Shown here one piece after another: positions 1-59,921 of a DNA stretch of 59,921 nt. The translations under genes were made by a program, and so were the position numbers. A model generated the notes under the pieces. It was not told the DNA's origin. It worked only from the letters and a program-made list of their open reading frames with translations, and ran no database searches. The first letter of the stretch is position 1; every line of letters starts with the position of its first letter. This DNA is from Hoeflea sp. (GTDB lineage Bacteria; Pseudomonadota; Alphaproteobacteria; Rhizobiales; Rhizobiaceae): positions 1 to 59,921 of the forward strand of contig NZ_NVXQ01000031.1 of assembly GCF_002733955.1 (NCBI RefSeq), in the 5' to 3' direction.

Positions 1-19
1 CGACGCCGACGCGTTGTAA
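1..19 (+). CDS. glnK: PII-type regulator GlnK, last codons only
   Basis: The window opens with five in-frame codons reading D-A-D-A-L followed by TAA at 17-19. PII proteins of the GlnK/GlnB family commonly end in a D/A-rich tail of this kind, and glnK is the usual gene immediately upstream of amtB, where it controls the ammonium channel. Only the tail is visible, so the call rests mostly on gene order. Confidence 0.55.
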
Positions 20-39
20 GGCAACAGGAGACCTAATCC

Positions 40-1377
40 ATGACACTTCAGATGTCACACACATCCCCGCTTCGGCTCGGGCTGATGGCAGCAGGCGCAT
101 TCGCGGCCTTCGCTGCTCCCGCCCTCGCCCAGGAAGCTGCCACCACCATGGACAAGGGCGACACCACCTTCATGCTGGTCTCGACGATCCTGGTGCTGTT
201 GATGATCCTGCCGGGCCTGGCGCTGTTTTACGGCGGCCTGGTGCGCACCAAGAACATGCTGTCGGTGCTGATCCAGTGCACCATGATCACCGCACTGGTG
301 ATGGTGATCTGGGTTTTCTACGGCTATTCCTTTGCCTTTGGCGGTTCGGACAGCGCCTTCTGGGGCGGAACCGGCAAATTGTTTCTGGCGGGTGTGACAT
401 CTGCCAGCGAAGCCGAGACCTTCACCGAAGGGGTGATGATCCCGGAATATATCTTCATCGCCTTCCAGATGACCTTTGCCTGCATCACGCCGGCACTGAT
501 CGTCGGCGCCTTTGCCGAGCGGATCCGGTTCTCGGCGATCATGCTGTTTACCGCCTTGTGGGTCACCATCGTCTACTTCCCGGTCGCGCACATGGTGTGG
601 GACGTCAACGGGTTGCTGTTCAAGATGGGCGCGCTTGATTTTGCCGGCGGAACGGTCGTGCACATCAATGCCGGTATCGCCGGTCTGATCGGCGCAATCA
701 TGGTCGGCAAGCGCACCGGCTTTGGCCGCGACATGATGGCGCCGCATTCGATGACGCTGACCATGGTCGGCGCGGCACTGCTGTGGTTCGGCTGGTTCGG
801 CTTCAATGCCGGCTCCAATCTCGAAGCCAATGCCGGCGCGGCGCTCGCCATGATCAACACGTTTACGGCAACCGCCGGCGCTATCCTGGCCTGGACCGTG
901 ATCGAGACATTGCACCGCGGCAAGGCCTCCCTGCTGGGCGCCGTCTCGGGCATCATCGCCGGCCTGGTCGCGGTTACCCCCGCGGCTGGCTTTGCCGGTC
1001 CGGTTGGCGCCATCGCGCTGGGCGCAGTCTCCTCGGGCGTGTGCTACTACTTCGTGGCGGTGGTGAAGAACAAGTTCGGCTATGACGACACGGCCGACGT
1101 GTTCGGCATCCATGGCGTTGGCGGCATTGTCGGTGCGCTGGGTACGGCCGTGGTCAATATGCCGGGCCTCGGCGGCGCGGGCGGCGAAGACTACGCCGTC
1201 GGCTCGCAGTTCGTGATCCAGGCCTCGGCTGTCGGCATCACCATCCTGTGGTGCGGTATCCTCTCCTTCATCCTGTTCAAGATCGTCGACATGGCCCTTG
1301 GCCTGCGCGTCAGCGTCGAAGACGAGCGCCAGGGACTGGATCTGGCCTCGCACGGCGAAGCTGCCTACCACGACTGA
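40..1377 (+). CDS. amtB: Ammonium transporter AmtB
   Basis: Inner-membrane ammonium/ammonia channel of 445 residues. Residues 1-30 look like a cleavable signal peptide ending in ALA, typical of Amt proteins, followed by about 11 hydrophobic segments. The twin pore histidines of the family are present at about residues 208 (VVHINAG) and 358 (GIHGVGG). The ATG at 40 is preceded by an AGGAG-like site at 26-30. It follows the tail of a probable glnK by 20 bases, which suggests a glnK-amtB operon controlled by nitrogen status and PII binding; the promoter is outside the window. A hairpin with a short T-rich tail lies just downstream. Confidence 0.97.
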   Translation: MTLQMSHTSPLRLGLMAAGAFAAFAAPALAQEAATTMDKGDTTFMLVSTILVLLMILPGLALFYGGLVRTKNMLSVLIQCTMITALVMVIWVFYGYSFAFGGSDSAFWGGTGKLFLAGVTSASEAETFTEGVMIPEYIFIAFQMTFACITPALIVGAFAERIRFSAIMLFTALWVTIVYFPVAHMVWDVNGLLFKMGALDFAGGTVVHINAGIAGLIGAIMVGKRTGFGRDMMAPHSMTLTMVGAALLWFGWFGFNAGSNLEANAGAALAMINTFTATAGAILAWTVIETLHRGKASLLGAVSGIIAGLVAVTPAAGFAGPVGAIALGAVSSGVCYYFVAVVKNKFGYDDTADVFGIHGVGGIVGALGTAVVNMPGLGGAGGEDYAVGSQFVIQASAVGITILWCGILSFILFKIVDMALGLRVSVEDERQGLDLASHGEAAYHD

Positions 1378-1402
1378 TCTGGCCTCAAGACAGGTTAGAA
1401 CC

Positions 1403-1436
1403 GACGCGGTCCGGATCTCCGGGCCGCGTCTTTCGT
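1403..1436 (+). terminator. Terminator after amtB
   Basis: A 13-base arm (1403-1415) pairs with 1418-1430 with one G-T pair, and is followed by TTTCGTTT. It sits 25 bases after the amtB stop and before the ftsK promoter region. Confidence 0.7.
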
Positions 1437-1474
1437 TTGAAGCGGACAAAATGACGGATCCGGCGCGTGCATGG

Positions 1475-1490
1475 TTAATGCCGTATTAAC
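1475..1490 (+). promoter_or_regulatory. CtrA-type box upstream of ftsK
   Basis: TTAA (1475-1478), seven bases, then TTAAC (1486-1490) is an exact match to the alphaproteobacterial CtrA recognition pattern TTAA-N7-TTAAC. It is about 70 bases upstream of the preferred ftsK start at 1561. It overlaps the alternative upstream ATG at 1471, which argues against that start. Confidence 0.6.
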
Positions 1491-1560
1491 CCGCCGGTGG
1501 TTAGATCGGCTGCAAATGGGCCCGCCAGGGCTCAAAACCCGATTCGGACATTGTGTACCC

Positions 1561-4185
1561 ATGCAGTCAGGCTCATCCTCCCTCTCGTCAGGCGTTCCTT
1601 CCCACAGCAGCTTGCTGGGCGAACTGGTGCGACGGCAGATCCGGTTTGTCATCGGTCTGGCTGTTCTTGCCGGGCTGATGCTCGCCATAGCCGCGCTTGC
1701 CACCTGGAACGTGACGGATCCGAGTTTTTCCAACGCCAATGGCGCCGTGCCCGACAATGCGCTGGGCTTCACCGGTGCCGCCTTTGCCGATCTGATCATG
1801 CAGTTCTTCGGGCTTGCCGGTGTTGTGGGTCTGTTGCCGGCTCTGTTCTGGGCCATCGGTCTGTTGCGCAATCATGTCGTCGACCGGATGTCACGCAGAG
1901 GTGCTGCCTGGTTCGGTGGCGCCTGGCTGACGGCGGCGCTTTTCGGGCTGCTGCCGCGTTCCGACAGCTGGCCCCTGCCCAACGGGCTGGGGGGCGTCCT
2001 GGGCGATATGGCGTTGAAAATTCCGTCGGTGTTCACGGGTGGCTTCCCTTCCGGGCTTGTTGCGGTGATCCTTGGCCTCCTGATTGCGCCCGTGGCCGGC
2101 TGGCTGCTGCTGTTTGGCGCGGGCCTGATCGGCAGAGACGTCGTGTCAGCTCCTGACGACGCGCTCGCAGTCGAGGAAGAGGATGACGTGGACGAGGCGT
2201 CGAGCGGTTCGCTGATCCTTGGGGCCGTCACCCATGCCTGGTTTACCGCGCGGGGTCGTGTGCGCCGGTTGACCGGATTGGCAAATCTGCAGAAGCGGGT
2301 GATGCCGGAGTCACCGCTCGATCTGAATGGGTCCTATGAAGACGGCTCCGGCGATTTTTATGAGGCACCCGCCGTTCGCCCGGTGGGTGAGCGCATCGAG
2401 CCGGGCTTTGCGCCTGTGGCCCGCCCGCAGGCTGTTCCTGTCGACGATGCACCGCCTTTCGACATCGGGGAAGAAGCGCTTCCCGAAGGCATCCTGTCCG
2501 ACGATATGGGGCGGGATGAAGACCCGGCGGCCGACTGGCAGCCGCAGACTGCACCAGCCCCGGCACGGGCGGCTGCATCTCCCCGTATTTCCGCCCCGGC
2601 CGAACGGCCGAAGCCGGGCGCCCGCGTGCAGAGGGATGCGCAGGGCTCGATGCTGGAGGACCAGGGCTTCTCGCTGCCTTCGGTCCACCTGCTGTCGGAG
2701 GCGCCGAATATCGCCAGGGATTCCACATTGTCGCCGGAAGCGCTGGAACAGAACGCGCGCATGCTCGAAGGGGTTCTGCAGGATTTCGGCGTCAAGGGCG
2801 AGATCATTCATGTCCGGCCTGGTCCGGTCGTCACCCTGTACGAACTGGAACCCGCCCCGGGTATCAAGTCCTCGCGGGTGATCGGGCTTGCCGACGATAT
2901 TGCCCGTTCGATGAGCGCGATTGCCGTCCGTGTCGCCGTGGTTCCCGGACGCAACGCCATCGGCATCGAGTTGCCGAACCAGAAGCGCGAAACCGTTTAC
3001 CTGCGCGAAATGATCGCCAGCCGGGATTTCGAGACCTCCAAGGCCAAGCTTGGCCTGGCGCTGGGCAAGACCATCGGCGGTGAGCCGGTGATTGCCGACC
3101 TCGCAAAGATGCCGCATGTGCTGGTTGCCGGTACCACCGGTTCGGGCAAGTCGGTGGCCATCAACACGATGATCCTGTCGATCCTGTACCGGATGGATCC
3201 GTCCAAGTGCCGGTTGATCATGATCGATCCGAAAATGCTCGAGCTTTCGGTCTATGACGGCATCCCGCATCTGCTGACACCGGTGGTGACAGACCCGAAA
3301 AAGGCCGTCGTGGCGCTGAAATGGACCGTCCGCGAGATGGAACAGCGCTACAAGAACATGGCCAAGATCGGTGTCCGCAACATTGACGGTTTCAACTCCA
3401 GGGTTGAGCAGGCCAGGGCCTCGGGCGAGCCGATCACCCGTACGGTGCAGACCGGCTTCGACCGGGATACCGGCGAAGCTGTTTACGAGACCGAGGAGTT
3501 CGATCTGACGCCGCTGCCCTATATTGTCGTCCTGATCGACGAGATGGCCGATCTGATGATGGTTGCGGGCAAGGACATCGAGGGCGCGGTGCAGCGCCTC
3601 GCGCAGATGGCCCGTGCCGCCGGCATCCACGTGATCATGGCTACGCAGCGTCCCTCGGTCGACGTGATCACCGGTACCATCAAGGCCAACTTCCCGACCC
3701 GGATTTCCTTCCAGGTCACATCGAAGATCGATTCGCGCACCATCCTGGGCGAGCAGGGCGCCGAGCAGCTCTTGGGCATGGGCGACATGCTCTACATGGC
3801 CGGCGGCGGACGGATCCAGCGTGTTCACGGTCCCTTCGTCTCGGACACGGAAGTCGAGGACATCGTCTCCTTCCTCAAGACCCAGGGCGTGCCGGAATAT
3901 CTCGACGCGATCACCGAGGAGGACGAGGAAGACGAGTCCGGCGGTGGCCCCGCAGGAACCAGCAACATGGCCGAGTCGGATGATCCCTATGACCAGGCGG
4001 TGGCCGTTGTGCTGCGGGACGGCAAGGCCTCGACATCGTACATCCAGCGCCGGCTCGGCATCGGCTACAACCGTGCCGCCTCGCTGATCGAGCGGATGGA
4101 AAACGAAGGCGTGATCAGTGCCGCCAACCATGCCGGCAAACGCGAAATCCTGGTGCCAACCGAAGACGAAATCGACCCGCGCTAG
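1561..4185 (+). CDS. ftsK: DNA translocase FtsK
   Basis: Septal DNA pump that segregates chromosome termini during division, 874 residues from this start. The N-terminus has about four membrane segments, followed by a Pro/Ala/acid-rich linker and the RecA-like motor: Walker A GTTGSGKS at about 524-531 and Walker B ending VVLIDE near 660. The last 65 residues (from DPYDQAV) form the winged-helix gamma domain that reads polar KOPS-type sites. An in-frame ATG at 1471 would add 30 residues, but a CtrA-type box overlaps that position, so 1561 is preferred; neither start has a clear Shine-Dalgarno site. lolA follows in the same direction. Confidence 0.95.
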
Positions 4186-4267
4186 ACTTCTCCGGATATG
4201 GTGCAGTGCGTCACACTGGCGCCGCAGTCTTGGGCGAGACAGAGGCCGAAACCAAACGGAGACAGAG

Positions 4268-4951
4268 ATGCCGAAGCAGACCACTTCCACCACGATCACA
4301 CGGCATGATGTGACCCGCCGCGCAATGCTGGGCGGGGGCCTGGGGCTGGGGTTGTCGCTGATGGCGGCCGCCGCCGGCCTGGTGGCGTTTCCAGGAAGTG
4401 CCCGTTCGGCGGAAACCGCCCAAAGGGTCGCCGACCATTTCGCCTCGGTCAAGACGATGACCGGCGAGTTCATTCAGTTCGGCCCCAATGGCGAGCAGAC
4501 CGGGGGCAAGTTCTTTATCGAGCGGCCCGGCAAGCTGCGTTTCAACTATGAAGCGCCGTCCGCCGTCAGGGTAATTGCCGACGGAAAGAACGTGGTCATC
4601 GGCAACCGCAAGCTCAGGACCTGGGATCTTTATCCGCTGGGCAAGACACCGCTGAAACTGCTGTTGTCGGAACGCATCGATCTTTCGGGCGAGACCGTGC
4701 GCTCGGTCAAGGAAGATCCGGATCTGACCACCATCGTTCTGGGCAACAAGTCGATCTTCGGCGATTCGACCATTTCGATGATGTTCGACCCGGAAAGTTT
4801 CGAATTGCGGCAATGGACGATCCGCGATGCGCAGGGCAAGGACACGTCGGTGATGATCTTCAATGTGCAGTCCGGTGTGCGGTTTGCCGAAGACGTGTTC
4901 GAGGTTCCCTACGCGCAGGTTCAGCCGACAAAGAGGCCGAGCGAACGCTAG
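4268..4951 (+). CDS. lolA: Outer-membrane lipoprotein carrier LolA
   Basis: Periplasmic chaperone that ferries lipoproteins from the LolCDE complex to the outer membrane. The 227-residue product has a signal region at 1-48 that contains an RR pair and ends SARSA, then the LolA core beginning AQRVADHFASVKTMTGEF with FNYEAPS and later beta strands. The ATG at 4268 has a GGAGACAG site just upstream; the open frame continues upstream but lacks homology-like sequence. It lies 82 bases after ftsK, a pairing that is common in alphaproteobacteria. Confidence 0.92.
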   Translation: MPKQTTSTTITRHDVTRRAMLGGGLGLGLSLMAAAAGLVAFPGSARSAETAQRVADHFASVKTMTGEFIQFGPNGEQTGGKFFIERPGKLRFNYEAPSAVRVIADGKNVVIGNRKLRTWDLYPLGKTPLKLLLSERIDLSGETVRSVKEDPDLTTIVLGNKSIFGDSTISMMFDPESFELRQWTIRDAQGKDTSVMIFNVQSGVRFAEDVFEVPYAQVQPTKRPSER

Positions 4952-5091
4952 ACGGCGGCTGCCTGTCACCTGACAGCCTCAATAGATTGTGGATGAACCT
5001 CGATTCGGCCCTGACCGGCCGGATCGGCTTGCCCTTGGGTGCCTAATCGGCCACATACGGGCAGGTTCTCATCCACGAAGGCAATTTCGAT

Positions 5092-5904
5092 TTGGCATTC
5101 TCCCTTACCACCTGGAACATCAATTCCGTGCGGCTGCGGATGCCGCTGGTCCAGCATTTTCTCGAAGCGCATCAGCCCGACGTGCTGTGCCTGCAGGAAA
5201 CCAAGTGCCCTAATGATGCCTTCCCGAGCGCGGCCTTCCGCAAGCTCGGTTACGAGCACATGGCGATCCATGGCCAGAAGGGCTACCACGGCGTCGCCAT
5301 CATCTCGCGGCTGCCCCTGACAGACGATCAGCGCAAGACCTATTGCGAGATCGATCACACAAGAAATGTCTCGGCGATTGTGGAAGCCCCGGGATCGCGG
5401 CGGATCCGGATCCACAATTTCTATGTGCCGGCGGGCGGTGACGAGCCGGACCGCGAGATCAATGAGAAATTTGCCCACAAGCTCGATTTCGTCGAGGAGA
5501 TGAAACAGCTTCACGCCGAGGCCGAACAGGTCAATGGCGTGTCATCGATACTGGTTGGCGATCTCAACATCGCGCCACTGGAAACCGATGTCTGGTCGCA
5601 CAAGCAACTTCTCAAGGTTGTCAGTCACACGCCGGTCGAGACCGAAGCCTTTCTGGCGATGCAGAAGGCGGGCGGCTGGGTCGACCTGATCCGCAAGCAC
5701 ATCCCGCCGGAAGAGAAGATCTTCACCTGGTGGAGTTATCGGGCCAAGGACTGGGATGCCGCCGATCGTGGCCGCAGGCTCGACCATGTCTGGTCGTCAG
5801 CCGACCTGGCGCCGGCGCTCAAGCGCATCGACGTGCTGCGCGAAGCCCGCGGCTGGGAACGGCCGTCCGACCACGTGCCGGTAACGGCGCACTTCGATTT
5901 CTGA
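5092..5904 (+). CDS. xth: Exodeoxyribonuclease III
   Basis: AP endonuclease and 3'-5' exonuclease of base-excision repair (EEP fold), 270 residues. Catalytic residues of the family are visible: Asn9 in TTWNINS, Glu36 in LCLQETKC, Asp157 and Asn159 in GDLNIAP, and the terminal His261 in SDHVPV. The start is a TTG at 5092 with AAGG about 11 bases upstream; no ATG lies in frame before the first motif, so the TTG start is needed. It ends at a palindromic intergenic repeat that separates it from the convergent cNMP-binding gene. Confidence 0.95.
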   Translation: MAFSLTTWNINSVRLRMPLVQHFLEAHQPDVLCLQETKCPNDAFPSAAFRKLGYEHMAIHGQKGYHGVAIISRLPLTDDQRKTYCEIDHTRNVSAIVEAPGSRRIRIHNFYVPAGGDEPDREINEKFAHKLDFVEEMKQLHAEAEQVNGVSSILVGDLNIAPLETDVWSHKQLLKVVSHTPVETEAFLAMQKAGGWVDLIRKHIPPEEKIFTWWSYRAKDWDAADRGRRLDHVWSSADLAPALKRIDVLREARGWERPSDHVPVTAHFDF

Positions 5905-5912
5905 AGCCTTAC

Positions 5913-5959
5913 TGCATGTCGCGCTCAATTGGATTCAATTGAGCGATAACATACATGCA
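5913..5959. repeat. Nested palindromic intergenic repeat
   Basis: Outer arms TGCATGT (5913-5919) and ACATGCA (5953-5959) enclose a second perfect stem CGCTCAATT (5922-5930) / AATTGAGCG (5937-5945) with a six-base loop. There is no T tract on either strand, so a simple terminator is unlikely. The layout resembles a family of small palindromic repeats common between rhizobial genes, recalled from general knowledge. Confidence 0.65.
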
Positions 5960-5984
5960 TCATTTCAAAGGACGCTGTAGTCTC

Positions 5985-6443
5985 TCAGCCGGCGAAGCGT
6001 CCGGCGATCTTTCCCAGATCCGCATTGAGCGCTGCGAGGTTTTCATCGATGCGCTGGCGGACGATGCCGGCGATGTCGGGATATTCTTCCAGCATGCGGC
6101 GGAACAGCGGCCGGTTGATGCGGATCACTTCGGCATTGTCGGGCGCAATCGCCGTCATCGAGCGGTCAACCGGTGTCACCATTGCCAGCTCACCCAGCAG
6201 GGTGCCGCGCTCGGCAAAACCCAGTTGAACGGCGCGTCCGTCCTTGCCGGCCCGGGTCAGCTCGAATCGGCCGTCGGCGACGACAAAGGCGCAATCAGCC
6301 GGTGTGCCTTCGCGGAACAGCATCTGTCCCGGCTGCATCCGCCTGCGTTCGGCGCCAAAGGCGATCAGGCGCAGCTTGTCCTCGCTGATGTCGCGAAACA
6401 GCGGCACGATCGAAAGCAGGGCAATGTCGTCATTCAGAGCCAC
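5985..6443 (-). CDS. Cyclic nucleotide-binding domain protein
   Basis: A 152-residue protein made almost wholly of one cNMP-binding (CAP-like) beta roll: LFREGTPADCAFVVADGRFEL, then GTLLGELAMVTPVDRSMTAIA, which is the phosphate-binding cassette region. There is no helix-turn-helix, so it is not a DNA-binding Crp/Fnr regulator; it may act as a small sensory or anchoring protein. It is transcribed towards xth and lies 61 bases downstream of the cenR-like gene, on the same strand. Ligand and target are unknown. Confidence 0.85.
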   Translation of the reverse strand: MALNDDIALLSIVPLFRDISEDKLRLIAFGAERRRMQPGQMLFREGTPADCAFVVADGRFELTRAGKDGRAVQLGFAERGTLLGELAMVTPVDRSMTAIAPDNAEVIRINRPLFRRMLEEYPDIAGIVRQRIDENLAALNADLGKIAGRFAG

Positions 6444-6504
6444 GGATGCACTCCTTGAGGTCGAAAATGCCAGATAGCATCAGACATGGGCGGGCTCGGC
6501 AGGA

Positions 6505-7188
6505 TCACGGGATGATCTTGTAGCCGCCGCTTTCGGTGACCAGAATCTCGGCGTTCGAAGGATCGGCCTCGATCTTCTGACGCAGCCGGTAGACATGGGT
6601 TTCGAGCGTGTGGGTGGTGACGCCCGAATTGTAGCCCCAGACTTCCTCCAGCAGCACGTCGCGGGTGACCACCTTCTGATCGGCCCGGTAGAGATAGCGG
6701 ATGATCGCGGCTTCCTTTTCCGTCAGCCTGATCTTGGCGCCCTTGTCGTCGAGCAAGAGTTTCTGGCTTGGCTTGAAGGTATAGGGCCCGACGGTGAAAG
6801 TGGCGTCTTCGCTCTGCTCATGCTGGCGCAGCTGGGCGCGAATACGCGCCAGCAACACGGCAAAGCGGAACGGCTTGGTGACATAATCATTGGCGCCGGC
6901 TTCCAGCCCGAGGATGGTGTCGGAATCGGTGTCATGACCGGTGAGCATGATGATCGGCGACCGGAAGCCGCCCTTGCGCAGCAGCTTGACGGCTTCCCGG
7001 CCATCCATGTCCGGCAGGCCGACATCCATGATCAGGAGGTCGACATGCTCGTTCCTGGCCGCCTGCACTCCCTTGGTCGCGGAAGATTCCTGGGAAATCG
7101 CAAACTCCTCGTACAGAGAAAGCTGCTCGACCAGGGTTTCCCTCAGGTCGTTGTCATCATCTACCAGCAGGATCGAACGGGCGGTCAT
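6505..7188 (-). CDS. cenR: OmpR-family response regulator, CenR-like
   Basis: Two-component DNA-binding regulator of 227 residues. The receiver domain has the acidic pocket DDD at 10-12, phospho-acceptor Asp55 in LIMDVGLPD and Lys105 in YVTKPF; the C-terminal half is a winged helix (TEKEAAIIRYL ... THTLETHVYRLRQK). The segment VEQLSLYEEF matches what I recall of CenR, an essential envelope regulator in Caulobacter and rhizobia, so that name is probable but not proven. The start at 7188 has GAGGGAAG in front; an ATG six codons upstream is less well placed. It is divergent from an L,D-transpeptidase, which fits an envelope role. No partner kinase is adjacent. Confidence 0.88.
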   Translation of the reverse strand: MTARSILLVDDDNDLRETLVEQLSLYEEFAISQESSATKGVQAARNEHVDLLIMDVGLPDMDGREAVKLLRKGGFRSPIIMLTGHDTDSDTILGLEAGANDYVTKPFRFAVLLARIRAQLRQHEQSEDATFTVGPYTFKPSQKLLLDDKGAKIRLTEKEAAIIRYLYRADQKVVTRDVLLEEVWGYNSGVTTHTLETHVYRLRQKIEADPSNAEILVTESGGYKIIP

Positions 7189-7273
7189 CGTGGCTTCCCT
7201 CTTCATATTCTGGCATCAATAGCGGCCGGTCACGGACGCGATCGATGGTGTCATATGTCATTGTGTCCCTGTT

Positions 7274-7305
7274 TAGGCACTTTCGGCGCGAGGGCAAAGT
7301 GCTAA
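7274..7305. promoter_or_regulatory. Inverted repeat between cenR-like gene and L,D-transpeptidase
   Basis: GCACTTT (7277-7283) and AAAGTGC (7296-7302) are perfect inverted arms 12 bases apart, extended by TAG/CTA with one bulged base. The element lies in the 152-base divergent intergenic region, so an operator or promoter-proximal site is plausible. Which gene it serves is not known. Confidence 0.45.
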
Positions 7306-7340
7306 ATATCTCGCTCAGGTCACAGCAGGAGCACTTGATC

Positions 7341-7898
7341 GTGAGTTCGACGTTATACAAGCCGTTACTCAAGCGCCGCAGTACAGGCATACTCATGGTG
7401 CGAGTATCGCCGCGTGACCGCCTGAAGGCGCTGGTTCAGTTGGGTCCGTTGACCTTTCAGGCTGCGCTGGGGCGGGGTGGCGTGACCAGCTTCAAGCGCG
7501 AAGGCGATGGCGGCACACCGCGCGCCCGCATGGCGGTGCTGTCGGGATTTCGCAAGGGCGGCATGCTGACACCGGACCGGGCCGGTCTGAAGCTGCGCCG
7601 GGTCGGCGGCCGCGATGGCTGGTGCGATGCGCCGGGGCATGGGCGTTACAACCGTCCTGTGCGGCTGCCATTTTCCGCAAGTTATGAAACGCTGCTTCGC
7701 AACGACGTGCTCTATGATTTCGGCTTCGTGCTCGACTGGAACATCCGCACACGGCGGCGCGGCATGGGCAGCGCCATCTTTCTGCACGTGGCCAAGCCGG
7801 GGTTCCCGCCGACTGAGGGCTGCATCGCGCTCAAGCGCGGTGACATGCTCAGGCTGATGCCGCTCATCAGGCGCGGCACGGTGGTGCGGGTCGCGTAG
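7341..7898 (+). CDS. L,D-transpeptidase (YkuD family)
   Basis: Peptidoglycan L,D-transpeptidase-type enzyme of about 185 residues. It has KREGDGGTP near residue 52-60 and the catalytic stretch FLHVAKPGFPPTEGCIAL, with His149 and nucleophile Cys161 as in the YkuD signature. No clear signal peptide follows the chosen start, so export is uncertain. The GTG at 7341 is chosen because a clean AGGAG lies at 7327-7331; an in-frame ATG at 7395 lacks such a site. It faces away from the CenR-like regulator gene, so control by that regulator is a fair guess. Confidence 0.85.
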   Translation: MSSTLYKPLLKRRSTGILMVRVSPRDRLKALVQLGPLTFQAALGRGGVTSFKREGDGGTPRARMAVLSGFRKGGMLTPDRAGLKLRRVGGRDGWCDAPGHGRYNRPVRLPFSASYETLLRNDVLYDFGFVLDWNIRTRRRGMGSAIFLHVAKPGFPPTEGCIALKRGDMLRLMPLIRRGTVVRVA

Positions 7899-7916
7899 CA
7901 GCTGAGCCCACGGCTG

Positions 7917-8327
7917 TCAGACCCCGAACCAGCCGATGGTGGCGCCGATCCCGATCATCACCAGAAGCCAGTGCAGGCCGTCGATCAGGGTCAGGTCCCA
8001 GCCAAAACCCTGGTAGCGGTTGTTGATCGTCATGGTGGTGAAGATGATGCCGGCCCAGAGAAAGAGGCCCGAAATCACGCCGTTGAGCACGGTGACCTGG
8101 CCCGGGCCAAGATGACCGATGATTCCGGCGGTGACGAAAGCGAGACCGAGCTCGAGGAGGAAGGTCGTGATCATCAGCGGCGCCATGGCCGGCTTGGGCG
8201 CGTCCGGATCCAGCCTTGCGGCCTTCATCCAGGGTTTGCTCAGCGAGCCGTAATAGGCTGCGCCGATGGCAAAGGCGACGATGGCGGCAACCAGGATCGC
8301 CAGATAATTCATGCCCGCAAACTGCAT
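7917..8327 (-). CDS. DUF1761 membrane protein
   Basis: A 136-residue protein with four hydrophobic segments and the DUF1761 pattern: MNYLAILVAAIVAFAIGAAYYG at the start, KPWMKAA, then GLFLWAGIIFTTMTINNRYQ and a C-terminal helix. Function of the family is unknown. The ATG at 8327 follows GGGAGAG; an upstream in-frame ATG at 8342 is less likely. It is convergent with the L,D-transpeptidase, with 18 bases between stops. Confidence 0.82.
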   Translation of the reverse strand: MQFAGMNYLAILVAAIVAFAIGAAYYGSLSKPWMKAARLDPDAPKPAMAPLMITTFLLELGLAFVTAGIIGHLGPGQVTVLNGVISGLFLWAGIIFTTMTINNRYQGFGWDLTLIDGLHWLLVMIGIGATIGWFGV

Positions 8328-8381
8328 GTCGCTCTCCCACAAAATAGGAAATGTATCACGGATCGGACCGGTTTCGAGCGG

Positions 8382-8666
8382 TCAGTCGTTTTTCGAGCGA
8401 TGCGCGTCAACGTAGGACCGAAGAACCGCGTTCATTCGCGTCAGGTGGCCTTTCCCCTGGGCCTTGAAAAACTCAAGGACGTCGGAATCGACACGCAAGC
8501 TGATCGGTTCTTTGGTTCTGGTGTGATTTACGAGTTTGGCATCGTCCCAAAACCCCTCCGGCAGGTCTGGTGGGGTTTCCGCAATGAGCGAAGGTTTAAT
8601 CTCTCCGCGCTCCTTCATCTTGCGCAGATCGCTCAGACTGGCTCTCTTCGTATCTGGCCCGGTCAT
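8382..8666 (-). CDS. brnA: BrnA-type antitoxin
   Basis: DNA-binding antitoxin of a type II toxin-antitoxin pair, 94 residues from the ATG at 8666. The C-terminal half EPISLRVDSDVLEFFKAQGKGHLTRMNAVLRSYVDAHR is the BrnA domain, expected to form a ribbon-helix-helix-type dimer that binds BrnT and represses the promoter. Its start lies inside the 3' end of brnT (71-base overlap), which points to translational coupling. The frame is open further upstream, but the brnT overlap makes the 8666 start the sensible one. Confidence 0.9.
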   Translation of the reverse strand: MTGPDTKRASLSDLRKMKERGEIKPSLIAETPPDLPEGFWDDAKLVNHTRTKEPISLRVDSDVLEFFKAQGKGHLTRMNAVLRSYVDAHRSKND

Positions 8667-8904
8667 TTCGGCTTCCTTTCCACGCGGTGATAAGGCGATA
8701 GGCGTGGTCTCTCCTAGTGTAAACGACGACGTAAACTTCACCGTCTGCCATACCCAAAGCGATCATGCGCTTCTCGCCGTAATCCCTGCGTGTGTCTTCT
8801 TTTTCCAGAACATCGTTTTCAAAAATCAGGGCTGCGTCGAGAAGGTCAACGCCATGCTTATTGTAGACTTCCGTGCGCTTGGCTTCGTCCCACTCGAATT
8901 CCAT
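8596..8904 (-). CDS. brnT: BrnT-type RNase toxin
   Basis: Predicted ribonuclease toxin of 102 residues. It shows the family order: MEFEWDEAKRTEVYNKHGVDLLDAALIF, a charged middle with DTRRDYGEKRMIALGM, the strand VYVVVYTRR, and the basic end TAWKGSRNDRARYEES. BrnT toxins cut RNA and are held inactive by BrnA. It is the first gene of the pair, as usual for brnTA, and is preceded at 8975-8995 by a paired palindrome that is a good operator candidate. The pair lies between housekeeping genes with no transposase nearby. Confidence 0.9.
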   Translation of the reverse strand: MEFEWDEAKRTEVYNKHGVDLLDAALIFENDVLEKEDTRRDYGEKRMIALGMADGEVYVVVYTRRDHAYRLITAWKGSRNDRARYEESQSERSAQDEGARRD

Positions 8905-8974
8905 CTCTTCGACCTCAATTTGTAGACCTCTTGAACGTTTTTCCGTCTTGGGTTCTCACAATTGAGAATGATGT

Positions 8975-8995
8975 GTATATACGTAATGTATATAC
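8975..8995 (-). promoter_or_regulatory. Paired GTATATAC palindromes, probable brnTA operator
   Basis: Two copies of the 8-base palindrome GTATATAC (8975-8982 and 8988-8995) lie 13 bases apart, 71-91 bases upstream of the brnT start in locally AT-rich DNA. This is the expected place for autoregulation by the BrnA-BrnT complex. The TATATA-like core may also supply the -10 element. Confidence 0.55.
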
Positions 8996-9016
8996 ATTGC
9001 AAGTACAATTTTTGGT

Positions 9017-9664
9017 TTAACTGGTAAACCGGTACACCGATGTGCGCTTGATTTCGCTGTCTTCCAGCGCGCGGGTGACGGGAACCTCGTAGGTGGCGAG
9101 AAGCTGCATGCCTTCGCGCGGGCAATAGGAGCGCCCGGGATCGCCGATCAGCACCAGGGCGCCGCGGCGGCTCAATTCAAGGAACCAGGGCAGGATCATG
9201 GCTGTCATGGCCTGGTCGTAGAACACGTCTCCGGCCAGAACCACATCCCAACCATGGTCGGTTCCCACCAGGTCGGACTGGCTGATCTCGAAGACGACAT
9301 CGTTGGCAGCCGCGTTGAGCCGCGCCGCGGTGGCGGACCAGGGGTCAATGTCGGCAGCTGTCACGCGGGCCGCACCGGCGCGTCTGGCCGCGATCGCAAC
9401 AAGCCCGGATCCGGAGGCGAAATCGAGAACTGATTTGCCTTCAACCAGCTCCGGTGTGTCGAGGATGTGCCGCGCCAGTCCCTGCCCGCCGGCCCAGGCA
9501 AAGGCCCAGAACGGCGGCGGCAGGCCGAGCGCGTCGAGTTCTTCTTCGGTCTTGAGCCACAGCTCATGGGCTTCATCGGCCAGATGCAGCTGGATCTCGG
9601 GCACATGCGGCGGCGAGGAAATCGCGGTGTTGGCGCGGATGAAGTTCTCCGGGTCGGTCTTCAT
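9017..9664 (-). CDS. SAM-dependent methyltransferase, ETF-beta (METTL20)-like
   Basis: Class I methyltransferase of 215 residues. The region PPPFWAFAWAGGQGLARHIL, the SAM loop VLDFASGSGLVAIAA (about 78-92), AADIDP, and LAGDVFYD resemble the METTL20 group, whose alphaproteobacterial members methylate lysines of the beta subunit of electron-transfer flavoprotein. The exact substrate is inferred from this resemblance; a PrmA-like activity is the alternative. It is on the same strand as brnTA but separated by the AT-rich operator region. Confidence 0.82.
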   Translation of the reverse strand: MKTDPENFIRANTAISSPPHVPEIQLHLADEAHELWLKTEEELDALGLPPPFWAFAWAGGQGLARHILDTPELVEGKSVLDFASGSGLVAIAARRAGAARVTAADIDPWSATAARLNAAANDVVFEISQSDLVGTDHGWDVVLAGDVFYDQAMTAMILPWFLELSRRGALVLIGDPGRSYCPREGMQLLATYEVPVTRALEDSEIKRTSVYRFTS

Positions 9665-9708
9665 CCGGCCGCTCCGCTGTGCGGTGTCACGCTTCGATCA
9701 CCCCTTTA

Positions 9709-10146
9709 TCACTCGGGCGAGCGCGGCGGATTGTCGAGATTGCCCATGCGGCAGACCTCGAGATACTCGGCCTCCGTGACCGGCTGCACCGACAGCCGCA
9801 TCGAGGTGACAAGGCTCATCTCGGCAAGCTTCGGGTTGGCCTTCACATCCTTGAGCGTCACCGGCTTCGGCATGTCGCAGACTGCGCGGATGTCGACGCA
9901 CTCCCAGCGCGGGTCATCGGTGGTGGTGTCGGGATGAATGAGATTGCAGACCTCGACAATACCGACAACCTCAAGCCCCTCATTGGAGTGGTAGAAGAAG
10001 GCCTTGTCGCCCAGTTTCATGGCGCGCATGTTGTTGCGGGCCTGGTAATTGCGGATACCATCCCACTGCTCGCCAACATCGCCCTTGGCCTTCTGCATCT
10101 CCCAGGACCATTTGAAGGGTTCGGATTTGAACAACCAGTATGCCAT
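9709..10146 (-). CDS. EVE domain protein
   Basis: A 145-residue EVE (PUA-like) protein, related to thymocyte nuclear protein 1. Visible marks are the opening AYWLFKSEPFKWSWEMQ, WDGIRNYQARNNMRAMKLGD and FFYHSNEG. EVE domains bind modified bases in DNA or RNA; the ligand here is unknown. The ATG at 10146 comes two bases after the stop of the upstream YciI gene, so the two are probably coupled; a GTG at 10152 overlapping that stop is the alternative start. Confidence 0.9.
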   Translation of the reverse strand: MAYWLFKSEPFKWSWEMQKAKGDVGEQWDGIRNYQARNNMRAMKLGDKAFFYHSNEGLEVVGIVEVCNLIHPDTTTDDPRWECVDIRAVCDMPKPVTLKDVKANPKLAEMSLVTSMRLSVQPVTEAEYLEVCRMGNLDNPPRSPE

Positions 10147-10148
10147 TG

Positions 10149-10442
10149 TCACGCCTCGGGATTCTTGAAGACCCAGTTGAAGGCGCGAATCTCCGTCGAG
10201 GCAAACAGGCCCGCCATCGCATAGGGGTCGCCCGCCGCGATGGCTTCGGCTTCCTTGATGTCGCCGGCGGAGAGCACCAGCAGGCTGCCCATCGGCTTTT
10301 CCTCATCATCAAGCAATGGGCCTGCCATCTTCAACACGCCGCTGGCTTCCAGGCTCTTGAGGTATTCGACATGGGCCGGACGGTTGGACATCCGCAGGTC
10401 GAGCGAGCCGGGCTTGTCTTTGCACATCAGGGCGTAAAGCAT
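10149..10442 (-). CDS. YciI family protein
   Basis: A 97-residue YciI-like (ferredoxin-fold dimer) protein: MLYALMCKDKPGSLDLR, the typical R-x-x-H motif RPAHVEYL, GPLLDDEEKPMGSLLVL and DPYAMAGLF. Biochemical role is unknown; the conserved histidine suggests an enzyme or binding pocket. It is directly upstream of and coupled to the EVE gene, an arrangement often seen downstream of tsaD in rhizobia. Confidence 0.9.
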   Translation of the reverse strand: MLYALMCKDKPGSLDLRMSNRPAHVEYLKSLEASGVLKMAGPLLDDEEKPMGSLLVLSAGDIKEAEAIAAGDPYAMAGLFASTEIRAFNWVFKNPEA

Positions 10443-10536
10443 GAGGTCTCCATCAGGTTTGGCATTCCGGGGGCGGATTGCCGGTCAGGGTGTGGCGCAT
10501 TCTATGCCTTGCCCGTCCGGCAGTTTCAATAGTGAC

Positions 10537-11619
10537 TCAGGCCTTGGCGCCGCGTTTGCCGGAGCCGATTGCGGCGGCGGCAGCCTGGTCAAGCGGCCAT
10601 CGCGACCGCGGCGCGAGATTGAGCTCGTCGGTGCCCAGCCCGGCGGCCAGGCGCTCGGCTCCCGCCCAGGCGATCATGGCGGCGTTGTCGGTGCACAGGT
10701 GAAGCGGCGGGGCGATGAAGCGGAACCCGGCCTTGGCAGTCCGCGCTTCCAGCGTTACGCGGATCGCCTTGTTGGCGGCGACACCACCGGCGACCACCAG
10801 CGCAGGTCTTGATTCGGCTCCAAAACGCTCGGTGAAACGCTCCAGCGCCATGGAGATGCGGTCGTCGAGGCTTGCCGTCACCGAGGTTTGAAAGGCCAGA
10901 CACAGATCAGCGATGGTCTGTTGCGACAGCGGCGCCTGCTCTTCGGCCATTTGCCTGACGGCTGTCTTGAGCCCGGAGAAAGAGAAATCGAGCCGCGGGT
11001 CCTTGCGCATCGGCACCGGCAGGCGGAAGCGTTTGGCTTCGCCCGCAAGCGCCGCCTTCTCGACCGCCGGACCTCCGGGATAGCCGAGGCCGAGAAGTTT
11101 CGCGGTCTTGTCGAAGGCCTCGCCCAGCGCATCGTCGATGGTGGTGCCCCAGCGCTCGTAATCATTGACGCCCTTGACCAGCACGATCTGGGTGTGGCCA
11201 CCGGAGACCAGCAGCAGCAGGTAGGGGAAGGCGACCTTGTCGGTCAGCCGCGCCGTCAGGGCGTGACCTTCGAGATGATTGATGCCGATGAACGGCTTGC
11301 CCGCTGCCATGGCGATGGCCTTGGCAGTCATCAGGCCAACCATCAGCCCGCCGATCAGGCCGGGTCCGGAGGTGACGGCCACGGCGTCGATATCGGCGAG
11401 CTTCACCGCGCTTTCGTCAAGCGCCTGCTTGACCAGGCGATCAAGCGTGGTGACATGCGAGCGGGCCGCAAGTTCGGGCACGACGCCGCCAAAGGCCGCA
11501 TGCAGGTCAAGCTGGCTCAGCACCACGTCGGAGAGGATCTCGCCGGAGCCGTCCGGATGGCGGCGCACCACAGAGGCAGCGGTTTCGTCGCAGCTTGTTT
11601 CGAGTCCGAGAATGTCCAT
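10537..11619 (-). CDS. tsaD: tRNA N6-adenosine threonylcarbamoyltransferase TsaD
   Basis: Catalytic subunit that transfers threonylcarbamoyl to A37 of ANN-decoding tRNAs, 360 residues, of the ASKHA fold. It starts [18 protein letters not shown], has metal ligands His115 and His119 in NHLEGH, and the motif [10 protein letters not shown]. The window also contains mtaB, which modifies the product of this reaction, although 48 kb away. It is divergent from hemC with 111 bases between starts. YciI-EVE follow 94 bases downstream. Confidence 0.97.
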
Positions 11620-11730
11620 GCCGCTGATGCCTGTCGTGTGTCATTTACGGGGAGTTCAAGCCCGAATGTTGCGCTCGCGGGATGATCCCGGTACCTGTCT
11701 GTCGGTAACAACGGATCGGATATCTTGCAA

Positions 11731-12654
11731 ATGAAACCTTACCGCATCGGCACCCGCGGCAGTCCGCTCGCACTGGCGCAGGCGTCTGAAACCCGCGCCC
11801 GGCTGATGGCGGCGCATGACTTGCCGGAAGAGGCGTTCGAGATCGTAGTGTTGTCGACCAAGGGCGACCGGGTGACCGACCGGCCGCTGTCGGAGATCGG
11901 CGGCAAGGGTCTGTTCACCGAAGAGATCGAGGAACAGCTCAGTGACGGGCGGCTGGATCTGGCGGTGCATTCGTCCAAGGACATGCCGACGGTTCTGCCC
12001 GACGGGCTGGGGCTGGTGGCATTCCTGGAACGCGAAGACGTGCGCGATGCCTTTATCGGCCGGACAGCGCTACGGCTCGAGGACCTGCCACAAAATGCCG
12101 TTGTCGGTTCCTCGTCACTCCGGCGTCAGGCGCTGATCCGCCGGTTGCGGCCCGATATCTCGGTCATCACCTTCCGCGGCCAGGTGGAAACCCGGTTGCG
12201 CAAGCTTGGCGAGGGGCAGGTGGACGCGACACTGCTGGCGCATGCGGGTCTCAAGCGGCTCGGCAATACCGAGGTGATCACCGAACTGCTCGATCCCGAG
12301 AGCTTTCCACCGGCTCCGGGTCAGGGCGCGATCTGCATCGAAGCCCGGATCAATGATGAGCGCACGGCCGAGTTGCTGGCGCCGATCAACCATCCGGCCA
12401 CACAAGCCACGCTTTTGTGCGAACGGGCGTTTCTGGGCGCGCTTGACGGGTCGTGCCGAACGCCGATTGCCGGGCTGGCGACGATTTCCGGCAACCAGCT
12501 GTCTTTCTACGGCATGATCCTGACGCCGGACGGAACCGTCTGGCATGACATCCGCACGGAAGGGCCGGTCAGCGATGCCTCCGTGCTCGGTGCGGAAGCC
12601 GGCGCAGAAGTTCGTGGGCGAGCCGGCAGCAGCTTCTTCGACAGCTGGGTCTGA
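11731..12654 (+). CDS. hemC: Porphobilinogen deaminase (hydroxymethylbilane synthase)
   Basis: Third step of tetrapyrrole synthesis from ALA: four porphobilinogens are joined to hydroxymethylbilane. The 307-residue product has [18 protein letters not shown], the active-site HSSKDMP region, SSLRRQA, and the dipyrromethane cofactor cysteine Cys242 in DGSCRTP. An ATG at 11731 is preferred over an in-frame TTG two codons earlier. hemD follows after ten bases, so both steps are co-transcribed. Confidence 0.97.
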
Positions 12655-12664
12655 GGCCGGGCGG

Positions 12665-13429
12665 GTGCGTGTTCTGATAACACGGCCGCAGCCCGGTGCC
12701 GACCGGACCGCCGCAAGGGTGTCTCAACTGGGACGTCAGGCGGCGGTGATGCCGTTGTTCGAGGCTTCGGTCACCGCGTCCATGGATGATCTCCCGCCGG
12801 CGACGGAAATCGGCGGGCTAATTGCGACCAGCGCCCGCGCATTCGACATGTTCGGGAATCAGAGCGTCTCTGAATCGGGATATGCCGACATACCAGTTTA
12901 TGCAGTTGGAACTGCCACGGCGCAGGCGGCACGGGATGCCGGGTTTGCGCATATTCATGAGGGAGGCGGGACCGCAGAAGCGTTGCTGCAAGAGCTCGTT
13001 GGTAATCTTGCACCGGTTTCAAGCGGTGCTGACAGGACTTGTTCTCCCGACAGCGCAATGCCGTTGGTCTATCTGGCCGGCGTCCCGCGAACTCCAATGA
13101 TCGAGGCCGGGTTGAGCGCGCATCAGGTCAGCCTCAGGGTGGTCGAATGCTACAAAATGAACAAATTAAGTTATTCAACTGACATTGTAAAAACAGACAT
13201 TTTGTCACCGGCCCCTGATGTCGTGCTGTTCTACTCGGCCAATGCCGCCCGGGCTTTCTGCGAATTGGCAGGCACAGGTGCAATTGATGAAGTTATTGAA
13301 TCTGTTGGTTTTCTCTGCCTTTCCCCGCCAATCGCCGCTGAACTTCCACCTGGATGGCAGCCGCGCGTGACGGTGGCCAAGCGTCCGGACGAGGACAGCC
13401 TGCTCGCATTGCTCTCCGCTCTGGAGTGA
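12665..13429 (+). CDS. hemD: Uroporphyrinogen-III synthase
   Basis: Converts hydroxymethylbilane to uroporphyrinogen III by ring inversion, 254 residues. The family is weakly conserved; visible marks are VRVLITRPQPGADRTAARVSQLG, IATSARAFDMF and DVVLFYSANAARAF. Start is a GTG at 12665 with GAGG nine bases upstream, ten bases after the hemC stop; the frame runs further upstream inside hemC but this is overlap. Base use is a little more AT-rich near 13150-13310 than in neighbours. Confidence 0.9.
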   Translation: MRVLITRPQPGADRTAARVSQLGRQAAVMPLFEASVTASMDDLPPATEIGGLIATSARAFDMFGNQSVSESGYADIPVYAVGTATAQAARDAGFAHIHEGGGTAEALLQELVGNLAPVSSGADRTCSPDSAMPLVYLAGVPRTPMIEAGLSAHQVSLRVVECYKMNKLSYSTDIVKTDILSPAPDVVLFYSANAARAFCELAGTGAIDEVIESVGFLCLSPPIAAELPPGWQPRVTVAKRPDEDSLLALLSALE

Positions 13430-13518
13430 TTTGCCGGAACCATGGTCATGGTTAGAGCGTATTGCGTCATACTCTTGGCGTGAAAAGCCACGCCACCCCA
13501 GATCAAGCAGGAGATGCC

Positions 13519-15162
13519 ATGAGCAAGGGCCCCACCCCGCGACACTCCAAATCGCCCAAACCGGTCACCATCGATCTCGACGCCACTGACGTGACGCCGA
13601 AGAACGAGGACCTGAAGGCAAAGCCGTCAGCGACCGGACCTGCGGTGGCCCGCAAGCCGGAGCCGGCATCCTCCGGGGATCCGGCGAAGCCGGACGTGGC
13701 GAAGGCCGACGCAGCCAAATCAGATGCGGCCAAATCAGAGGCGGGGAGCAAGGCAACCCAGCCAAGCACTGCTGGTGCAAGCTCGAAAACCGAAGCTTCC
13801 ACCAAATCAGCGGCTGATTCGAAGCCGGAGACAAAGCCAGGCTCGGCCACAGCTGCCAGCAAGGCATCGCAGGGCAAGACATCAGACGCCAAGCCGGCTG
13901 ATCCCAGGGACAGCAAGACCGGCGGCACCGCTCCCCAGACAGAAGCTGTCAAGGCAGAAGCGGCCAAATCAGCAGCGTCCAAGACGGCAACACCGGGATC
14001 GACGGGTCCTGCGAGCTCCAAGCCGCGGGCTTCGGCGGACAAGAAGAGCGGCGGTGGATTGGGCATGGTGATGTCCGGCGTCATCGGCGCGGTGATTGCG
14101 CTCGGCGGCGGCTATGCGCTGCAGGCCGGAGGTGTGCTTCCAGCTCCCGGCGCGGGCGGAGACACCAATGCACCGCTGGTTTCAAGGGTGGATGCCTTGT
14201 CGTCTCAGGTAGAGACCCTGTCGCAGCAGCTCGAAAATTCCACCGCGCAAGCCGGTGCAGAGGTTCCCGCCGATCTTGGAGCGCGTCTGGACAGTCTTGA
14301 ATCCGGCCTGGCGGAGGTCGCAGCACGACCGGCCGGGTCCGAGGGCGACCCTGCTCAGCTGGCTCCGATCGAGGAGCGACTGGCAGCGCTGGAGAGCAAG
14401 ATCGCCGAGCTTGGCGATGGCACGGCTGAGGCCGATCCGGCGCTGGCTGCAGAGCTTAACGAGTTGCGCGCGGCCCAGAGCGGAATGCAGGCGGCGCTCA
14501 GCGAGCTTCAATCGGGCTCGAATGCGGTTTCGGAAAAACTCTCAGCACTTGAGACCGAACAGGCAACACTTTCCGAGCAGGTCGATGCGCCTGCGCGGCA
14601 GATTGATGTGGCGCGCGCCATTGCCGCCGCAGGCCTCAAATCCGCGATTGATCGCGGCGGGTCCTTCATGAGCGAGCTGGAAGCTTTCGCTTCCGTTGCG
14701 CCGGACGATCCGGCTGTGGCCGAGCTGCGGGAGCTTGCAGCACGCGGGGTTCCGAGCCGGGCCGACCTGGTCGCAGGCTTCTCCGATGCGGCGAGCACGG
14801 CGATTGCCGCGGCCAATCCGGGTGATCCGGAAGCCGGTCTCGTCGACAGGCTGATGTCAAGCGCCATGTCGGTGGTCAAGGTGCGCAAGGTGGGTGATAT
14901 CGAAGGCGACAGCGCCGAAGCGATCACGGCCCGCGCCGAAACCCGGCTGCTCAATGGTGATCTCGATGCCGCTGTCAGCGAGTGGAACACGCTTCCCAAA
15001 GCCGCTCTGACCGCCACGGCCGAATATGGCGATGCGCTGGCCGCGCGGGCACGCGCGGAAAGGCTGGTCGCCTCGGCGGTTGCGCCATCCGGCGCGCCGG
15101 CTGCGTCCTCTTCCGAAGCCTCTTCGTCCGAAACTGCGCCTGCCGAAACCCCGGCGAACTAG
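13519..15162 (+). CDS. Mic60/mitofilin family inner-membrane protein
   Basis: A 547-residue membrane protein of the alphaproteobacterial mitofilin family, the group from which mitochondrial Mic60 (cristae junctions) descends. Order: about 170 residues of Lys/Ala/Ser/Pro-rich low-complexity sequence, one membrane segment (GMVMSGVIGAVIALGGGYAL), a long region with heptad-like leucines predicted as coiled coil, and a C-terminal mitofilin signature region around AIAAAGLKSAIDRGGSF. The ATG at 13519 follows CAGGAGATGCC. It is followed after ten bases by hemY, a conserved linkage in alphaproteobacteria. It probably shapes or organises the cytoplasmic membrane. Confidence 0.88.
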   Translation: MSKGPTPRHSKSPKPVTIDLDATDVTPKNEDLKAKPSATGPAVARKPEPASSGDPAKPDVAKADAAKSDAAKSEAGSKATQPSTAGASSKTEASTKSAADSKPETKPGSATAASKASQGKTSDAKPADPRDSKTGGTAPQTEAVKAEAAKSAASKTATPGSTGPASSKPRASADKKSGGGLGMVMSGVIGAVIALGGGYALQAGGVLPAPGAGGDTNAPLVSRVDALSSQVETLSQQLENSTAQAGAEVPADLGARLDSLESGLAEVAARPAGSEGDPAQLAPIEERLAALESKIAELGDGTAEADPALAAELNELRAAQSGMQAALSELQSGSNAVSEKLSALETEQATLSEQVDAPARQIDVARAIAAAGLKSAIDRGGSFMSELEAFASVAPDDPAVAELRELAARGVPSRADLVAGFSDAASTAIAAANPGDPEAGLVDRLMSSAMSVVKVRKVGDIEGDSAEAITARAETRLLNGDLDAAVSEWNTLPKAALTATAEYGDALAARARAERLVASAVAPSGAPAASSSEASSSETAPAETPAN

Positions 15163-15172
15163 GAGACCCGAT

Positions 15173-17086
15173 ATGATCCGGTTGTTGTTTTTCATTGTCC
15201 TGGTTCTGGCGCTCGGCTTTGGTTTCGCCTGGCTTGCCGACCGGCCCGGTGATCTGTCGATTGTCTGGCAGGATCGCCGTATCGAAATGTCGTTGATGAC
15301 GGCAGTGACGGTCATCGTCTCGCTGATTGCGGCGATCATGATCACCTGGTGGCTGATCCGCACCATCCTCTACTCGCCCCGGACACTCGCCCGATACTTC
15401 CGCGCCAACAAGCGCGACCGCGGTTACCAGGCACTGTCGACCGGCCTTCTGGCGGCGGGTTCGGGTGACGCAGCGATGGCGCGCAAGATGAACAAGCGCA
15501 CCAAGGGTCTGCTGAATGCCGATCAGGAACCGCTGATCCACCTGCTCGATGTTCAGGCAGCCCTGATCGAAGGCCGCCACGAGGAAGCCCGCAAGCTGTT
15601 CGAGGCGATGTCGGAAGATCCCGAAACCAAGCTTCTCGGGCTGCGGGGCCTTTACCTTGAAGCCCAGCGCCAGGGCGCCGACGAAGCAGCGCAGCATTAT
15701 GCCGAAACGGCTGCCGACGAAGCGCCGCATTTGCCATGGGCGGGTGCTGCCGCGTTGTCCTACAGAACCCGCGAAGGCAAATGGGACGAAGCGCTGAAGT
15801 TGCTCGAGCGCCAGCGACAGGCCGGTACGGTTCAAGCGGCGGACGCCGACCGCACCAAGGCGGTGCTGCTGACTGCCCGGGCGCGCGATCATGTCGACAG
15901 CGAGCCATCTTCTGCCCGCGACGATGCGCTTGCCGCATTGAAGCTGGCACCGGGTTTCCCGCCCGCTGCAATCATTGCCGCCAAGGCGCTGCTGCGTCAG
16001 GACAATCTGCGCAAGGCGGCCAAAACGCTTGAAGCGGCCTGGAAGCAGAACCCGCATCCCGAGATTGCCGAGACCTATGTGCGGGCGCGGGTTGGAGACA
16101 CCGCTGCCGACCGATTGAAGCGTGCGGAGCGGCTGGAAAAGCTCAAGCCACTCAATCCGCAGTCGCTGGATGTGGTGGCGCGAGCGGCGCTGGAAGCGCA
16201 CCGGTTCGACCTGGCCCGGGAGAAGGCAGAAGCCTCGGCTCGGCTGCAGCCTTGCGAAGGCATCTTCCTGCTGCTGGCCGATATCGAGGAGGCCGAAACC
16301 GACGATCAGGGCCGCGTCCGCCACTGGCTGAGCCAGGCTGTGCGCGTGCCGCGTGATCCGGCCTGGACCGCCGACGGCTATGTGTCTGAAACCTGGGAGC
16401 CGGTGTCACCGGTGAGCGGCAAGCTGGATGCCTTCGAATGGAAGGTCCCGGTCGAGCAGCTGGCAGGCCCGAGCATCGACAATGAGCCGCCGGCGCAAGC
16501 CTTCGATCGGGCGATGGCAAGCCTGCCGCCGATCACCAGGGCGCCCAAGCCCGAACCGGCGTCGGTGTCGAATGGCGCGACAGCAACCGTGGCTCCGGTA
16601 GCAGATCCCCTGGTCGAGGCCACCGTTCCGGCGGATCAGCCCGAAGAGGCCAAGCCTGAGACCGCCAAGGCAAGTACAACGGTGATCGAGGCCAATGCCG
16701 TGACTGACAAGCAGCAGACAGCTCCTGTCTCTGAGCCTGCCGGCAAGCCGGCAGACGACGCCAGCACCAAGCCGGAGGACAAACCGGCTGTGGCAGCCGC
16801 GTCCCCGGCAAAAGACAAGCCGCATGACGCGGCAAATGCGGACGCCAAATCAACAGCACCCGCGCCTGCGCCGGTGGCGCAATCCGACAAGGCCGACCCG
16901 GCAGAGGTGAAGCCTGCGGAACCCGCCAAGGCTGAAAAGCCGGTACAGGTGGCTGCAAAGGCGAATGCCGATCCGGAAGCGGATGCCAAAGCCAAGGAAG
17001 CGGCGTTTCTGACCCATCGCCCGGATGATCCGGGGATCGACGTCAACGCCGAACCTGAAAAGCCGGGCCGTTTCCGGCTGTTTTGA
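15173..17086 (+). CDS. hemY: HemY-type TPR membrane protein
   Basis: A 637-residue inner-membrane protein with two N-terminal membrane segments (about 3-22 and 41-62), then tetratricopeptide-like helices through about residue 430, and a long Pro/Ala/Lys-rich acidic tail. HemY is linked to late heme steps or to envelope homeostasis by genetics in other bacteria; it is not the oxygen-dependent protoporphyrinogen oxidase of Bacillus with the same name. The ATG at 15173 follows AGGAGACC. The tail is longer than in most family members and mirrors the low-complexity head of the preceding Mic60-type protein. Confidence 0.9.
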   Translation: MIRLLFFIVLVLALGFGFAWLADRPGDLSIVWQDRRIEMSLMTAVTVIVSLIAAIMITWWLIRTILYSPRTLARYFRANKRDRGYQALSTGLLAAGSGDAAMARKMNKRTKGLLNADQEPLIHLLDVQAALIEGRHEEARKLFEAMSEDPETKLLGLRGLYLEAQRQGADEAAQHYAETAADEAPHLPWAGAAALSYRTREGKWDEALKLLERQRQAGTVQAADADRTKAVLLTARARDHVDSEPSSARDDALAALKLAPGFPPAAIIAAKALLRQDNLRKAAKTLEAAWKQNPHPEIAETYVRARVGDTAADRLKRAERLEKLKPLNPQSLDVVARAALEAHRFDLAREKAEASARLQPCEGIFLLLADIEEAETDDQGRVRHWLSQAVRVPRDPAWTADGYVSETWEPVSPVSGKLDAFEWKVPVEQLAGPSIDNEPPAQAFDRAMASLPPITRAPKPEPASVSNGATATVAPVADPLVEATVPADQPEEAKPETAKASTTVIEANAVTDKQQTAPVSEPAGKPADDASTKPEDKPAVAAASPAKDKPHDAANADAKSTAPAPAPVAQSDKADPAEVKPAEPAKAEKPVQVAAKANADPEADAKAKEAAFLTHRPDDPGIDVNAEPEKPGRFRLF

Positions 17087-17108
17087 CCGGGCAGTGAAAG
17101 GACCATGA

Positions 17109-17594
17109 ATGCTTGATCAGATACGCAGCTTTTTGCGTGAGCTCAAAGGCGAGACCCCTCAGGAATCCGGCGCAAGCGACACGGATGTGGCGGCGGTGGC
17201 GCTGTTCTTCCACGTGATCGGCGCTGATGGAGTGATCGATCCGGAGGAATCCGAGAAGCTCAGGGCCTTGATTGCCCAGGAATACAATGTCGAAGGCACC
17301 GAGATGCAGAAGCTGATCGAGGCCGGCGAACAGGCGGACCGGGAAGCGGTTGATCTCTACCAGTTCACCAGCGTGCTCAACCGCGCACTCGAGCCTGAGG
17401 CGAAAGTGCATTTCATCGAGCTGTTGTGGAGCCTTGCCTATGCCGATGGCCATCGGCACGAGCTGGAGGATCATGTGGTCTGGCGCATCGCCGACCTGAT
17501 GGGTGTGTCCAGCCGTGACCGGGTGCTGGCGCGGCAGCGCGCATTGGCGAGTGCCGGGATCGAGGACGAAGCAAGCCCGGACAGTGGCAGCTGA
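17109..17594 (+). CDS. TerB family protein
   Basis: A 161-residue all-helical protein with the TerB-like (DUF533/tellurite resistance TerB) pattern: AVALFFHVIGADGVIDPEESEKLRALI and, in the second half, LLWSLAYADGHRHELEDHVVWRIADLMGVS. The paired D-G-x-x-x-x-E-E segments are the usual metal-binding acidic positions. It comes 22 bases after hemY with AAGGA at 17098-17102, so it belongs to the hemC-hemD-mic60-hemY-terB string. Its role is unknown; the name does not mean tellurite resistance here. Confidence 0.88.
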   Translation: MLDQIRSFLRELKGETPQESGASDTDVAAVALFFHVIGADGVIDPEESEKLRALIAQEYNVEGTEMQKLIEAGEQADREAVDLYQFTSVLNRALEPEAKVHFIELLWSLAYADGHRHELEDHVVWRIADLMGVSSRDRVLARQRALASAGIEDEASPDSGS

Positions 17595-17664
17595 GCTGAC
17601 ACCGTGATGGCTGGCGGGGAACTCCGAAGTGGTGCGGGGCAGGGAACCAACTCTGTTTCGCGCC

Positions 17665-18966
17665 TCAAGCCGCCCCGGATCCGGATTTTCGTTGCTGTTC
17701 GAGCTCGGCCCTGAGCGCGGCGCGGCTTTCTTCCGCATCGCGGTCGAGCGACTGGATCTGGCGCAATTGCGGGAAGCCGACGCTCCAGGCCAGCGCAACG
17801 GCGAGTGTTCCCGCGCCGCCGATGACCACGGCCGCGATCGGGCCGATGAGCGAGGCCATGACGCCGGCGCGGAATTCACCGAGCTCGTTGGAGGCGCCGA
17901 TAAACACCATGTTGACGGCGCTGACACGACCGCGAAGCTCGTCCGGGGTCCACAATTGCACCAGGCTCTGGCGGACATAGACCGAGATCATGTCGGATGC
18001 GCCCATGACGATCAGCGCGGCCATGGTCAGGGGCAGCGATTTTGACAGGCCGAAGACGACCGTGGCGGCGCCGAACACGCCGACCGCGATGAACATCGCC
18101 CGTCCCGCATGTCTGCGGATCGGTCTTGAAGCAAGATATATTGCCATGCCGATGGCGCCGATGCCGGGGCTGGCGCGCAGGAAGCCGAGGCCCCAGGGCC
18201 CGAGTTCGAGCACATCGCGGGCGAAGACCGGCATTAGCGCAATTGCGCCGCCAAGGAGCACTGCAAACATGTCCAGCGAAATGGCGCCGAGAACGATCTT
18301 CTGGTTGCGGACATAGCTGAAACCCGCGACCAGTGTCTTCCAGCTCTGGCCTTCGCCGCGCGCGCGCTGCAGCGGTGGCGGAACCAGCGCGATTGCCATG
18401 ATGGCGGCAGCAAAGAAGATGCAGGCTGTCAGGTAGGGCACGATGGCGCCGGCGCCGTAGAGCAGGCCGCCGGCGACAGGCCCGACGATGGTGGCGGTCT
18501 GCCAGGAGGTCGAGTTCCAGGCAATGGCGTTGGGCAGATCCTTGGCTGGCACCAGGTTCGGCGCCAGCGATTGCGAGGCGGGGGCAAAAAAGGCCCGGGC
18601 GATGCCGATTACCAGCAGAACGCCGAAGATCGGCAGGGGCGTGGTCAGGCCGCGCCAGGCGAAATAGGCCAGGGCTGCGGCCGACAGCGCGATGATGATC
18701 TCGCAGATGAGCATGATGGTGCGGCGGCCGAAACGGTCGGCGGCAGCACCAGTGAACAGGATCAGCACCAGGGCCGGCAGAAACTGGATCAGGCCGACCA
18801 GTCCGAGATCGAACGGATCCCGGGTCAGGTCATATATCTGCCAGCCGACCGAGACGCTGATGATCTGAAGCGCAAAAGTCGACAGGAAGCGGGCTGCGAA
18901 ATAGAAGGCGAAGGCGCGGTGGCGAAAGGCTGCAAAGCGGTCTTCCGCCGTGGCTGGGGCTTGCAT
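17665..18966 (-). CDS. MFS transporter, EntS-like exporter
   Basis: A 433-residue major facilitator with about 12 membrane segments, the MFS loop motif AADRFGRRTIML between segments 2 and 3, and PANAI-like region PNAIAWNSTSWQTATIVGPVAGG typical of the EntS/MFS_3 group, which export siderophores or drugs. The substrate cannot be read from sequence. The ATG at 18966 is chosen because the membrane domain begins soon after; an in-frame ATG at 19014 adds 16 residues of no clear homology. It is convergent with terB. Confidence 0.9.
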   Translation of the reverse strand: MQAPATAEDRFAAFRHRAFAFYFAARFLSTFALQIISVSVGWQIYDLTRDPFDLGLVGLIQFLPALVLILFTGAAADRFGRRTIMLICEIIIALSAAALAYFAWRGLTTPLPIFGVLLVIGIARAFFAPASQSLAPNLVPAKDLPNAIAWNSTSWQTATIVGPVAGGLLYGAGAIVPYLTACIFFAAAIMAIALVPPPLQRARGEGQSWKTLVAGFSYVRNQKIVLGAISLDMFAVLLGGAIALMPVFARDVLELGPWGLGFLRASPGIGAIGMAIYLASRPIRRHAGRAMFIAVGVFGAATVVFGLSKSLPLTMAALIVMGASDMISVYVRQSLVQLWTPDELRGRVSAVNMVFIGASNELGEFRAGVMASLIGPIAAVVIGGAGTLAVALAWSVGFPQLRQIQSLDRDAEESRAALRAELEQQRKSGSGAA

Positions 18967-19165
18967 GATGTCTGTCCGGTTGGTGCTGGGTGAGCTATAC
19001 ACGAGCGATCGCACGATGCCAGCGTTTGCAGGCAGCGTTTTCCGGCGCGGTTTTTACCCTGTCGTGCCGCCTTAACCCTTCCGGCTCATAGGATGTTTCG
19101 CGCTCTTGCCGCCCGGGCCTCGAGTGTCTACATGTCTGTCACGCGAAGAACAGCCGGAGAATCCC

Positions 19166-19456
19166 ATGATTGCAGTCTTTTCAACCATCGACATGGTGCT
19201 GGGCCTTTACACCTGGATCATCATCGGCAGCGCCATTTTCTCCTGGCTCTATGCCTTCAACGTCATCAATGCCAACAATCGCTTTGTCGGCATGATCGGC
19301 GAGTTTCTCTACAAGGCAACCGAACCGGCGCTCAGGCCGATCCGGCGGATCATGCCGGATCTGGGCGGGCTTGATATTTCGCCGATCATCCTGCTGATCG
19401 CGATCTTCTTCGTGCGCACCTTCATCATGACTTCAATTGCTCCGATGTTCATCTGA
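19166..19456 (+). CDS. YggT family membrane protein
   Basis: A 96-residue protein with two membrane segments and the YggT signature: [21 protein letters not shown]-like start, then [29 protein letters not shown]. YggT proteins are linked to osmotic or envelope stress and division in various bacteria. The ATG at 19166 has GGAGAA in front. The stop TGA overlaps the start region of the next gene, DUF167, its usual partner. Confidence 0.93.
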
Positions 19457-19764
19457 GCAGCTGGTATAAAATCGTCGACGATGGCGTCGAGCTCTCGGTT
19501 CGCCTGACGCCATCCGCCTCGCTGGATGCGATTGACGGTCTGGTCGAGGATGCCGCCGGGATGGTCCGGCTGAAAGCGCGCGTCCGTGCGGTGGCAGAGA
19601 AGAACAAGGCCAACCGGGCGCTGGAAAAGCTCATCGCCAAAAAGCTGAAAACGGCCAAGACCGCTGTGCGGGTTGTCTCGGGAGAGACGAGCCGGTCGAA
19701 GATCATCCGTGTCGAGGGCGATCCGGATGATCTGCTGCAGGCGCTTGAAGCACTGGCTGGCTGA
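19453..19764 (+). CDS. DUF167 (YggU) family protein, probable CTG start
   Basis: About 103 residues of the YggU/DUF167 family: [20 protein letters not shown], then AKNKANRAL-like and KIIRVEG. The family core begins well before the first in-frame ATG at 19561; reading the frame upstream, there is no ATG, GTG or TTG back to the yggT stop. A CTG at 19453 overlaps that stop as CTGA, the same geometry as the common ATGA overlap, and gives a family-length protein. An alternative is an ATT start or an assembly error; a 67-residue product from 19561 would lack the first strands. Confidence 0.75.
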
Positions 19765-19771
19765 TACACTT

Positions 19772-19803
19772 CGCGCCGCTCAATCGATTGACCGAGCGGC
19801 GCG
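19772..19803. terminator. Inverted repeat after DUF167
   Basis: A perfect 10-base stem (19772-19781 with 19794-19803) with a 12-base loop lies eight bases after the DUF167 stop. No long T run follows, so a weak or Rho-assisted terminator is likely. Confidence 0.5.
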
Positions 19804-19829
19804 ATGAATGTTCGGGTGTGCAACTCGTC

Positions 19830-19854
19830 TTGCTCAGGACAGCTGCCTGAGCAA
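19830..19854. terminator. Hairpin downstream of ppa
   Basis: TTGCTCAGG (19830-19838) pairs perfectly with CCTGAGCAA (19846-19854) over a seven-base loop, eight bases past the ppa stop on the minus strand. There is no T tract, so it may stabilise the 3' end or end transcription weakly between the convergent genes. Confidence 0.5.
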
Positions 19855-19862
19855 GGCTGGCT

Positions 19863-20396
19863 TCAGGCCTTGGTCTTGGCCCGTTCGATCGCCTCGACGA
19901 TCAGCGTGCGGGCAACTTCGGCATCGCGCCAGCCACCGATCTTGACCCATTTGCCGGGCTCGAGATCCTTGTAGTGCTCGAAGAAGTGCTCGATCTGCTG
20001 CAATGTGATGTCGGGCATGTCGGTGTAGTCGTTGACACCTTCATACCGCTTGGTCAGGTGGGTTGAGGGCACGGCGATGATCTTCTCGTCCTGTCCCGCA
20101 TTGTCTTCCATGACCAGCACGCCGATCGGCCGCACATTGATCACGCAGCCGGGGATCAGAGGCCGTGTGTTGCAGACCAGCACATCGATCGGATCGCCGT
20201 CGTCGGACAGGGTATGCGGCACGAAGCCGTAATTGCCGGGGTAGGTCATCGGCGTGTAGAGAAAGCGGTCGACGACCAGGGTTCCGGCATCCTTGTCCAT
20301 CTCGTACTTGATCGGCTGCCCGCCGACCGGCACCTCGATGATGACGTTGACGTCGTGGGGTGGCTTCTCGCCGATGCTGATGGCGTCTATACGCAT
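19863..20396 (-). CDS. ppa: Inorganic pyrophosphatase
   Basis: Soluble family I pyrophosphatase of 177 residues, which hydrolyses PPi and pulls biosynthetic reactions forward. The signature is clear: [41 protein letters not shown] (with the metal-binding D-x-D-P-x-D) and the KxxxYEG region [14 protein letters not shown]. Length is normal for the bacterial hexameric enzyme. It is a single gene, convergent with yggT-DUF167. Confidence 0.97.
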
Positions 20397-20594
20397 GGTC
20401 GCTCCAATCCGGATCTGTGGTGCATGCCGTACTCAAATGGGAGGATTGAGGAAAACGCGCATGCGACAATTCAGTGCCATGATACGGCGATGCACGCTCT
20501 TGTGAGCGCGCGCTGTATCAGTCGGCTCCGGAATTAAAGCCAAAGACGGTTCGGTGCAACAGGACTTTTGGTGCGGATCACCACAGGGGAAGCG

Positions 20595-21101
20595 TCAGGA
20601 CCAGACGAAGGCCAGTTTCTTCAGGGTCTTGCCATCAAATGTCTCATGCCCTTCGGCGACGTCCTTGCCGCCCTGAAAGCGGTAGAATTCGACAGCGGAA
20701 TGATTGTCCTCGAGACACCACACCACCACGCCCTGGCAGCCGAGGGAATCGAGCAGCTGCCTGGCTTCGTTGAACAGGCGCTTGCCCAGGCCGATGCCCT
20801 GAAATTCAGGCTTGAGATAGAGCTCGTAGATCTCGCCTTCCTGCGGCAGCGAGCGGGCCCGGTTGAGGCCAAGCGTGGCATAGCCGGCAACGGTTCCGCC
20901 GACATCGAGCACCAGAATGGAGGTCGAGCCGCGCACGGCACGCTGCCACCAGCCGATGTCCCGGCGCTCGAGCATGTGGCGCAACGCCTTGTAGGGCAAC
21001 AGCCCCGCATAGGCATGGCTCCAGGCCGCACGATGGGTGCCGGCGATGGCTTCTGCATCCTGCGGCTCGGCGTGCCGAATATCGATTGTTAACGTGCTCA
21101 T
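20595..21101 (-). CDS. GNAT family N-acetyltransferase
   Basis: A 168-residue GNAT enzyme. The acetyl-CoA loop is visible as EFQGIGLGKRLFNEARQLLDSLG (Q/R-x-x-G-x-G/A type), preceded by IYELYLKPE and followed by VVWCLEDNHSAVEFYRFQGG. The substrate is unknown. About 100 bases upstream of its start is an exact TTAA-N7-TTAAC box, so its transcription might follow the cell cycle. Between it and ppa are 198 bases with no recognisable feature. Confidence 0.9.
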   Translation of the reverse strand: MSTLTIDIRHAEPQDAEAIAGTHRAAWSHAYAGLLPYKALRHMLERRDIGWWQRAVRGSTSILVLDVGGTVAGYATLGLNRARSLPQEGEIYELYLKPEFQGIGLGKRLFNEARQLLDSLGCQGVVVWCLEDNHSAVEFYRFQGGKDVAEGHETFDGKTLKKLAFVWS

Positions 21102-21198
21102 GCGCTCACACTACCGGTCATGGTATGTCCGAAGAAGCCACGGTGGGTCTGCTCCGGCCTCTGCCCACAGTATTGTTTTGTGGACGGCGTGAGTTGAG

Positions 21199-21214
21199 TT
21201 AACCGTTTGTTAAC
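21199..21214 (-). promoter_or_regulatory. CtrA-type box
   Basis: TTAA (21199-21202), seven bases, TTAAC (21210-21214); the reverse strand also reads GTTAAC-spaced, so the site is symmetric. The only gene start near it is the GNAT gene on the minus strand, about 100 bases away. A chance AT-rich palindrome cannot be excluded. Confidence 0.4.
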
Positions 21215-21251
21215 GAAATATGCAAGTCCGGAGAGGGTGTGTATTCACCGC

Positions 21252-21911
21252 TCAGGCGGGTGTCTCGAACCGGTTGAGGCATTTCTGCGCCGCTTCGAAG
21301 AACTGACCGACCTGCAGGCCGTCGACCAGCGCATGGTGCACCTGAACCGCCATCGGACAGCTCCAGCTTCCATCCGCGGCCTGGACGAACTTGCCCCAGG
21401 AAAAGCGCGGGATGCAGTCGTCGGGTCCAGGCAGCGCATTGTCGAGCGCGGTGAAATCGATCCAGGGCAGGCAGGAGAGATAGGCGAGATCGTTGCGCTC
21501 GCCGGTATTGGCGCTGAAATCGGCCCCCTTGGAGGTTTCCTCGATGATCGCCTTGCAGCTTTCATCGAAGCCGGCCCAATCCGCGACATAGGGGATATAG
21601 GCGTAGCCGAAACTGTCGCCGGGCCGGGGCACCGTCGTCGACAGCAGGATTTCGTCGTATTCCGTCACCGTGTTGCCCAGGAACCGCGTTCGCAGCGCCG
21701 GCACGGCGTGAACGCCGGTGGCGATCGCATGAATGAAAGCGCGGTAGGGCGAGACGCCCGCAGGCTTGCCCCTGGTCATCAGGGCGGTGACATCGACGCG
21801 CGCGGTGGTGGCAAAATGCGGCCGGTCATAGGTCCGGAACAGGTTGAACTGTCCGGCCCGTGACCAGGTCGCAAGATCGATTTCGCGCGCGCCAGATGGA
21901 TCAGATGTCAT
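21252..21911 (-). CDS. Chloramphenicol acetyltransferase-like protein (CAT type A fold)
   Basis: A 219-residue member of the classical trimeric CAT family. The catalytic motif H-H-x-x-x-D-G is present as VQVHHALVDGLQVGQFFE near the C-terminus, together with NLFRTYDRPHFATTARVDVT, FIHAIATGVHAVPALRTR and SCLPWIDFTAL. Whether it acts on chloramphenicol or on another acceptor cannot be told from sequence. It starts two bases before the typA stop on the same strand would end, i.e. it follows typA by two bases and is likely in its transcript. No mobile element adjoins it. Confidence 0.85.
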   Translation of the reverse strand: MTSDPSGAREIDLATWSRAGQFNLFRTYDRPHFATTARVDVTALMTRGKPAGVSPYRAFIHAIATGVHAVPALRTRFLGNTVTEYDEILLSTTVPRPGDSFGYAYIPYVADWAGFDESCKAIIEETSKGADFSANTGERNDLAYLSCLPWIDFTALDNALPGPDDCIPRFSWGKFVQAADGSWSCPMAVQVHHALVDGLQVGQFFEAAQKCLNRFETPA

Positions 21912-21913
21912 GA

Positions 21914-23740
21914 TCAGGCTGCGCTGGCGCCGGCCTTGCCGAAGCGCTTGCGGTCGTTGGCGTCAAGGTAACGCTTGCGCAGGCGGATCGACTTCGGCGT
22001 CACTTCCATCAGCTCATCGTCCTGGATCCAGGACAGCGCCCGGTCGAGCGTCATGCGGATCGGCGGCGTCAGCTTGACGGCCTCGTCCTTGCCGGCAGAG
22101 CGGATGTTGGTCAGCTGCTTGCCCTTCAGCACGTTGACTTCCAGATCGTTGTCGCGCGAGTGAATGCCGATGATCATGCCCATATAGACCTTGTCGCCCG
22201 GCTCGATGATCATCGGGCCGCGGTCTTCCAGGTTGAACATCGCGTAGGCAACAGCCTCGCCGGACATGTTGGCCAAGAGAACGCCATTGGTGCGGCCGCC
22301 GATGTCGCCCTTGTAGGCCTGGTAGCCGTGGAACAGGCGGTTCATCACGGCGGTGCCGCGGGTGTCGGTGAGAAGTTCCGACTGGTAGCCGATCAGGCCG
22401 CGTGTCGGCGCGTGGAACACGAGGCGGACGCGGTTGCCGCCGGAAGGACGCAGTTCGGTCATCTCGGCCTTGCGCTCGGACATCTTCTGGACGACGACGC
22501 CGGAATGTTCCTCATCAACGTCGATGACGACTTCCTCGATCGGCTCCATCAGCTTGCCGTCTTCATCCTTGTGCATCACGACGCGCGGACGCGACACGGC
22601 AAGCTCGAAGCCTTCGCGGCGCATGGTCTCGATCAGGACGGCGAGCTGCAATTCGCCACGGCCGGAGACGTAGAACGAATCCTTGCCTTCCGATTCCTCG
22701 ATCTTCAGCGCCACATTGCCCTCGGCTTCCTTGAGCAGGCGGTCGCGGATGACGCGGCTGGTCACCTTGTCGCCCTCGGTGCCGGCCAGTGGCGAGTCAT
22801 TGACCAGGAAGGTCATGGTCACGGTCGGCGGGTCGATCGGCTGAGCGGTCAGCGCCTCGGTGACGGCCGGATCGCAGAAAGTGTCTGCCACGGTGCCCTT
22901 GGACAGGCCTGCAATGGCGACGATGTCGCCGGCATGGGCTTCCTCGACCGGCTGGCGCTCGAGGCCGCGGAAGGCGAGGATCTTGGAGATACGGCCGTTT
23001 TCGACCAGCTTGCCGTCGCCGTTGAGGACCTTGACGGCCTGGTTCGGCTTGATCGAACCGGAATGGATGCGGCCGGTGATGATGCGGCCGAGGAACGGGT
23101 TGGCTTCCAGGATCGTGCCGATCATGCGGAACGGGCCTTCGGCAACGGTCGGTTCGGGGCAGTGTTCGAGAACCAGATCGAACAGCGGCGCCAGCGATCC
23201 GCCGTCTTCCGGGCGGTCAGGGCCGGCCGACATCCAGCCGTTGCGGCCCGAGCCGTACATGATCGGGAAATCGAGCTGCTCGTCGGTGGCGTCGAGTGCT
23301 GCGAAGAGGTCGAAGACCTCGTTGATGACTTCGTCGACGCGGGCGTCGGGACGGTCGATCTTGTTGATGGCGACGATCGGGCGAAGGCCGACCTTGAGCG
23401 CCTTGCCGACCACGAACTTGGTCTGCGGCATCGGGCCTTCGGCTGCGTCAACCAGAACGATGGCGCCGTCCACCATCGAGAGAATGCGTTCGACTTCGCC
23501 GCCGAAGTCGGCGTGGCCCGGTGTGTCGACGATGTTGATCCGGGTTCCCTTCCACTCCACCGAGGTGGCCTTGGCGAGAATGGTGATGCCGCGTTCCTTC
23601 TCGATGTCGCCCGAATCCATGGCGCGTTCCTGAACGCGTTCGTTTTCGCGGTAGACACCGGATTGCTTCAAGAGCTCGTCAACGAGGGTGGTTTTACCAT
23701 GGTCAACGTGGGCGATAATCGCAATATTGCGCAGGGACAT
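21914..23740 (-). CDS. typA: Translational GTPase TypA/BipA
   Basis: Ribosome-associated GTPase of 608 residues that helps 50S assembly and stress or cold adaptation. G motifs are clear: G1 [10 protein letters not shown] at 10-19, G3 DTPGHADF, G4 NKIDRPDAR; elongation-factor-like domains and the BipA C-terminal domain ([15 protein letters not shown]-like) follow. Its 5' leader contains an intrinsic-terminator-like hairpin ending 27 bases before the ATG, which may make expression conditional. The CAT-like gene follows with a two-base gap. Confidence 0.97.
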
Positions 23741-23766
23741 AGATCAGGTCTCATTCTGGAGAATAC

Positions 23767-23791
23767 AAAAACGCCGGATGCAGATCCGGCG
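23767..23791 (-). terminator. Terminator or attenuator hairpin in front of typA
   Basis: On the minus strand CGCCGGAT pairs with ATCCGGCG over a four-base loop and is followed directly by GTTTTTG. It lies 27-51 bases upstream of typA and about 90 bases beyond another terminator that ends phoD. It is either a second phoD terminator or an attenuator in the typA leader. Confidence 0.7.
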
Positions 23792-23882
23792 CGGGCCGGC
23801 AATGACCGGACTTTGGGCGGCTTATACAGGGTTTTTCGCGGTTGCGAAAGAGGCCACGACAACACAGGCTTAATGCACCAAA

Positions 23883-23905
23883 GGAAGGGCGCAGAACGCC
23901 CTTCC
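23883..23905 (-). terminator. Terminator after phoD
   Basis: A perfect nine-base stem (GGAAGGGCG at 23883-23891 with CGCCCTTCC at 23897-23905) and five-base loop lies 33 bases downstream of the phoD stop, followed on the minus strand by TTTGG. Confidence 0.65.
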
Positions 23906-23937
23906 CCGTCATGTCGTACCGGAGACGAAACAAGTAA

Positions 23938-25494
23938 TCAGGCGTTTCTGACCGGATCCAGCGTCTTGCTCCAGAGTTCCTCGTCGTCGCGATTCATCAG
24001 CCGGACGGTGAGCTGCTCGGTGGCGCCGTCAATGTCGACAAGACCGAAAAACTGCAAGCCCATGGATGGCGGCAGGTTGACGCCCTGCTCCTCCGTGGGC
24101 GCTGCGACGAACTTGACTTCCGGGCCAAAGGTTGCGTCGAGCGCGTTCGGTCCGAAGGTGCCCGCATGCAGCGGCCCGGAGACGAATTCCCAGAACGGAT
24201 CGAAATCCTGAAACTGTGCCTTGTTCGGATCGTAGTAGTGAGCGGCGGTGTAGTGCACGTCGGCGGTGAGCCAGACCGTGTTGGTGACGCCGGCATTCTT
24301 GATGTAGCGCAGCAGGTCGGCGATTTCGAACTCGCGGCCCTTCGCAGCGCCGTCATCGGCATTGGCGATGGCTTCGAACTTGCTGTCGCCGTCGCGCACC
24401 ACCAGGCCGATCGGCATGTCGGCGGCGATGATCTTCCAGGTCGCCTTGGAGTTTGCCAGTTCGCGCTTGAGCCAGGCGATCTGCTCCTGGCCCATGAACA
24501 CGGTGGCGTCGCTTTGTGTTTCCTGGGTGTTGCCGCTGTTGGCGGCACGGGAGGAGCGCATGTCGAGGAAGAACACGTCGACCAGCGGGCCATAGGCGAT
24601 CTTGCGGTAGACACGGCCGGGTTCGGCCGGGGTGTAGCTGATCGGGGTCATTTCATGGAAGGCGCGACCGGCGCGGGCGGCAAGCAGATGGACCGATTTC
24701 TCGGTGTAACGATCGTCGCCGCTGAGATCCTTGGAATCGGACCAGTTGTTGACCACCTCGTGGTCATCCCACTGGAAGAAGGTCGGGCAGATCGCGTTCA
24801 TGGCGCGGACATGCTCGTCCATCATGTTGTATTTCCACTGGCCGCGATATTCGTCCAGGGTCTCGGCCACCTTGCGCTTTTCGTCGATCAGCACCTTGTT
24901 GGTCCATTTGGCGCCGTCCTTGAGTTCGACCTCATCCTGCATCGGGCCATCGGCATAGATGGTGTCGCCGGAATGAAGGAAGAAATCGGGCTCATGCCTG
25001 GCCATGGTGGCGTAGGTCTTCATGCCGGTCTCGTCGATGCCCCAGCCCTGGCCGGCGGTGTCGCCCGACCAGGCAAAACGGATGTTCCGGCGCGAGGCGG
25101 GTGCCGTGCGGAAACGGCCGATGATCGGCTCGGACACGGTGTTGATGTCGGAAAGGTCGGCGGCGCTGAACCGGTAGAAGATGTCCTGGTCGGACGGCAG
25201 GTTCTCGAGCAGCCGCTTGGCGGCGAAGTCGCTGTCGGGAAGCGCGGTCATCGGCGGCAGCTTGATGGAATTGTTGAAGCTCTCGACGGTGGAGATCTCC
25301 ATGTTGATGCGCGAGGGGCGATCAACGCGGGTCCAGATCATGCCGGAATTGGTGGTGACATCACCGGACTGGACGCCGTGGGTGAAAACCGGGCGTTGGG
25401 CGGCGCGGACGTAAGAGGGGGCGGCGAGGCCGGAGGCGGTGACCAGCGAGGTGGCGCTGGCGGATACGAGGAAGCTGCGACGGGACAGGGACAT
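23938..25494 (-). CDS. phoD: Alkaline phosphatase D (PhoD)
   Basis: Secreted calcium/iron-dependent phosphodiesterase-phosphomonoesterase of 518 residues that scavenges phosphate from organic esters. The N-terminus SRRSFLVSASATSLVTASGLAAPSYVRA is a Tat signal peptide, as usual for PhoD. Metal-site motifs include WSGDTAGQGWGI, FFLHSGDTIYADGP, WDDHEVVNNW and TADVHYTAAHYYDP. About 95 bases upstream lie three PhoB-like half sites spaced 11 bases apart, so phosphate-starvation control is likely. It is divergent from the VOC gene. Confidence 0.95.
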   Translation of the reverse strand: MSLSRRSFLVSASATSLVTASGLAAPSYVRAAQRPVFTHGVQSGDVTTNSGMIWTRVDRPSRINMEISTVESFNNSIKLPPMTALPDSDFAAKRLLENLPSDQDIFYRFSAADLSDINTVSEPIIGRFRTAPASRRNIRFAWSGDTAGQGWGIDETGMKTYATMARHEPDFFLHSGDTIYADGPMQDEVELKDGAKWTNKVLIDEKRKVAETLDEYRGQWKYNMMDEHVRAMNAICPTFFQWDDHEVVNNWSDSKDLSGDDRYTEKSVHLLAARAGRAFHEMTPISYTPAEPGRVYRKIAYGPLVDVFFLDMRSSRAANSGNTQETQSDATVFMGQEQIAWLKRELANSKATWKIIAADMPIGLVVRDGDSKFEAIANADDGAAKGREFEIADLLRYIKNAGVTNTVWLTADVHYTAAHYYDPNKAQFQDFDPFWEFVSGPLHAGTFGPNALDATFGPEVKFVAAPTEEQGVNLPPSMGLQFFGLVDIDGATEQLTVRLMNRDDEELWSKTLDPVRNA

Positions 25495-25587
25495 GGTTCT
25501 CTCCTGGGTGGGATAGCCTGGGTGGTTTGCCGATTTTTGCGGACCAGGATCCTTCGCAAGGGAATGTGACGCTGCCTTTTCGGTTTG

Positions 25588-25616
25588 ATGAAAGCTTGAT
25601 CAAGCTTTCATGACAG
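25588..25616 (-). promoter_or_regulatory. Candidate Pho box and 24-base palindrome
   Basis: On the minus strand CTGTCAT (25616-25610), GCTTGAT (25605-25599) and CTTTCAT (25594-25588) repeat every 11 bases, the spacing of PhoB half sites (consensus CTGTCAT). The segment 25588-25611 is also a perfect 24-base palindrome. It stands 94 bases upstream of phoD. Confidence 0.55.
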
Positions 25617-25688
25617 GTGCGATTTTGCCGCTTCCGAGGCTTGGGGTAACAATGTCAGGCAACAGATCACACCAACCGGGAGAGCACG

Positions 25689-26270
25689 ATGCGAAAACTG
25701 CAGGCACAGGGCATCCACCACATCACCCTGATGGGGGCGGACCGGCAGACCTCGATCGATTTCTGGGAGGGGCTGCTTGGCATGCCCTTCATCTTCGAAC
25801 AGCCCAATCTGGACCGGGCGTCGGAAAGCCATCTCTATTTCGATCCGGGCGATGGCCGGCTGATCACGATCTTCACCAGCGAGGACCGCAAAGCCGACCC
25901 GGCGCGGACCTCGACAGAGCCGGGTGCGGTTCACCATCTGGCGATCAATGTGTCTAAGGCGACTTTCTCGCAGGCCGTCGAGCGGCTGGATGAGCGCGAG
26001 ATAAAGCACAGCGGGGTCAAGGACCGCGGCTTCATGGATTCGATCTATTTCACCGACCCGATGGGGTTCCTGATCGAGCTGGCCGCCTACCGGTTCGAGC
26101 CGCCGGCGGGATCCTCCCATGCCGAGGTCTTGCTTGAAGCCCACAAGCTGCGGGTGGAACGCGGGGACTACAATATCGCCGAAATCCACCTGGCCGACGC
26201 GATCGAGGCGATCATCCTGAGATCACAGCAATCGCTGTCGGACGACCGGACGCCGAAAAAGGCCTATTGA
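25689..26270 (+). CDS. VOC (glyoxalase/dioxygenase) family protein
   Basis: A 193-residue vicinal-oxygen-chelate protein with two beta-alpha-beta-beta-beta units. Metal-ligand positions are visible: IHHITLMGADRQTSIDFWEGLLGM, GAVHHLAINV and the closing strand FLIELAAYRFEP. A C-terminal extension of about 45 residues follows the fold. Possible roles are ring cleavage, glyoxalase or antibiotic-modifying chemistry; none can be chosen. The ATG at 25689 has GGGAGAG upstream. Confidence 0.87.
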   Translation: MRKLQAQGIHHITLMGADRQTSIDFWEGLLGMPFIFEQPNLDRASESHLYFDPGDGRLITIFTSEDRKADPARTSTEPGAVHHLAINVSKATFSQAVERLDEREIKHSGVKDRGFMDSIYFTDPMGFLIELAAYRFEPPAGSSHAEVLLEAHKLRVERGDYNIAEIHLADAIEAIILRSQQSLSDDRTPKKAY

Positions 26271-26308
26271 AGCCTGTTCCGGCGCCGGATTGCGTTGGCT
26301 GACACCGG

Positions 26309-28360
26309 TCAGGCGAGGCCGCGCTTTTCGAGCATTGCCGTGACATCGGGCATGCGGCCGCGGAAGGCTTCGTAGAGTTCGCCCGGATCGCGCGAGCCGC
26401 CGGCGGAATAGACATGGGTGCGCAGCTTCTCGGCCATATCGGGGTCGAACGGATTGCCGGTTTCCTCAAACGCCGCAAAGGCGTCGGCATCCAGCACTTC
26501 CGACCACATGTAGGAGTAGTAGCCGGCCGAATAGCCTTCGCCGGAGAAGACGTGCAGGAAATGTGGACTGGCGTGACGCATGACGATGGCCTCGGGCATG
26601 CCGAGCTTCTTCAGCGTTTCGGCCTCGAAGCTGGCAGGGTCGGCCTTGTCGCCGGCGGTGTGCCAGGCCATGTCGACCAGTGCTGAGGCAGTGAACTCGA
26701 CGGCGGCAAAGCCGGCGTTGAAGGTCTGGGCGGCCAGCACCTTGTCGAGCAGCGCCCGCGGGATCGGCTCATTGGTCTTGTAGTGGCGGGCGTGCTTTTC
26801 CAGGATTTCGGGAACCGTCAGCCAGTGCTCATAGAGCTGCGACGGCAGTTCGACAAAATCGCGGCTAACCGAAGTGCCCGACAGCGACGGATAGGTGACG
26901 TCCGAGAGCATGCCGTGCAGCGCATGGCCAAATTCGTGAAACAGGGTGCGCGCATCATTGAGCGACAGCAGCGCTTCCTGGCCGGGCGCCGGCTTGGCGA
27001 AGTTCATCACATTGGTGATGATCGGCTGTTGGCCGGTGCTGCCGTCTGGCAGGGTCAGCTTGTGCTGGCTGCGCATGCCGCTCATCCAGGCGCCGGAACG
27101 CTTCGATGGCCGGGCGAAATAATCGGCGATGAAGGTGGCGATCATTTCGCCGTCCTTGCCCATGACCTCAAAAACGCGCGCATCCTTGTGCGGACCGCGA
27201 ATGTCGGGGCGCTCGGTCATGGTGACGCCGAAGAGCCGGTTGGCGACGTCGAAGCAGGCCTCGATCATGCCGCTCAGGGGGAAATAGGGTTTGAGCTCGG
27301 CTTCGGAGAAATCAAAGCGGCGGGCTTTGAGCTTTTCGGCATAATGGCGCCAGTCCCAGGCCGCCACCTTGTGGTTGCCGCCCTCCTCGGCGATCAGCTT
27401 TGCGAGTTCCGCGCGGTCGGTGTCGGCGTGCGCGACGGCACGGGTCCAGACATTGCCGAGCAGTTCCTCGACGGCTTCCGGCGTCTTTGCCATGGTGTCA
27501 TCGAGCTTGTAGGCGGCGTAGCTGTCATAGCCGAGCAGCTCGGCCTTCTCGCTGCGCAAGGCGATGATCTGCGAGATCAGAGCGGCGTTGTCGGTGTCAC
27601 CACCATTGGCGCCGCGGGCGGCCCAGGCCTTGAAGGCGGTCTCGCGCAAATCGCGGCGCGCGCTGGAGCTCAGGAACGGCTCGATGATCGAGCGCGACAG
27701 GGTGACGGCGAACTTGTTGTTGTGGCCGAGATCCTCGGCGACGGCGGCCATGGCGGCACGCAAATCCTCGGACAGCCCGTCGAGATCGTTGCCGTCGTCG
27801 AGCAGCATGACCCAGTTTTTCTCATCCGCGAGAACATTCTGACCGAATTGCGCGCCGAGACCGGCCAGGGTCTCGCCGACTTCGGCAAGCCGTTTCTGGC
27901 CTGCTTCATCGAGTGCCGCGCCGGCCTTGATGAAGGATTTCCAGACCCGCTCGAGCAGGCGGTCCTGTTCCGGCGTCAGGTCGAGACTGGAGCGTTTCCG
28001 GTACAGGCTGTCGACGCGCTCGAACAGGGCGCGGTTCATGGCGATCTTCGAATAATGCCGTGACATGCGCGGCGCGATCTCGCGCTCGAGCGCCTGAATG
28101 GTGTCATTGGTGTCGGTGCCGGCGCGGTTCCAGAACAGCGACGAGACTTTCGAGAGCTTGTCTCCGGCAAGTTCCAGCGCCACCAGCGTGCTGTCGAAAT
28201 CGGGCGCTTCGGCATTGTTTGCAATGGCCTGGATCTCGGCATCATGCTCGGCAAGTGCGGTTTCAAAGGCCGGGGCGAAGTCGGTATCCGCGATCTTGTC
28301 GAATTGCGGCAGGCCGAGCGGTGCGTTCCAGTCAAAAACGGGGGAGGCAGGTGAGGTCAT
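26309..28360 (-). CDS. dcp: M3 family oligopeptidase (Dcp/OpdA type)
   Basis: Zinc metallopeptidase of 683 residues that trims short peptides in the cytoplasm. The HExxH motif is FHEFGHALHGML, with the downstream glutamate in SRDFVELPSQLYEHW and the M3 substrate-binding segment FHVFSGEGYSAGYYSYMWSEVLDADAF. Sequence fits peptidyl-dipeptidase Dcp or oligopeptidase A; the two are hard to separate without alignment. It is convergent with the VOC gene and follows argG in direction, but argG has its own terminator in between. Confidence 0.93.
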   Translation of the reverse strand: MTSPASPVFDWNAPLGLPQFDKIADTDFAPAFETALAEHDAEIQAIANNAEAPDFDSTLVALELAGDKLSKVSSLFWNRAGTDTNDTIQALEREIAPRMSRHYSKIAMNRALFERVDSLYRKRSSLDLTPEQDRLLERVWKSFIKAGAALDEAGQKRLAEVGETLAGLGAQFGQNVLADEKNWVMLLDDGNDLDGLSEDLRAAMAAVAEDLGHNNKFAVTLSRSIIEPFLSSSARRDLRETAFKAWAARGANGGDTDNAALISQIIALRSEKAELLGYDSYAAYKLDDTMAKTPEAVEELLGNVWTRAVAHADTDRAELAKLIAEEGGNHKVAAWDWRHYAEKLKARRFDFSEAELKPYFPLSGMIEACFDVANRLFGVTMTERPDIRGPHKDARVFEVMGKDGEMIATFIADYFARPSKRSGAWMSGMRSQHKLTLPDGSTGQQPIITNVMNFAKPAPGQEALLSLNDARTLFHEFGHALHGMLSDVTYPSLSGTSVSRDFVELPSQLYEHWLTVPEILEKHARHYKTNEPIPRALLDKVLAAQTFNAGFAAVEFTASALVDMAWHTAGDKADPASFEAETLKKLGMPEAIVMRHASPHFLHVFSGEGYSAGYYSYMWSEVLDADAFAAFEETGNPFDPDMAEKLRTHVYSAGGSRDPGELYEAFRGRMPDVTAMLEKRGLA

Positions 28361-28444
28361 GAAATGCTCCTTGTTGGGCCTGATGTAGGCTTGCCCGTGG
28401 GGATGGACAAGGCGCCTGGCCTTCTCGGGTGCTTGCTGCTGTAA

Positions 28445-28479
28445 AATTAAAGGGCGGCACCATCGCTGGTCCCGCCCTT
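28445..28479 (-). terminator. Terminator after argG
   Basis: On the minus strand AAGGGCGG-type arms (28450-28457 and 28472-28479) form an eight-base stem followed by TTTAATTTTAC, 24 bases beyond the argG stop. Confidence 0.8.
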
Positions 28480-28502
28480 GAAGTCCGAGTGTCTTGCCGG
28501 TT

Positions 28503-29726
28503 TTACCGGTCGCGTGCAGCGAGAGTGCGCAGGCGCAGGGCGTTCAAACGAATGAAGCCTTCCGCATCCTTCTGGTCATAGGCGCCGCGGTCATCCTCGA
28601 AAGTGACCAGCGCGTCGGAATAGAGCGACTTGTCGCTTTCGCGACCGGTGACCATGACATTGCCCTTGTAGAGCTTGAGGGTGACTTCGCCCTCGACGTT
28701 CTTCTGGCTGAGATCGATGGCTGCCTGCAGCATTTCGCGTTCGGGCGAGAACCAGAAGCCGAAATAGATCAGCTCCGCATAACGCGGCATCAGCTCATCC
28801 TTGAGGTGGGCCGCGCCGCGGTCGAGCGTGATCGATTCCATTGCCCGGTGCGCGGTCAGCAGGATGGTGCCGCCGGGGGTTTCGTAGACACCGCGGGACT
28901 TCATGCCGACAAAGCGGTTTTCAACCAGGTCGAGACGGCCGATGCCGTTGTCGCGGCCGTAATTGTTGAGTTCGGCCAGGATCGTGGCCGGGCTCATGCG
29001 CACGCCGTTGATGGAGACTGCGTCACCCTGCTCGAAGCCGATCTTGATGATGGTGGCCTTGTCGGGTGCTGCTTCCGGCGAAATCGTGCGCATGTGGACG
29101 TATTCCGGCGCTTCGACAGCCGGATCTTCCAGCACCTTGCCCTCGGACGAGGAGTGCAGCAGGTTGGCGTCGACCGAGAACGGGGCTTCGCCCATCTTGT
29201 CCTTGGCGACCGGGATCTGGTGCGCCTCGGCAAAGTTGATCAGGTCGGTGCGGCTCTTGAACGACCAGTCACGCCACGGCGCGATGATCTTGATGTCGGG
29301 GTTGAGCGCATAGGCCGAAAGCTCGAAACGGACCTGGTCATTGCCCTTACCGGTGGCGCCGTGGGCGATGGCGTCGGCGCCGGTTTCGTGGGCGATCTCG
29401 ACCAGGCGCTTGGAAATCAGCGGCCGGGCGATCGAGGTTCCAAGCAGGTAGACGCCTTCGTACACCGCATTGGCGCGGAACATCGGGAACACGAAGTCGC
29501 GGACGAATTCCTCGCGCACATCCTCGATGAAGATGTTCTCGTCAGGAATGCCAAGCATCTCGGCCTTCTTGCGCGCCGGCGCCAGCTCTTCGCCCTGGCC
29601 GAGATCGGCGGTGAAGGTGACGACTTCGGCGCCGAACTCGGTCTGCAGCCATTTGAGAATGATCGAGGTGTCGAGACCGCCGGAATAGGCGAGAACGACC
29701 TTCTTGACGTCCTTGTGCGATGCCAT
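28503..29726 (-). CDS. argG: Argininosuccinate synthase
   Basis: Arginine biosynthesis: citrulline plus aspartate plus ATP gives argininosuccinate. The 407-residue protein begins [28 protein letters not shown], with the PP-loop AYSGGLDTS, and has [13 protein letters not shown], the family's citrulline/aspartate-binding stretch. Length is normal. It is a single-gene unit with its own terminator; upstream are about 200 bases to the divergent SDR gene. Confidence 0.98.
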
Positions 29727-29933
29727 GTTTGTGCGTCTTTCTGTTTTGAGCCTCGCCCCGGAGATTTGTGAAAGCTCGGAGCCCTGAATTTTGCGGCACT
29801 TTTAGCCGGTTTACAGCGCCATGCAAGGGTCAAGCCGCCCGGGTGAAGCGCGCAGGCGGGCATTTTGTTTGACGCGGCGGCGTCTCCCGCTCTATCGCTT
29901 CTGTGGATCAGGTTGTCACGGGAGGAGACGGAT

Positions 29934-30788
29934 ATGGCGGATCTGCAATCGGTAGTGGGCACGGGCAAGGTCGCGGTGGTGACCGGGGCAGCTTCCGGCA
30001 TCGGCCTGGCAGCGGCACAGTTTCTCGCCGGTCGCGGCATGCGCATCGTGCTGGTCGACAATGACGCCGACAGGCTGGCCGAGGCCGAAAAGACCGTGGC
30101 GGAGCAGTCGCAAAATCCGGCAACCGATGTCGTCTCGATGGTCACCGATGTCAACGACCTCGACGCCGTCACCGCTCTTGAGCGGGAGATTGCCCAGCAG
30201 TTCGGTCCTGTCCACCTGCTGATGAACAATGCCGGTATCCAGCCTGGCAGCAGTGTCTTCGGGGCCCAGGCCAACTGGGACAAGGTTCTCGGCGTCAATC
30301 TCATGGGCATCATCCATGGCACCCGCGCCTTCGGGCCGGGCATGATCGCGCATGGTGAGCCCGCCATGATCATCAACACCGGCTCCAAGCAGGGCATCAC
30401 CACGCCGCCGGGCGATCCGGCCTATAATGTCGCCAAGGCCGGGGTGAAGGCGTTCACCGAAGCGCTCGAGCACGAGCTGCGCAACACCGCCGATTGCCAG
30501 GTCAGTGCGCATTTGCTGATCCCGGGCTTTGTCTACACGCCTCTCACCTCACGGGGACGGCCCGAAAAGCCGGACGCTGCCTGGACGCCGGAGCAGACCG
30601 TCGAATTCATGATCGAGAGCCTGGAGAAGGGTGATTTCTACATTCTGTGTCCGGACAATGACGTCGACCGCGCCACCGACGAAAAACGCATCGCCTGGGC
30701 GGCCGGCGACATCGTCGAGAACCGCCCGCCGCTGTCGCGCTGGCATCCGGATTACAAGGATGCGTTTTCACAGTATCTGAAGCGTTGA
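29934..30788 (+). CDS. Short-chain dehydrogenase/reductase
   Basis: Classical SDR of 284 residues. The cofactor loop TGAASGIGLAAAQFLA, the NNAG stretch (LLMNNAGIQPG), catalytic Ser in INTGSKQG and the Y-x-x-x-K motif in PAYNVAKAGVKAF are present; D after the second strand (VLVDNDADRL) suggests NAD rather than NADP. The substrate is unknown. The ATG at 29934 follows GGGAGGAG, which outranks an earlier in-frame ATG at 29865. Confidence 0.92.
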   Translation: MADLQSVVGTGKVAVVTGAASGIGLAAAQFLAGRGMRIVLVDNDADRLAEAEKTVAEQSQNPATDVVSMVTDVNDLDAVTALEREIAQQFGPVHLLMNNAGIQPGSSVFGAQANWDKVLGVNLMGIIHGTRAFGPGMIAHGEPAMIINTGSKQGITTPPGDPAYNVAKAGVKAFTEALEHELRNTADCQVSAHLLIPGFVYTPLTSRGRPEKPDAAWTPEQTVEFMIESLEKGDFYILCPDNDVDRATDEKRIAWAAGDIVENRPPLSRWHPDYKDAFSQYLKR

Positions 30789-30866
30789 GCAGACTGCGGA
30801 TGCAGCCCACTGGCAGTGCATTGAAACCGGCTCAGGACAGCCCCTTCTAAGATCAGGACCGCCCCC

Positions 30867-31514
30867 ATGTTGATGGACTACATTCCAGGACTGCCCGTCC
30901 TTGCCGCCTTTTCTCTGGCCGTGCTGTTGCTGGCGATCACGCCGGGTCCGGACATGACGCTGTGGATGAGCCGGGCTATTCGCGACGGCCGGGCCATCGG
31001 CATGATGACCATGCTCGGCACCAATCTCGGCATTGTCGTTCACACGCTGCTGGTGGCCTTTGGCGTGTCGGCGCTGGTGGTGGCCTCGCCGGTGGCGTTC
31101 CTGGTTCTGAAAACCGCCGGTGCCGGCTATCTCCTGTGGCTTGCCATCCAGGCGCTGCGCAACCGGTCGGTTCTGGTTGTCGAAGCTGCCGGCAAAACCA
31201 GCGCCTCGAAGGGCAAGGCGTTTCTAAACGGTCTCTGGGTCAATCTGCTCAATCCCAAGATCATCATCTTCTTCATGACTTTCCTGCCGCAATTCGTCAG
31301 CGTCAATGATCCGCATGTGACCGGCAAGCTGATCTTTCTCGGCGTGCTGTCGATCCTGATCGCGCTGCCGGTCGCCATCATCGTGGTGCTGGGCGCCAAC
31401 GGGCTGGCAGAGTGGCTCAGGCGCAAGCCGCAGGTGATGCGCGCCGTGGACTATGTCTTTGCCGGGGTGTTTTCGGTGTTCGCGGTCAAGATCCTGCTGA
31501 CCCAGAGCCGCTGA
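30867..31514 (+). CDS. LysE family exporter
   Basis: A 215-residue amino-acid exporter of the LysE/RhtB type with six membrane segments. Typical marks are LLAITPGPDMTLWMSRAIRDGRAIGMMTMLGTNLG at the start and NGLWVNLLNPKIIIFFMTFLPQF in the middle. The substrate is not predictable. It follows the SDR gene by 78 bases on the same strand; RBS is weak. Confidence 0.92.
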   Translation: MLMDYIPGLPVLAAFSLAVLLLAITPGPDMTLWMSRAIRDGRAIGMMTMLGTNLGIVVHTLLVAFGVSALVVASPVAFLVLKTAGAGYLLWLAIQALRNRSVLVVEAAGKTSASKGKAFLNGLWVNLLNPKIIIFFMTFLPQFVSVNDPHVTGKLIFLGVLSILIALPVAIIVVLGANGLAEWLRRKPQVMRAVDYVFAGVFSVFAVKILLTQSR

Positions 31515-31550
31515 TCCATGTCGGTGACAGTTTAGAGCCGCCGATCAGCC

Positions 31551-32030
31551 TTAGGTCTCGGTCAGGTCCGAGCGGCTTTGCCGCTCACTCGGCAGCCAGC
31601 GGCCGGCATTGCGGCCGGCGAACAGCCAGTAGATGCTGGCGCCGATGATGCCGCAGGCCGCGTGGATGGCGATCAGTTGCGTGGGCTCGATGGACGCTGC
31701 CGAGCCCGTCGCAAACGGCATGCTGGCTGCAGCCAAGGCAATGGCGCCGCCGGCCAGCGCATGGCTGAGCCAGTCGCGGCGGCGCCAGAATTCGAAGATG
31801 GCGATGATAATGAAGGCCGGCAGCAGCGCTGCCCGGGCAAACAGGCTGGCGACGCCAATAAGACCGATAACCAGTGTCACGGTGAGCTCAACGTCGCTGA
31901 AACGGCCGAAATCCTCGGGCCGGATCAACCGGGCGAGAAACGCATAGGCCAATCCTGCGGCCAGACAGCCGATGAAAAAGCCGAAGGCGATGGCAAACAT
32001 CCGGACGAGCAGGCGGAGAATGTCGCTCAT
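31551..32030 (-). CDS. Hypothetical four-segment membrane protein
   Basis: A 159-residue protein I do not recognise. It has four hydrophobic segments (about residues 8-32, 49-78, 88-107 and 117-137) and a charged C-terminal tail with WLPSERQSRSDLTET. It stands eight bases downstream of rlmN on the same strand, so it is probably co-transcribed with that gene. No domain name can be supported. Confidence 0.75.
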   Translation of the reverse strand: MSDILRLLVRMFAIAFGFFIGCLAAGLAYAFLARLIRPEDFGRFSDVELTVTLVIGLIGVASLFARAALLPAFIIIAIFEFWRRRDWLSHALAGGAIALAAASMPFATGSAASIEPTQLIAIHAACGIIGASIYWLFAGRNAGRWLPSERQSRSDLTET

Positions 32031-32038
32031 CGCTCGTT

Positions 32039-33304
32039 TCAGTCAGCGCCGTGGCCGGCGATCATCATCGCCTGCAGCGCCATGTCTTCCAGCTGGTCAC
32101 GATCCTTCTTGCGCATGCGCTCGGATTCGCTCTTGAGCTGGCCGCAGGCGGCGAGAATGTCGCGGCCGCGCGGGGTGCGGATCGGCGAGGCATAGCCATT
32201 GGCGTTGACGAAATCGGCGAAGGTCTCGATCTGCTCCCAGTCCGAACACTCGTAAGCCGAACCGGGCCAGGGGTTGAACGGGATCAGGTTGATCTTGGCC
32301 GGGATTCCCTTGAGCAGCCGCACCAGTTCCTTGGCGTCAGAGAGAGAATCATTGACGCCCTTGAGCATCACATATTCAAAGGTGATCCGGCGCGCATTGG
32401 AGACGCCGGGATAGGTGCGGCAGGCGTCGAGCAGTTCCTTCAGCGGATACTTCTTGTTGATCGGCACCAGCTCATCGCGCAACTCGTCGCGCACGGCGTG
32501 CAGCGAGATTGCCAGCATGACGCCGATTTCCTCGCCGGTGCGGACGATGCCTGGCACCACGCCGGAGGTCGAGAGCGTGATGCGGCGGCGCGACAGCGCC
32601 AGGCCGTCGCCATCGGAGGCTATCAGCAGCGCCTGCTTGACGTGATCGAAATTGTAAAGCGGCTCGCCCATCCCCATCATGACGATGTTGGTGACCTTGC
32701 GGCCTTCCGTCGGCACGATGGCGCCCTGCGGCGTGTCCTTGTGCGGGAAATCGCCGAGCCGGTCACGCGCGACCAGCAATTGCGACAGGATTTCTTCCGC
32801 CGTCAGATTGCGCACCAGCTTCTGGGTGCCGGTGTGACAGAAGGTGCAGGTCAGCGTGCAGCCAACCTGGCTGGAGATGCACAGCGTGCCGCGGCCTTCC
32901 TCGGGAATGTAGACGGTCTCGACCTCGACGGGACGGCCGGCGCCGCGCGGCGGAAACCGCATCAGCCATTTGCGGGTGCCGTCATTGGAGATCTGCTCCT
33001 CGACGATTTCCGGTCGGGCCACGGTGTAACGCGCAGCGAGGTTCTCGCGCAGCTCGCGCGAGATCGTGTGCATGTCGGCAAAATCGGACGAGCCGCGCAC
33101 GTAGAGCCAGTGCCAGATCTGGTTGACCCGCATCTTGCGCTGCTTTTCGGGCACGCCGGCATCGGCCATGGCGGCCACCATTTCCTCGCGGCTCATGCCG
33201 ATCAGAGTCGGCTTGCCGTCCATCCCCTGGCTCGCCGTTTTGGCAGCCTGAGACGGGGCGGGACGCGCGGAAGGGTCTGTCAGGTCAATGGTCGCTGGCA
33301 TCAC
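32039..33304 (-). CDS. rlmN: Dual-specificity RNA methyltransferase RlmN
   Basis: Radical-SAM enzyme that makes 2-methyladenosine at A2503 of 23S rRNA and A37 of some tRNAs, 421 residues. The cluster motif C-x3-C-x2-C is Cys159, Cys163, Cys166 ([12 protein letters not shown]); the methyl-carrier cysteine is in the C-terminal AACGQL. Other marks are [11 protein letters not shown] and ISLHA. The first 35 residues are an Ala/Pro-rich extension typical of rhizobial proteins. A second ATG one codon downstream is equally possible. Confidence 0.97.
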
Positions 33305-33395
33305 GGACTCGGTTCTGATGTTGCAAGATTGGCCGCGTCCTACCAGCTTTTAAGGCTTACGTCACCATCGCTGTGATGTCGCAGGCGCAAGGGTG

Positions 33396-33626
33396 CTACG
33401 GATCGTGCGGGTTTTGCGGCATAACCCGGAAGCGGAGCCGGTCCCGCAGCCCGATAAACCAGGCCCTGACAGGTCTGCGCCGGAGCGGAGTTTCTGTGCT
33501 GCGAGGCACGGTGGCGGGAGCCTGTCTTGTTCTGCAGCGACTGGGCACATCAAGCGGCGGTCCGGGCGTCGGCGCCCAGGGTCCGAGGCGATAGGCAATC
33601 ATGGTGGCGTGGTCGTAATAACTCAT
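33396..33626 (-). CDS. Small hypothetical protein
   Basis: A 76-residue product, MSYYDHATMIAYRLGPWAPTP at its start, then a Pro/Arg-rich body ending in VMPQNPHDP. I do not know the family. It is supported by a strong ribosome-binding site (CAGGAGG, minus strand, about 33639-33633) six to seven bases before the ATG, by its position divergent from the WYL regulator, and by the operator-like repeats in the shared region. Codon use is ordinary for a GC-rich genome, so the case is not closed. Confidence 0.55.
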   Translation of the reverse strand: MSYYDHATMIAYRLGPWAPTPGPPLDVPSRCRTRQAPATVPRSTETPLRRRPVRAWFIGLRDRLRFRVMPQNPHDP

Positions 33627-33660
33627 GGCTGGCCTCCTGTTGCAGACAGGAAAGCAAAGG

Positions 33661-33706
33661 CCTGCTGACAGTACGGTGTCAGCAGGGGCTGTGATAGTGT
33701 CAGCAG
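33661..33706. promoter_or_regulatory. Inverted and direct TGTCAGCAG repeats, probable operator
   Basis: CCTGCTGACA (33661-33670) and TGTCAGCAGG (33677-33686) are perfect inverted arms six bases apart. A third TGTCAGCAG at 33698-33706 is 21 bases further, two helical turns. The site ends 31 bases upstream of the YafY/WYL regulator and just upstream of the small divergent gene. Confidence 0.6.
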
Positions 33707-33736
33707 CAAAGGCCCGCTGAACACGAGACCCTGACC

Positions 33737-34441
33737 ATGCGCCGTTCAGACCGATTGTTTGAAATCATCCAGATCCTCAGATCCGCGCGCAAGCCGATCA
33801 CCGCCGAGACGCTGGCGGGACAGCTCGAGGTTTCGATCCGGACGATCTACCGCGATATCGCAGCATTGCAGGTGATGAACACGCCGATCGAAGGGGAAGC
33901 CGGGATCGGCTACATCATGCGCAGGGGCTATGATCTGCCGCCGCTAAATTTCGATCTGGAGGAGATCGAGGCGCTGAGGGTTGGCCTGGCATTGCTGTCG
34001 CGCACCGGGGACAGCGCGCTGCAGCGGGCAGCCCGGCGGATCCACGAGAAGATCGATGCGTTGCATGGTCCTGCCAACTGGCTGCAGGTGGCACCCTGGG
34101 GCGCGGCGCTGGACGACCCGGCAAAGGGCTGCGTGTCGAAGTCGACGCTCAGGGACGCCATCCGGGGGGAGCGCAAGCTGGAACTGGTCTACCAGGACGA
34201 ACAGGGCTGCCGGACCACCAGGACGGTGCGGCCGCTGGCGCTGGTCTATCATCTCGAATGCGTGATGCTGGCCTGCTGGTGCGAGCTCAGGGCCGGGTTC
34301 CGGCATTTCCGCACCGACCGCATCTACGCGTGCCGGATGCTCGACGAGAGCTTTGCCGGCCAGGGCGATGCCTTGAGAGCCATCTGGCCGGATCAGGACC
34401 GCTGGGGCAGTGTCGAGCCGGGTGTGGCCGAACCCGTTTGA
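33737..34441 (+). CDS. YafY family transcriptional regulator (HTH-WYL)
   Basis: A 234-residue regulator: N-terminal DeoR-like winged helix (MRRSDRLFEIIQILRSARKPITAETLAGQLEVSIRTIYRDIAALQ) and C-terminal WYL-type ligand domain (RPLALVYHLECVMLACWCELRAGFRHFRTDRI). Such proteins sense nucleotides or stress products, or control adjacent genes. Likely autoregulated through the repeats at 33661-33706. Its stop is one base from the convergent tetR stop. Confidence 0.92.
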   Translation: MRRSDRLFEIIQILRSARKPITAETLAGQLEVSIRTIYRDIAALQVMNTPIEGEAGIGYIMRRGYDLPPLNFDLEEIEALRVGLALLSRTGDSALQRAARRIHEKIDALHGPANWLQVAPWGAALDDPAKGCVSKSTLRDAIRGERKLELVYQDEQGCRTTRTVRPLALVYHLECVMLACWCELRAGFRHFRTDRIYACRMLDESFAGQGDALRAIWPDQDRWGSVEPGVAEPV

Positions 34442-34442
34442 C

Positions 34443-35096
34443 TTACTGGATTTCGAGTTCTGGCTCTGGCTCGGGCACGCGTTCCGTGGTGGCCGATGCG
34501 ATCAGGGCGGCCTGAACGGCGGCGGCACTTGCCGGAGACGGCCTCAGCATGGCGTCGACAAAACCGGGAATATCCATGCGTGGCAAGGCCGGTTCGCCGG
34601 TCAATTGCTTGAGGCCGACCAGGGTCGCGTAGATCAGGGTCGCCCGGGAGCGGGCTTCGGGGCCGGTCAGGCCGGCGCCGCGCATCTGCAAGGTGAGAAA
34701 GGCCAGCCGCTCGGTATCGGCGTCGCGGACCACGGTCTGCACGGCTTCGTCGCCGGCGGCCCAGTGCCTGATGGCGACTTCGGTCATCGGCCCGCCATAA
34801 TCGCGGGTGGGGACGTGCAGGATGTCTTCGATGAAGCGGATGAAGAGGTCGCGCGGCGTCAGTTCCGGCGAGACCATGGACGCGATCACATCGCTGGTGG
34901 CGATGCGGCGCCAGTGTTCGACCATGGCCGCGCGGAGCGCTGCCAGATCTTCAAAGTGCCAGTAGAACGAGCCCTTGGTGACACCCAGTTCCTTGCACAG
35001 GTAATCGACCCGGATCGCTTTCGGGCCTGCGCTGGTCAGTAGCTTGAAGGCGGCCTTGATCCAATCTTCAGGCGTGAGTGTCTGTTTCGTGGCCAT
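34443..35096 (-). CDS. TetR family transcriptional regulator
   Basis: A 217-residue TetR-type repressor. The helix-turn-helix reads WIKAAFKLLTSAGPKAIRVDYLCKELGVTKGSFYWHFEDLAALRAAM; the rest is a helical ligand and dimer domain of unknown specificity, ending in a PEPEPELEIQ tail. The ATG at 35096 follows GGGACGG; an earlier ATG at 35129 adds 11 residues. There is no neighbouring efflux gene to suggest its target. Confidence 0.92.
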   Translation of the reverse strand: MATKQTLTPEDWIKAAFKLLTSAGPKAIRVDYLCKELGVTKGSFYWHFEDLAALRAAMVEHWRRIATSDVIASMVSPELTPRDLFIRFIEDILHVPTRDYGGPMTEVAIRHWAAGDEAVQTVVRDADTERLAFLTLQMRGAGLTGPEARSRATLIYATLVGLKQLTGEPALPRMDIPGFVDAMLRPSPASAAAVQAALIASATTERVPEPEPELEIQ

Positions 35097-35236
35097 GCCG
35101 TCCCATATCCAATGCGATACGCCATCCAATCAATGGTCCGATTCCTTACACATGTTATGGATAACAAATGGTTAAGATCGCCTGTCCGGGATGACTGGGA
35201 TGTCACGGGGAGCATTTCAAAACTTGTTGCGCCAAC

Positions 35237-35270
35237 GAAAAAGGGAAGGCCGGATGAGTGGCCTTCCCTT
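35237..35270 (-). terminator. Terminator after the IalB-like gene
   Basis: AAGGGAAGGC (35241-35250) pairs with GCCTTCCCTT (35261-35270); on the minus strand the stem is followed by a TTTTTC run, 22 bases beyond the stop. Confidence 0.85.
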
Positions 35271-35292
35271 TGAGCTCAGTGCTGAAAACAGC

Positions 35293-35796
35293 TCAGTTGC
35301 AGCTGGAGATCTGGTTGAGCGCCGCCGTCACGCCCTTGAGCGAGTAGCTGTAGGAGGTTGCGGTGCCGCGGCGCGAGGTTGCCTTGACGGTCATCGAGGA
35401 CCCGGCCTTCATTGCGGCAACCAGTTGCGGTTCCTGCGCGGCATTTTCCACCCAGGCCGAGTTGCCACGGGTGAAGAGGGTGAAATCGCGGCCATCGATG
35501 TTGACCTGGATCTTGGAAGATTCCTGCAGCGGATAGCCCATCATGGCCTGCGGCTCATAGCTGACATTCTGGCCAGGCCGCTGCGAGATGAGAAAGAAGA
35601 TGTCGCCGTGATCGACATTGGTCGGCGCCTTGCTGGTTGGCACCGAAAGGACATAGCAGACCTTTCCCCCCGCTGAATTGTACGAATAAGCCCCCCAGGC
35701 ATCAAACTGCTGGATCCTGGTGGGCGATTGCGCCGCCGCGGCGGCGGTCAATGCAAAAAGCGCCGTCACTGCGGTTGCGATTGTCTTCCCAAACAT
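35293..35796 (-). CDS. Invasion-associated locus B (IalB) family protein
   Basis: A 167-residue exported protein. Residues 1-22 (MFGKTIATAVTALFALTAAAAAQ) form a signal peptide; the mature part matches the IalB pattern around GKVCYVLSVPTSKAPTNVDHGDIFFLISQRPGQNVSYEPQAMMGYPL and has two cysteines near the ends that could pair. IalB proteins are periplasmic and important for host-cell entry in Bartonella, but occur in free-living relatives too. The start at 35796 has AGGAAAGCC in front; the longer frame to 35877 lacks support. Confidence 0.88.
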   Translation of the reverse strand: MFGKTIATAVTALFALTAAAAAQSPTRIQQFDAWGAYSYNSAGGKVCYVLSVPTSKAPTNVDHGDIFFLISQRPGQNVSYEPQAMMGYPLQESSKIQVNIDGRDFTLFTRGNSAWVENAAQEPQLVAAMKAGSSMTVKATSRRGTATSYSYSLKGVTAALNQISSCN

Positions 35797-36088
35797 GGCT
35801 TTCCTACCGGTTCGTGGTCCTGTGTCATGCGCTGTGCGCGATGACATTTCCCGCTGGTTGCGAGGTGATTGGTTCATTTTGACTTAATCCTGGTTACCAA
35901 ACCGTCAATAAATCCCGCAGAAAGCCAGTAATCATGTCTCGCCGCGGGCCGGCGCGTCCCTTACTCACTGTTTGTAACAATGTGAATCCGGCAACAGTTT
36001 GACCTTTATGGAATCCGTTGTACGTGTTCATATGTCGGTCGCAGGGCGGCGGCTGATCGCAGGGAGTTCACGGGGTTGCGCGCAGTTA

Positions 36089-36664
36089 ATGTCGAATGAA
36101 ATGAAAGAGCGGTTTGTCCGGCTTGCCTCAGCGGTCGCCGAAAGGCGGGATCAGACGGCATTTGCCGAGTTGTTCGACTATTTCGCGCCGCGGTTGAAAT
36201 CCTACCTGATGCGGCTCGGCATGGAACCCGGCCAGGCCGAAGAGCTGACCCAGGAAGTGATGATCGTGCTCTGGCACAAGGCGGGATTGTTCGATCCGGT
36301 CAAATCATCGCTGTCGACCTGGCTGTTCCGGATCGCGCGCAACCGCCGGATCGACGCGTTCCGTCGCGACAAATCGGCGCTGCTCGATGCGGATGACCCG
36401 GCCTTGCAACCCTCCCAGCCCGAATCAGCGGATGATATCGTCGAGGCTGAAGAGCGCGACGAGCGGGTGCGCAGGGCGATGCTCGACCTTCCCGACGAGC
36501 AGGCGGAGCTGGTCAAGCAGGCGTTTTTTCTCGGTCGCTCGCACAGCCAGATCGCCGAGGATACCGGCCTGCCGCTGGGCACGGTCAAATCCCGGATACG
36601 GCTGGCGTTTTCGCGTCTGCGCCGGAGCCTGGAAAGTGATGGCGGCGAGATGACGATGCATTGA
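36089..36664 (+). CDS. ECF sigma factor (RpoE/ECF11-like)
   Basis: A 191-residue extracytoplasmic-function sigma factor. Region 2 is FAELFDYFAPRLKSYLMRLGMEPGQAEELTQEVMIVLWHKAGLFDPVKSSLSTWLFRIARNRRID; region 4 is ERDERVRRAMLDLPDEQ ... HSQIAEDTGLPLGTVKSRIRLAFSRLRRSL. It resembles Rhodobacter RpoE, which responds to singlet oxygen and is normally paired with the zinc anti-sigma ChrR. No anti-sigma gene is next to it here. The ATG at 36089 is chosen from homology; no good ribosome site is visible and in-frame ATGs at 35999 and 36032 remain possible. Upstream, 35797-36088 holds no recognised element. Confidence 0.88.
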   Translation: MSNEMKERFVRLASAVAERRDQTAFAELFDYFAPRLKSYLMRLGMEPGQAEELTQEVMIVLWHKAGLFDPVKSSLSTWLFRIARNRRIDAFRRDKSALLDADDPALQPSQPESADDIVEAEERDERVRRAMLDLPDEQAELVKQAFFLGRSHSQIAEDTGLPLGTVKSRIRLAFSRLRRSLESDGGEMTMH

Positions 36665-36710
36665 GCCCTGCAGGGGCTGCGCAATCGCGTGCGGCAGGCT
36701 GCAGTCAGAA

Positions 36711-36730
36711 GGACCGGACCGGACCGGACC
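36711..36730. repeat. GGACC tandem repeat
   Basis: Four exact copies of the five-base unit GGACC fill the space immediately before the DUF1232 stop codon in the gap between convergent genes. It looks like a small slippage tract with no coding role. Confidence 0.8.
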
Positions 36731-37126
36731 TCAGGCCTTGGCCTTGTCTCCATCGAGATTGGCAATCGAATTGCGCGCAGCAACGCGGTGCGCTTCGGTC
36801 ATGTTCGTGCGGACAGTCGCAATCGCCAGGGTCAGCACGGCGATGTCATCGGAAAATCCAACCAGCGCCAGAAAATCGGGCACCGCGTCGGTGGGCAGGA
36901 TGAAGTAGGCCAGAGCGCCCATGAGCACGGCCTTGGCCTTGGCCGGAGTCTTCGGATCGAGCGCGCAGTAATAGGCTGCGACGACGTCTTCTGCCAGCGG
37001 GATCTGCTTGGCAGCCTTGCCGAAGGTGCGCCAGAATCCGGCACGGACGGATTTTTCATCCGCGCCTGTGGTCTTGTCGCTGGAGAGGTTTTCCGGTTCG
37101 AGAATTTCGCCATCAAGGCCGGTCAT
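36731..37126 (-). CDS. DUF1232 (YkvA family) protein
   Basis: A 131-residue protein with the DUF1232 block: ALMGALAYFILPTDAVPDFLALVGFSDDIAVLTLAIATVRTNMTEAHRVAA (residues here abbreviated by overlap), which holds two short hydrophobic helices and an acidic DAVPDF-type turn. Function is unknown; the family is membrane-associated. The ATG at 37126 has a strong GAAGGAGG site, better than the upstream ATG at 37159. It is convergent with the sigma factor and 75 bases downstream of phhB. Confidence 0.87.
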   Translation of the reverse strand: MTGLDGEILEPENLSSDKTTGADEKSVRAGFWRTFGKAAKQIPLAEDVVAAYYCALDPKTPAKAKAVLMGALAYFILPTDAVPDFLALVGFSDDIAVLTLAIATVRTNMTEAHRVAARNSIANLDGDKAKA

Positions 37127-37201
37127 GTGCAGGCCTCCTTCGCCCATCTTTTCGGTCAACTTGCCTGCTGAATATGGTGGTTTCGGGGTCTGGCTTCAAT
37201 G

Positions 37202-37519
37202 TCAGCCGGTGGTTTTGCCGCCTGCTCCGGCAGCGATGCGGTCCATCGCGACGGCGAGATCGAAGTCGAGACCGGTCAATCCGCCGGCATCATGGGTGGT
37301 CAGACGCACATCCACCTTGTTGTAGACATTCTTCCATTCCGGGTGATGATCGAGGTTCTCGGCGACGAGCGCTGCGCGGGCCATGAAGCCGAAGGCTTCG
37401 CTGAAATCCTTGAACTTGAAGGTCTTGTCGAGCGCGGTTTCGCCTGCATCAATGTCCCATGAGGCCACAGCGGCAAGCTTTTCGGCAATGGCTGTGCTAT
37501 CGAGTTTCTGGCGCGGCAT
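37202..37519 (-). CDS. phhB: 4a-hydroxytetrahydrobiopterin dehydratase
   Basis: Pterin-4a-carbinolamine dehydratase of 105 residues, which regenerates the pterin cofactor after aromatic hydroxylation. The signature E-x3-H-H-x-P is present in [38 protein letters not shown]. Phenylalanine hydroxylase is not in the window. The ATG at 37519 is 41 bases from the divergent phosphatase gene start. Confidence 0.95.
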
Positions 37520-37559
37520 GGCGTCCTCCGGGGTTGGTTCTTGGTAAAATGGCGGTCGA

Positions 37560-38081
37560 ATGATGACACCTAGCGTAGCAAATGAAGCGGAAAAGGCCCA
37601 AATCTCGGTGCTGTTTGTCTGCATGGGCAATATCTGCCGTTCGCCCCTTGCCGAAGGTATCTTCCGCAAGGGTCTCGCAGAGGCAGGGCTGTCGAAGCTG
37701 GTGGCGGTTGATTCGGCGGGTACCGGAAACTGGCACCAGGGTGACGGTCCCGATCCCCGCTCGGTGGAAACCGCCCTGCAGCACGGGATCGACATTTCCG
37801 GGCAACGGGCGCGGCAGGTGACGCCGGACGATTTTGACCGCTTCGACATGATCTTCGCCATGGACCGCGCCAACGAGGCGACGATGCGGGCGCGGGCGCC
37901 GTCTTCACGGCACGGCAAGATCAAGCTGTTTCTCGAGCACACGCTGGGCAGCCGGGCCGATGTGCCCGACCCCTATTATGGCGGCGAGGACGGGTTCGAG
38001 GATGTCTATCAGTTGTTGCGCGAGGGCTGCAGCGAGCTGGTCTCCAGGCTGGAGAAGGAATTGCGCCAGCCCAGCGAGTAG
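37560..38081 (+). CDS. Low molecular weight protein-tyrosine phosphatase
   Basis: A 173-residue LMW-PTP. The P-loop C-x5-R-S is [10 protein letters not shown] with nucleophile Cys21 and Arg27; the general-acid loop is DPYYGG near residue 140. Such enzymes act on exopolysaccharide tyrosine kinases or other phosphotyrosines; no kinase is near. Two adjacent ATGs (37560, 37563) could start it. The 3' end overlaps the convergent thpR gene by 73 bases. Confidence 0.93.
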
Positions 38082-38599
38082 GCCTCTTCCACCAGATAGG
38101 GGCCGCCACCGACCGAATCGCGCGACGACATCACCACGAAGCGGCCGACATCGAAGGGCAGGGTGCAGAAATCGCCGCGCCCGCCGAGATATTTGACCAC
38201 ATCGGCGACACGTGCATTGCGCAGCCGGGCCAGCGTCACATGCGGCGAGAAGCGGCGGGGATCGGGCGGCAGACCGTGGCGCTGGCAGATCCGCTCGATT
38301 TCCGCCTGCAACGCCATCAGCTCCGGCGAGGGCGCGACGCCGGCCCAGATGGAATGCGGCTTCTTCGATCCGAAGGAGCCCATGCCGGAGAGCGTGAGGG
38401 AGAAGGAGGGCCGGTCGATCCGGTCGAAGGCCGCGATCAGCTCATCGGCGGTGTGGCAATCGATGTCGCCGATAAATCGCAGGGTAATGTGGTAATTCTC
38501 ACCCCGCATCCAGCGCGCGCCGGGCAATCCGCCGCGCAGGAGGGAGAGGGACAAGGCCGCCTCCCGGGGAACTTCGAGTGCGGTAAAAAGTCTGGGCAT
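38009..38599 (-). CDS. thpR: RNA 2',3'-cyclic phosphodiesterase ThpR
   Basis: A 196-residue 2H phosphoesterase (2'-5' RNA ligase family). The two H-x-T motifs are His37-x-Thr39 in NYHITLRFIG and His120-x-Thr122 in SPHVTLARL. Residues after about 172 ([22 protein letters not shown]) extend beyond the usual family end; this tail is the part that lies opposite the end of the phosphatase gene, so it may have arisen by loss of an earlier stop codon. Confidence 0.92.
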   Translation of the reverse strand: MPRLFTALEVPREAALSLSLLRGGLPGARWMRGENYHITLRFIGDIDCHTADELIAAFDRIDRPSFSLTLSGMGSFGSKKPHSIWAGVAPSPELMALQAEIERICQRHGLPPDPRRFSPHVTLARLRNARVADVVKYLGGRGDFCTLPFDVGRFVVMSSRDSVGGGPYLVEEAYSLGWRNSFSSLETSSLQPSRNN

Positions 38600-38693
38600 T
38601 GCGTGTCCCCCGAATCACCGTTTGATCCGAGCGAACCACTTCACGAAGATCAGGGCAAGCACCGAAATTTCGGGTTCCCGTCGGTCGGCTGCC

Positions 38694-39335
38694 TCATTCA
38701 GCCTTGATCTGCGACAGGAATTGTTCCGCAACGGGCAGGATCTTCTCCACCATCGTATTGATTCCATTGGGGTTGGGGTGCATGCCGTCGCCCAGCAGCT
38801 GGTCAGGGTTGCCGGTCACCCCGTCGAGGAAAAATGGATACAGTGTCAACTCATACCGGGCTGCGAGATCGGGATAGATGGCGTTGAACTTGGCCTCGTA
38901 ATCGCCACCCATGTTGGGCGGCGCCAGCATGCCGGCAAGCAGCACTGCAATCCCGCGTTCCTGAAGCCGTTTGATCATCGCCTCCAGGTTGTCGCGGGTC
39001 TTTTCCGGCGGCAGGCCCCTGAGCGCATCATTGGCGCCGAGTTCGAGAATGACGCCGTCGGTACCTTCGGGCACCGACCAGTCGAGCCGCGCCAGACCGC
39101 CGGATGTGGTGTCGCCGGAAACCCCGGCATCGGTGATCGAGACATCGTGTCCGCGTTCGCGCAAGGCCGCCTCGAGCCGGGCCGGAAAGCCCTCGCTGGC
39201 CTGAAGATTGTAGGCAGCCATGAGGCTGTCGCCGAAGCCGACGAGCTTGACCTCCTCGGCGGTCGCCGCCCGCATCGGGGTGGCTGCCAGTCCGAGACTG
39301 AGACACAATGCGGTGATGAGGCTCTTAAAACGCAT
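38694..39335 (-). CDS. tesA: Arylesterase / lysophospholipase TesA-like
   Basis: Exported GDSL (SGNH) hydrolase of 213 residues. Residues 1-26 are a signal peptide (ending AATA). Block I is GFGDSLMAAY with Ser37, block III ELGANDALRG, and block V DGMHPN with the catalytic Asp and His near residue 190. It faces the ABC transporter pair, the same layout as tesA-ybbAP of Escherichia coli, with 96 bases between starts that must hold both promoters. Confidence 0.93.
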   Translation of the reverse strand: MRFKSLITALCLSLGLAATPMRAATAEEVKLVGFGDSLMAAYNLQASEGFPARLEAALRERGHDVSITDAGVSGDTTSGGLARLDWSVPEGTDGVILELGANDALRGLPPEKTRDNLEAMIKRLQERGIAVLLAGMLAPPNMGGDYEAKFNAIYPDLAARYELTLYPFFLDGVTGNPDQLLGDGMHPNPNGINTMVEKILPVAEQFLSQIKAE

Positions 39336-39431
39336 GGGCTAAACCTTTAAAACGCACCGGGCTGCCCCTAAGTGCTCGACATCAGCCGGTTCACGCCCGA
39401 CAACTCCCTTTCCATATAGGATGTTCAGCCC

Positions 39432-40151
39432 GTGTCTCAATCTCCAGCAAAACCCATTGTCACATTGCGGCAAGCCAATCTGACCCTGGGCAACGGCGCA
39501 TCCTCGGTTCACGTGCTCAAGGGCATCGATATCGACATCAACCAGGGCGAATCCGTCGGCATTGTCGGGCCGTCAGGATCGGGCAAATCAACGCTTCTGA
39601 TGGTCATCGCCGGGCTGGAACGGCTCGATTCGGGTGAAGTTCATGTCGCCGAACAGGCCTTGCACGCGCTGAGCGAAGACGCGGTCGCTGCCGTGCGCGG
39701 CCGTTCCGTCGGCATCGTGTTCCAGTCGTTTCACCTCATTCCGAACATGACGGCGCTTGAAAACGTCGCCGTGCCGCTGGAACTTGCGGGCAAGGCCAAT
39801 GCCTTCGAACGGGCGCGCGAGGAGCTGATCGCGGTGGGGCTGGGCGAACGGCTGACCCATTATCCGGGTCAATTGTCGGGTGGCGAGCAGCAGCGTGTGG
39901 CCATTGCCCGGGCGCTCGCGCCGGATCCGGTGCTGATCGTGGCGGATGAGCCAACCGGCAATCTCGATGGCGAGACCGGGCGGCAGATTGCCGATCTGCT
40001 GTTTGCCAAACAGGCCGAGCGCGGCACAACGCTGCTGCTGGTCACCCATGATCCGGTGCTGGCGGAACGCTGCCAGCGGCAGATATCGGTGCGCTCGGGC
40101 CGTATCGTGTCCGGCGATGATGCGCACGCTGCCGCCAAGGCGATTGCCTGA
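39432..40151 (+). CDS. ABC transporter ATP-binding protein (YbbA-like)
   Basis: A 239-residue ATPase of the LolD/MacB/YbbA type: Walker A GPSGSGKST, Q-loop FQSFHLIPNMT, signature LSGGEQQRVAIARAL and Walker B LIVADEPTGNLD. The start is a GTG at 39432. The stop overlaps the ATG of the permease gene by one base (TGATG), so the two form a stoichiometric unit. Substrate is unknown; lipoprotein or lipid handling is suggested by family. Confidence 0.95.
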   Translation: MSQSPAKPIVTLRQANLTLGNGASSVHVLKGIDIDINQGESVGIVGPSGSGKSTLLMVIAGLERLDSGEVHVAEQALHALSEDAVAAVRGRSVGIVFQSFHLIPNMTALENVAVPLELAGKANAFERAREELIAVGLGERLTHYPGQLSGGEQQRVAIARALAPDPVLIVADEPTGNLDGETGRQIADLLFAKQAERGTTLLLVTHDPVLAERCQRQISVRSGRIVSGDDAHAAAKAIA

Positions 40152-42736
40152 TGGCGCCGGCAGGGGCGAATACCGCGGGCAACACGAAGGCCAATGGCCT
40201 GAGGCTTGGTCTCGCGGCACGGCTGGCGTTGCGCGAATTGCGCGGCGGCCTTTCCGGATTTTACATCTTTCTCGCCTGCGTGGCGCTGGGCACCGGCGCG
40301 ATTGCCGGGGTAAATTCTGTCTCGCAGATGATGACCGGCTCGATTGCGTCGGAAGGCCAGACAATTCTCGGCGGCGACATTCGCTTCGAGAGCGACAATC
40401 AGGATATCGGTGAGGCCGAGCGGGCCCATGTCGAAGAGCTCGGCACGGTCTCCTCGGGTCTGAACATGCGCACCATGGCGCGCAAGCCCGACGGTTCGGA
40501 CCAGTCACTGGTCGAGTTGCGGGCGGTGGACGATGTCTATCCGCTCTATGGCGGCTTCGAGACGGTTCCGCCGATGCCGCTTGCCGAGCTGTTTGCCGAA
40601 AGCGACGGTTCCTATGGCGCCGCGGTGGCACAGATCTTTCTCGACCGGCTGGATTTGAGCGTCGGCGACACGGTGCTGGTCGGCGAGGCCAGCCTGGAAA
40701 TTCGCGGTGTCATTACCGCTGAACCTGATTCGCTTTCGGAAGGTTTCGGTTTTGCACCGCGGCTGATGATGTCGCGTGAAGGTCTTGAGGCAGCCGGGTT
40801 GATCCGGCCGGGTAGCCTGGTGGAATACAGCTACCGGGTGCGGCTTGATGACGGAGCCAGCGCCAGGGATCTGGCAGCCCTGCGCGAAGAGGCCACCACC
40901 CGCTTTCCCGATGCCGGCTGGTCGATCCGCACCAGTCAGAACGCAGCCCCTTCGCTGACCCGCAACATCGAACGGTTTTCGCAATTCCTGACGCTCGTCG
41001 GGCTGACGGCGCTGATTGTCGGCGGCGTCGGCATCGCCAATTCGGTGCGGGCCTGGCTCGACGGCAAGCGCGGTGTGATCGCGACGCTGAAATGCGTCGG
41101 TGCGCCGTCGAAGCTGGTGGTGGCGATCTACCTGATCCAGGTGATGTTGATTGCGGCCTTCGGGGTTCTTCTGGGGCTGGCGCTGGGCGCTGCGACGCCG
41201 TTCCTGGCAGCCGGCGCGCTGAGCGGCATCATTCCGATTTCCGTCAGCGCCTCGTTCTACCCGGCCTCGCTGGCGATTGCCGCCGGGTTCGGGTTGATGA
41301 CCGCATTTGCGTTTGCGGTTCTGCCACTTGGCCGGGCGGGCGAAGTGCCGGCCACGGCGCTGTTCCGGCAGCAGGGATTCGAGGCCAGTTCTCTGCCGCG
41401 CTGGCCCTATCTGCTGACGGCCGGGCTGACGCTGGCGGCCCTGTGCGTTGCCGCGATCTGGTTTGCCGATGACCGGCGCATTGCGATGGTCTTTGTTGCC
41501 GCGGTGATTGTTGCCTTTGCGGTGCTCAGGCTTGTCGGCCATGCGGTGCAGCTGATTGCGAAGCGCTGGCCCGCGGTGCGCTCGACGCCGCTCAGGCTGG
41601 CGATCGGCAATATTCACCGTCCCGGCGCGCTGACACCGTCGGTGGTTCTGTCGCTCGGTCTCGGCCTGGCGCTTCTGGTGACGCTGGCGCTGATCGACAC
41701 AAACTTGCGACGGGAACTCTCGGGCAATCTGCCGGAGCGGGCGCCAAACTTCTTCTTTGTCGACATCCAGTCGAACGAGATCGAGGGTTTCGAGAATGTG
41801 CTCATGGAGCTGGCGCCGGAAGGCAAGGTGATCAAGGTGCCGATGCTGCGCGGGCGGATCACCCAGCTCAAGGGCGAAGAGGTCAATGCCGACAATGTGC
41901 CGTCGGAGGCGCGTTGGGTGCTCAGAGGCGACCGCGGCGTCACCTATGCGAAAAACCAGCCTGAAAACTCGCGGCTGGCCGAAGGCGAATGGTGGCCGGC
42001 CGACTACCAGGGCGAGCCGCTGGTCTCGTTCTCGGCCGAAGAAGCGGGTGAAATTGGTCTTGCTGTCGGCGACACGATCACGGTTTCGGTGCTGGGACGG
42101 GCGATCACCGCCCGAATCGCCAATCTGCGTGAAGTCGAATGGGAATCGCTGTCGATCAACTTCGTCATGGTGTTTTCGCCCAATACATTTGCCGGCGCGC
42201 CGCACTCCTGGATGGCGACCCTGTCCGATCCGAACGCGGATGCGGCGGCCGAGGGCGAGGTGCTGCGCGCTGTGACCCAGGCCTATCCGACGATCACCAG
42301 CGTGCGGGTCAAGGATGCGCTGGAACTGGCCAACCGGCTGGTCGGCCAGATCGGCATCGCCATCCGGGCCGCGGCGCTGGTGGCGCTTGTGGCCTCGGTG
42401 CTGGTGCTTGCCGGTGCGCTGGCGGCGGGCAACCGCTCGCGAATCCACGATGCGGTGGTGCTCAAGACGCTGGGCGCGACCCGTGCGACGCTGATCAGGG
42501 CCTATGTCTATGAATATGGTCTGCTGGGTCTGGCGACTGCAGTGTTTGCGCTGGGTTTCGGCGGCGTGGCCTCCTGGTTCGTGGTCAGCCAGATCATGAC
42601 ACTGCCGTCCGATTTCATGCCCGACATTGCGCTCATGACGCTTGCCGGGGCGCTGGTTCTGACGGTCGGCATCGGTCTTGCAGGGACATGGCGGGTGCTT
42701 GGCCAGAAGGCCGCACCGGTTTTGCGGGAGCTTTGA
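40151..42736 (+). CDS. FtsX-like permease (YbbP-like)
   Basis: An 861-residue permease of the MacB/FtsX superfamily with about ten membrane segments: one after residue 20, a large periplasmic domain, a central block of membrane segments near 280-440, a second periplasmic domain and a last block after about 735. Two FtsX domains are visible (IERFSQFLTLVGLTALIVGGVGIANSVRAWLDGKR and LVALVASVLVLAGALAAGNRSRIHDAVVLKTLGATRATL). It works with the ATPase encoded just upstream. Lipid or envelope-factor transport is inferred. Confidence 0.94.
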   Translation: MAPAGANTAGNTKANGLRLGLAARLALRELRGGLSGFYIFLACVALGTGAIAGVNSVSQMMTGSIASEGQTILGGDIRFESDNQDIGEAERAHVEELGTVSSGLNMRTMARKPDGSDQSLVELRAVDDVYPLYGGFETVPPMPLAELFAESDGSYGAAVAQIFLDRLDLSVGDTVLVGEASLEIRGVITAEPDSLSEGFGFAPRLMMSREGLEAAGLIRPGSLVEYSYRVRLDDGASARDLAALREEATTRFPDAGWSIRTSQNAAPSLTRNIERFSQFLTLVGLTALIVGGVGIANSVRAWLDGKRGVIATLKCVGAPSKLVVAIYLIQVMLIAAFGVLLGLALGAATPFLAAGALSGIIPISVSASFYPASLAIAAGFGLMTAFAFAVLPLGRAGEVPATALFRQQGFEASSLPRWPYLLTAGLTLAALCVAAIWFADDRRIAMVFVAAVIVAFAVLRLVGHAVQLIAKRWPAVRSTPLRLAIGNIHRPGALTPSVVLSLGLGLALLVTLALIDTNLRRELSGNLPERAPNFFFVDIQSNEIEGFENVLMELAPEGKVIKVPMLRGRITQLKGEEVNADNVPSEARWVLRGDRGVTYAKNQPENSRLAEGEWWPADYQGEPLVSFSAEEAGEIGLAVGDTITVSVLGRAITARIANLREVEWESLSINFVMVFSPNTFAGAPHSWMATLSDPNADAAAEGEVLRAVTQAYPTITSVRVKDALELANRLVGQIGIAIRAAALVALVASVLVLAGALAAGNRSRIHDAVVLKTLGATRATLIRAYVYEYGLLGLATAVFALGFGGVASWFVVSQIMTLPSDFMPDIALMTLAGALVLTVGIGLAGTWRVLGQKAAPVLREL

Positions 42737-42839
42737 GGCCAGATCGCCTTAACCATCACGCAAATCAACCTAATTCCGCTCATCTTGAGTCACAAAGGGC
42801 CTTGTCGTCGCCACTGTTCATCCTCATATTGTAGGCAGG

Positions 42840-42905
42840 CATGCTGGAGCCCCGCAGCGGCGCCTGGGTCTTTGAGCCCGACACCGTAATCCTTACCGGG
42901 GCTTA
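42840..42905 (+). ncRNA. ybhL-type structured leader
   Basis: The leader of the BI-1 gene folds into a closing stem AGCCCCG (42848-42854) / CGGGGCT (42897-42903) with an inner GGGTC...GAGCCC hairpin, ending eight bases before the ribosome site. Comparative work on alphaproteobacteria described a conserved ybhL RNA motif in exactly this place. Position and stem fit; the full consensus was not checked. Confidence 0.6.
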
Positions 42906-42918
42906 TAAAGAGGAAAAC

Positions 42919-43695
42919 ATGGCTGACCTTCGCAATTCGAATGTCCGCGCAGCAAATGGCGCCTATGCAGGCGCCGCTATCGATGAAGGCCTTCGCGCCT
43001 ACATGCTGCGCGTTTACAACCTGATGGCAATGGGACTGGGCATCACTGGTGTCGCAGCCTATGCAATTGCAATGCTTGCAACCACCAATGACCCGGCCTC
43101 CGCCGTGGCAACGATGGGCAATGGCAAGATGCTGACCGGTCTCGGTGCCGCGCTCTATGGCTCGCCGCTGAAGTGGGTGGTCATGCTGGCACCGCTCGGG
43201 ATGGTGTTCTTCCTGAGCGCCCGCATCGAGAAGATGAGCGTATCGGCTGCGCAGACCACCTTCTGGGTGTTTGCCGCGCTGATGGGCATCTCACTGTCGT
43301 CGATCTTCCTGGTCTACACCAGCGCATCGATCACGCAGACCTTCTTCATCACCGCAGCTTCGTTCGGCGCATTGTCGCTGTTCGGCTACACGACGAAGAA
43401 AGACCTGTCGGCGATGGGCTCGTTCCTGATGATGGGTCTGTTCGGCCTGATCATCGCGATGGTGGTCAACATCTTCCTGCAGTCGAGCGCGCTCCAGTTC
43501 GCGATCTCGGGCATCGGCGTGCTGATCTTTGCAGGTCTGACCGCCTATGACACGCAGCAGATCAAGTCGATGTATTATGAAGGCGACACCGACGCCACTG
43601 CCGGCCGCAAGGCCATCATGGGTGCGCTGCGTCTCTATCTCGACTTCATCAACCTGTTCATGTTCCTGCTGCAGTTCCTCGGCAATCGCGAGTAG
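42919..43695 (+). CDS. ybhL: BAX inhibitor-1 family protein YbhL
   Basis: A 258-residue membrane protein with seven hydrophobic segments and the BI-1/UPF0005 core: LRAYMLRVYNLMAMGLGITGVAAY, VYTSASITQTFFITAASFGALSLFGYTTKKDLSAMGSFL and the end GLTAYDTQQIKSMYYEGDTD with the conserved acidic residues thought to form a pH-sensitive calcium leak. The ATG at 42919 follows AGAGGAAA. An upstream ATG at 42841 lies inside the structured leader and is not used here. Confidence 0.95.
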   Translation: MADLRNSNVRAANGAYAGAAIDEGLRAYMLRVYNLMAMGLGITGVAAYAIAMLATTNDPASAVATMGNGKMLTGLGAALYGSPLKWVVMLAPLGMVFFLSARIEKMSVSAAQTTFWVFAALMGISLSSIFLVYTSASITQTFFITAASFGALSLFGYTTKKDLSAMGSFLMMGLFGLIIAMVVNIFLQSSALQFAISGIGVLIFAGLTAYDTQQIKSMYYEGDTDATAGRKAIMGALRLYLDFINLFMFLLQFLGNRE

Positions 43696-43715
43696 TCTGC
43701 ACGGCACTGATCAAG

Positions 43716-43745
43716 AAAAAGGCGGTCTTCGGGCCGCCTTTTTTG
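43716..43745 (+). terminator. Terminator after ybhL
   Basis: AAAAAGGCGG...CCGCCTTTTTT with a TTCG tetraloop closed by C-G gives a strong intrinsic terminator 20 bases after the ybhL stop. Confidence 0.93.
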
Positions 43746-43802
43746 TTGGCCGCGCGAGCGGTCAGCGATACACCGGAAACCTGACCCACCGGACAGAATT
43801 CC

Positions 43803-44354
43803 ATGATCCTTCGCGATGCAACACCCGCCGATCTCACAGACATTACCCGCATCTACAGCGACAGCGTTCTCCACGGTGTGGCGAGCTATGAGCTCGTGGC
43901 GCCTGACGCGGCCGAGATGGCGCGGCGGATGGCGGCGATTACCGACAATGGTTATCCCTATCTGATTGCCACAGACGAAGACGGCACGGTGCTTGGCTAC
44001 GCCTATGCGTCGGCCTTCCGGACACGGCCGGCCTATCGCTGGCTGGTCGAGGATTCAATCTACCTGGCGCCTCAGGCCCGCGGGCAGGGCGTCGGCCGGG
44101 CCTTGCTCGAAGCGCTGATTGCGCGCTGCGAGACCCTGGGCTTCCGGCAGATGGTGGCGGTGATCGGTGGCGCGCACCCGGCCTCGATCAAGCTGCATCA
44201 GAAGGCGGGCTTTGTCAGTTCCGGCATGATCAACGGCTCCGGTCACAAGCACGGAAACTGGCTCGATACGGTGTTCATGCAAAGGCCGCTGGGTGAAGGC
44301 AAGCAGACGGATCCTGACCCGGCGAGCTATCCGGGGACCCTTTTCAAGGAGTAG
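43803..44354 (+). CDS. GNAT acetyltransferase, phosphinothricin acetyltransferase-like
   Basis: A 183-residue GNAT enzyme resembling Pat/Bar and MddA: ILRDATPADLTDITRIYSDSVLHGVASYELVAPD, YAYASAFRTRPAYRWLVEDSIYLAPQARGQGVGRALLEALI (acetyl-CoA loop) and the closing GNWLDTVFMQRPL. Related enzymes acetylate methionine sulfone or phosphinothricin. It stands after the ybhL terminator and has its own start with no strong ribosome site. Confidence 0.9.
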   Translation: MILRDATPADLTDITRIYSDSVLHGVASYELVAPDAAEMARRMAAITDNGYPYLIATDEDGTVLGYAYASAFRTRPAYRWLVEDSIYLAPQARGQGVGRALLEALIARCETLGFRQMVAVIGGAHPASIKLHQKAGFVSSGMINGSGHKHGNWLDTVFMQRPLGEGKQTDPDPASYPGTLFKE

Positions 44355-44363
44355 CGGGGTGCT

Positions 44364-44762
44364 TCACCGCACCAGGCGTGGCGGCTTGTCGAAATATTTC
44401 AGCACGGTTTCGAGTTCGTGGCCGCGCTTGAGCACCAGCCCGGCGGCGGAAATGATGGCGAAAGCGCCTTGCTTGCGGGCACGCGAGGGATCTTTCTCGA
44501 TCCGGTAGAGCGGCACTTCGCTGGCACGGCGGAAGGCAGAGAACACCGCCTTGTCGCGCAGGTGATCGATCGCATAGTCGCGCCAGTGGCCCTCGGCCAC
44601 CATGCGGCTGTAGACCTGCAGGATGCGATCGAGTTCACGGCGTCTGAATGTGACCGGTTCTGGGGTGTTGCGGCGACGGTGCTCGCTCAGGTCAACGGTT
44701 GCGGTACCGCTCGGCTGTCCGCCCTTATCGCGGCCCGCCGCGTAATCCGTTCCATCAGCCAT
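44364..44762 (-). CDS. DUF2794 family protein
   Basis: A 132-residue protein of unknown function restricted mainly to alphaproteobacteria. The DUF2794 core runs VTFRRRELDRILQVYSRMVAEGHWRDYAIDHLRDKAVFSAFRRASEVPLYRIEKDP, then RKQGAFAIISAAGLVLKRGHELETVLKYFDK. The first 30 residues are hydrophilic and variable. It is convergent with the GNAT gene (nine bases between stops); upstream lies the 484-base region with the RNA candidate. Confidence 0.9.
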   Translation of the reverse strand: MADGTDYAAGRDKGGQPSGTATVDLSEHRRRNTPEPVTFRRRELDRILQVYSRMVAEGHWRDYAIDHLRDKAVFSAFRRASEVPLYRIEKDPSRARKQGAFAIISAAGLVLKRGHELETVLKYFDKPPRLVR

Positions 44763-44999
44763 TATCTGGACTGCAAATCAGTTTTCATCCGGCCAGTTTG
44801 CCTGACACAGGCATAATTTCAAGCACGAGGCGGGACTTTTCGCGCCGAAGCTCCGCGTCGGGGATGCCGCACTGCAGCATCACGAAAGGCTTCCAGCCGT
44901 CGTGTTTGTTTACTCCAGCCCGGGGAAAAATCGAAGTTCGACCCATTTGGGCCGCATTTCAGCCAAAACCTTGCCGGAATTGACCGCGATTGTTCAAGA

Positions 45000-45215
45000 G
45001 TTGCCTCAGACGGTTCGAACCGGGGACTTCGGATTTACAGCCCCCCAGCCCCCTCGGAGTTCCCGGGACGGATCATCTCGAAAAGCACGCAGGCCCGGAT
45101 CGGCAACGGTTTTAGGTCTGCGTGTCGAGAGCGTCTCAGATCGTCCCCGCGCACTAGGCGTGAGGCAACACCCCCAATACCCCAGATTTAGACCGGCTTC
45201 GGCCGGTCTTTTTTT
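45000..45215 (+). ncRNA. Candidate structured small RNA with intrinsic terminator
   Basis: Within the 484-base gap 44763-45246 there is no credible protein gene. Four helices nest in order: 45000-45008 with 45161-45169 (9 pairs), 45021-45027 with 45143-45149 (7), 45077-45081 with 45125-45129 (5) and 45086-45092 with 45118-45124 (7). This gives a long rod with an internal bubble of about 50 bases on one side. A terminator (45191-45208, then seven Ts) follows; no + strand gene precedes it for 640 bases, so it must end a separate transcript. The rod shape recalls 6S RNA, but I cannot confirm that. tRNA, tmRNA and RNase P signatures are absent. The rest of the gap, 44763-44999, shows nothing I can name. 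Confidence 0.6.
45191..45215 (+). terminator. Intrinsic terminator of the RNA candidate
   Basis: GACCGGC-TTCG-GCCGGTC followed by TTTTTTT. It is only competent on the + strand (no T run on the minus side), so it does not serve the DUF1223 gene. Confidence 0.93.
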
Positions 45216-45246
45216 GTCCGCATGCCAGCTGCTCAGTCTGGCAGGG

Positions 45247-45987
45247 TCAGATCTCGGTTGCGCCGAGAATGCGGCCCGGGTAGCCGTCCTTGCTGACTTC
45301 CTGCAGCAGTATGGCGCATCGGCGGCCGGGATGGGCGGAGATGACCGAGCCAGGCAGTTTCAGGTTGACCTTGTGGCCGTTCCACATGCCGACGGTTTCC
45401 ATGTCGCGGACGCTGTGGCGATAGGTGATGGTGCGTCCGGTGTTCTCACCGCGATCGATCTCGACGGTGGTGGCATCGTCGAAATAGACCGCTATGATAT
45501 CGGCCTTTCCGACGCCGTCGCCTATGGAAATGCGCAGCTCGTCAGCGTTCATGAATGCCGACACATCGACGGTCAGACCGGCGCCCTCGGTGGAGAATTT
45601 CTCCACCATGTTGCTGATTGCGGCTCCGTCCGCGCCATTGACGTGGCTCTGGCCGTTGATCACCGCCTGCGGGGTGTAGACGCCGTTGCGGTTGAAGGTC
45701 TTGGCATAGCCATATTGCCGCTGGGTGTTGGCCTTGCTCGACAGCGTGTCGGCCCAGCCGAGATAGTTCCAGTAGTCGACATGGTAACTCAGCGCCAGCA
45801 CGTCGTCCTGTTCGGCCAACCTTGCCAGCTCCTCGTCTGCCGGCGGGCAGGACGAGCAGCCCTGGCTGGTGAACAGCTCGACCACGCCCTTGAGCTCTCC
45901 AGCCGCTGCCGCGCCGGGGGCTGCCAGCACCGATGTGGCTGTCAGGACCGGAAGGGCAAGAGCAAGGAGAAGGGTACGTGCAGTCAT
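45247..45987 (-). CDS. DUF1223 family thioredoxin-like exported protein
   Basis: A 246-residue secreted protein. Residues 1-23 are a signal peptide. The DUF1223 domain opens VVELFTSQGCSSCPPADEELARLA with a C-x-x-C pair (Cys44, Cys47) in a thioredoxin-like fold, then LSYHVDYWNYLGWADTLSS, RQYGYAKTFNRNGVYTPQAVING and HKVNLKLPG. The role is unknown, probably redox in the periplasm. The ATG at 45987 heads the signal peptide; the longer frame to 46068 does not. Confidence 0.9.
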   Translation of the reverse strand: MTARTLLLALALPVLTATSVLAAPGAAAAGELKGVVELFTSQGCSSCPPADEELARLAEQDDVLALSYHVDYWNYLGWADTLSSKANTQRQYGYAKTFNRNGVYTPQAVINGQSHVNGADGAAISNMVEKFSTEGAGLTVDVSAFMNADELRISIGDGVGKADIIAVYFDDATTVEIDRGENTGRTITYRHSVRDMETVGMWNGHKVNLKLPGSVISAHPGRRCAILLQEVSKDGYPGRILGATEI

Positions 45988-46121
45988 GAAGGGGTATCCG
46001 TTTCGTTCGGGTGGGCCTGAGAAACTATACAGATTTGTACCGTGGAGTCCCGGACACGTCCAAATCACGTTGCGGTGAGAGGTTCCAGGCTCAATTCACG
46101 CAAGGGTGCATGTACCCAAAC

Positions 46122-46152
46122 GAAAAACGCCGGAGCAATAATGCCCCGGCGT
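46122..46152 (-). terminator. Terminator after acnA
   Basis: On the minus strand ACGCCGG...CCGGCGT (with an inner GCA/TGC extension) is followed by TTTTTCG, 38 bases beyond the acnA stop. Confidence 0.9.
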
Positions 46153-46189
46153 CCTGGTGTCAGTGACTTGCGTGCCAGGTTCTGTCCCG

Positions 46190-48880
<2,691 letters not shown>

Positions 48881-49051
48881 AGGCAACCCGCTTTCATGAG
48901 TTCGGCCGAACATTGAGGGCGAACACCTCGCACGCGGATCGCGTGGACAAGGATGCGGGTACGGTCATTTCCGCTGTCCGCCCGTGACGCTTGGGGCATC
49001 ATGTTCGGCGCTAGATTGAATTCACGCCGACCGCTGGCGTGGTTGCGGGCG

Positions 49052-49079
49052 TTATAGATAATTTCGTAAGAACGTGCCA
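49052..49079 (-). promoter_or_regulatory. Possible acnA promoter
   Basis: On the minus strand TGGCAC, 16 bases, then CTATAA (TTATAG at 49052-49057 on +) resembles a rhizobial housekeeping promoter. It would give an acnA leader of about 165 bases. Judged by eye only. Confidence 0.35.
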
Positions 49080-49176
49080 GATCAACCAACGGCCCATTTC
49101 AATGTTTTTTTGGGTGGTTAGTTTTTACTGAATGGGACCGCCGGATGCCCTCTGGCGGCCCGGGATGCGGGGGCCG

Positions 49177-49821
49177 ATGCAGGCAGTAGCCACAAAACTC
49201 AAGGGACGGCGCGGCGACAGCGTGCTGTTTGAAGATATCGGCTTCACGCTCGGCCGTGGCGAAGCGCTGGTGATCACCGGACCCAACGGGTCGGGCAAGT
49301 CGACCCTGCTGCGGATCCTGGCCGGGTTGCTGGGCGCTGATTCGGGCACGTTTTCGCTGCTCGGAGACGATGGCACGGCGTTGCCGGTTGCCGATTACAG
49401 CCACTATCTCGGCCACCGCAACGCGATGAAACGGGAGCTCAAGGTGTCGGAGAACCTGGCCTTCTGGCAGAGCTTCCAGGGGGCGGAAAGCGGGGAAGGC
49501 ATGCCGATCGACGAGGCCATCGACCAGGTCGGGCTCACCGGCGTGGCGCATCTGCCGTTCGGCTATCTCTCCGCCGGTCAGCAGCGGCGCATCGCGCTGG
49601 CGCGGCTGCTGGTCAGTTCCCGGCCCTTGTGGCTGCTCGATGAACCCACTGCGGCGCTCGACAAGCGTTCCGACAGGCTGTTTGCCGACCTGGTGCGCGC
49701 GCATCTGGAGACGGGCGGGCTGGCGATTGCAGCGACGCATCAGCCGCTTGGGCTCGACAGCGTCCGCGCACTGGAGCTGTCCGGCATTCATAGCACTGTC
49801 AGCGACGGGACCTGGGCATGA
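49177..49821 (+). CDS. ccmA: Heme exporter ATP-binding protein CcmA
   Basis: ATPase of the CcmABCD module that releases heme-loaded CcmE for cytochrome c maturation, 214 residues. Walker A is TGPNGSGKST, the signature LSAGQQRRIALARLL and Walker B LWLLDEPTAALD; the family phrase YLGHRNAMKRELKVSENLAFW is present. Start at 49177 matches the usual N-terminus; in-frame ATGs at 49132 and 49168 are alternatives. Its stop overlaps the ccmB start (ATGA). Confidence 0.94.
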   Translation: MQAVATKLKGRRGDSVLFEDIGFTLGRGEALVITGPNGSGKSTLLRILAGLLGADSGTFSLLGDDGTALPVADYSHYLGHRNAMKRELKVSENLAFWQSFQGAESGEGMPIDEAIDQVGLTGVAHLPFGYLSAGQQRRIALARLLVSSRPLWLLDEPTAALDKRSDRLFADLVRAHLETGGLAIAATHQPLGLDSVRALELSGIHSTVSDGTWA

Positions 49822-50480
49822 TCGCGCTGATCAAGCGCGATCTGGCGATCGCCACCCGCTCCGGCGGCGCGGCCATGCTCGGCGTGCTGTTCTTTCTCGC
49901 CGTGGTCGCCGTCATCCCCTTCGGCATGGGCCCGGATCTCAACCTGCTGGCGCGGATCGGGCCGGCCATCTTGTGGATCGGGGCGCTGCTGGCCTCGCTG
50001 CTGGGGCTTGACCGGCTGTTCCAGGCCGACCGCGAGGATGGCTCGCTCGACATGCTGGTGATGCAGGACTGGCTGTCGCTGGTGCTGACTTTGTTTGTCA
50101 AAAGCCTGGCGCACTGGTTCGCCACCGGGCTGCCGCTGGTGCTGGCGGCGCCGCTTCTGGGGCTGCTCATGAACATGAGCGCAACGTCCACCGGAGCTGT
50201 CATGCTGACGCTGCTGGTGGGGACGCCGGCGATCTCGTTCATCGGTGCGGTAGGCGCTGCGGTGGCGGTGGTGCTGCCGCGCGGCGGGCTCCTGGTGTCG
50301 ATCCTGATCCTGCCGCTGGCGATCCCGATCCTGATCTTCGGCGTCAGTGCAGCCTATGCCGCGGTGACCGATCCGGATCCGTTCTGGCCACCCTTCATGA
50401 TCCTGTCGGCGATTGCGCTGTTTTTCGCAGCCCTTGGCCCGGTTGCGGCCGCGGCAGCGCTGAAGGGAGCGTCCGATTGA
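49818..50480 (+). CDS. ccmB: Heme exporter membrane protein CcmB
   Basis: A 220-residue permease with six membrane segments, partner of CcmA. Visible marks are MIALIKRDLAIATRSGGAAMLGVLFFLAVVAVIPFGMGPD, DGSLDMLVMQDWLSLVL and PRGGLLVSILILPLAIPILIFG, all typical of CcmB. Four-base overlap with ccmA; ccmC follows after 44 bases. Confidence 0.96.
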   Translation: MIALIKRDLAIATRSGGAAMLGVLFFLAVVAVIPFGMGPDLNLLARIGPAILWIGALLASLLGLDRLFQADREDGSLDMLVMQDWLSLVLTLFVKSLAHWFATGLPLVLAAPLLGLLMNMSATSTGAVMLTLLVGTPAISFIGAVGAAVAVVLPRGGLLVSILILPLAIPILIFGVSAAYAAVTDPDPFWPPFMILSAIALFFAALGPVAAAAALKGASD

Positions 50481-50524
50481 TTTGTCGCATTGAAACCGGA
50501 TGCGGGACGCATTAGAAAAAAGCC

Positions 50525-51286
50525 ATGAGTGACACCACCATCTCCCAGGGCTGGTTTACCAGCCTCGCCAACCCGACCCGGTTTCTTGCCCTTTCCGGGC
50601 GGGTATTGCCGTATCTAGCAACGGCTGCGGTGCTGTCGCTGCTGGTCGGGCTTTACATGTCGTTTGCCGCGCCGGAGGACTACCAGCAGGGCATCACGGT
50701 CAGGATCATGTTCATCCATGTGCCCGCCGCCTGGCTTGCGATGATGTGCTATTCGGTGATGGCGATCGCCTCGATCGGCACGCTGGTCTGGCGGCATCCG
50801 CTGGCTGATGTGGCGGCCAAGACGGCGCTGCCGATCGGTGCCGCCTTCACCTTCCTGTCGCTGCTCACCGGTTCGCTCTGGGGCCGGCCGATGTGGGGCA
50901 CCTGGTGGGTGTGGGATGCGCGGCTGACCTCGGTCTTCGTGCTGTTTTTGATGTATCTGGGGCTGATGGCGCTGCACAAGGCGATGGATGATCCGGCCCG
51001 CGCCGCACGCCCAGCCGCGGTGCTGACGCTTGTGGGGTTCATCAACATCCCGATCATCAAGTTTTCGGTCGAGTGGTGGAACACGCTGCACCAGCCGGCC
51101 AGCGTGATCCGGCTCGACGGTCCGACCATTCACCCGACCATGCTTTATCCGCTGCTGGTGATGGCGCTCGCCTACACGCTGATCTTCTTCACGCTGCATC
51201 TGATGGCGATGCGCAACGAGATCCTGCGGCGGCGGGTGCAGACGATGCGGCGCCAGGCAGCCCAGGCCATAGGCGGGGGTCGCTGA
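50525..51286 (+). CDS. ccmC: Heme lyase accessory protein CcmC
   Basis: A 253-residue six-segment membrane protein that attaches heme to CcmE. The tryptophan-rich heme motif is LWGRPMWGTWWVWDARLTSVFVLF, with conserved periplasmic histidines (IMFIHVPAAWLAMM and SVEWWNTLHQPASV). The C-terminus is basic and cytoplasmic. It is followed one base later by ccmD. Confidence 0.97.
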   Translation: MSDTTISQGWFTSLANPTRFLALSGRVLPYLATAAVLSLLVGLYMSFAAPEDYQQGITVRIMFIHVPAAWLAMMCYSVMAIASIGTLVWRHPLADVAAKTALPIGAAFTFLSLLTGSLWGRPMWGTWWVWDARLTSVFVLFLMYLGLMALHKAMDDPARAARPAAVLTLVGFINIPIIKFSVEWWNTLHQPASVIRLDGPTIHPTMLYPLLVMALAYTLIFFTLHLMAMRNEILRRRVQTMRRQAAQAIGGGR

Positions 51287-51287
51287 G

Positions 51288-51458
51288 ATGATGAGCCATG
51301 AAGCCTTTGTTTTTCTCTCCTACGGGGCAACCGCTCTGACGCTTGCCGGGCTGCTCATCGGCATTGTGCTCGACGGCCGGGCGCGGCGGCGTGAACTTGC
51401 CGAGCTCGAAGCGCAAGGTGTGCGGCGGCGTTCGGAGCCTGCCGGCGAGGCCAATTGA
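51288..51458 (+). CDS. ccmD: Heme exporter accessory protein CcmD
   Basis: A 56-residue protein translated from ATG 51288: MMSHEAFVFLSYGATALT, a single membrane segment LTLAGLLIGIVL, then the basic stretch DGRARRRELAELEAQGVRRR. This is the CcmD pattern (short N-terminus, one helix, charged cytoplasmic tail with R-R-R-E-L). It is one base after ccmC, and its TGA overlaps the ccmG ATG. Its small size makes it easy to miss. Confidence 0.9.
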   Translation: MMSHEAFVFLSYGATALTLAGLLIGIVLDGRARRRELAELEAQGVRRRSEPAGEAN

Positions 51459-52069
51459 TGAGTGAAAACTCCAATGAAGAAGCAGCCCCTGCACCTGCAA
51501 GCCGGAGCAGGCTGCTGATCGCGTTCCTGCCGCTGGTGCTGTTCATCGCGCTGTCGGGCGTGTTTCTCTATCAGCTCGGTTCCGGCAAGGATGCCAGCGA
51601 AATCCCCTCGGTGCTGATCGGCACCAAGGCGCCATCGCTCGATCTGCCGCCGCTGGACGGCCTGAGTGCCAATGGCGCCCCGGTGCCGGCGCTTACCGAT
51701 GCGGCGATCGAGGGCCGGCTGTCGCTGGTCAATGTCTGGGCCTCCTGGTGCGTGCCCTGCCGGCAGGAACATCCGATCCTGCTGGAACTGTCCCGCGATC
51801 CGCGGGTCGCGCTTGTCGGTATCAACTACAAGGACAAGAACGAAAACGCGCTGAACTTCCTCAGGGAACTGGGCAATCCGTTTTCCGCCGTCGGCGTCGA
51901 TCCGGCCGGAAAGGCCGCGATCGACTGGGGTGTCTACGGCATTCCCGAGACCTATCTGGTCGGTCCGGACGGCGAGATCCTGTTCAAGCAGATCGGCCCG
52001 TTCACACCTGAAAGCCTGCGCGACAAGCTGTTGCCGGCGATCGAGAAGGCCACCTCCTCGGCGGGCTGA
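51458..52069 (+). CDS. ccmG: Thiol:disulfide interchange protein CcmG/DsbE
   Basis: Membrane-anchored periplasmic thioredoxin that reduces apocytochrome c before heme attachment, 203 residues. One N-terminal membrane helix (about 19-40) and the redox motif WASWCVPC (Cys98, Cys101), followed by the CcmG-type VYGIPETYLVGPDGEILFKQIGP. Start ATG 51458 overlaps the ccmD stop; an in-frame TTG just before is less likely. ccmE, ccmF and ccmH are not here. Confidence 0.96.
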   Translation: MSENSNEEAAPAPASRSRLLIAFLPLVLFIALSGVFLYQLGSGKDASEIPSVLIGTKAPSLDLPPLDGLSANGAPVPALTDAAIEGRLSLVNVWASWCVPCRQEHPILLELSRDPRVALVGINYKDKNENALNFLRELGNPFSAVGVDPAGKAAIDWGVYGIPETYLVGPDGEILFKQIGPFTPESLRDKLLPAIEKATSSAG

Positions 52070-52136
52070 ACGGTTTTTTGTCCCAAAGCCCCTGGCGACC
52101 CTCGCCTTGGCGGACCGGCGGCTCTATCTTTGCCGT

Positions 52137-52664
52137 ATGAACACGCCCAGATCCTTCCGCCGCCTGGTTCCTGCCGGCGACACCCATGAACGCGAAGTCT
52201 GCGCCACTTGCGGCTTTGTCGACTATCAGAACCCGCGCATCGTTGTTGGCTCCGTGGTCCGGCACAAGGGCAAGGTGCTGTTGTGCCGCCGCGCCATCGA
52301 GCCGCGCCGCGGCTTCTGGACGGTACCTGCGGGCTATCTTGAACTCAATGAAACGCCCGAGAACGGAGCAAGGCGCGAAGCCCGCGAAGAGGCGCTGGCG
52401 CAGCTCAAGCTCGGCGAATTGCTGGCCATCTATTCGGTGCCGCATCTGAGCCAGGTGCAGTTGATCTACCGCGCCGAACTCATCGACCCCGGTGCAGGCG
52501 CGGCCCTGTTCGGCGTCGGCGAGGAAAGCCTCGAGGTCGAGCTGTTCAACTGGGACGCGCTGCCAACAGACGAGATCGCTTTTCCGACGGTGCACTGGAT
52601 GCTCGGCCACGAGCGCGAGGTGATGGAGCGGGGCTATGCCGGTCCGTTCGGGAACCCGGCCTAA
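52137..52664 (+). CDS. Nudix hydrolase with N-terminal zinc-ribbon-like part
   Basis: A 175-residue Nudix protein. The N-terminus has a C-x-x-C segment (CATCGFVDYQNPRIVVGSVV), as in zinc-ribbon Nudix enzymes, then the Nudix box GYLELNETPENGARREAREEA, in which the G normally found after EE is replaced by Ala. Substrate could be a nucleoside diphosphate derivative such as NADH or ADP-ribose. It is 67 bases after ccmG; a mosaic intergenic repeat begins at its stop codon. Confidence 0.9.
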   Translation: MNTPRSFRRLVPAGDTHEREVCATCGFVDYQNPRIVVGSVVRHKGKVLLCRRAIEPRRGFWTVPAGYLELNETPENGARREAREEALAQLKLGELLAIYSVPHLSQVQLIYRAELIDPGAGAALFGVGEESLEVELFNWDALPTDEIAFPTVHWMLGHEREVMERGYAGPFGNPA

Positions 52665-52766
52665 AGCAATTCCAGTAAAAGTGGGAACCGGTTTTGAGTT
52701 CGGAATTGCGCCAGAACAAAGAGATGGAGCATTGAAGGCGATTTGGATGTCGCCGCAAATGCTCTA
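52665..52766. repeat. Rhizobial-type mosaic intergenic repeat
   Basis: Two adjoining imperfect palindromes: GCAATTCC (52666-52673) with GGAATTGC (52702-52709), around a core with AAAAGTGGGAACCGGTTTT, then GAGCATT (52727-52733) with AATGCTC (52758-52764), linked by a CAAAGAGAT-type joint. This is the pattern of the short mosaic repeats (RIME-like) scattered between rhizobial genes, as I recall them. Confidence 0.7.
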
Positions 52767-52850
52767 GCGGCTCGCACCCGATGGCCAACCTGCATTAAAG
52801 CGGCAGGGACGGCCTCATCATCAATACTTAGCAATGTTGCAAACTATTTC

Positions 52851-52893
52851 TTGACGGCATCCGCCTGCTGCGATACTTAGTCATATGGCTAAG
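52851..52893 (+). promoter_or_regulatory. Promoter and operator of the arsR operon
   Basis: TTGACG (52851-52856), 17 bases, TACTTA (52874-52879) forms a good promoter whose predicted start point falls on or one base after the arsR ATG at 52885. The inverted pair CTTAG (52876-52880) / CTAAG (52889-52893) overlaps both the -10 box and the start codon; a second TACTTAG lies at 52825-52831. Confidence 0.6.
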
Positions 52894-53226
52894 CATGATA
52901 TTGATCTTTCGAACCTGTTCCACGCCCTGGCGGATCCGACCCGGCGCGCAATGCTGACACGGCTGGCACAAGGGCCGGCGCCGGTAACCGAGCTGGCCGA
53001 GCCCACCGGTCTGCGGCTGCCGACGGTGATGCGACACCTTTCGGTGCTCGAGGAGGCGGGGCTGATTGCAACAGCAAAGGACGGGCGGGTGCGCACCTGC
53101 GCAATCGTGCCGGAAGCTTTGACGCCGATGCGGACATGGCTCGATGAACAGCGGGCAATCTGGGAATCGCGGCTCGATCGGCTGGATGATTACGTGAAAA
53201 AAGTGATGGAGGAGAAAAAGAAATGA
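52885..53226 (+). CDS. ArsR-family transcriptional regulator
   Basis: A 113-residue winged-helix repressor: LSNLFHALADPTRRAMLTRLAQGPAPVTELAEPTGLRLPTVMRHLSVLEEAGLIATAKDGRVRTCAIVPEAL. It lacks the cysteine metal box of ArsR/SmtB proper and belongs to the group that controls SRPBCC genes. No Shine-Dalgarno site is visible before the ATG, and the promoter position suggests a leaderless message. The stop overlaps the next start as ATGA. Confidence 0.93.
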   Translation: MAKHDIDLSNLFHALADPTRRAMLTRLAQGPAPVTELAEPTGLRLPTVMRHLSVLEEAGLIATAKDGRVRTCAIVPEALTPMRTWLDEQRAIWESRLDRLDDYVKKVMEEKKK

Positions 53227-53699
53227 AACTGGACCTGAACCCTGAAACGGATTTGAGTTTCACCCGCACGCTGGCGGTTCCGCGGTCTCTGGTATGGGAA
53301 TGCTGGACGCGGCCGGAACACATTCCGCATTTTTTCGTGCCGGCGCCGCACAAGGTGACGAGCGTGGAGATCGATTTGCGGGTCGGGGGACGCTTCAACA
53401 CGACCTTCGACGTCGAGGGCAATGTGATGGAAAATTACGGCGTCTATCTTGAGGTGGTGCCGGACGAAAAACTGGTGTTCACCGACAGCTACAGCGAAGG
53501 CTGGAAACCTGCGGCCGAGCCGTTCATGACGGCGATCGTGCTGTTGGCGGATGCGCCGGATGGCGGCACCAGCTACACGGCGATTGCTCGGCACCGCAAT
53601 CCCGACGCGCGCAAGACCCATGAGGACATGGGCTTTGCCGACGGCTGGGGCACCGTGGCGACACAGCTTGAGGCTTACGCAAAAGGGCTTGGACGGTGA
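53223..53699 (+). CDS. SRPBCC (AHSA1-like) protein
   Basis: A 158-residue START/Bet v1-like (AHSA1) domain protein: TRTLAVPRSLVWECWTRPEHIPHFFVPAPHKVTSVEIDLRVGGRFNTTF and the ending TYTAIARHRN ... HEDMGFADGWGTVATQLEAYA. The fold holds hydrophobic ligands; function is unknown. It is coupled to arsR by a four-base overlap and to the next gene by another, so all three form one operon. Confidence 0.92.
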   Translation: MKLDLNPETDLSFTRTLAVPRSLVWECWTRPEHIPHFFVPAPHKVTSVEIDLRVGGRFNTTFDVEGNVMENYGVYLEVVPDEKLVFTDSYSEGWKPAAEPFMTAIVLLADAPDGGTSYTAIARHRNPDARKTHEDMGFADGWGTVATQLEAYAKGLGR

Positions 53700-54586
53700 G
53701 CGAACGCTTCGCCATGCTGAGTTTCGACCGCAAGGTCGCGGCTCCGGTCGAAACCCTGTGGGCCGCCTGGACAGCGCCGGATGCCCGGGCGATCTGGGCG
53801 CCGCCCGCACCCACTGTGACTGTCGAGTTTGTCGAGGCCGACACCCGGGTGGGGGGACGTGAAGTTTCCCTGTGCAAGGTCGAAGGCCAATCCGACAACC
53901 GCTGCGAAGTCGGCTGGCTGGTGCTGCAGCCCCCGGTCCGAAAGCGCTTGGGCCGAAGCGTGAATTACGAAGTGGTTTCCTGCGAAGGGATCGACCTGTC
54001 CGCGGCGCTGGTCACGGCGGAGTTTGCAGGCTCCGGCAATGAAAGCCGCATCGCGGTCACCGTACAGCTCTCCTCGCTGGCCGAGAACATGGAAGCAGGC
54101 TACGCCCAGGGCTTTGAGGCAGGCCTCGACAATCTGGCCGGCGTGGCCGGGCGGACAATGCTGATCGAACGGGTCATCGCGGCGCCGCGTGAGGTGGTCT
54201 GGGGCGCCTGGTTCAACCCTGACTCCCTGCCCAGATGGTGGGGGCCGGACGGGTATTCCTGCCGGACTGACCGGATCGACCTGCGCCAGGGCGGCGAATG
54301 GGTGTTCGACATGATCGGGCCGGACGGCACCGTATTCCCGAATCATCACCGCTATGGCGAGGTCAAAACCGAAGACAGGATCGGCTACGAGCTGCTGTGG
54401 GGCGAGAACGGACCCAAACATGCGGATGCCTGGGTGCTGTTCGATGACGAGGACGGCGCCACAAGGATCACGCTGGGCATGGTGTTTTCCAGCTCGGCCC
54501 AATTCCAGGAGGCGAAAGGCTTCGGCGCGGAGGAACTGGGCCTGCAGACGCTGGGCAAGCTGGCACAGTTCATCGGCGCAGCCTGA
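53696..54586 (+). CDS. Two-domain SRPBCC protein
   Basis: A 296-residue protein with two AHSA1-like domains in tandem. The first (about 1-145) opens FDRKVAAPVETLWAAWTAPDARAIWAPP; the second (about 150-296) opens IERVIAAPREVVWGAWFNPDSLPRWWGPDGYSCRTDRIDLRQGGEWVFDMIGPDG and ends GLQTLGKLAQFI. The second is the better match to the family, while the first lacks several typical glycines. Start is GTG at 53696, overlapping the previous stop. Third gene of the arsR operon. Confidence 0.9.
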   Translation: MSERFAMLSFDRKVAAPVETLWAAWTAPDARAIWAPPAPTVTVEFVEADTRVGGREVSLCKVEGQSDNRCEVGWLVLQPPVRKRLGRSVNYEVVSCEGIDLSAALVTAEFAGSGNESRIAVTVQLSSLAENMEAGYAQGFEAGLDNLAGVAGRTMLIERVIAAPREVVWGAWFNPDSLPRWWGPDGYSCRTDRIDLRQGGEWVFDMIGPDGTVFPNHHRYGEVKTEDRIGYELLWGENGPKHADAWVLFDDEDGATRITLGMVFSSSAQFQEAKGFGAEELGLQTLGKLAQFIGAA

Positions 54587-54603
54587 GAACCGGGATATCC
54601 GGG

Positions 54604-55884
54604 TCAGGCGAGCAAGCGGTCATCCTGGGGTTCGCCTTCGAGCATCCGGGTGGCGGCAGAACGCGGCAGTTTCAGCACGAAGGCGGTGGTGCCGTCGACG
54701 CACTCGACATCAATGCTGCCGTTATGGGCCCGGGCGATCGATGAGGCGATAAACAGACCCAGCCCCAGGCCTTCATTTTTTGCTTTCTGGCCGCGCCGGT
54801 AAGGGCGAAACAGGTCGCGCTTGAGATCGTCGGGGATCGGCTCGCCGCGATTGGAGACCGTTATGGAAATTTCACTGCCGGTTTCCGTTCCCTTGACCGC
54901 GATGACGGAACCGGGCGCTGCGTGGTTGCTGGCGTTTGACAACAGGTTGGAGACCGCCTGGGCAATGCGCGAGGCATCGCAACACACCGGCCCGTCCAGG
55001 CGCAAATCGAGGTCGATCTGGTGTTCGGGTGCGGCCATGCGGATTTCCTCGACGACCTCGTTGATCGCCTGTACCAGCGGTGCGTCCGGGGTTGGGGCGA
55101 TGCGAATGCCGCCGCCGAGACGGGATTTGGCATGCATCATGATGTTGTCGATCAGCTCGTTCATGCGCCGCATCGAAGACCGCATAAGCGGCAGAACCGC
55201 GGCGATCCTGGCGGGCTCGGGGTGCCTTTCGAGCTGGCGAAGCCCCGCGCCGAAGGCTGCGACCGGGTTGCGCAGGTCGTGGCCCAGCACGGCGACAAAT
55301 TCTTCCTGGATCTGCGCCATTTCACGCTCTTTTTCGAGCAGCAGTTCCTGCGCCGCCAGTTGTTCCTCGGTCTCCAGCGTCTGGCTGATGACACTGGCAA
55401 ACATCTCGAGCATGGCGACCACGCGCGGGTGCTTGACGTCACGGATTTCCGTGTCGATGGCGCAGAGTGTGCCGAAGAAACTGCCGTCGCTGCGGTAAAT
55501 CGGGATCGAGGCATAGCTGACAATGCCGAAATTCATTGCGATGGGGTGGTTCTGGTAGATGTCGTCGGTGGCGACGTCGTTGAACAACACCTGTTCGCCG
55601 GTGCTGCGGACCGACTGGCAGAAGGTGGACTGGATCTCGATCTCGTCACCCTCGGCGAGACCGAAATTGACCTCGTCGACGGTGCGGCAGGCGACCCAGC
55701 GGTCGGCGGTGACCCGGGCCACGGCGGCAAAGCGCATATTGGTCGCCAGCATGATGGTTTCGAGCACGGTTCCAATCAGCTCGCTGCCGGTCATGATATC
55801 GATGTCAGCCTGGAAATCATGCGCACCCGCCAGATAGGCGGCGTGGTTCTGGAGAGATCTGTTGGGCTGTGTCAATTCGTTCAT
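54604..55884 (-). CDS. GAF-domain sensor histidine kinase
   Basis: A 426-residue soluble kinase without membrane segments. A GAF domain occupies about 30-170, then a coiled linker, the dimerisation/phospho-acceptor domain with His202 in FVAVLGHDLRNPVAA, and an ATPase domain with N box AQAVSNLLSNASNHA and G2 box NEGLGLGLFIASSIARAHNG. No response regulator is next to it. GAF domains bind small molecules or chromophores; Cys89 and Cys141 are visible but no assignment is possible. It is convergent with the SRPBCC gene. Confidence 0.92.
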   Translation of the reverse strand: MNELTQPNRSLQNHAAYLAGAHDFQADIDIMTGSELIGTVLETIMLATNMRFAAVARVTADRWVACRTVDEVNFGLAEGDEIEIQSTFCQSVRSTGEQVLFNDVATDDIYQNHPIAMNFGIVSYASIPIYRSDGSFFGTLCAIDTEIRDVKHPRVVAMLEMFASVISQTLETEEQLAAQELLLEKEREMAQIQEEFVAVLGHDLRNPVAAFGAGLRQLERHPEPARIAAVLPLMRSSMRRMNELIDNIMMHAKSRLGGGIRIAPTPDAPLVQAINEVVEEIRMAAPEHQIDLDLRLDGPVCCDASRIAQAVSNLLSNASNHAAPGSVIAVKGTETGSEISITVSNRGEPIPDDLKRDLFRPYRRGQKAKNEGLGLGLFIASSIARAHNGSIDVECVDGTTAFVLKLPRSAATRMLEGEPQDDRLLA

Positions 55885-55996
55885 CTGACGCTATCCTCGC
55901 TCAGCGGTGCCGTAGGCGAAAGAGTTGCTCGGTGCTGCGGCGGTCCGCCTCGGGCAGAGGCAGAGATCCGGCAGAATGGATTTCCAGGCTCGCGGT

Positions 55997-56710
55997 TCAG
56001 CCCTTGGCTCCGTCCGCAGCCTCATCCGGCAGCGCATGCCGTTGCATCAGCGGCAGTTGCAGCAGTGTGAAGACGATGGACAGCGGCATGTTGCCCCAGA
56101 CCTTGAAGGCGATCCAGAAGTCAGTGGAGAAATTGCGCCATATCAGCTCGTTGACGAACGCCATGATCAGAAAGAACAGGCCCCAGCGGAAGGTCAGGAT
56201 GCGCCAGCCCTCGGCGTCAAGCTTGAAGGCCGAATCAAAGACATAGCCGAGAAAGGACTTCTTGAAGAGCAGACCGATCAGCAGGATGCCGCCAAACATG
56301 GTGTTGATGATGGTCGGCTTGACCTTGATGAAGGTCTCGTCCTGCAGCCAGAGCGTCAGGGCACCGAAAACCAGCACGATGATGCCCGAAAGCAGCGGCA
56401 TGATCGGCAAGGTCCGGGTCAGCGCCCAGGATACCGACAGCGCGATTGCCGTGGCGATCATGAAGCAGGCGGTGCCGACAAAGATCGGGCCACCGATATC
56501 GGCCAGAAACGGCACCCGCTGGGCAATCCACTCGCCACGCGCATTGGCGAAGAAGAACACCAGCAGCGGCCCGAGCTCGAGCGCCATTTTCAGAAGCGGG
56601 TTGATGTGCTTGCGGTCCGGCGCGTTGGGATCGGCCTCGAAGACATGAAACTCCTCGGTGCCGGATTGGGGCTCGGTCGAGCCGGGTGCGGTTGGCTTGC
56701 GGTCGCTCAT
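55997..56710 (-). CDS. ispZ: Septation protein A (YciB/IspZ)
   Basis: A 237-residue inner-membrane protein with about six membrane segments: [25 protein letters not shown] at about 38-62, then [24 protein letters not shown] and [55 protein letters not shown]. The family affects cell-envelope synthesis at division. It has a hydrophilic 35-residue head. Its start overlaps the ftsY stop by four bases. Confidence 0.95.
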
Positions 56711-58389
56711 TTCGGGTCTCCGGCCGGTTCTCCGGCGATGGCGGATGCGAAATCAGCCGCTTCAAAAGGTTCGAGGTCGTCTACACCTTCGCCGACACCG
56801 ACGAAATAGACGGGCAATTTGTGTTTTGCTGCAATGGCGACAAGAATACCACCGCGGGCGGTTCCGTCCAGCTTTGTCATCACGAGGCCGTTGACGCCGG
56901 CGACATTGCGGAAAATCTCGACCTGGTTGAGCGCGTTCTGGCCGGTGGTGGCGTCGAGCGTCTGCAGCACCGTGTGCGGCGCGTCCGGATCGAGCTTGCC
57001 GATGACGCGGACCACCTTGGCGAGCTCGTCCATCAGCTCGGTGCGGTTCTGCAGCCGTCCGGCGGTGTCGATGATCAGCACATCGGCGCCATCCTCGCGG
57101 GCGGTTTCGAACGCCTCATAGGCCAGGCCTGCGGCATCGGCGCCGAGCTTGGTCGACACCACTTTCGAACCGGTGCGCTCGCCCCAGATCTTGAGCTGCT
57201 CGATGGCGGCGGCGCGGAAGGTGTCGCCGGCTGCCAGCGTCACCTTCAGCCCGCCGGCCGAGAGCTTGGCGGCGAGCTTGCCGATGGTGGTGGTCTTGCC
57301 GGTGCCGTTGACGCCGACGACCAGAATGACATGCGGCTTGTGGCTGAGGTCGAGCTCCAGCGGCTTGGCCACCGGGCCCAGCACCTTGGTGATCTCGTCG
57401 GCCATCACCTTTTGCACTTCTGCCGGCGAAATGTCCTTGCCGTAGCGGCTTGCGGACAGCGCATCGGTGATCCGCATCGCGGTTTCGACGCCGAGATCGG
57501 CCTGCAGCAGAATGTCTTCCAGCTCCTCAAGCGTGTCCTCATCGAGCTTGCGCTTGGTGAAGATGCCGGTGATCTGGCCCGTCAGCTGACCCGAGGTGCG
57601 CGACAGGCCCTTGCGCAGGCGCTGCCACCAGTTGCCGCGTTCCTCTTCAACCGGCTCGGGGGCCTGCACGGGTTCGGCGTCGGACACGGTGTCGCGGATC
57701 ACCAGCTTGCGCGGCGCGGATGCCGGATCACTGCCTGCCGGCTCCACCGGGGCCGGCGCGATGTCCGGGTCAGAGCTCAGATCGTCCGGCGGGGTGCCTT
57801 CATCATCCGCAGTCTTGGAGCTGTCCGCGCTTTCGGGGGTGCTGTCTGCGGACGTTATCGGTGGTTCACCGGCATGGTCTTCGTCCGCCGGTGCAGGGGT
57901 TGCGAGCGGTTCGCTGGCGGTGGTTTCGGGCGTAAACCGCATGTCGCCATCAGCCGGGACGGCTTTTTCGGCAGCAGCGGCTGGTCCGGACATCTCCGGC
58001 TGCTCAGGCGTCGGCGAGGCGGCAGGATCGGCAGCGAGCTCTTCCGGCGCGACCCATTCTTCTGTTGCGGCATCGGCGGGCTGGTCGTCGGCAGCCTCGT
58101 CGTTTGCCTCGTCTGGGGCCTTGCCGTCCGTCGGAACCGGCGGTTCGCCGGCGTGGTCCGCGTCTGCAGGCTCTGGCGTCGCAAGTGTCTCGCCGGGGGC
58201 GGTTTCGGGCGTGAACTGCATTTCGCCCTCGGCCGGGAACGCCTGGCCGGGTGCAGCGTCGCCGGTGCTGGAGGCCGGGGCAGCGGGCTCGGCCGCCGGC
58301 GCTTCAGTCTCCACCGCGGCATCCGGTGCGGGCGCGTCTTCCTTGTCTTTCCCGAAGGAGAAAACCTTTTTGATGAAGTTAAACGCCAT
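56707..58389 (-). CDS. ftsY: Signal recognition particle receptor FtsY
   Basis: SRP receptor GTPase of 560 residues that docks ribosomes making membrane proteins. The first 245 residues are an acidic Pro/Ala/Glu-rich A domain with an internal duplication (about 53-120 and 147-215). N and G domains follow (from about 250): G1 [10 protein letters not shown] at about 359-368, DTAGRLQNR and [11 protein letters not shown]. The Phe-rich start [14 protein letters not shown] may be the membrane-targeting helix. It sits in the dapF-mtaB-ftsY-ispZ run conserved in rhizobia. Confidence 0.97.
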
Positions 58390-58412
58390 GCGGGTTCGGT
58401 GCCTTTTCGATG

Positions 58413-59723
58413 TCAGTCTGCGGCAAGATCTGCCGTCTGAATGTGATCCACGCGGTCTGCGACCACGTCGCCGGTCAGGTGGTCTTCGGTTCGGCCATTG
58501 ATCCTTACCAGAGCCATCTGGCCCCGTGGTGCCTCGGACGCAAGCACCGGGGTGAAATTTTCTGTCCGCGCCATGCCGGTAAACTCGACCAGGACGGAAT
58601 GGGTTCCGCCCGCGGTTGCCATGGCGTCGAGGTGGGCATCATAGGCCTGTTCGCCGCGTTCTCTCAAGCGCGCGGCGCGTTGCTTGATCAACCCCCGGTC
58701 CAGCTGCGGCATGCGCGCTGCGGGCGTGCCCTCGCGCGGCGAATAGGGAAACACATGCAGGAAGGACAACCCGCACTCGTCAACAATGTCGAGCGAGCGG
58801 GCAAACATCTCCTCGGTTTCTGTCGGAAACCCGGCGATCAGATCGGCGCCGAAGGCAAAGCCGGGCCGCAAATCACGCACCTGGCGGCAGAACCGAATGG
58901 CATCGTCGCGGCCATGCCGACGCTTCATGCGCTTGAGGATAAGATCGTCGCCATGCTGCAGCGACAGGTGCAGATGCGGCATGAAGCGCGGCTCATTGGC
59001 AATCAGGTCCATCAGCGCATCGTCGACCTCGATCGAATCGATCGACGACAGCCGCAGCCGCTTGAGATCGGGGATCTGCTTCAGGATGGAAGCGGCGAGG
59101 GTGCCGAGCGTTGGGCTGCCGGGCAGGTCGGCGCCATAGCTGGTGGCGTCGACGCCGGTGATGACGGCTTCCTGGTAGCCATTGCCGACCAGCTTCTCGA
59201 TCTGCTCAACCACCGCGCCCATCGGCACCGAGCGGGAATTGCCGCGGCCATAGGGGATGATGCAGAAGGTGCAGCGGTGATCGCAGCCGTTCTGAACCTG
59301 GACGAAGGCGCGGGCGTGGCCCTCGACCGCCTCGATCATCTGCGGCGCGGTCTCGCGCACCGACATGATGTCGTTGACGCGGATCTTCTCGCTTTCGGAG
59401 ACGCCGAAATCGGGCAGCTTGCGGTAGGTTGCGGCCTGACCCTTGGCCTCGTTGCCGATCACCGCGTCGACCTCGTCCATGCGGGCGAAGGTTTCCGGCT
59501 CGGTCTGCGCGGCGCAGCCCGAAACGACGATGCGGGCATGCGGGTTGTCGCGCCGGGCGCGGCGGATGGTCTGGCGGGCCTGGCGCACCGCATCGGCAGT
59601 CACGGCGCAGGTGTTGACCAGGATCGCATTGTTGAGACCTGCGGTTTCCGCCGCCTTGCGCATGGTTTCCGATTCATAGGTGTTGAGCCGGCATCCAAGC
59701 GTGAGAACGCGAACGCCGCTCAC
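58413..59723 (-). CDS. mtaB: tRNA t6A37 methylthiotransferase MtaB
   Basis: Radical-SAM enzyme that converts t6A to ms2t6A at position 37 of tRNAs, 436 residues. N-terminal UPF0004 cluster cysteines are Cys11, Cys39 and Cys70; the radical-SAM motif is Cys147-x3-Cys151-x2-Cys154 in [21 protein letters not shown]; a TRAM-like end follows ([20 protein letters not shown]). Start is GTG at 59723 overlapping the dapF stop as GTGA, so the two are coupled. TsaD, which makes its substrate, is also in the window. Confidence 0.95.
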
Positions 59724-59921
59724 GCATCCACCTCATCGGCCTGCCAGTCTCCGGTCTTCGGATCGACGGTGCCCGAGAACTCCCATTCGGCGGGGCCGGT
59801 CATGATGACATGGTTGTTGGCGCGCCAGTCGATGTGAAGCGGTCCGCCGGGCACATTGACGGTGACCCGCCGGCGGGTGCGGTCGGTGCGTGCGGCGCAG
59901 ACGGCGGCGGCGCAGGCGGCC
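59720..59921 (-). CDS. dapF: Diaminopimelate epimerase, C-terminal part
   Basis: The last 66 codons of a minus-strand gene that continues beyond the window: [17 protein letters not shown], then [35 protein letters not shown]. This matches the DapF end, where the GTGACAA loop is followed by the V-x-V-x-L/V-P-G-G-x-L-x-I-x-W strand pattern. DapF makes meso-diaminopimelate for lysine and peptidoglycan. The catalytic cysteine region lies just outside the window. Confidence 0.9.

Follow-up and report, generated by a model that had tools for sequence, protein, structure and literature searches.

The small RNA (sRNA) GspR, also called SmelC775, is encoded in Sinorhizobium meliloti between SMc03844 and SMc03845 (PMC5928217), the latter being srlA, whose product is described as having a thioredoxin fold and a CXXC motif (PMC9561847). 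According to the available sections of the GspR report (PMC5928217), the RNA forms three stem-loops with a folding energy of -66.30 kcal/mol, Sinorhizobium homologues have identical stem-loops 1 and 3, and nucleotides (nt) 13 to 22 pair with positions -68 to -59 of ctrA, an interaction of stem-loop 1 that is supported by compensatory mutations. The same sections report that GspR represses ctrA, that it represses cspA5 near the start codon, that mutations in stem-loop 3 abolish both the repression of cspA5 and the growth arrest of S. meliloti, and that cspA5 repression is lost by changes in either partner; they contain no compensatory rescue for cspA5 and no known promoter signature at the GspR 5′ end. 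GspR is described as accumulating in stationary phase. As far as the available parts of these sources go, the SmelC775 relatives given in a survey of 2011 come from Sinorhizobium species (PMC3927594), the GspR paper of 2018 identified the RNA only in that genus and raises the idea of a genus-specific adaptation (PMC5928217), and a review of 2020 calls it likely restricted to that genus (PMC7143759). Two further named RNAs, BjrC174 of Bradyrhizobium (Rfam RF02355) and Atu_C10 of Agrobacterium (RF02497), belong to the same comparison; BjrC174 is described as abundant and as having promoter activity, but without a mapped promoter motif in the part of the source available (PMC4842269). All three RNAs are known by name; neither their unity nor an order-wide spread was found in the literature searched, which covered a minority of subscription papers and not the original BjrC174 paper; no passage linking the names was seen there.

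In this study, we analyzed a 59,921-nt stretch of DNA from Hoeflea sp. (contig NZ_NVXQ01000031.1), hereafter the window, in which a first-pass annotation had described a rod-shaped RNA, reminiscent of 6S RNA and possibly of a new family. We find an sRNA gene at this place and consider it very likely that it encodes a trans-acting RNA, the Hoeflea member of an order-wide family that includes BjrC174, GspR/SmelC775, and Atu_C10, with probable base pairing to mRNAs.

Results

An sRNA gene between DUF2794 and DUF1223

Inspection of open reading frames (ORFs) and Pfam matches found the gap 44763-45246 free of neighboring genes, as the first-pass annotation had it, with the DUF2794 gene ending at 44762 and the DUF1223 gene beginning at 45247 (Table 1). 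The last plus-strand gene before the sRNA, a GNAT gene, ends at 44354, some 645 nt upstream, in agreement with the earlier statement that no plus-strand gene lies within 640 bases. Beyond the DUF1223 gene, the minus-strand ORF 46190-48913 is presumably acnA. Judging from locus order and the published thioredoxin-fold/CXXC description, the DUF1223 gene is likely the counterpart of S. meliloti srlA/SMc03845. Elsewhere in the window, a ybhL leader (RF00520, 75.3 bits, gathering score 50) occupies 42836-42906 on the plus strand, at the start of a Bax1-I (ybhL-type) ORF at 42841-43695; because the listed start of this ORF falls within the leader, its true start is probably further downstream.

The stretch 45000-45215 on the plus strand is a real sRNA gene. 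The folding energy of its region, -101.3 kcal/mol (z -5.62), is lower than that of 200 of 200 shuffles, and its 5′ end, near-invariant in relatives, reads GTTGCCTCA. The plus-strand terminator with a TTCG loop and seven Ts, noticed in the first pass, is present with an eight-pair stem that is paired in 95.6% of the cells among 17 genus members. The idea of a separate plus-strand RNA with its own terminator was also right, as the RNA is kept beside DUF2794 and DUF1223 and shows compensatory changes. Scanning the window with Rfam covariance models, as had been suggested, gave nothing at gathering score over the sRNA. Near-matches to SorX, RyhB, rsmX, and other Rfam families were all under cut-off, lay mostly over the terminator, and were rejected, as was the tRNA-like look of the reverse strand, for ARAGORN, run on the window and on 30 loci, detected no tRNA.

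Table 1. Coordinates of the sRNA gene, its parts, and its neighbors in the window
Feature	Positions	Strand	Basis or remark
DUF2794 gene	44364-44762	-	divergent neighbor; PF10984, E 3.3e-39
Conserved promoter block	44942-44999	+	ungapped logo of 132 relatives aligned at GTTGCCTC
sRNA gene, ~216 nt, predicted start G45000	45000-45215	+	logo, start from GspR numbering, terminator, R1 match
5′-terminal GUUGCCUCA, likely seed	45000-45008	+	near-invariant in alignment A2; can pair with 45161-45169
C-loop hairpin, 19 pairs	45012-45074	+	covariation; deduced counterpart of GspR stem-loop 3
C-rich loop AGCCCCCCAGCCCCC, likely mRNA-pairing site	45039-45053	+	core invariant or nearly so in A2
CGUCCCCGCG, genus-conserved	45142-45151	+	A3 alignment; able to compete with hairpin 3′ arm
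UGAGGCAAC, complement of 5′ seed	45161-45169	+	closing helix
Intrinsic terminator	45190-45215	+	8-pair stem, TTCG loop, 7 T
DUF1223 gene (CXXC)	45247-46068	-	convergent neighbor; PF06764, E 1.2e-63

A covarying hairpin with a C-rich loop forms the conserved core

The conserved core of the gene is the 5′ hairpin with its C-rich loop, rather than the four-helix rod. A DNA search for relatives in 61 genomes, the Hoeflea genome of the window included, matched 30. Of the 15 other genus members matched, 11 had a best match limited to roughly the first 71 to 86 bases of the RNA, and in the remaining families of the order, the hairpin and its C-rich stretch accounted for eight of nine matches. Two matches of this search, L031 and L032, proved unrelated. 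A pattern scan of genome contigs (TTGCCTCA, 20 to 50 bases, AGCCCCCCAGCCCC) returned at least 119 matching stretches and, among the 80 matches listed, nearly all were from Hyphomicrobiales or unplaced Alphaproteobacteria/Proteobacteria, several of them Hoeflea. One listed match is labeled Pirellulaceae, perhaps through a binning error. The 5′ motif GTTGCCT/GTTACCT is present in 134 of 138 C-loop matches; the four lacking it, one of which (L129) resembles chance, were excluded, and all 134 remaining sequences fold into a hairpin of 17 to 29 pairs around the loop (constrained to be unpaired).

Alignment A2 holds 42 of these 134 sequences (41 distinct), namely, 39 of 43 dereplicated ones plus L004, L006, and L009 from the genus. 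Its nine-pair lower stem is paired in 94.5% of 362 cells, a count favored by the omission of four sequences with irregular or cut stems (L027, L072, L076, and L100). Double-sided changes occur at eight of the nine pairs and in 56 cells (shuffled means, 3.9 and 16.5), covariation is 0.467 compared to 0.269 in shuffled alignments, and none of 500 shuffles reaches the observed values. Sliding the lower stem by one column lowers pairing to 58.7% or 49.4%, and RNAalifold without a supplied structure returned nearly the same stem, with nine pairs and double changes in all nine. At genus level (17 rows), the structure shows little covariation, with three pairs carrying double changes and 97.3% of cells paired compared to 96.5% in shuffles. 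The near-invariance of the C-rich loop in A2 is partly due to most rows having come from a pattern containing the loop; in the window, two C-G pairs within the loop have a pairing probability of ∼0.7.

Variants of this hairpin were seen at several loci. In L229 to L244, from family f1 (e.g., L233:1501-1580), the loop reads AACCCCAAGCCCCCCGCCCACGG or near it and the 5′ end GTTGCCTGAGACGG; the locus is unchanged, and many genera of the family have this loop variant. In L044, L068, L095, and L142, a T run stands directly 3′ of the hairpin, which could there double as a terminator and yield a short RNA of ∼90 to 110 nt.

The rod and the closing helix

The four nested perfect helices of the first-pass annotation do exist (45000-45008/45161-45169, 45021-45027/45143-45149, 45076-45081/45125-45130, and 45086-45092/45118-45124), only that the third has six pairs, so the series is 9/7/6/7 rather than 9/7/5/7. 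As a unit, the rod does not hold: helices 1, 3, and 4 have pairing probabilities of 0.92, 0.88, and 1.0 in the window, but that of helix 2 is 0.0, and forcing it costs ∼10 kcal/mol (-89.8 vs -99.9). Helix 2 competes with the C-loop hairpin, its 5′ arm being an arm of the hairpin too. Among the 17 genus members, helices 1 and 2 are paired in 89.5% and 95.0% of cells, respectively. For helices 3 and 4, the values are 58.7% and 62.0%, with 5 to 14 rows showing gaps and several short members lacking both helices. On the energetics of helix 2 and the poor pairing of helices 3 and 4, we reject the rod as the conserved core. The covariation of the rod helices, which had been proposed as a check, is there: double changes affect 11 pairs, whereas shuffles give 6.5 and reach 11 in 3 of 500 cases. 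The conserved core is nonetheless the hairpin, paired in 99.4% of cells in the same 17 rows. This excess of double changes, together with the predicted helices 3 and 4, suggests that these two helices may be a second hairpin of the longer members.

The segment 45142-45151 reads CGUUCCCGCG in most relatives, and the conserved GUUCCCGCG, which would make rod helix 2, could serve as an alternative partner of the hairpin arm. The eight-pair closing helix is paired in 94.1% of cells (17 genus rows) and would hide the 5′ seed in the window. In L024, a relative from outside the family, the 5′ end reads GTTACCTCAG and the 3′ strand CTGAGGTAA; since both strands of the closing helix are altered (TTGCC to TTACC and GGCAA to GGTAA), this suggests that the seed-masking helix predates the genus.

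A phased promoter block in register with GspR

The promoter logo of 132 sequences, not dereplicated, contains (i) a CACAAT-like box at -58 to -53; (ii) GCC triplets at 44951, 44962, and 44973 (-49, -38, and -27), in 11-base steps; and (iii) a -10 hexamer NANNNT at 44988-44993, with A at -11 in 90% and T at -7 in 57% of the sequences. A -35 consensus, looked for in the same logo, was not found. An EcfG/GsrN-type promoter is unsupported, as the logo lacks a GGAAC-type -35, and CenR was rejected as the activator because its sites, as given in the available parts of the sources (TGA-N8-TGA in PMC9275681 and AGTCAC-N6-GTGACT in PMC9561847), are unlike the GCC boxes.

The start of GspR can be placed by means of the published ctrA pairing. 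The exact S. meliloti srlA promoter repeat occurs in 1 of 394 family genomes (G925), which on this ground we take to be a Sinorhizobium. Positions -68 to -59 of ctrA in this genome read GGCAACGACT, their complement AGTCGTTGCC is present in its RNA, and the published numbering puts the GspR start at L247:373, in the Sinorhizobium-type locus. At this position, the triplets (the middle one as GTC), A -11, and T -7 all stand at the logo distances, and the -58 box does not match. The agreement between this start and the logo indicates that the RNA of the window should begin at 45000.

Spread of the family across genomes

The covariance model R1 gave one convincing match in the Hoeflea genome (45000-45075, 61.1 bits; next match, 19.2). 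Within the genus, all 18 genomes had a match at an E value of ≤1, of which 17 are credible, the 22-bit match in G007 lacking the locus. Larger samples matched in 68 of 121 genomes of family f1 at an E value of ≤0.1 (61 of 106 genera), in 171 of 297 genomes of the order at ≤0.01 (79 of 118 genera), and in 7 of 289 genomes of the class, including that of the window and with four in one family; filters were stricter whenever more than 40 genomes were searched, and a miss there does not prove absence.

GspR, BjrC174, and Atu_C10 as probable orthologues of the Hoeflea RNA

The first-pass suggestion of a new RNA family is overturned by these comparisons, the sRNA being a positional and structural orthologue of the named BjrC174, Atu_C10, and GspR. 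For GspR, gene order is conserved at the G925 locus, which contains a C-loop hairpin and scores 33.8 bits with R1 and 29.7 bits with RF02355, the latter below cut-off; RF02497 is also under cut-off at this Sinorhizobium-type locus. The 144 nt from the deduced start fold into three stem-loops in both genomes of genus g377 (-67.9 and -67.6 kcal/mol), with stem-loop 1 leaving nt 13 to 22 almost wholly unpaired and with the C-loop hairpin as the third stem-loop, which, read by eye, is consistent with the published identity. By this folding, stem-loop 3 of GspR would be the C-loop hairpin. The Hoeflea RNA and GspR thus share the locus between SMc03844 and SMc03845 counterparts, convergent to the latter, the promoter register, GUUGCC in the ctrA-pairing stretch, and, by the fold model, the C-loop hairpin. 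They differ in that GspR has 143 to 144 nt, a shorter C loop, no GGCAAC decoy, and GUUGCC in the loop of an extra 5′ stem-loop (nt 13 to 22) instead of at the 5′ terminus. From the GspR ctrA-pairing stretch AGUCGUUGCC, the window keeps only GUUGCC(U), at the 5′ end; the GUUGCC of the seed is the 3′ part of that stretch.

RF02355 itself reaches 13.3 bits on the window, a partial match under the gathering score of 45. In genus g58, which we read as Bradyrhizobium, an over-cut-off RF02355 match covers the R1 match in 10 of 10 genomes, and DUF2794 adjoins 12 of 12 over-cut-off BjrC174 loci and DUF1223 11 of 12. R1, although built without BjrC174 loci, scores 36.9 to 43.4 bits on six of these twelve (L190, L192, L193, L196, L200, and L201). 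BjrC174 shares with the Hoeflea RNA the locus between DUF2794 and DUF1223-acnA, the orientation, the terminator, a hairpin with a CAGCCCCCAGCCCC loop, and phased GCC boxes (read by eye); its 5′ end, in contrast, reads GTGCGTTG, and its 3′ parts are unlike. Relative to the likely start, the RF02355 model apparently begins ∼60 to 85 nt further upstream, which would bring promoter sequence into it.

Atu_C10 is the weakest of the three orthology links. RF02497 had no match in the window at an E value of ≤10 and none in the Hoeflea genome at ≤1e-4; in 30 genomes, it matched at ≤1 in 12, none over cut-off, and in 8 of these 12 genomes a match lay on the sRNA locus. A wider search found it over cut-off (gathering score, 60 bits) in 9 of 394 genomes, all of one genus, where all nine loci are flanked by DUF2794 and DUF1223 and carry the C-loop hairpin and promoter block. 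R1 scores 13.7 to 16.4 bits on these nine loci and 24 to 33 bits on six intermediates. Atu_C10 resembles the Hoeflea RNA in its locus, C-loop hairpin (TACCCCCAGCCCCC), and promoter block and differs in its 5′ end without GTTGCC and in its weak R1 scores, so that the case for this link is made by the locus, the promoter block, the C-loop, and the intermediates.

Discussion

We propose that the Hoeflea RNA would be transcribed from G45000, from the conserved promoter with only a -10 element and phased GCC boxes, to the T run at 45209-45215, a putative activator probably standing in for the -35 element. Its C-rich loop and 5′-terminal GUUGCC would then pair with mRNA leaders and lower translation or stability. 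Within the genus Hoeflea, the 5′ seed could be masked by the RNA's own UGAGGCAAC, a possible self-inhibition. Since GspR stem-loop 3 is tied to cspA5 repression and growth arrest, the RNA of the window most likely regulates mRNAs by base pairing.

A loop that binds, and thereby titrates, a protein instead of mRNAs is the best of the other explanations and is nonetheless unlikely. It is compatible with a loop that stays near-invariant while the stem covaries, which would be expected of a protein site or a seed alike, and no order-wide mRNA target is known. Against it, GspR stem-loop 3, which folds as the C-loop hairpin, is reported to repress cspA5 (PMC5928217, available sections), and GsrN of Caulobacter pairs with G-rich leaders through a 5′ C-rich loop with six tandem C residues (PMC5869019, part of the source available). 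GsrN shares the 5′ C-rich loop with the Hoeflea RNA but differs in having a Sigma-T (EcfG) promoter and, in most relatives, a position by ecfG-nepR-phyR (same source and extent), neither of which is seen in the Hoeflea window; we regard it as an analogue, without claiming homology.

Rather less likely still is that the conserved sequence works in cis, either on the convergent DUF1223 mRNA, as an antisense RNA or shared terminator, or on DUF2794 only, as an upstream block. The sRNA and DUF1223 genes are convergent, and in S. meliloti the antisense transcript SmelC776 overlaps GspR by 74 nt, yet plasmid-borne GspR acts in trans (both from the available sections of PMC5928217). The best-conserved parts of the Hoeflea gene are the 5′ hairpin and the 5′ end, away from DUF1223, and the -35/-10 spacing of a minus-strand reading does not fit (read by eye). 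Among 111 pattern loci, moreover, DUF1223 lies convergent and downstream in 45, compared to DUF2794, which lies divergent and upstream in 100 (103 loci with at least 900 bases upstream).

There is next to no case for a 6S RNA, that is, a rod binding RNA polymerase, as length and the rod shape of the first-pass annotation had hinted, because the same genome has its own 6S gene on contig C12 (RF00013, 79.8 bits, over cut-off), RF00013 is absent from the window matches at an E value of ≤10, and the rod is not the conserved core. Just as negligible is a short coding gene: a 372-codon GTG ORF (44902-46020, plus strand) does span the sRNA, but it has no Pfam match and is mostly an antisense reading of DUF1223, 45000-45216 contains no ATG, and the 17 aligned genus RNAs (148 to 253 nt) have frame-breaking gaps.

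Returning to base pairing with mRNAs, ctrA is a plausible Hoeflea target on sequence grounds. In 16 of 18 family f1 genomes, including 11 of 11 Hoeflea, the ctrA leader carries AGGCAAC, the complement of GUUGCCU, at -66 to -71, and the RNA of the window has a 7-nt match to the ctrA leader at -69. Conservation of the block around AGGCAAC may have another cause; 14 of the 16 leaders bearing this heptamer contain a different segment with stronger pairing to the seed (-12.5 vs -11.8 in the Hoeflea genome of the window). Outside family f1, AGGCAAC is found in none of seven ctrA leaders, so ctrA cannot explain the order-wide conservation, and the C-loop is the likelier common module.

A fuller account, to which we would give not quite an even chance, is that three RNAs treated as separate or genus specific are one ancient core sRNA of the Hyphomicrobiales, whose promoter (a -10 element and three GCC boxes at 11-base intervals) would answer to an unrecognized activator. 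The order-wide part would be the C-loop, responsible in Sinorhizobium for cspA5 repression and the growth stop, and an ancestral growth-brake regulon would be read through it. The GUUGCC seed could have been recruited to ctrA control later, within the Rhizobiaceae, with the Hoeflea decoy UGAGGCAAC perhaps checking the seed until a target or chaperone opens it.

If GspR, BjrC174, and Atu_C10 are one family, RF02355 and RF02497 could be merged or share one clan, the RNA occurs in a majority of the genomes sampled from the order (171/297), and its ancestral role can be tested in several laboratory species.
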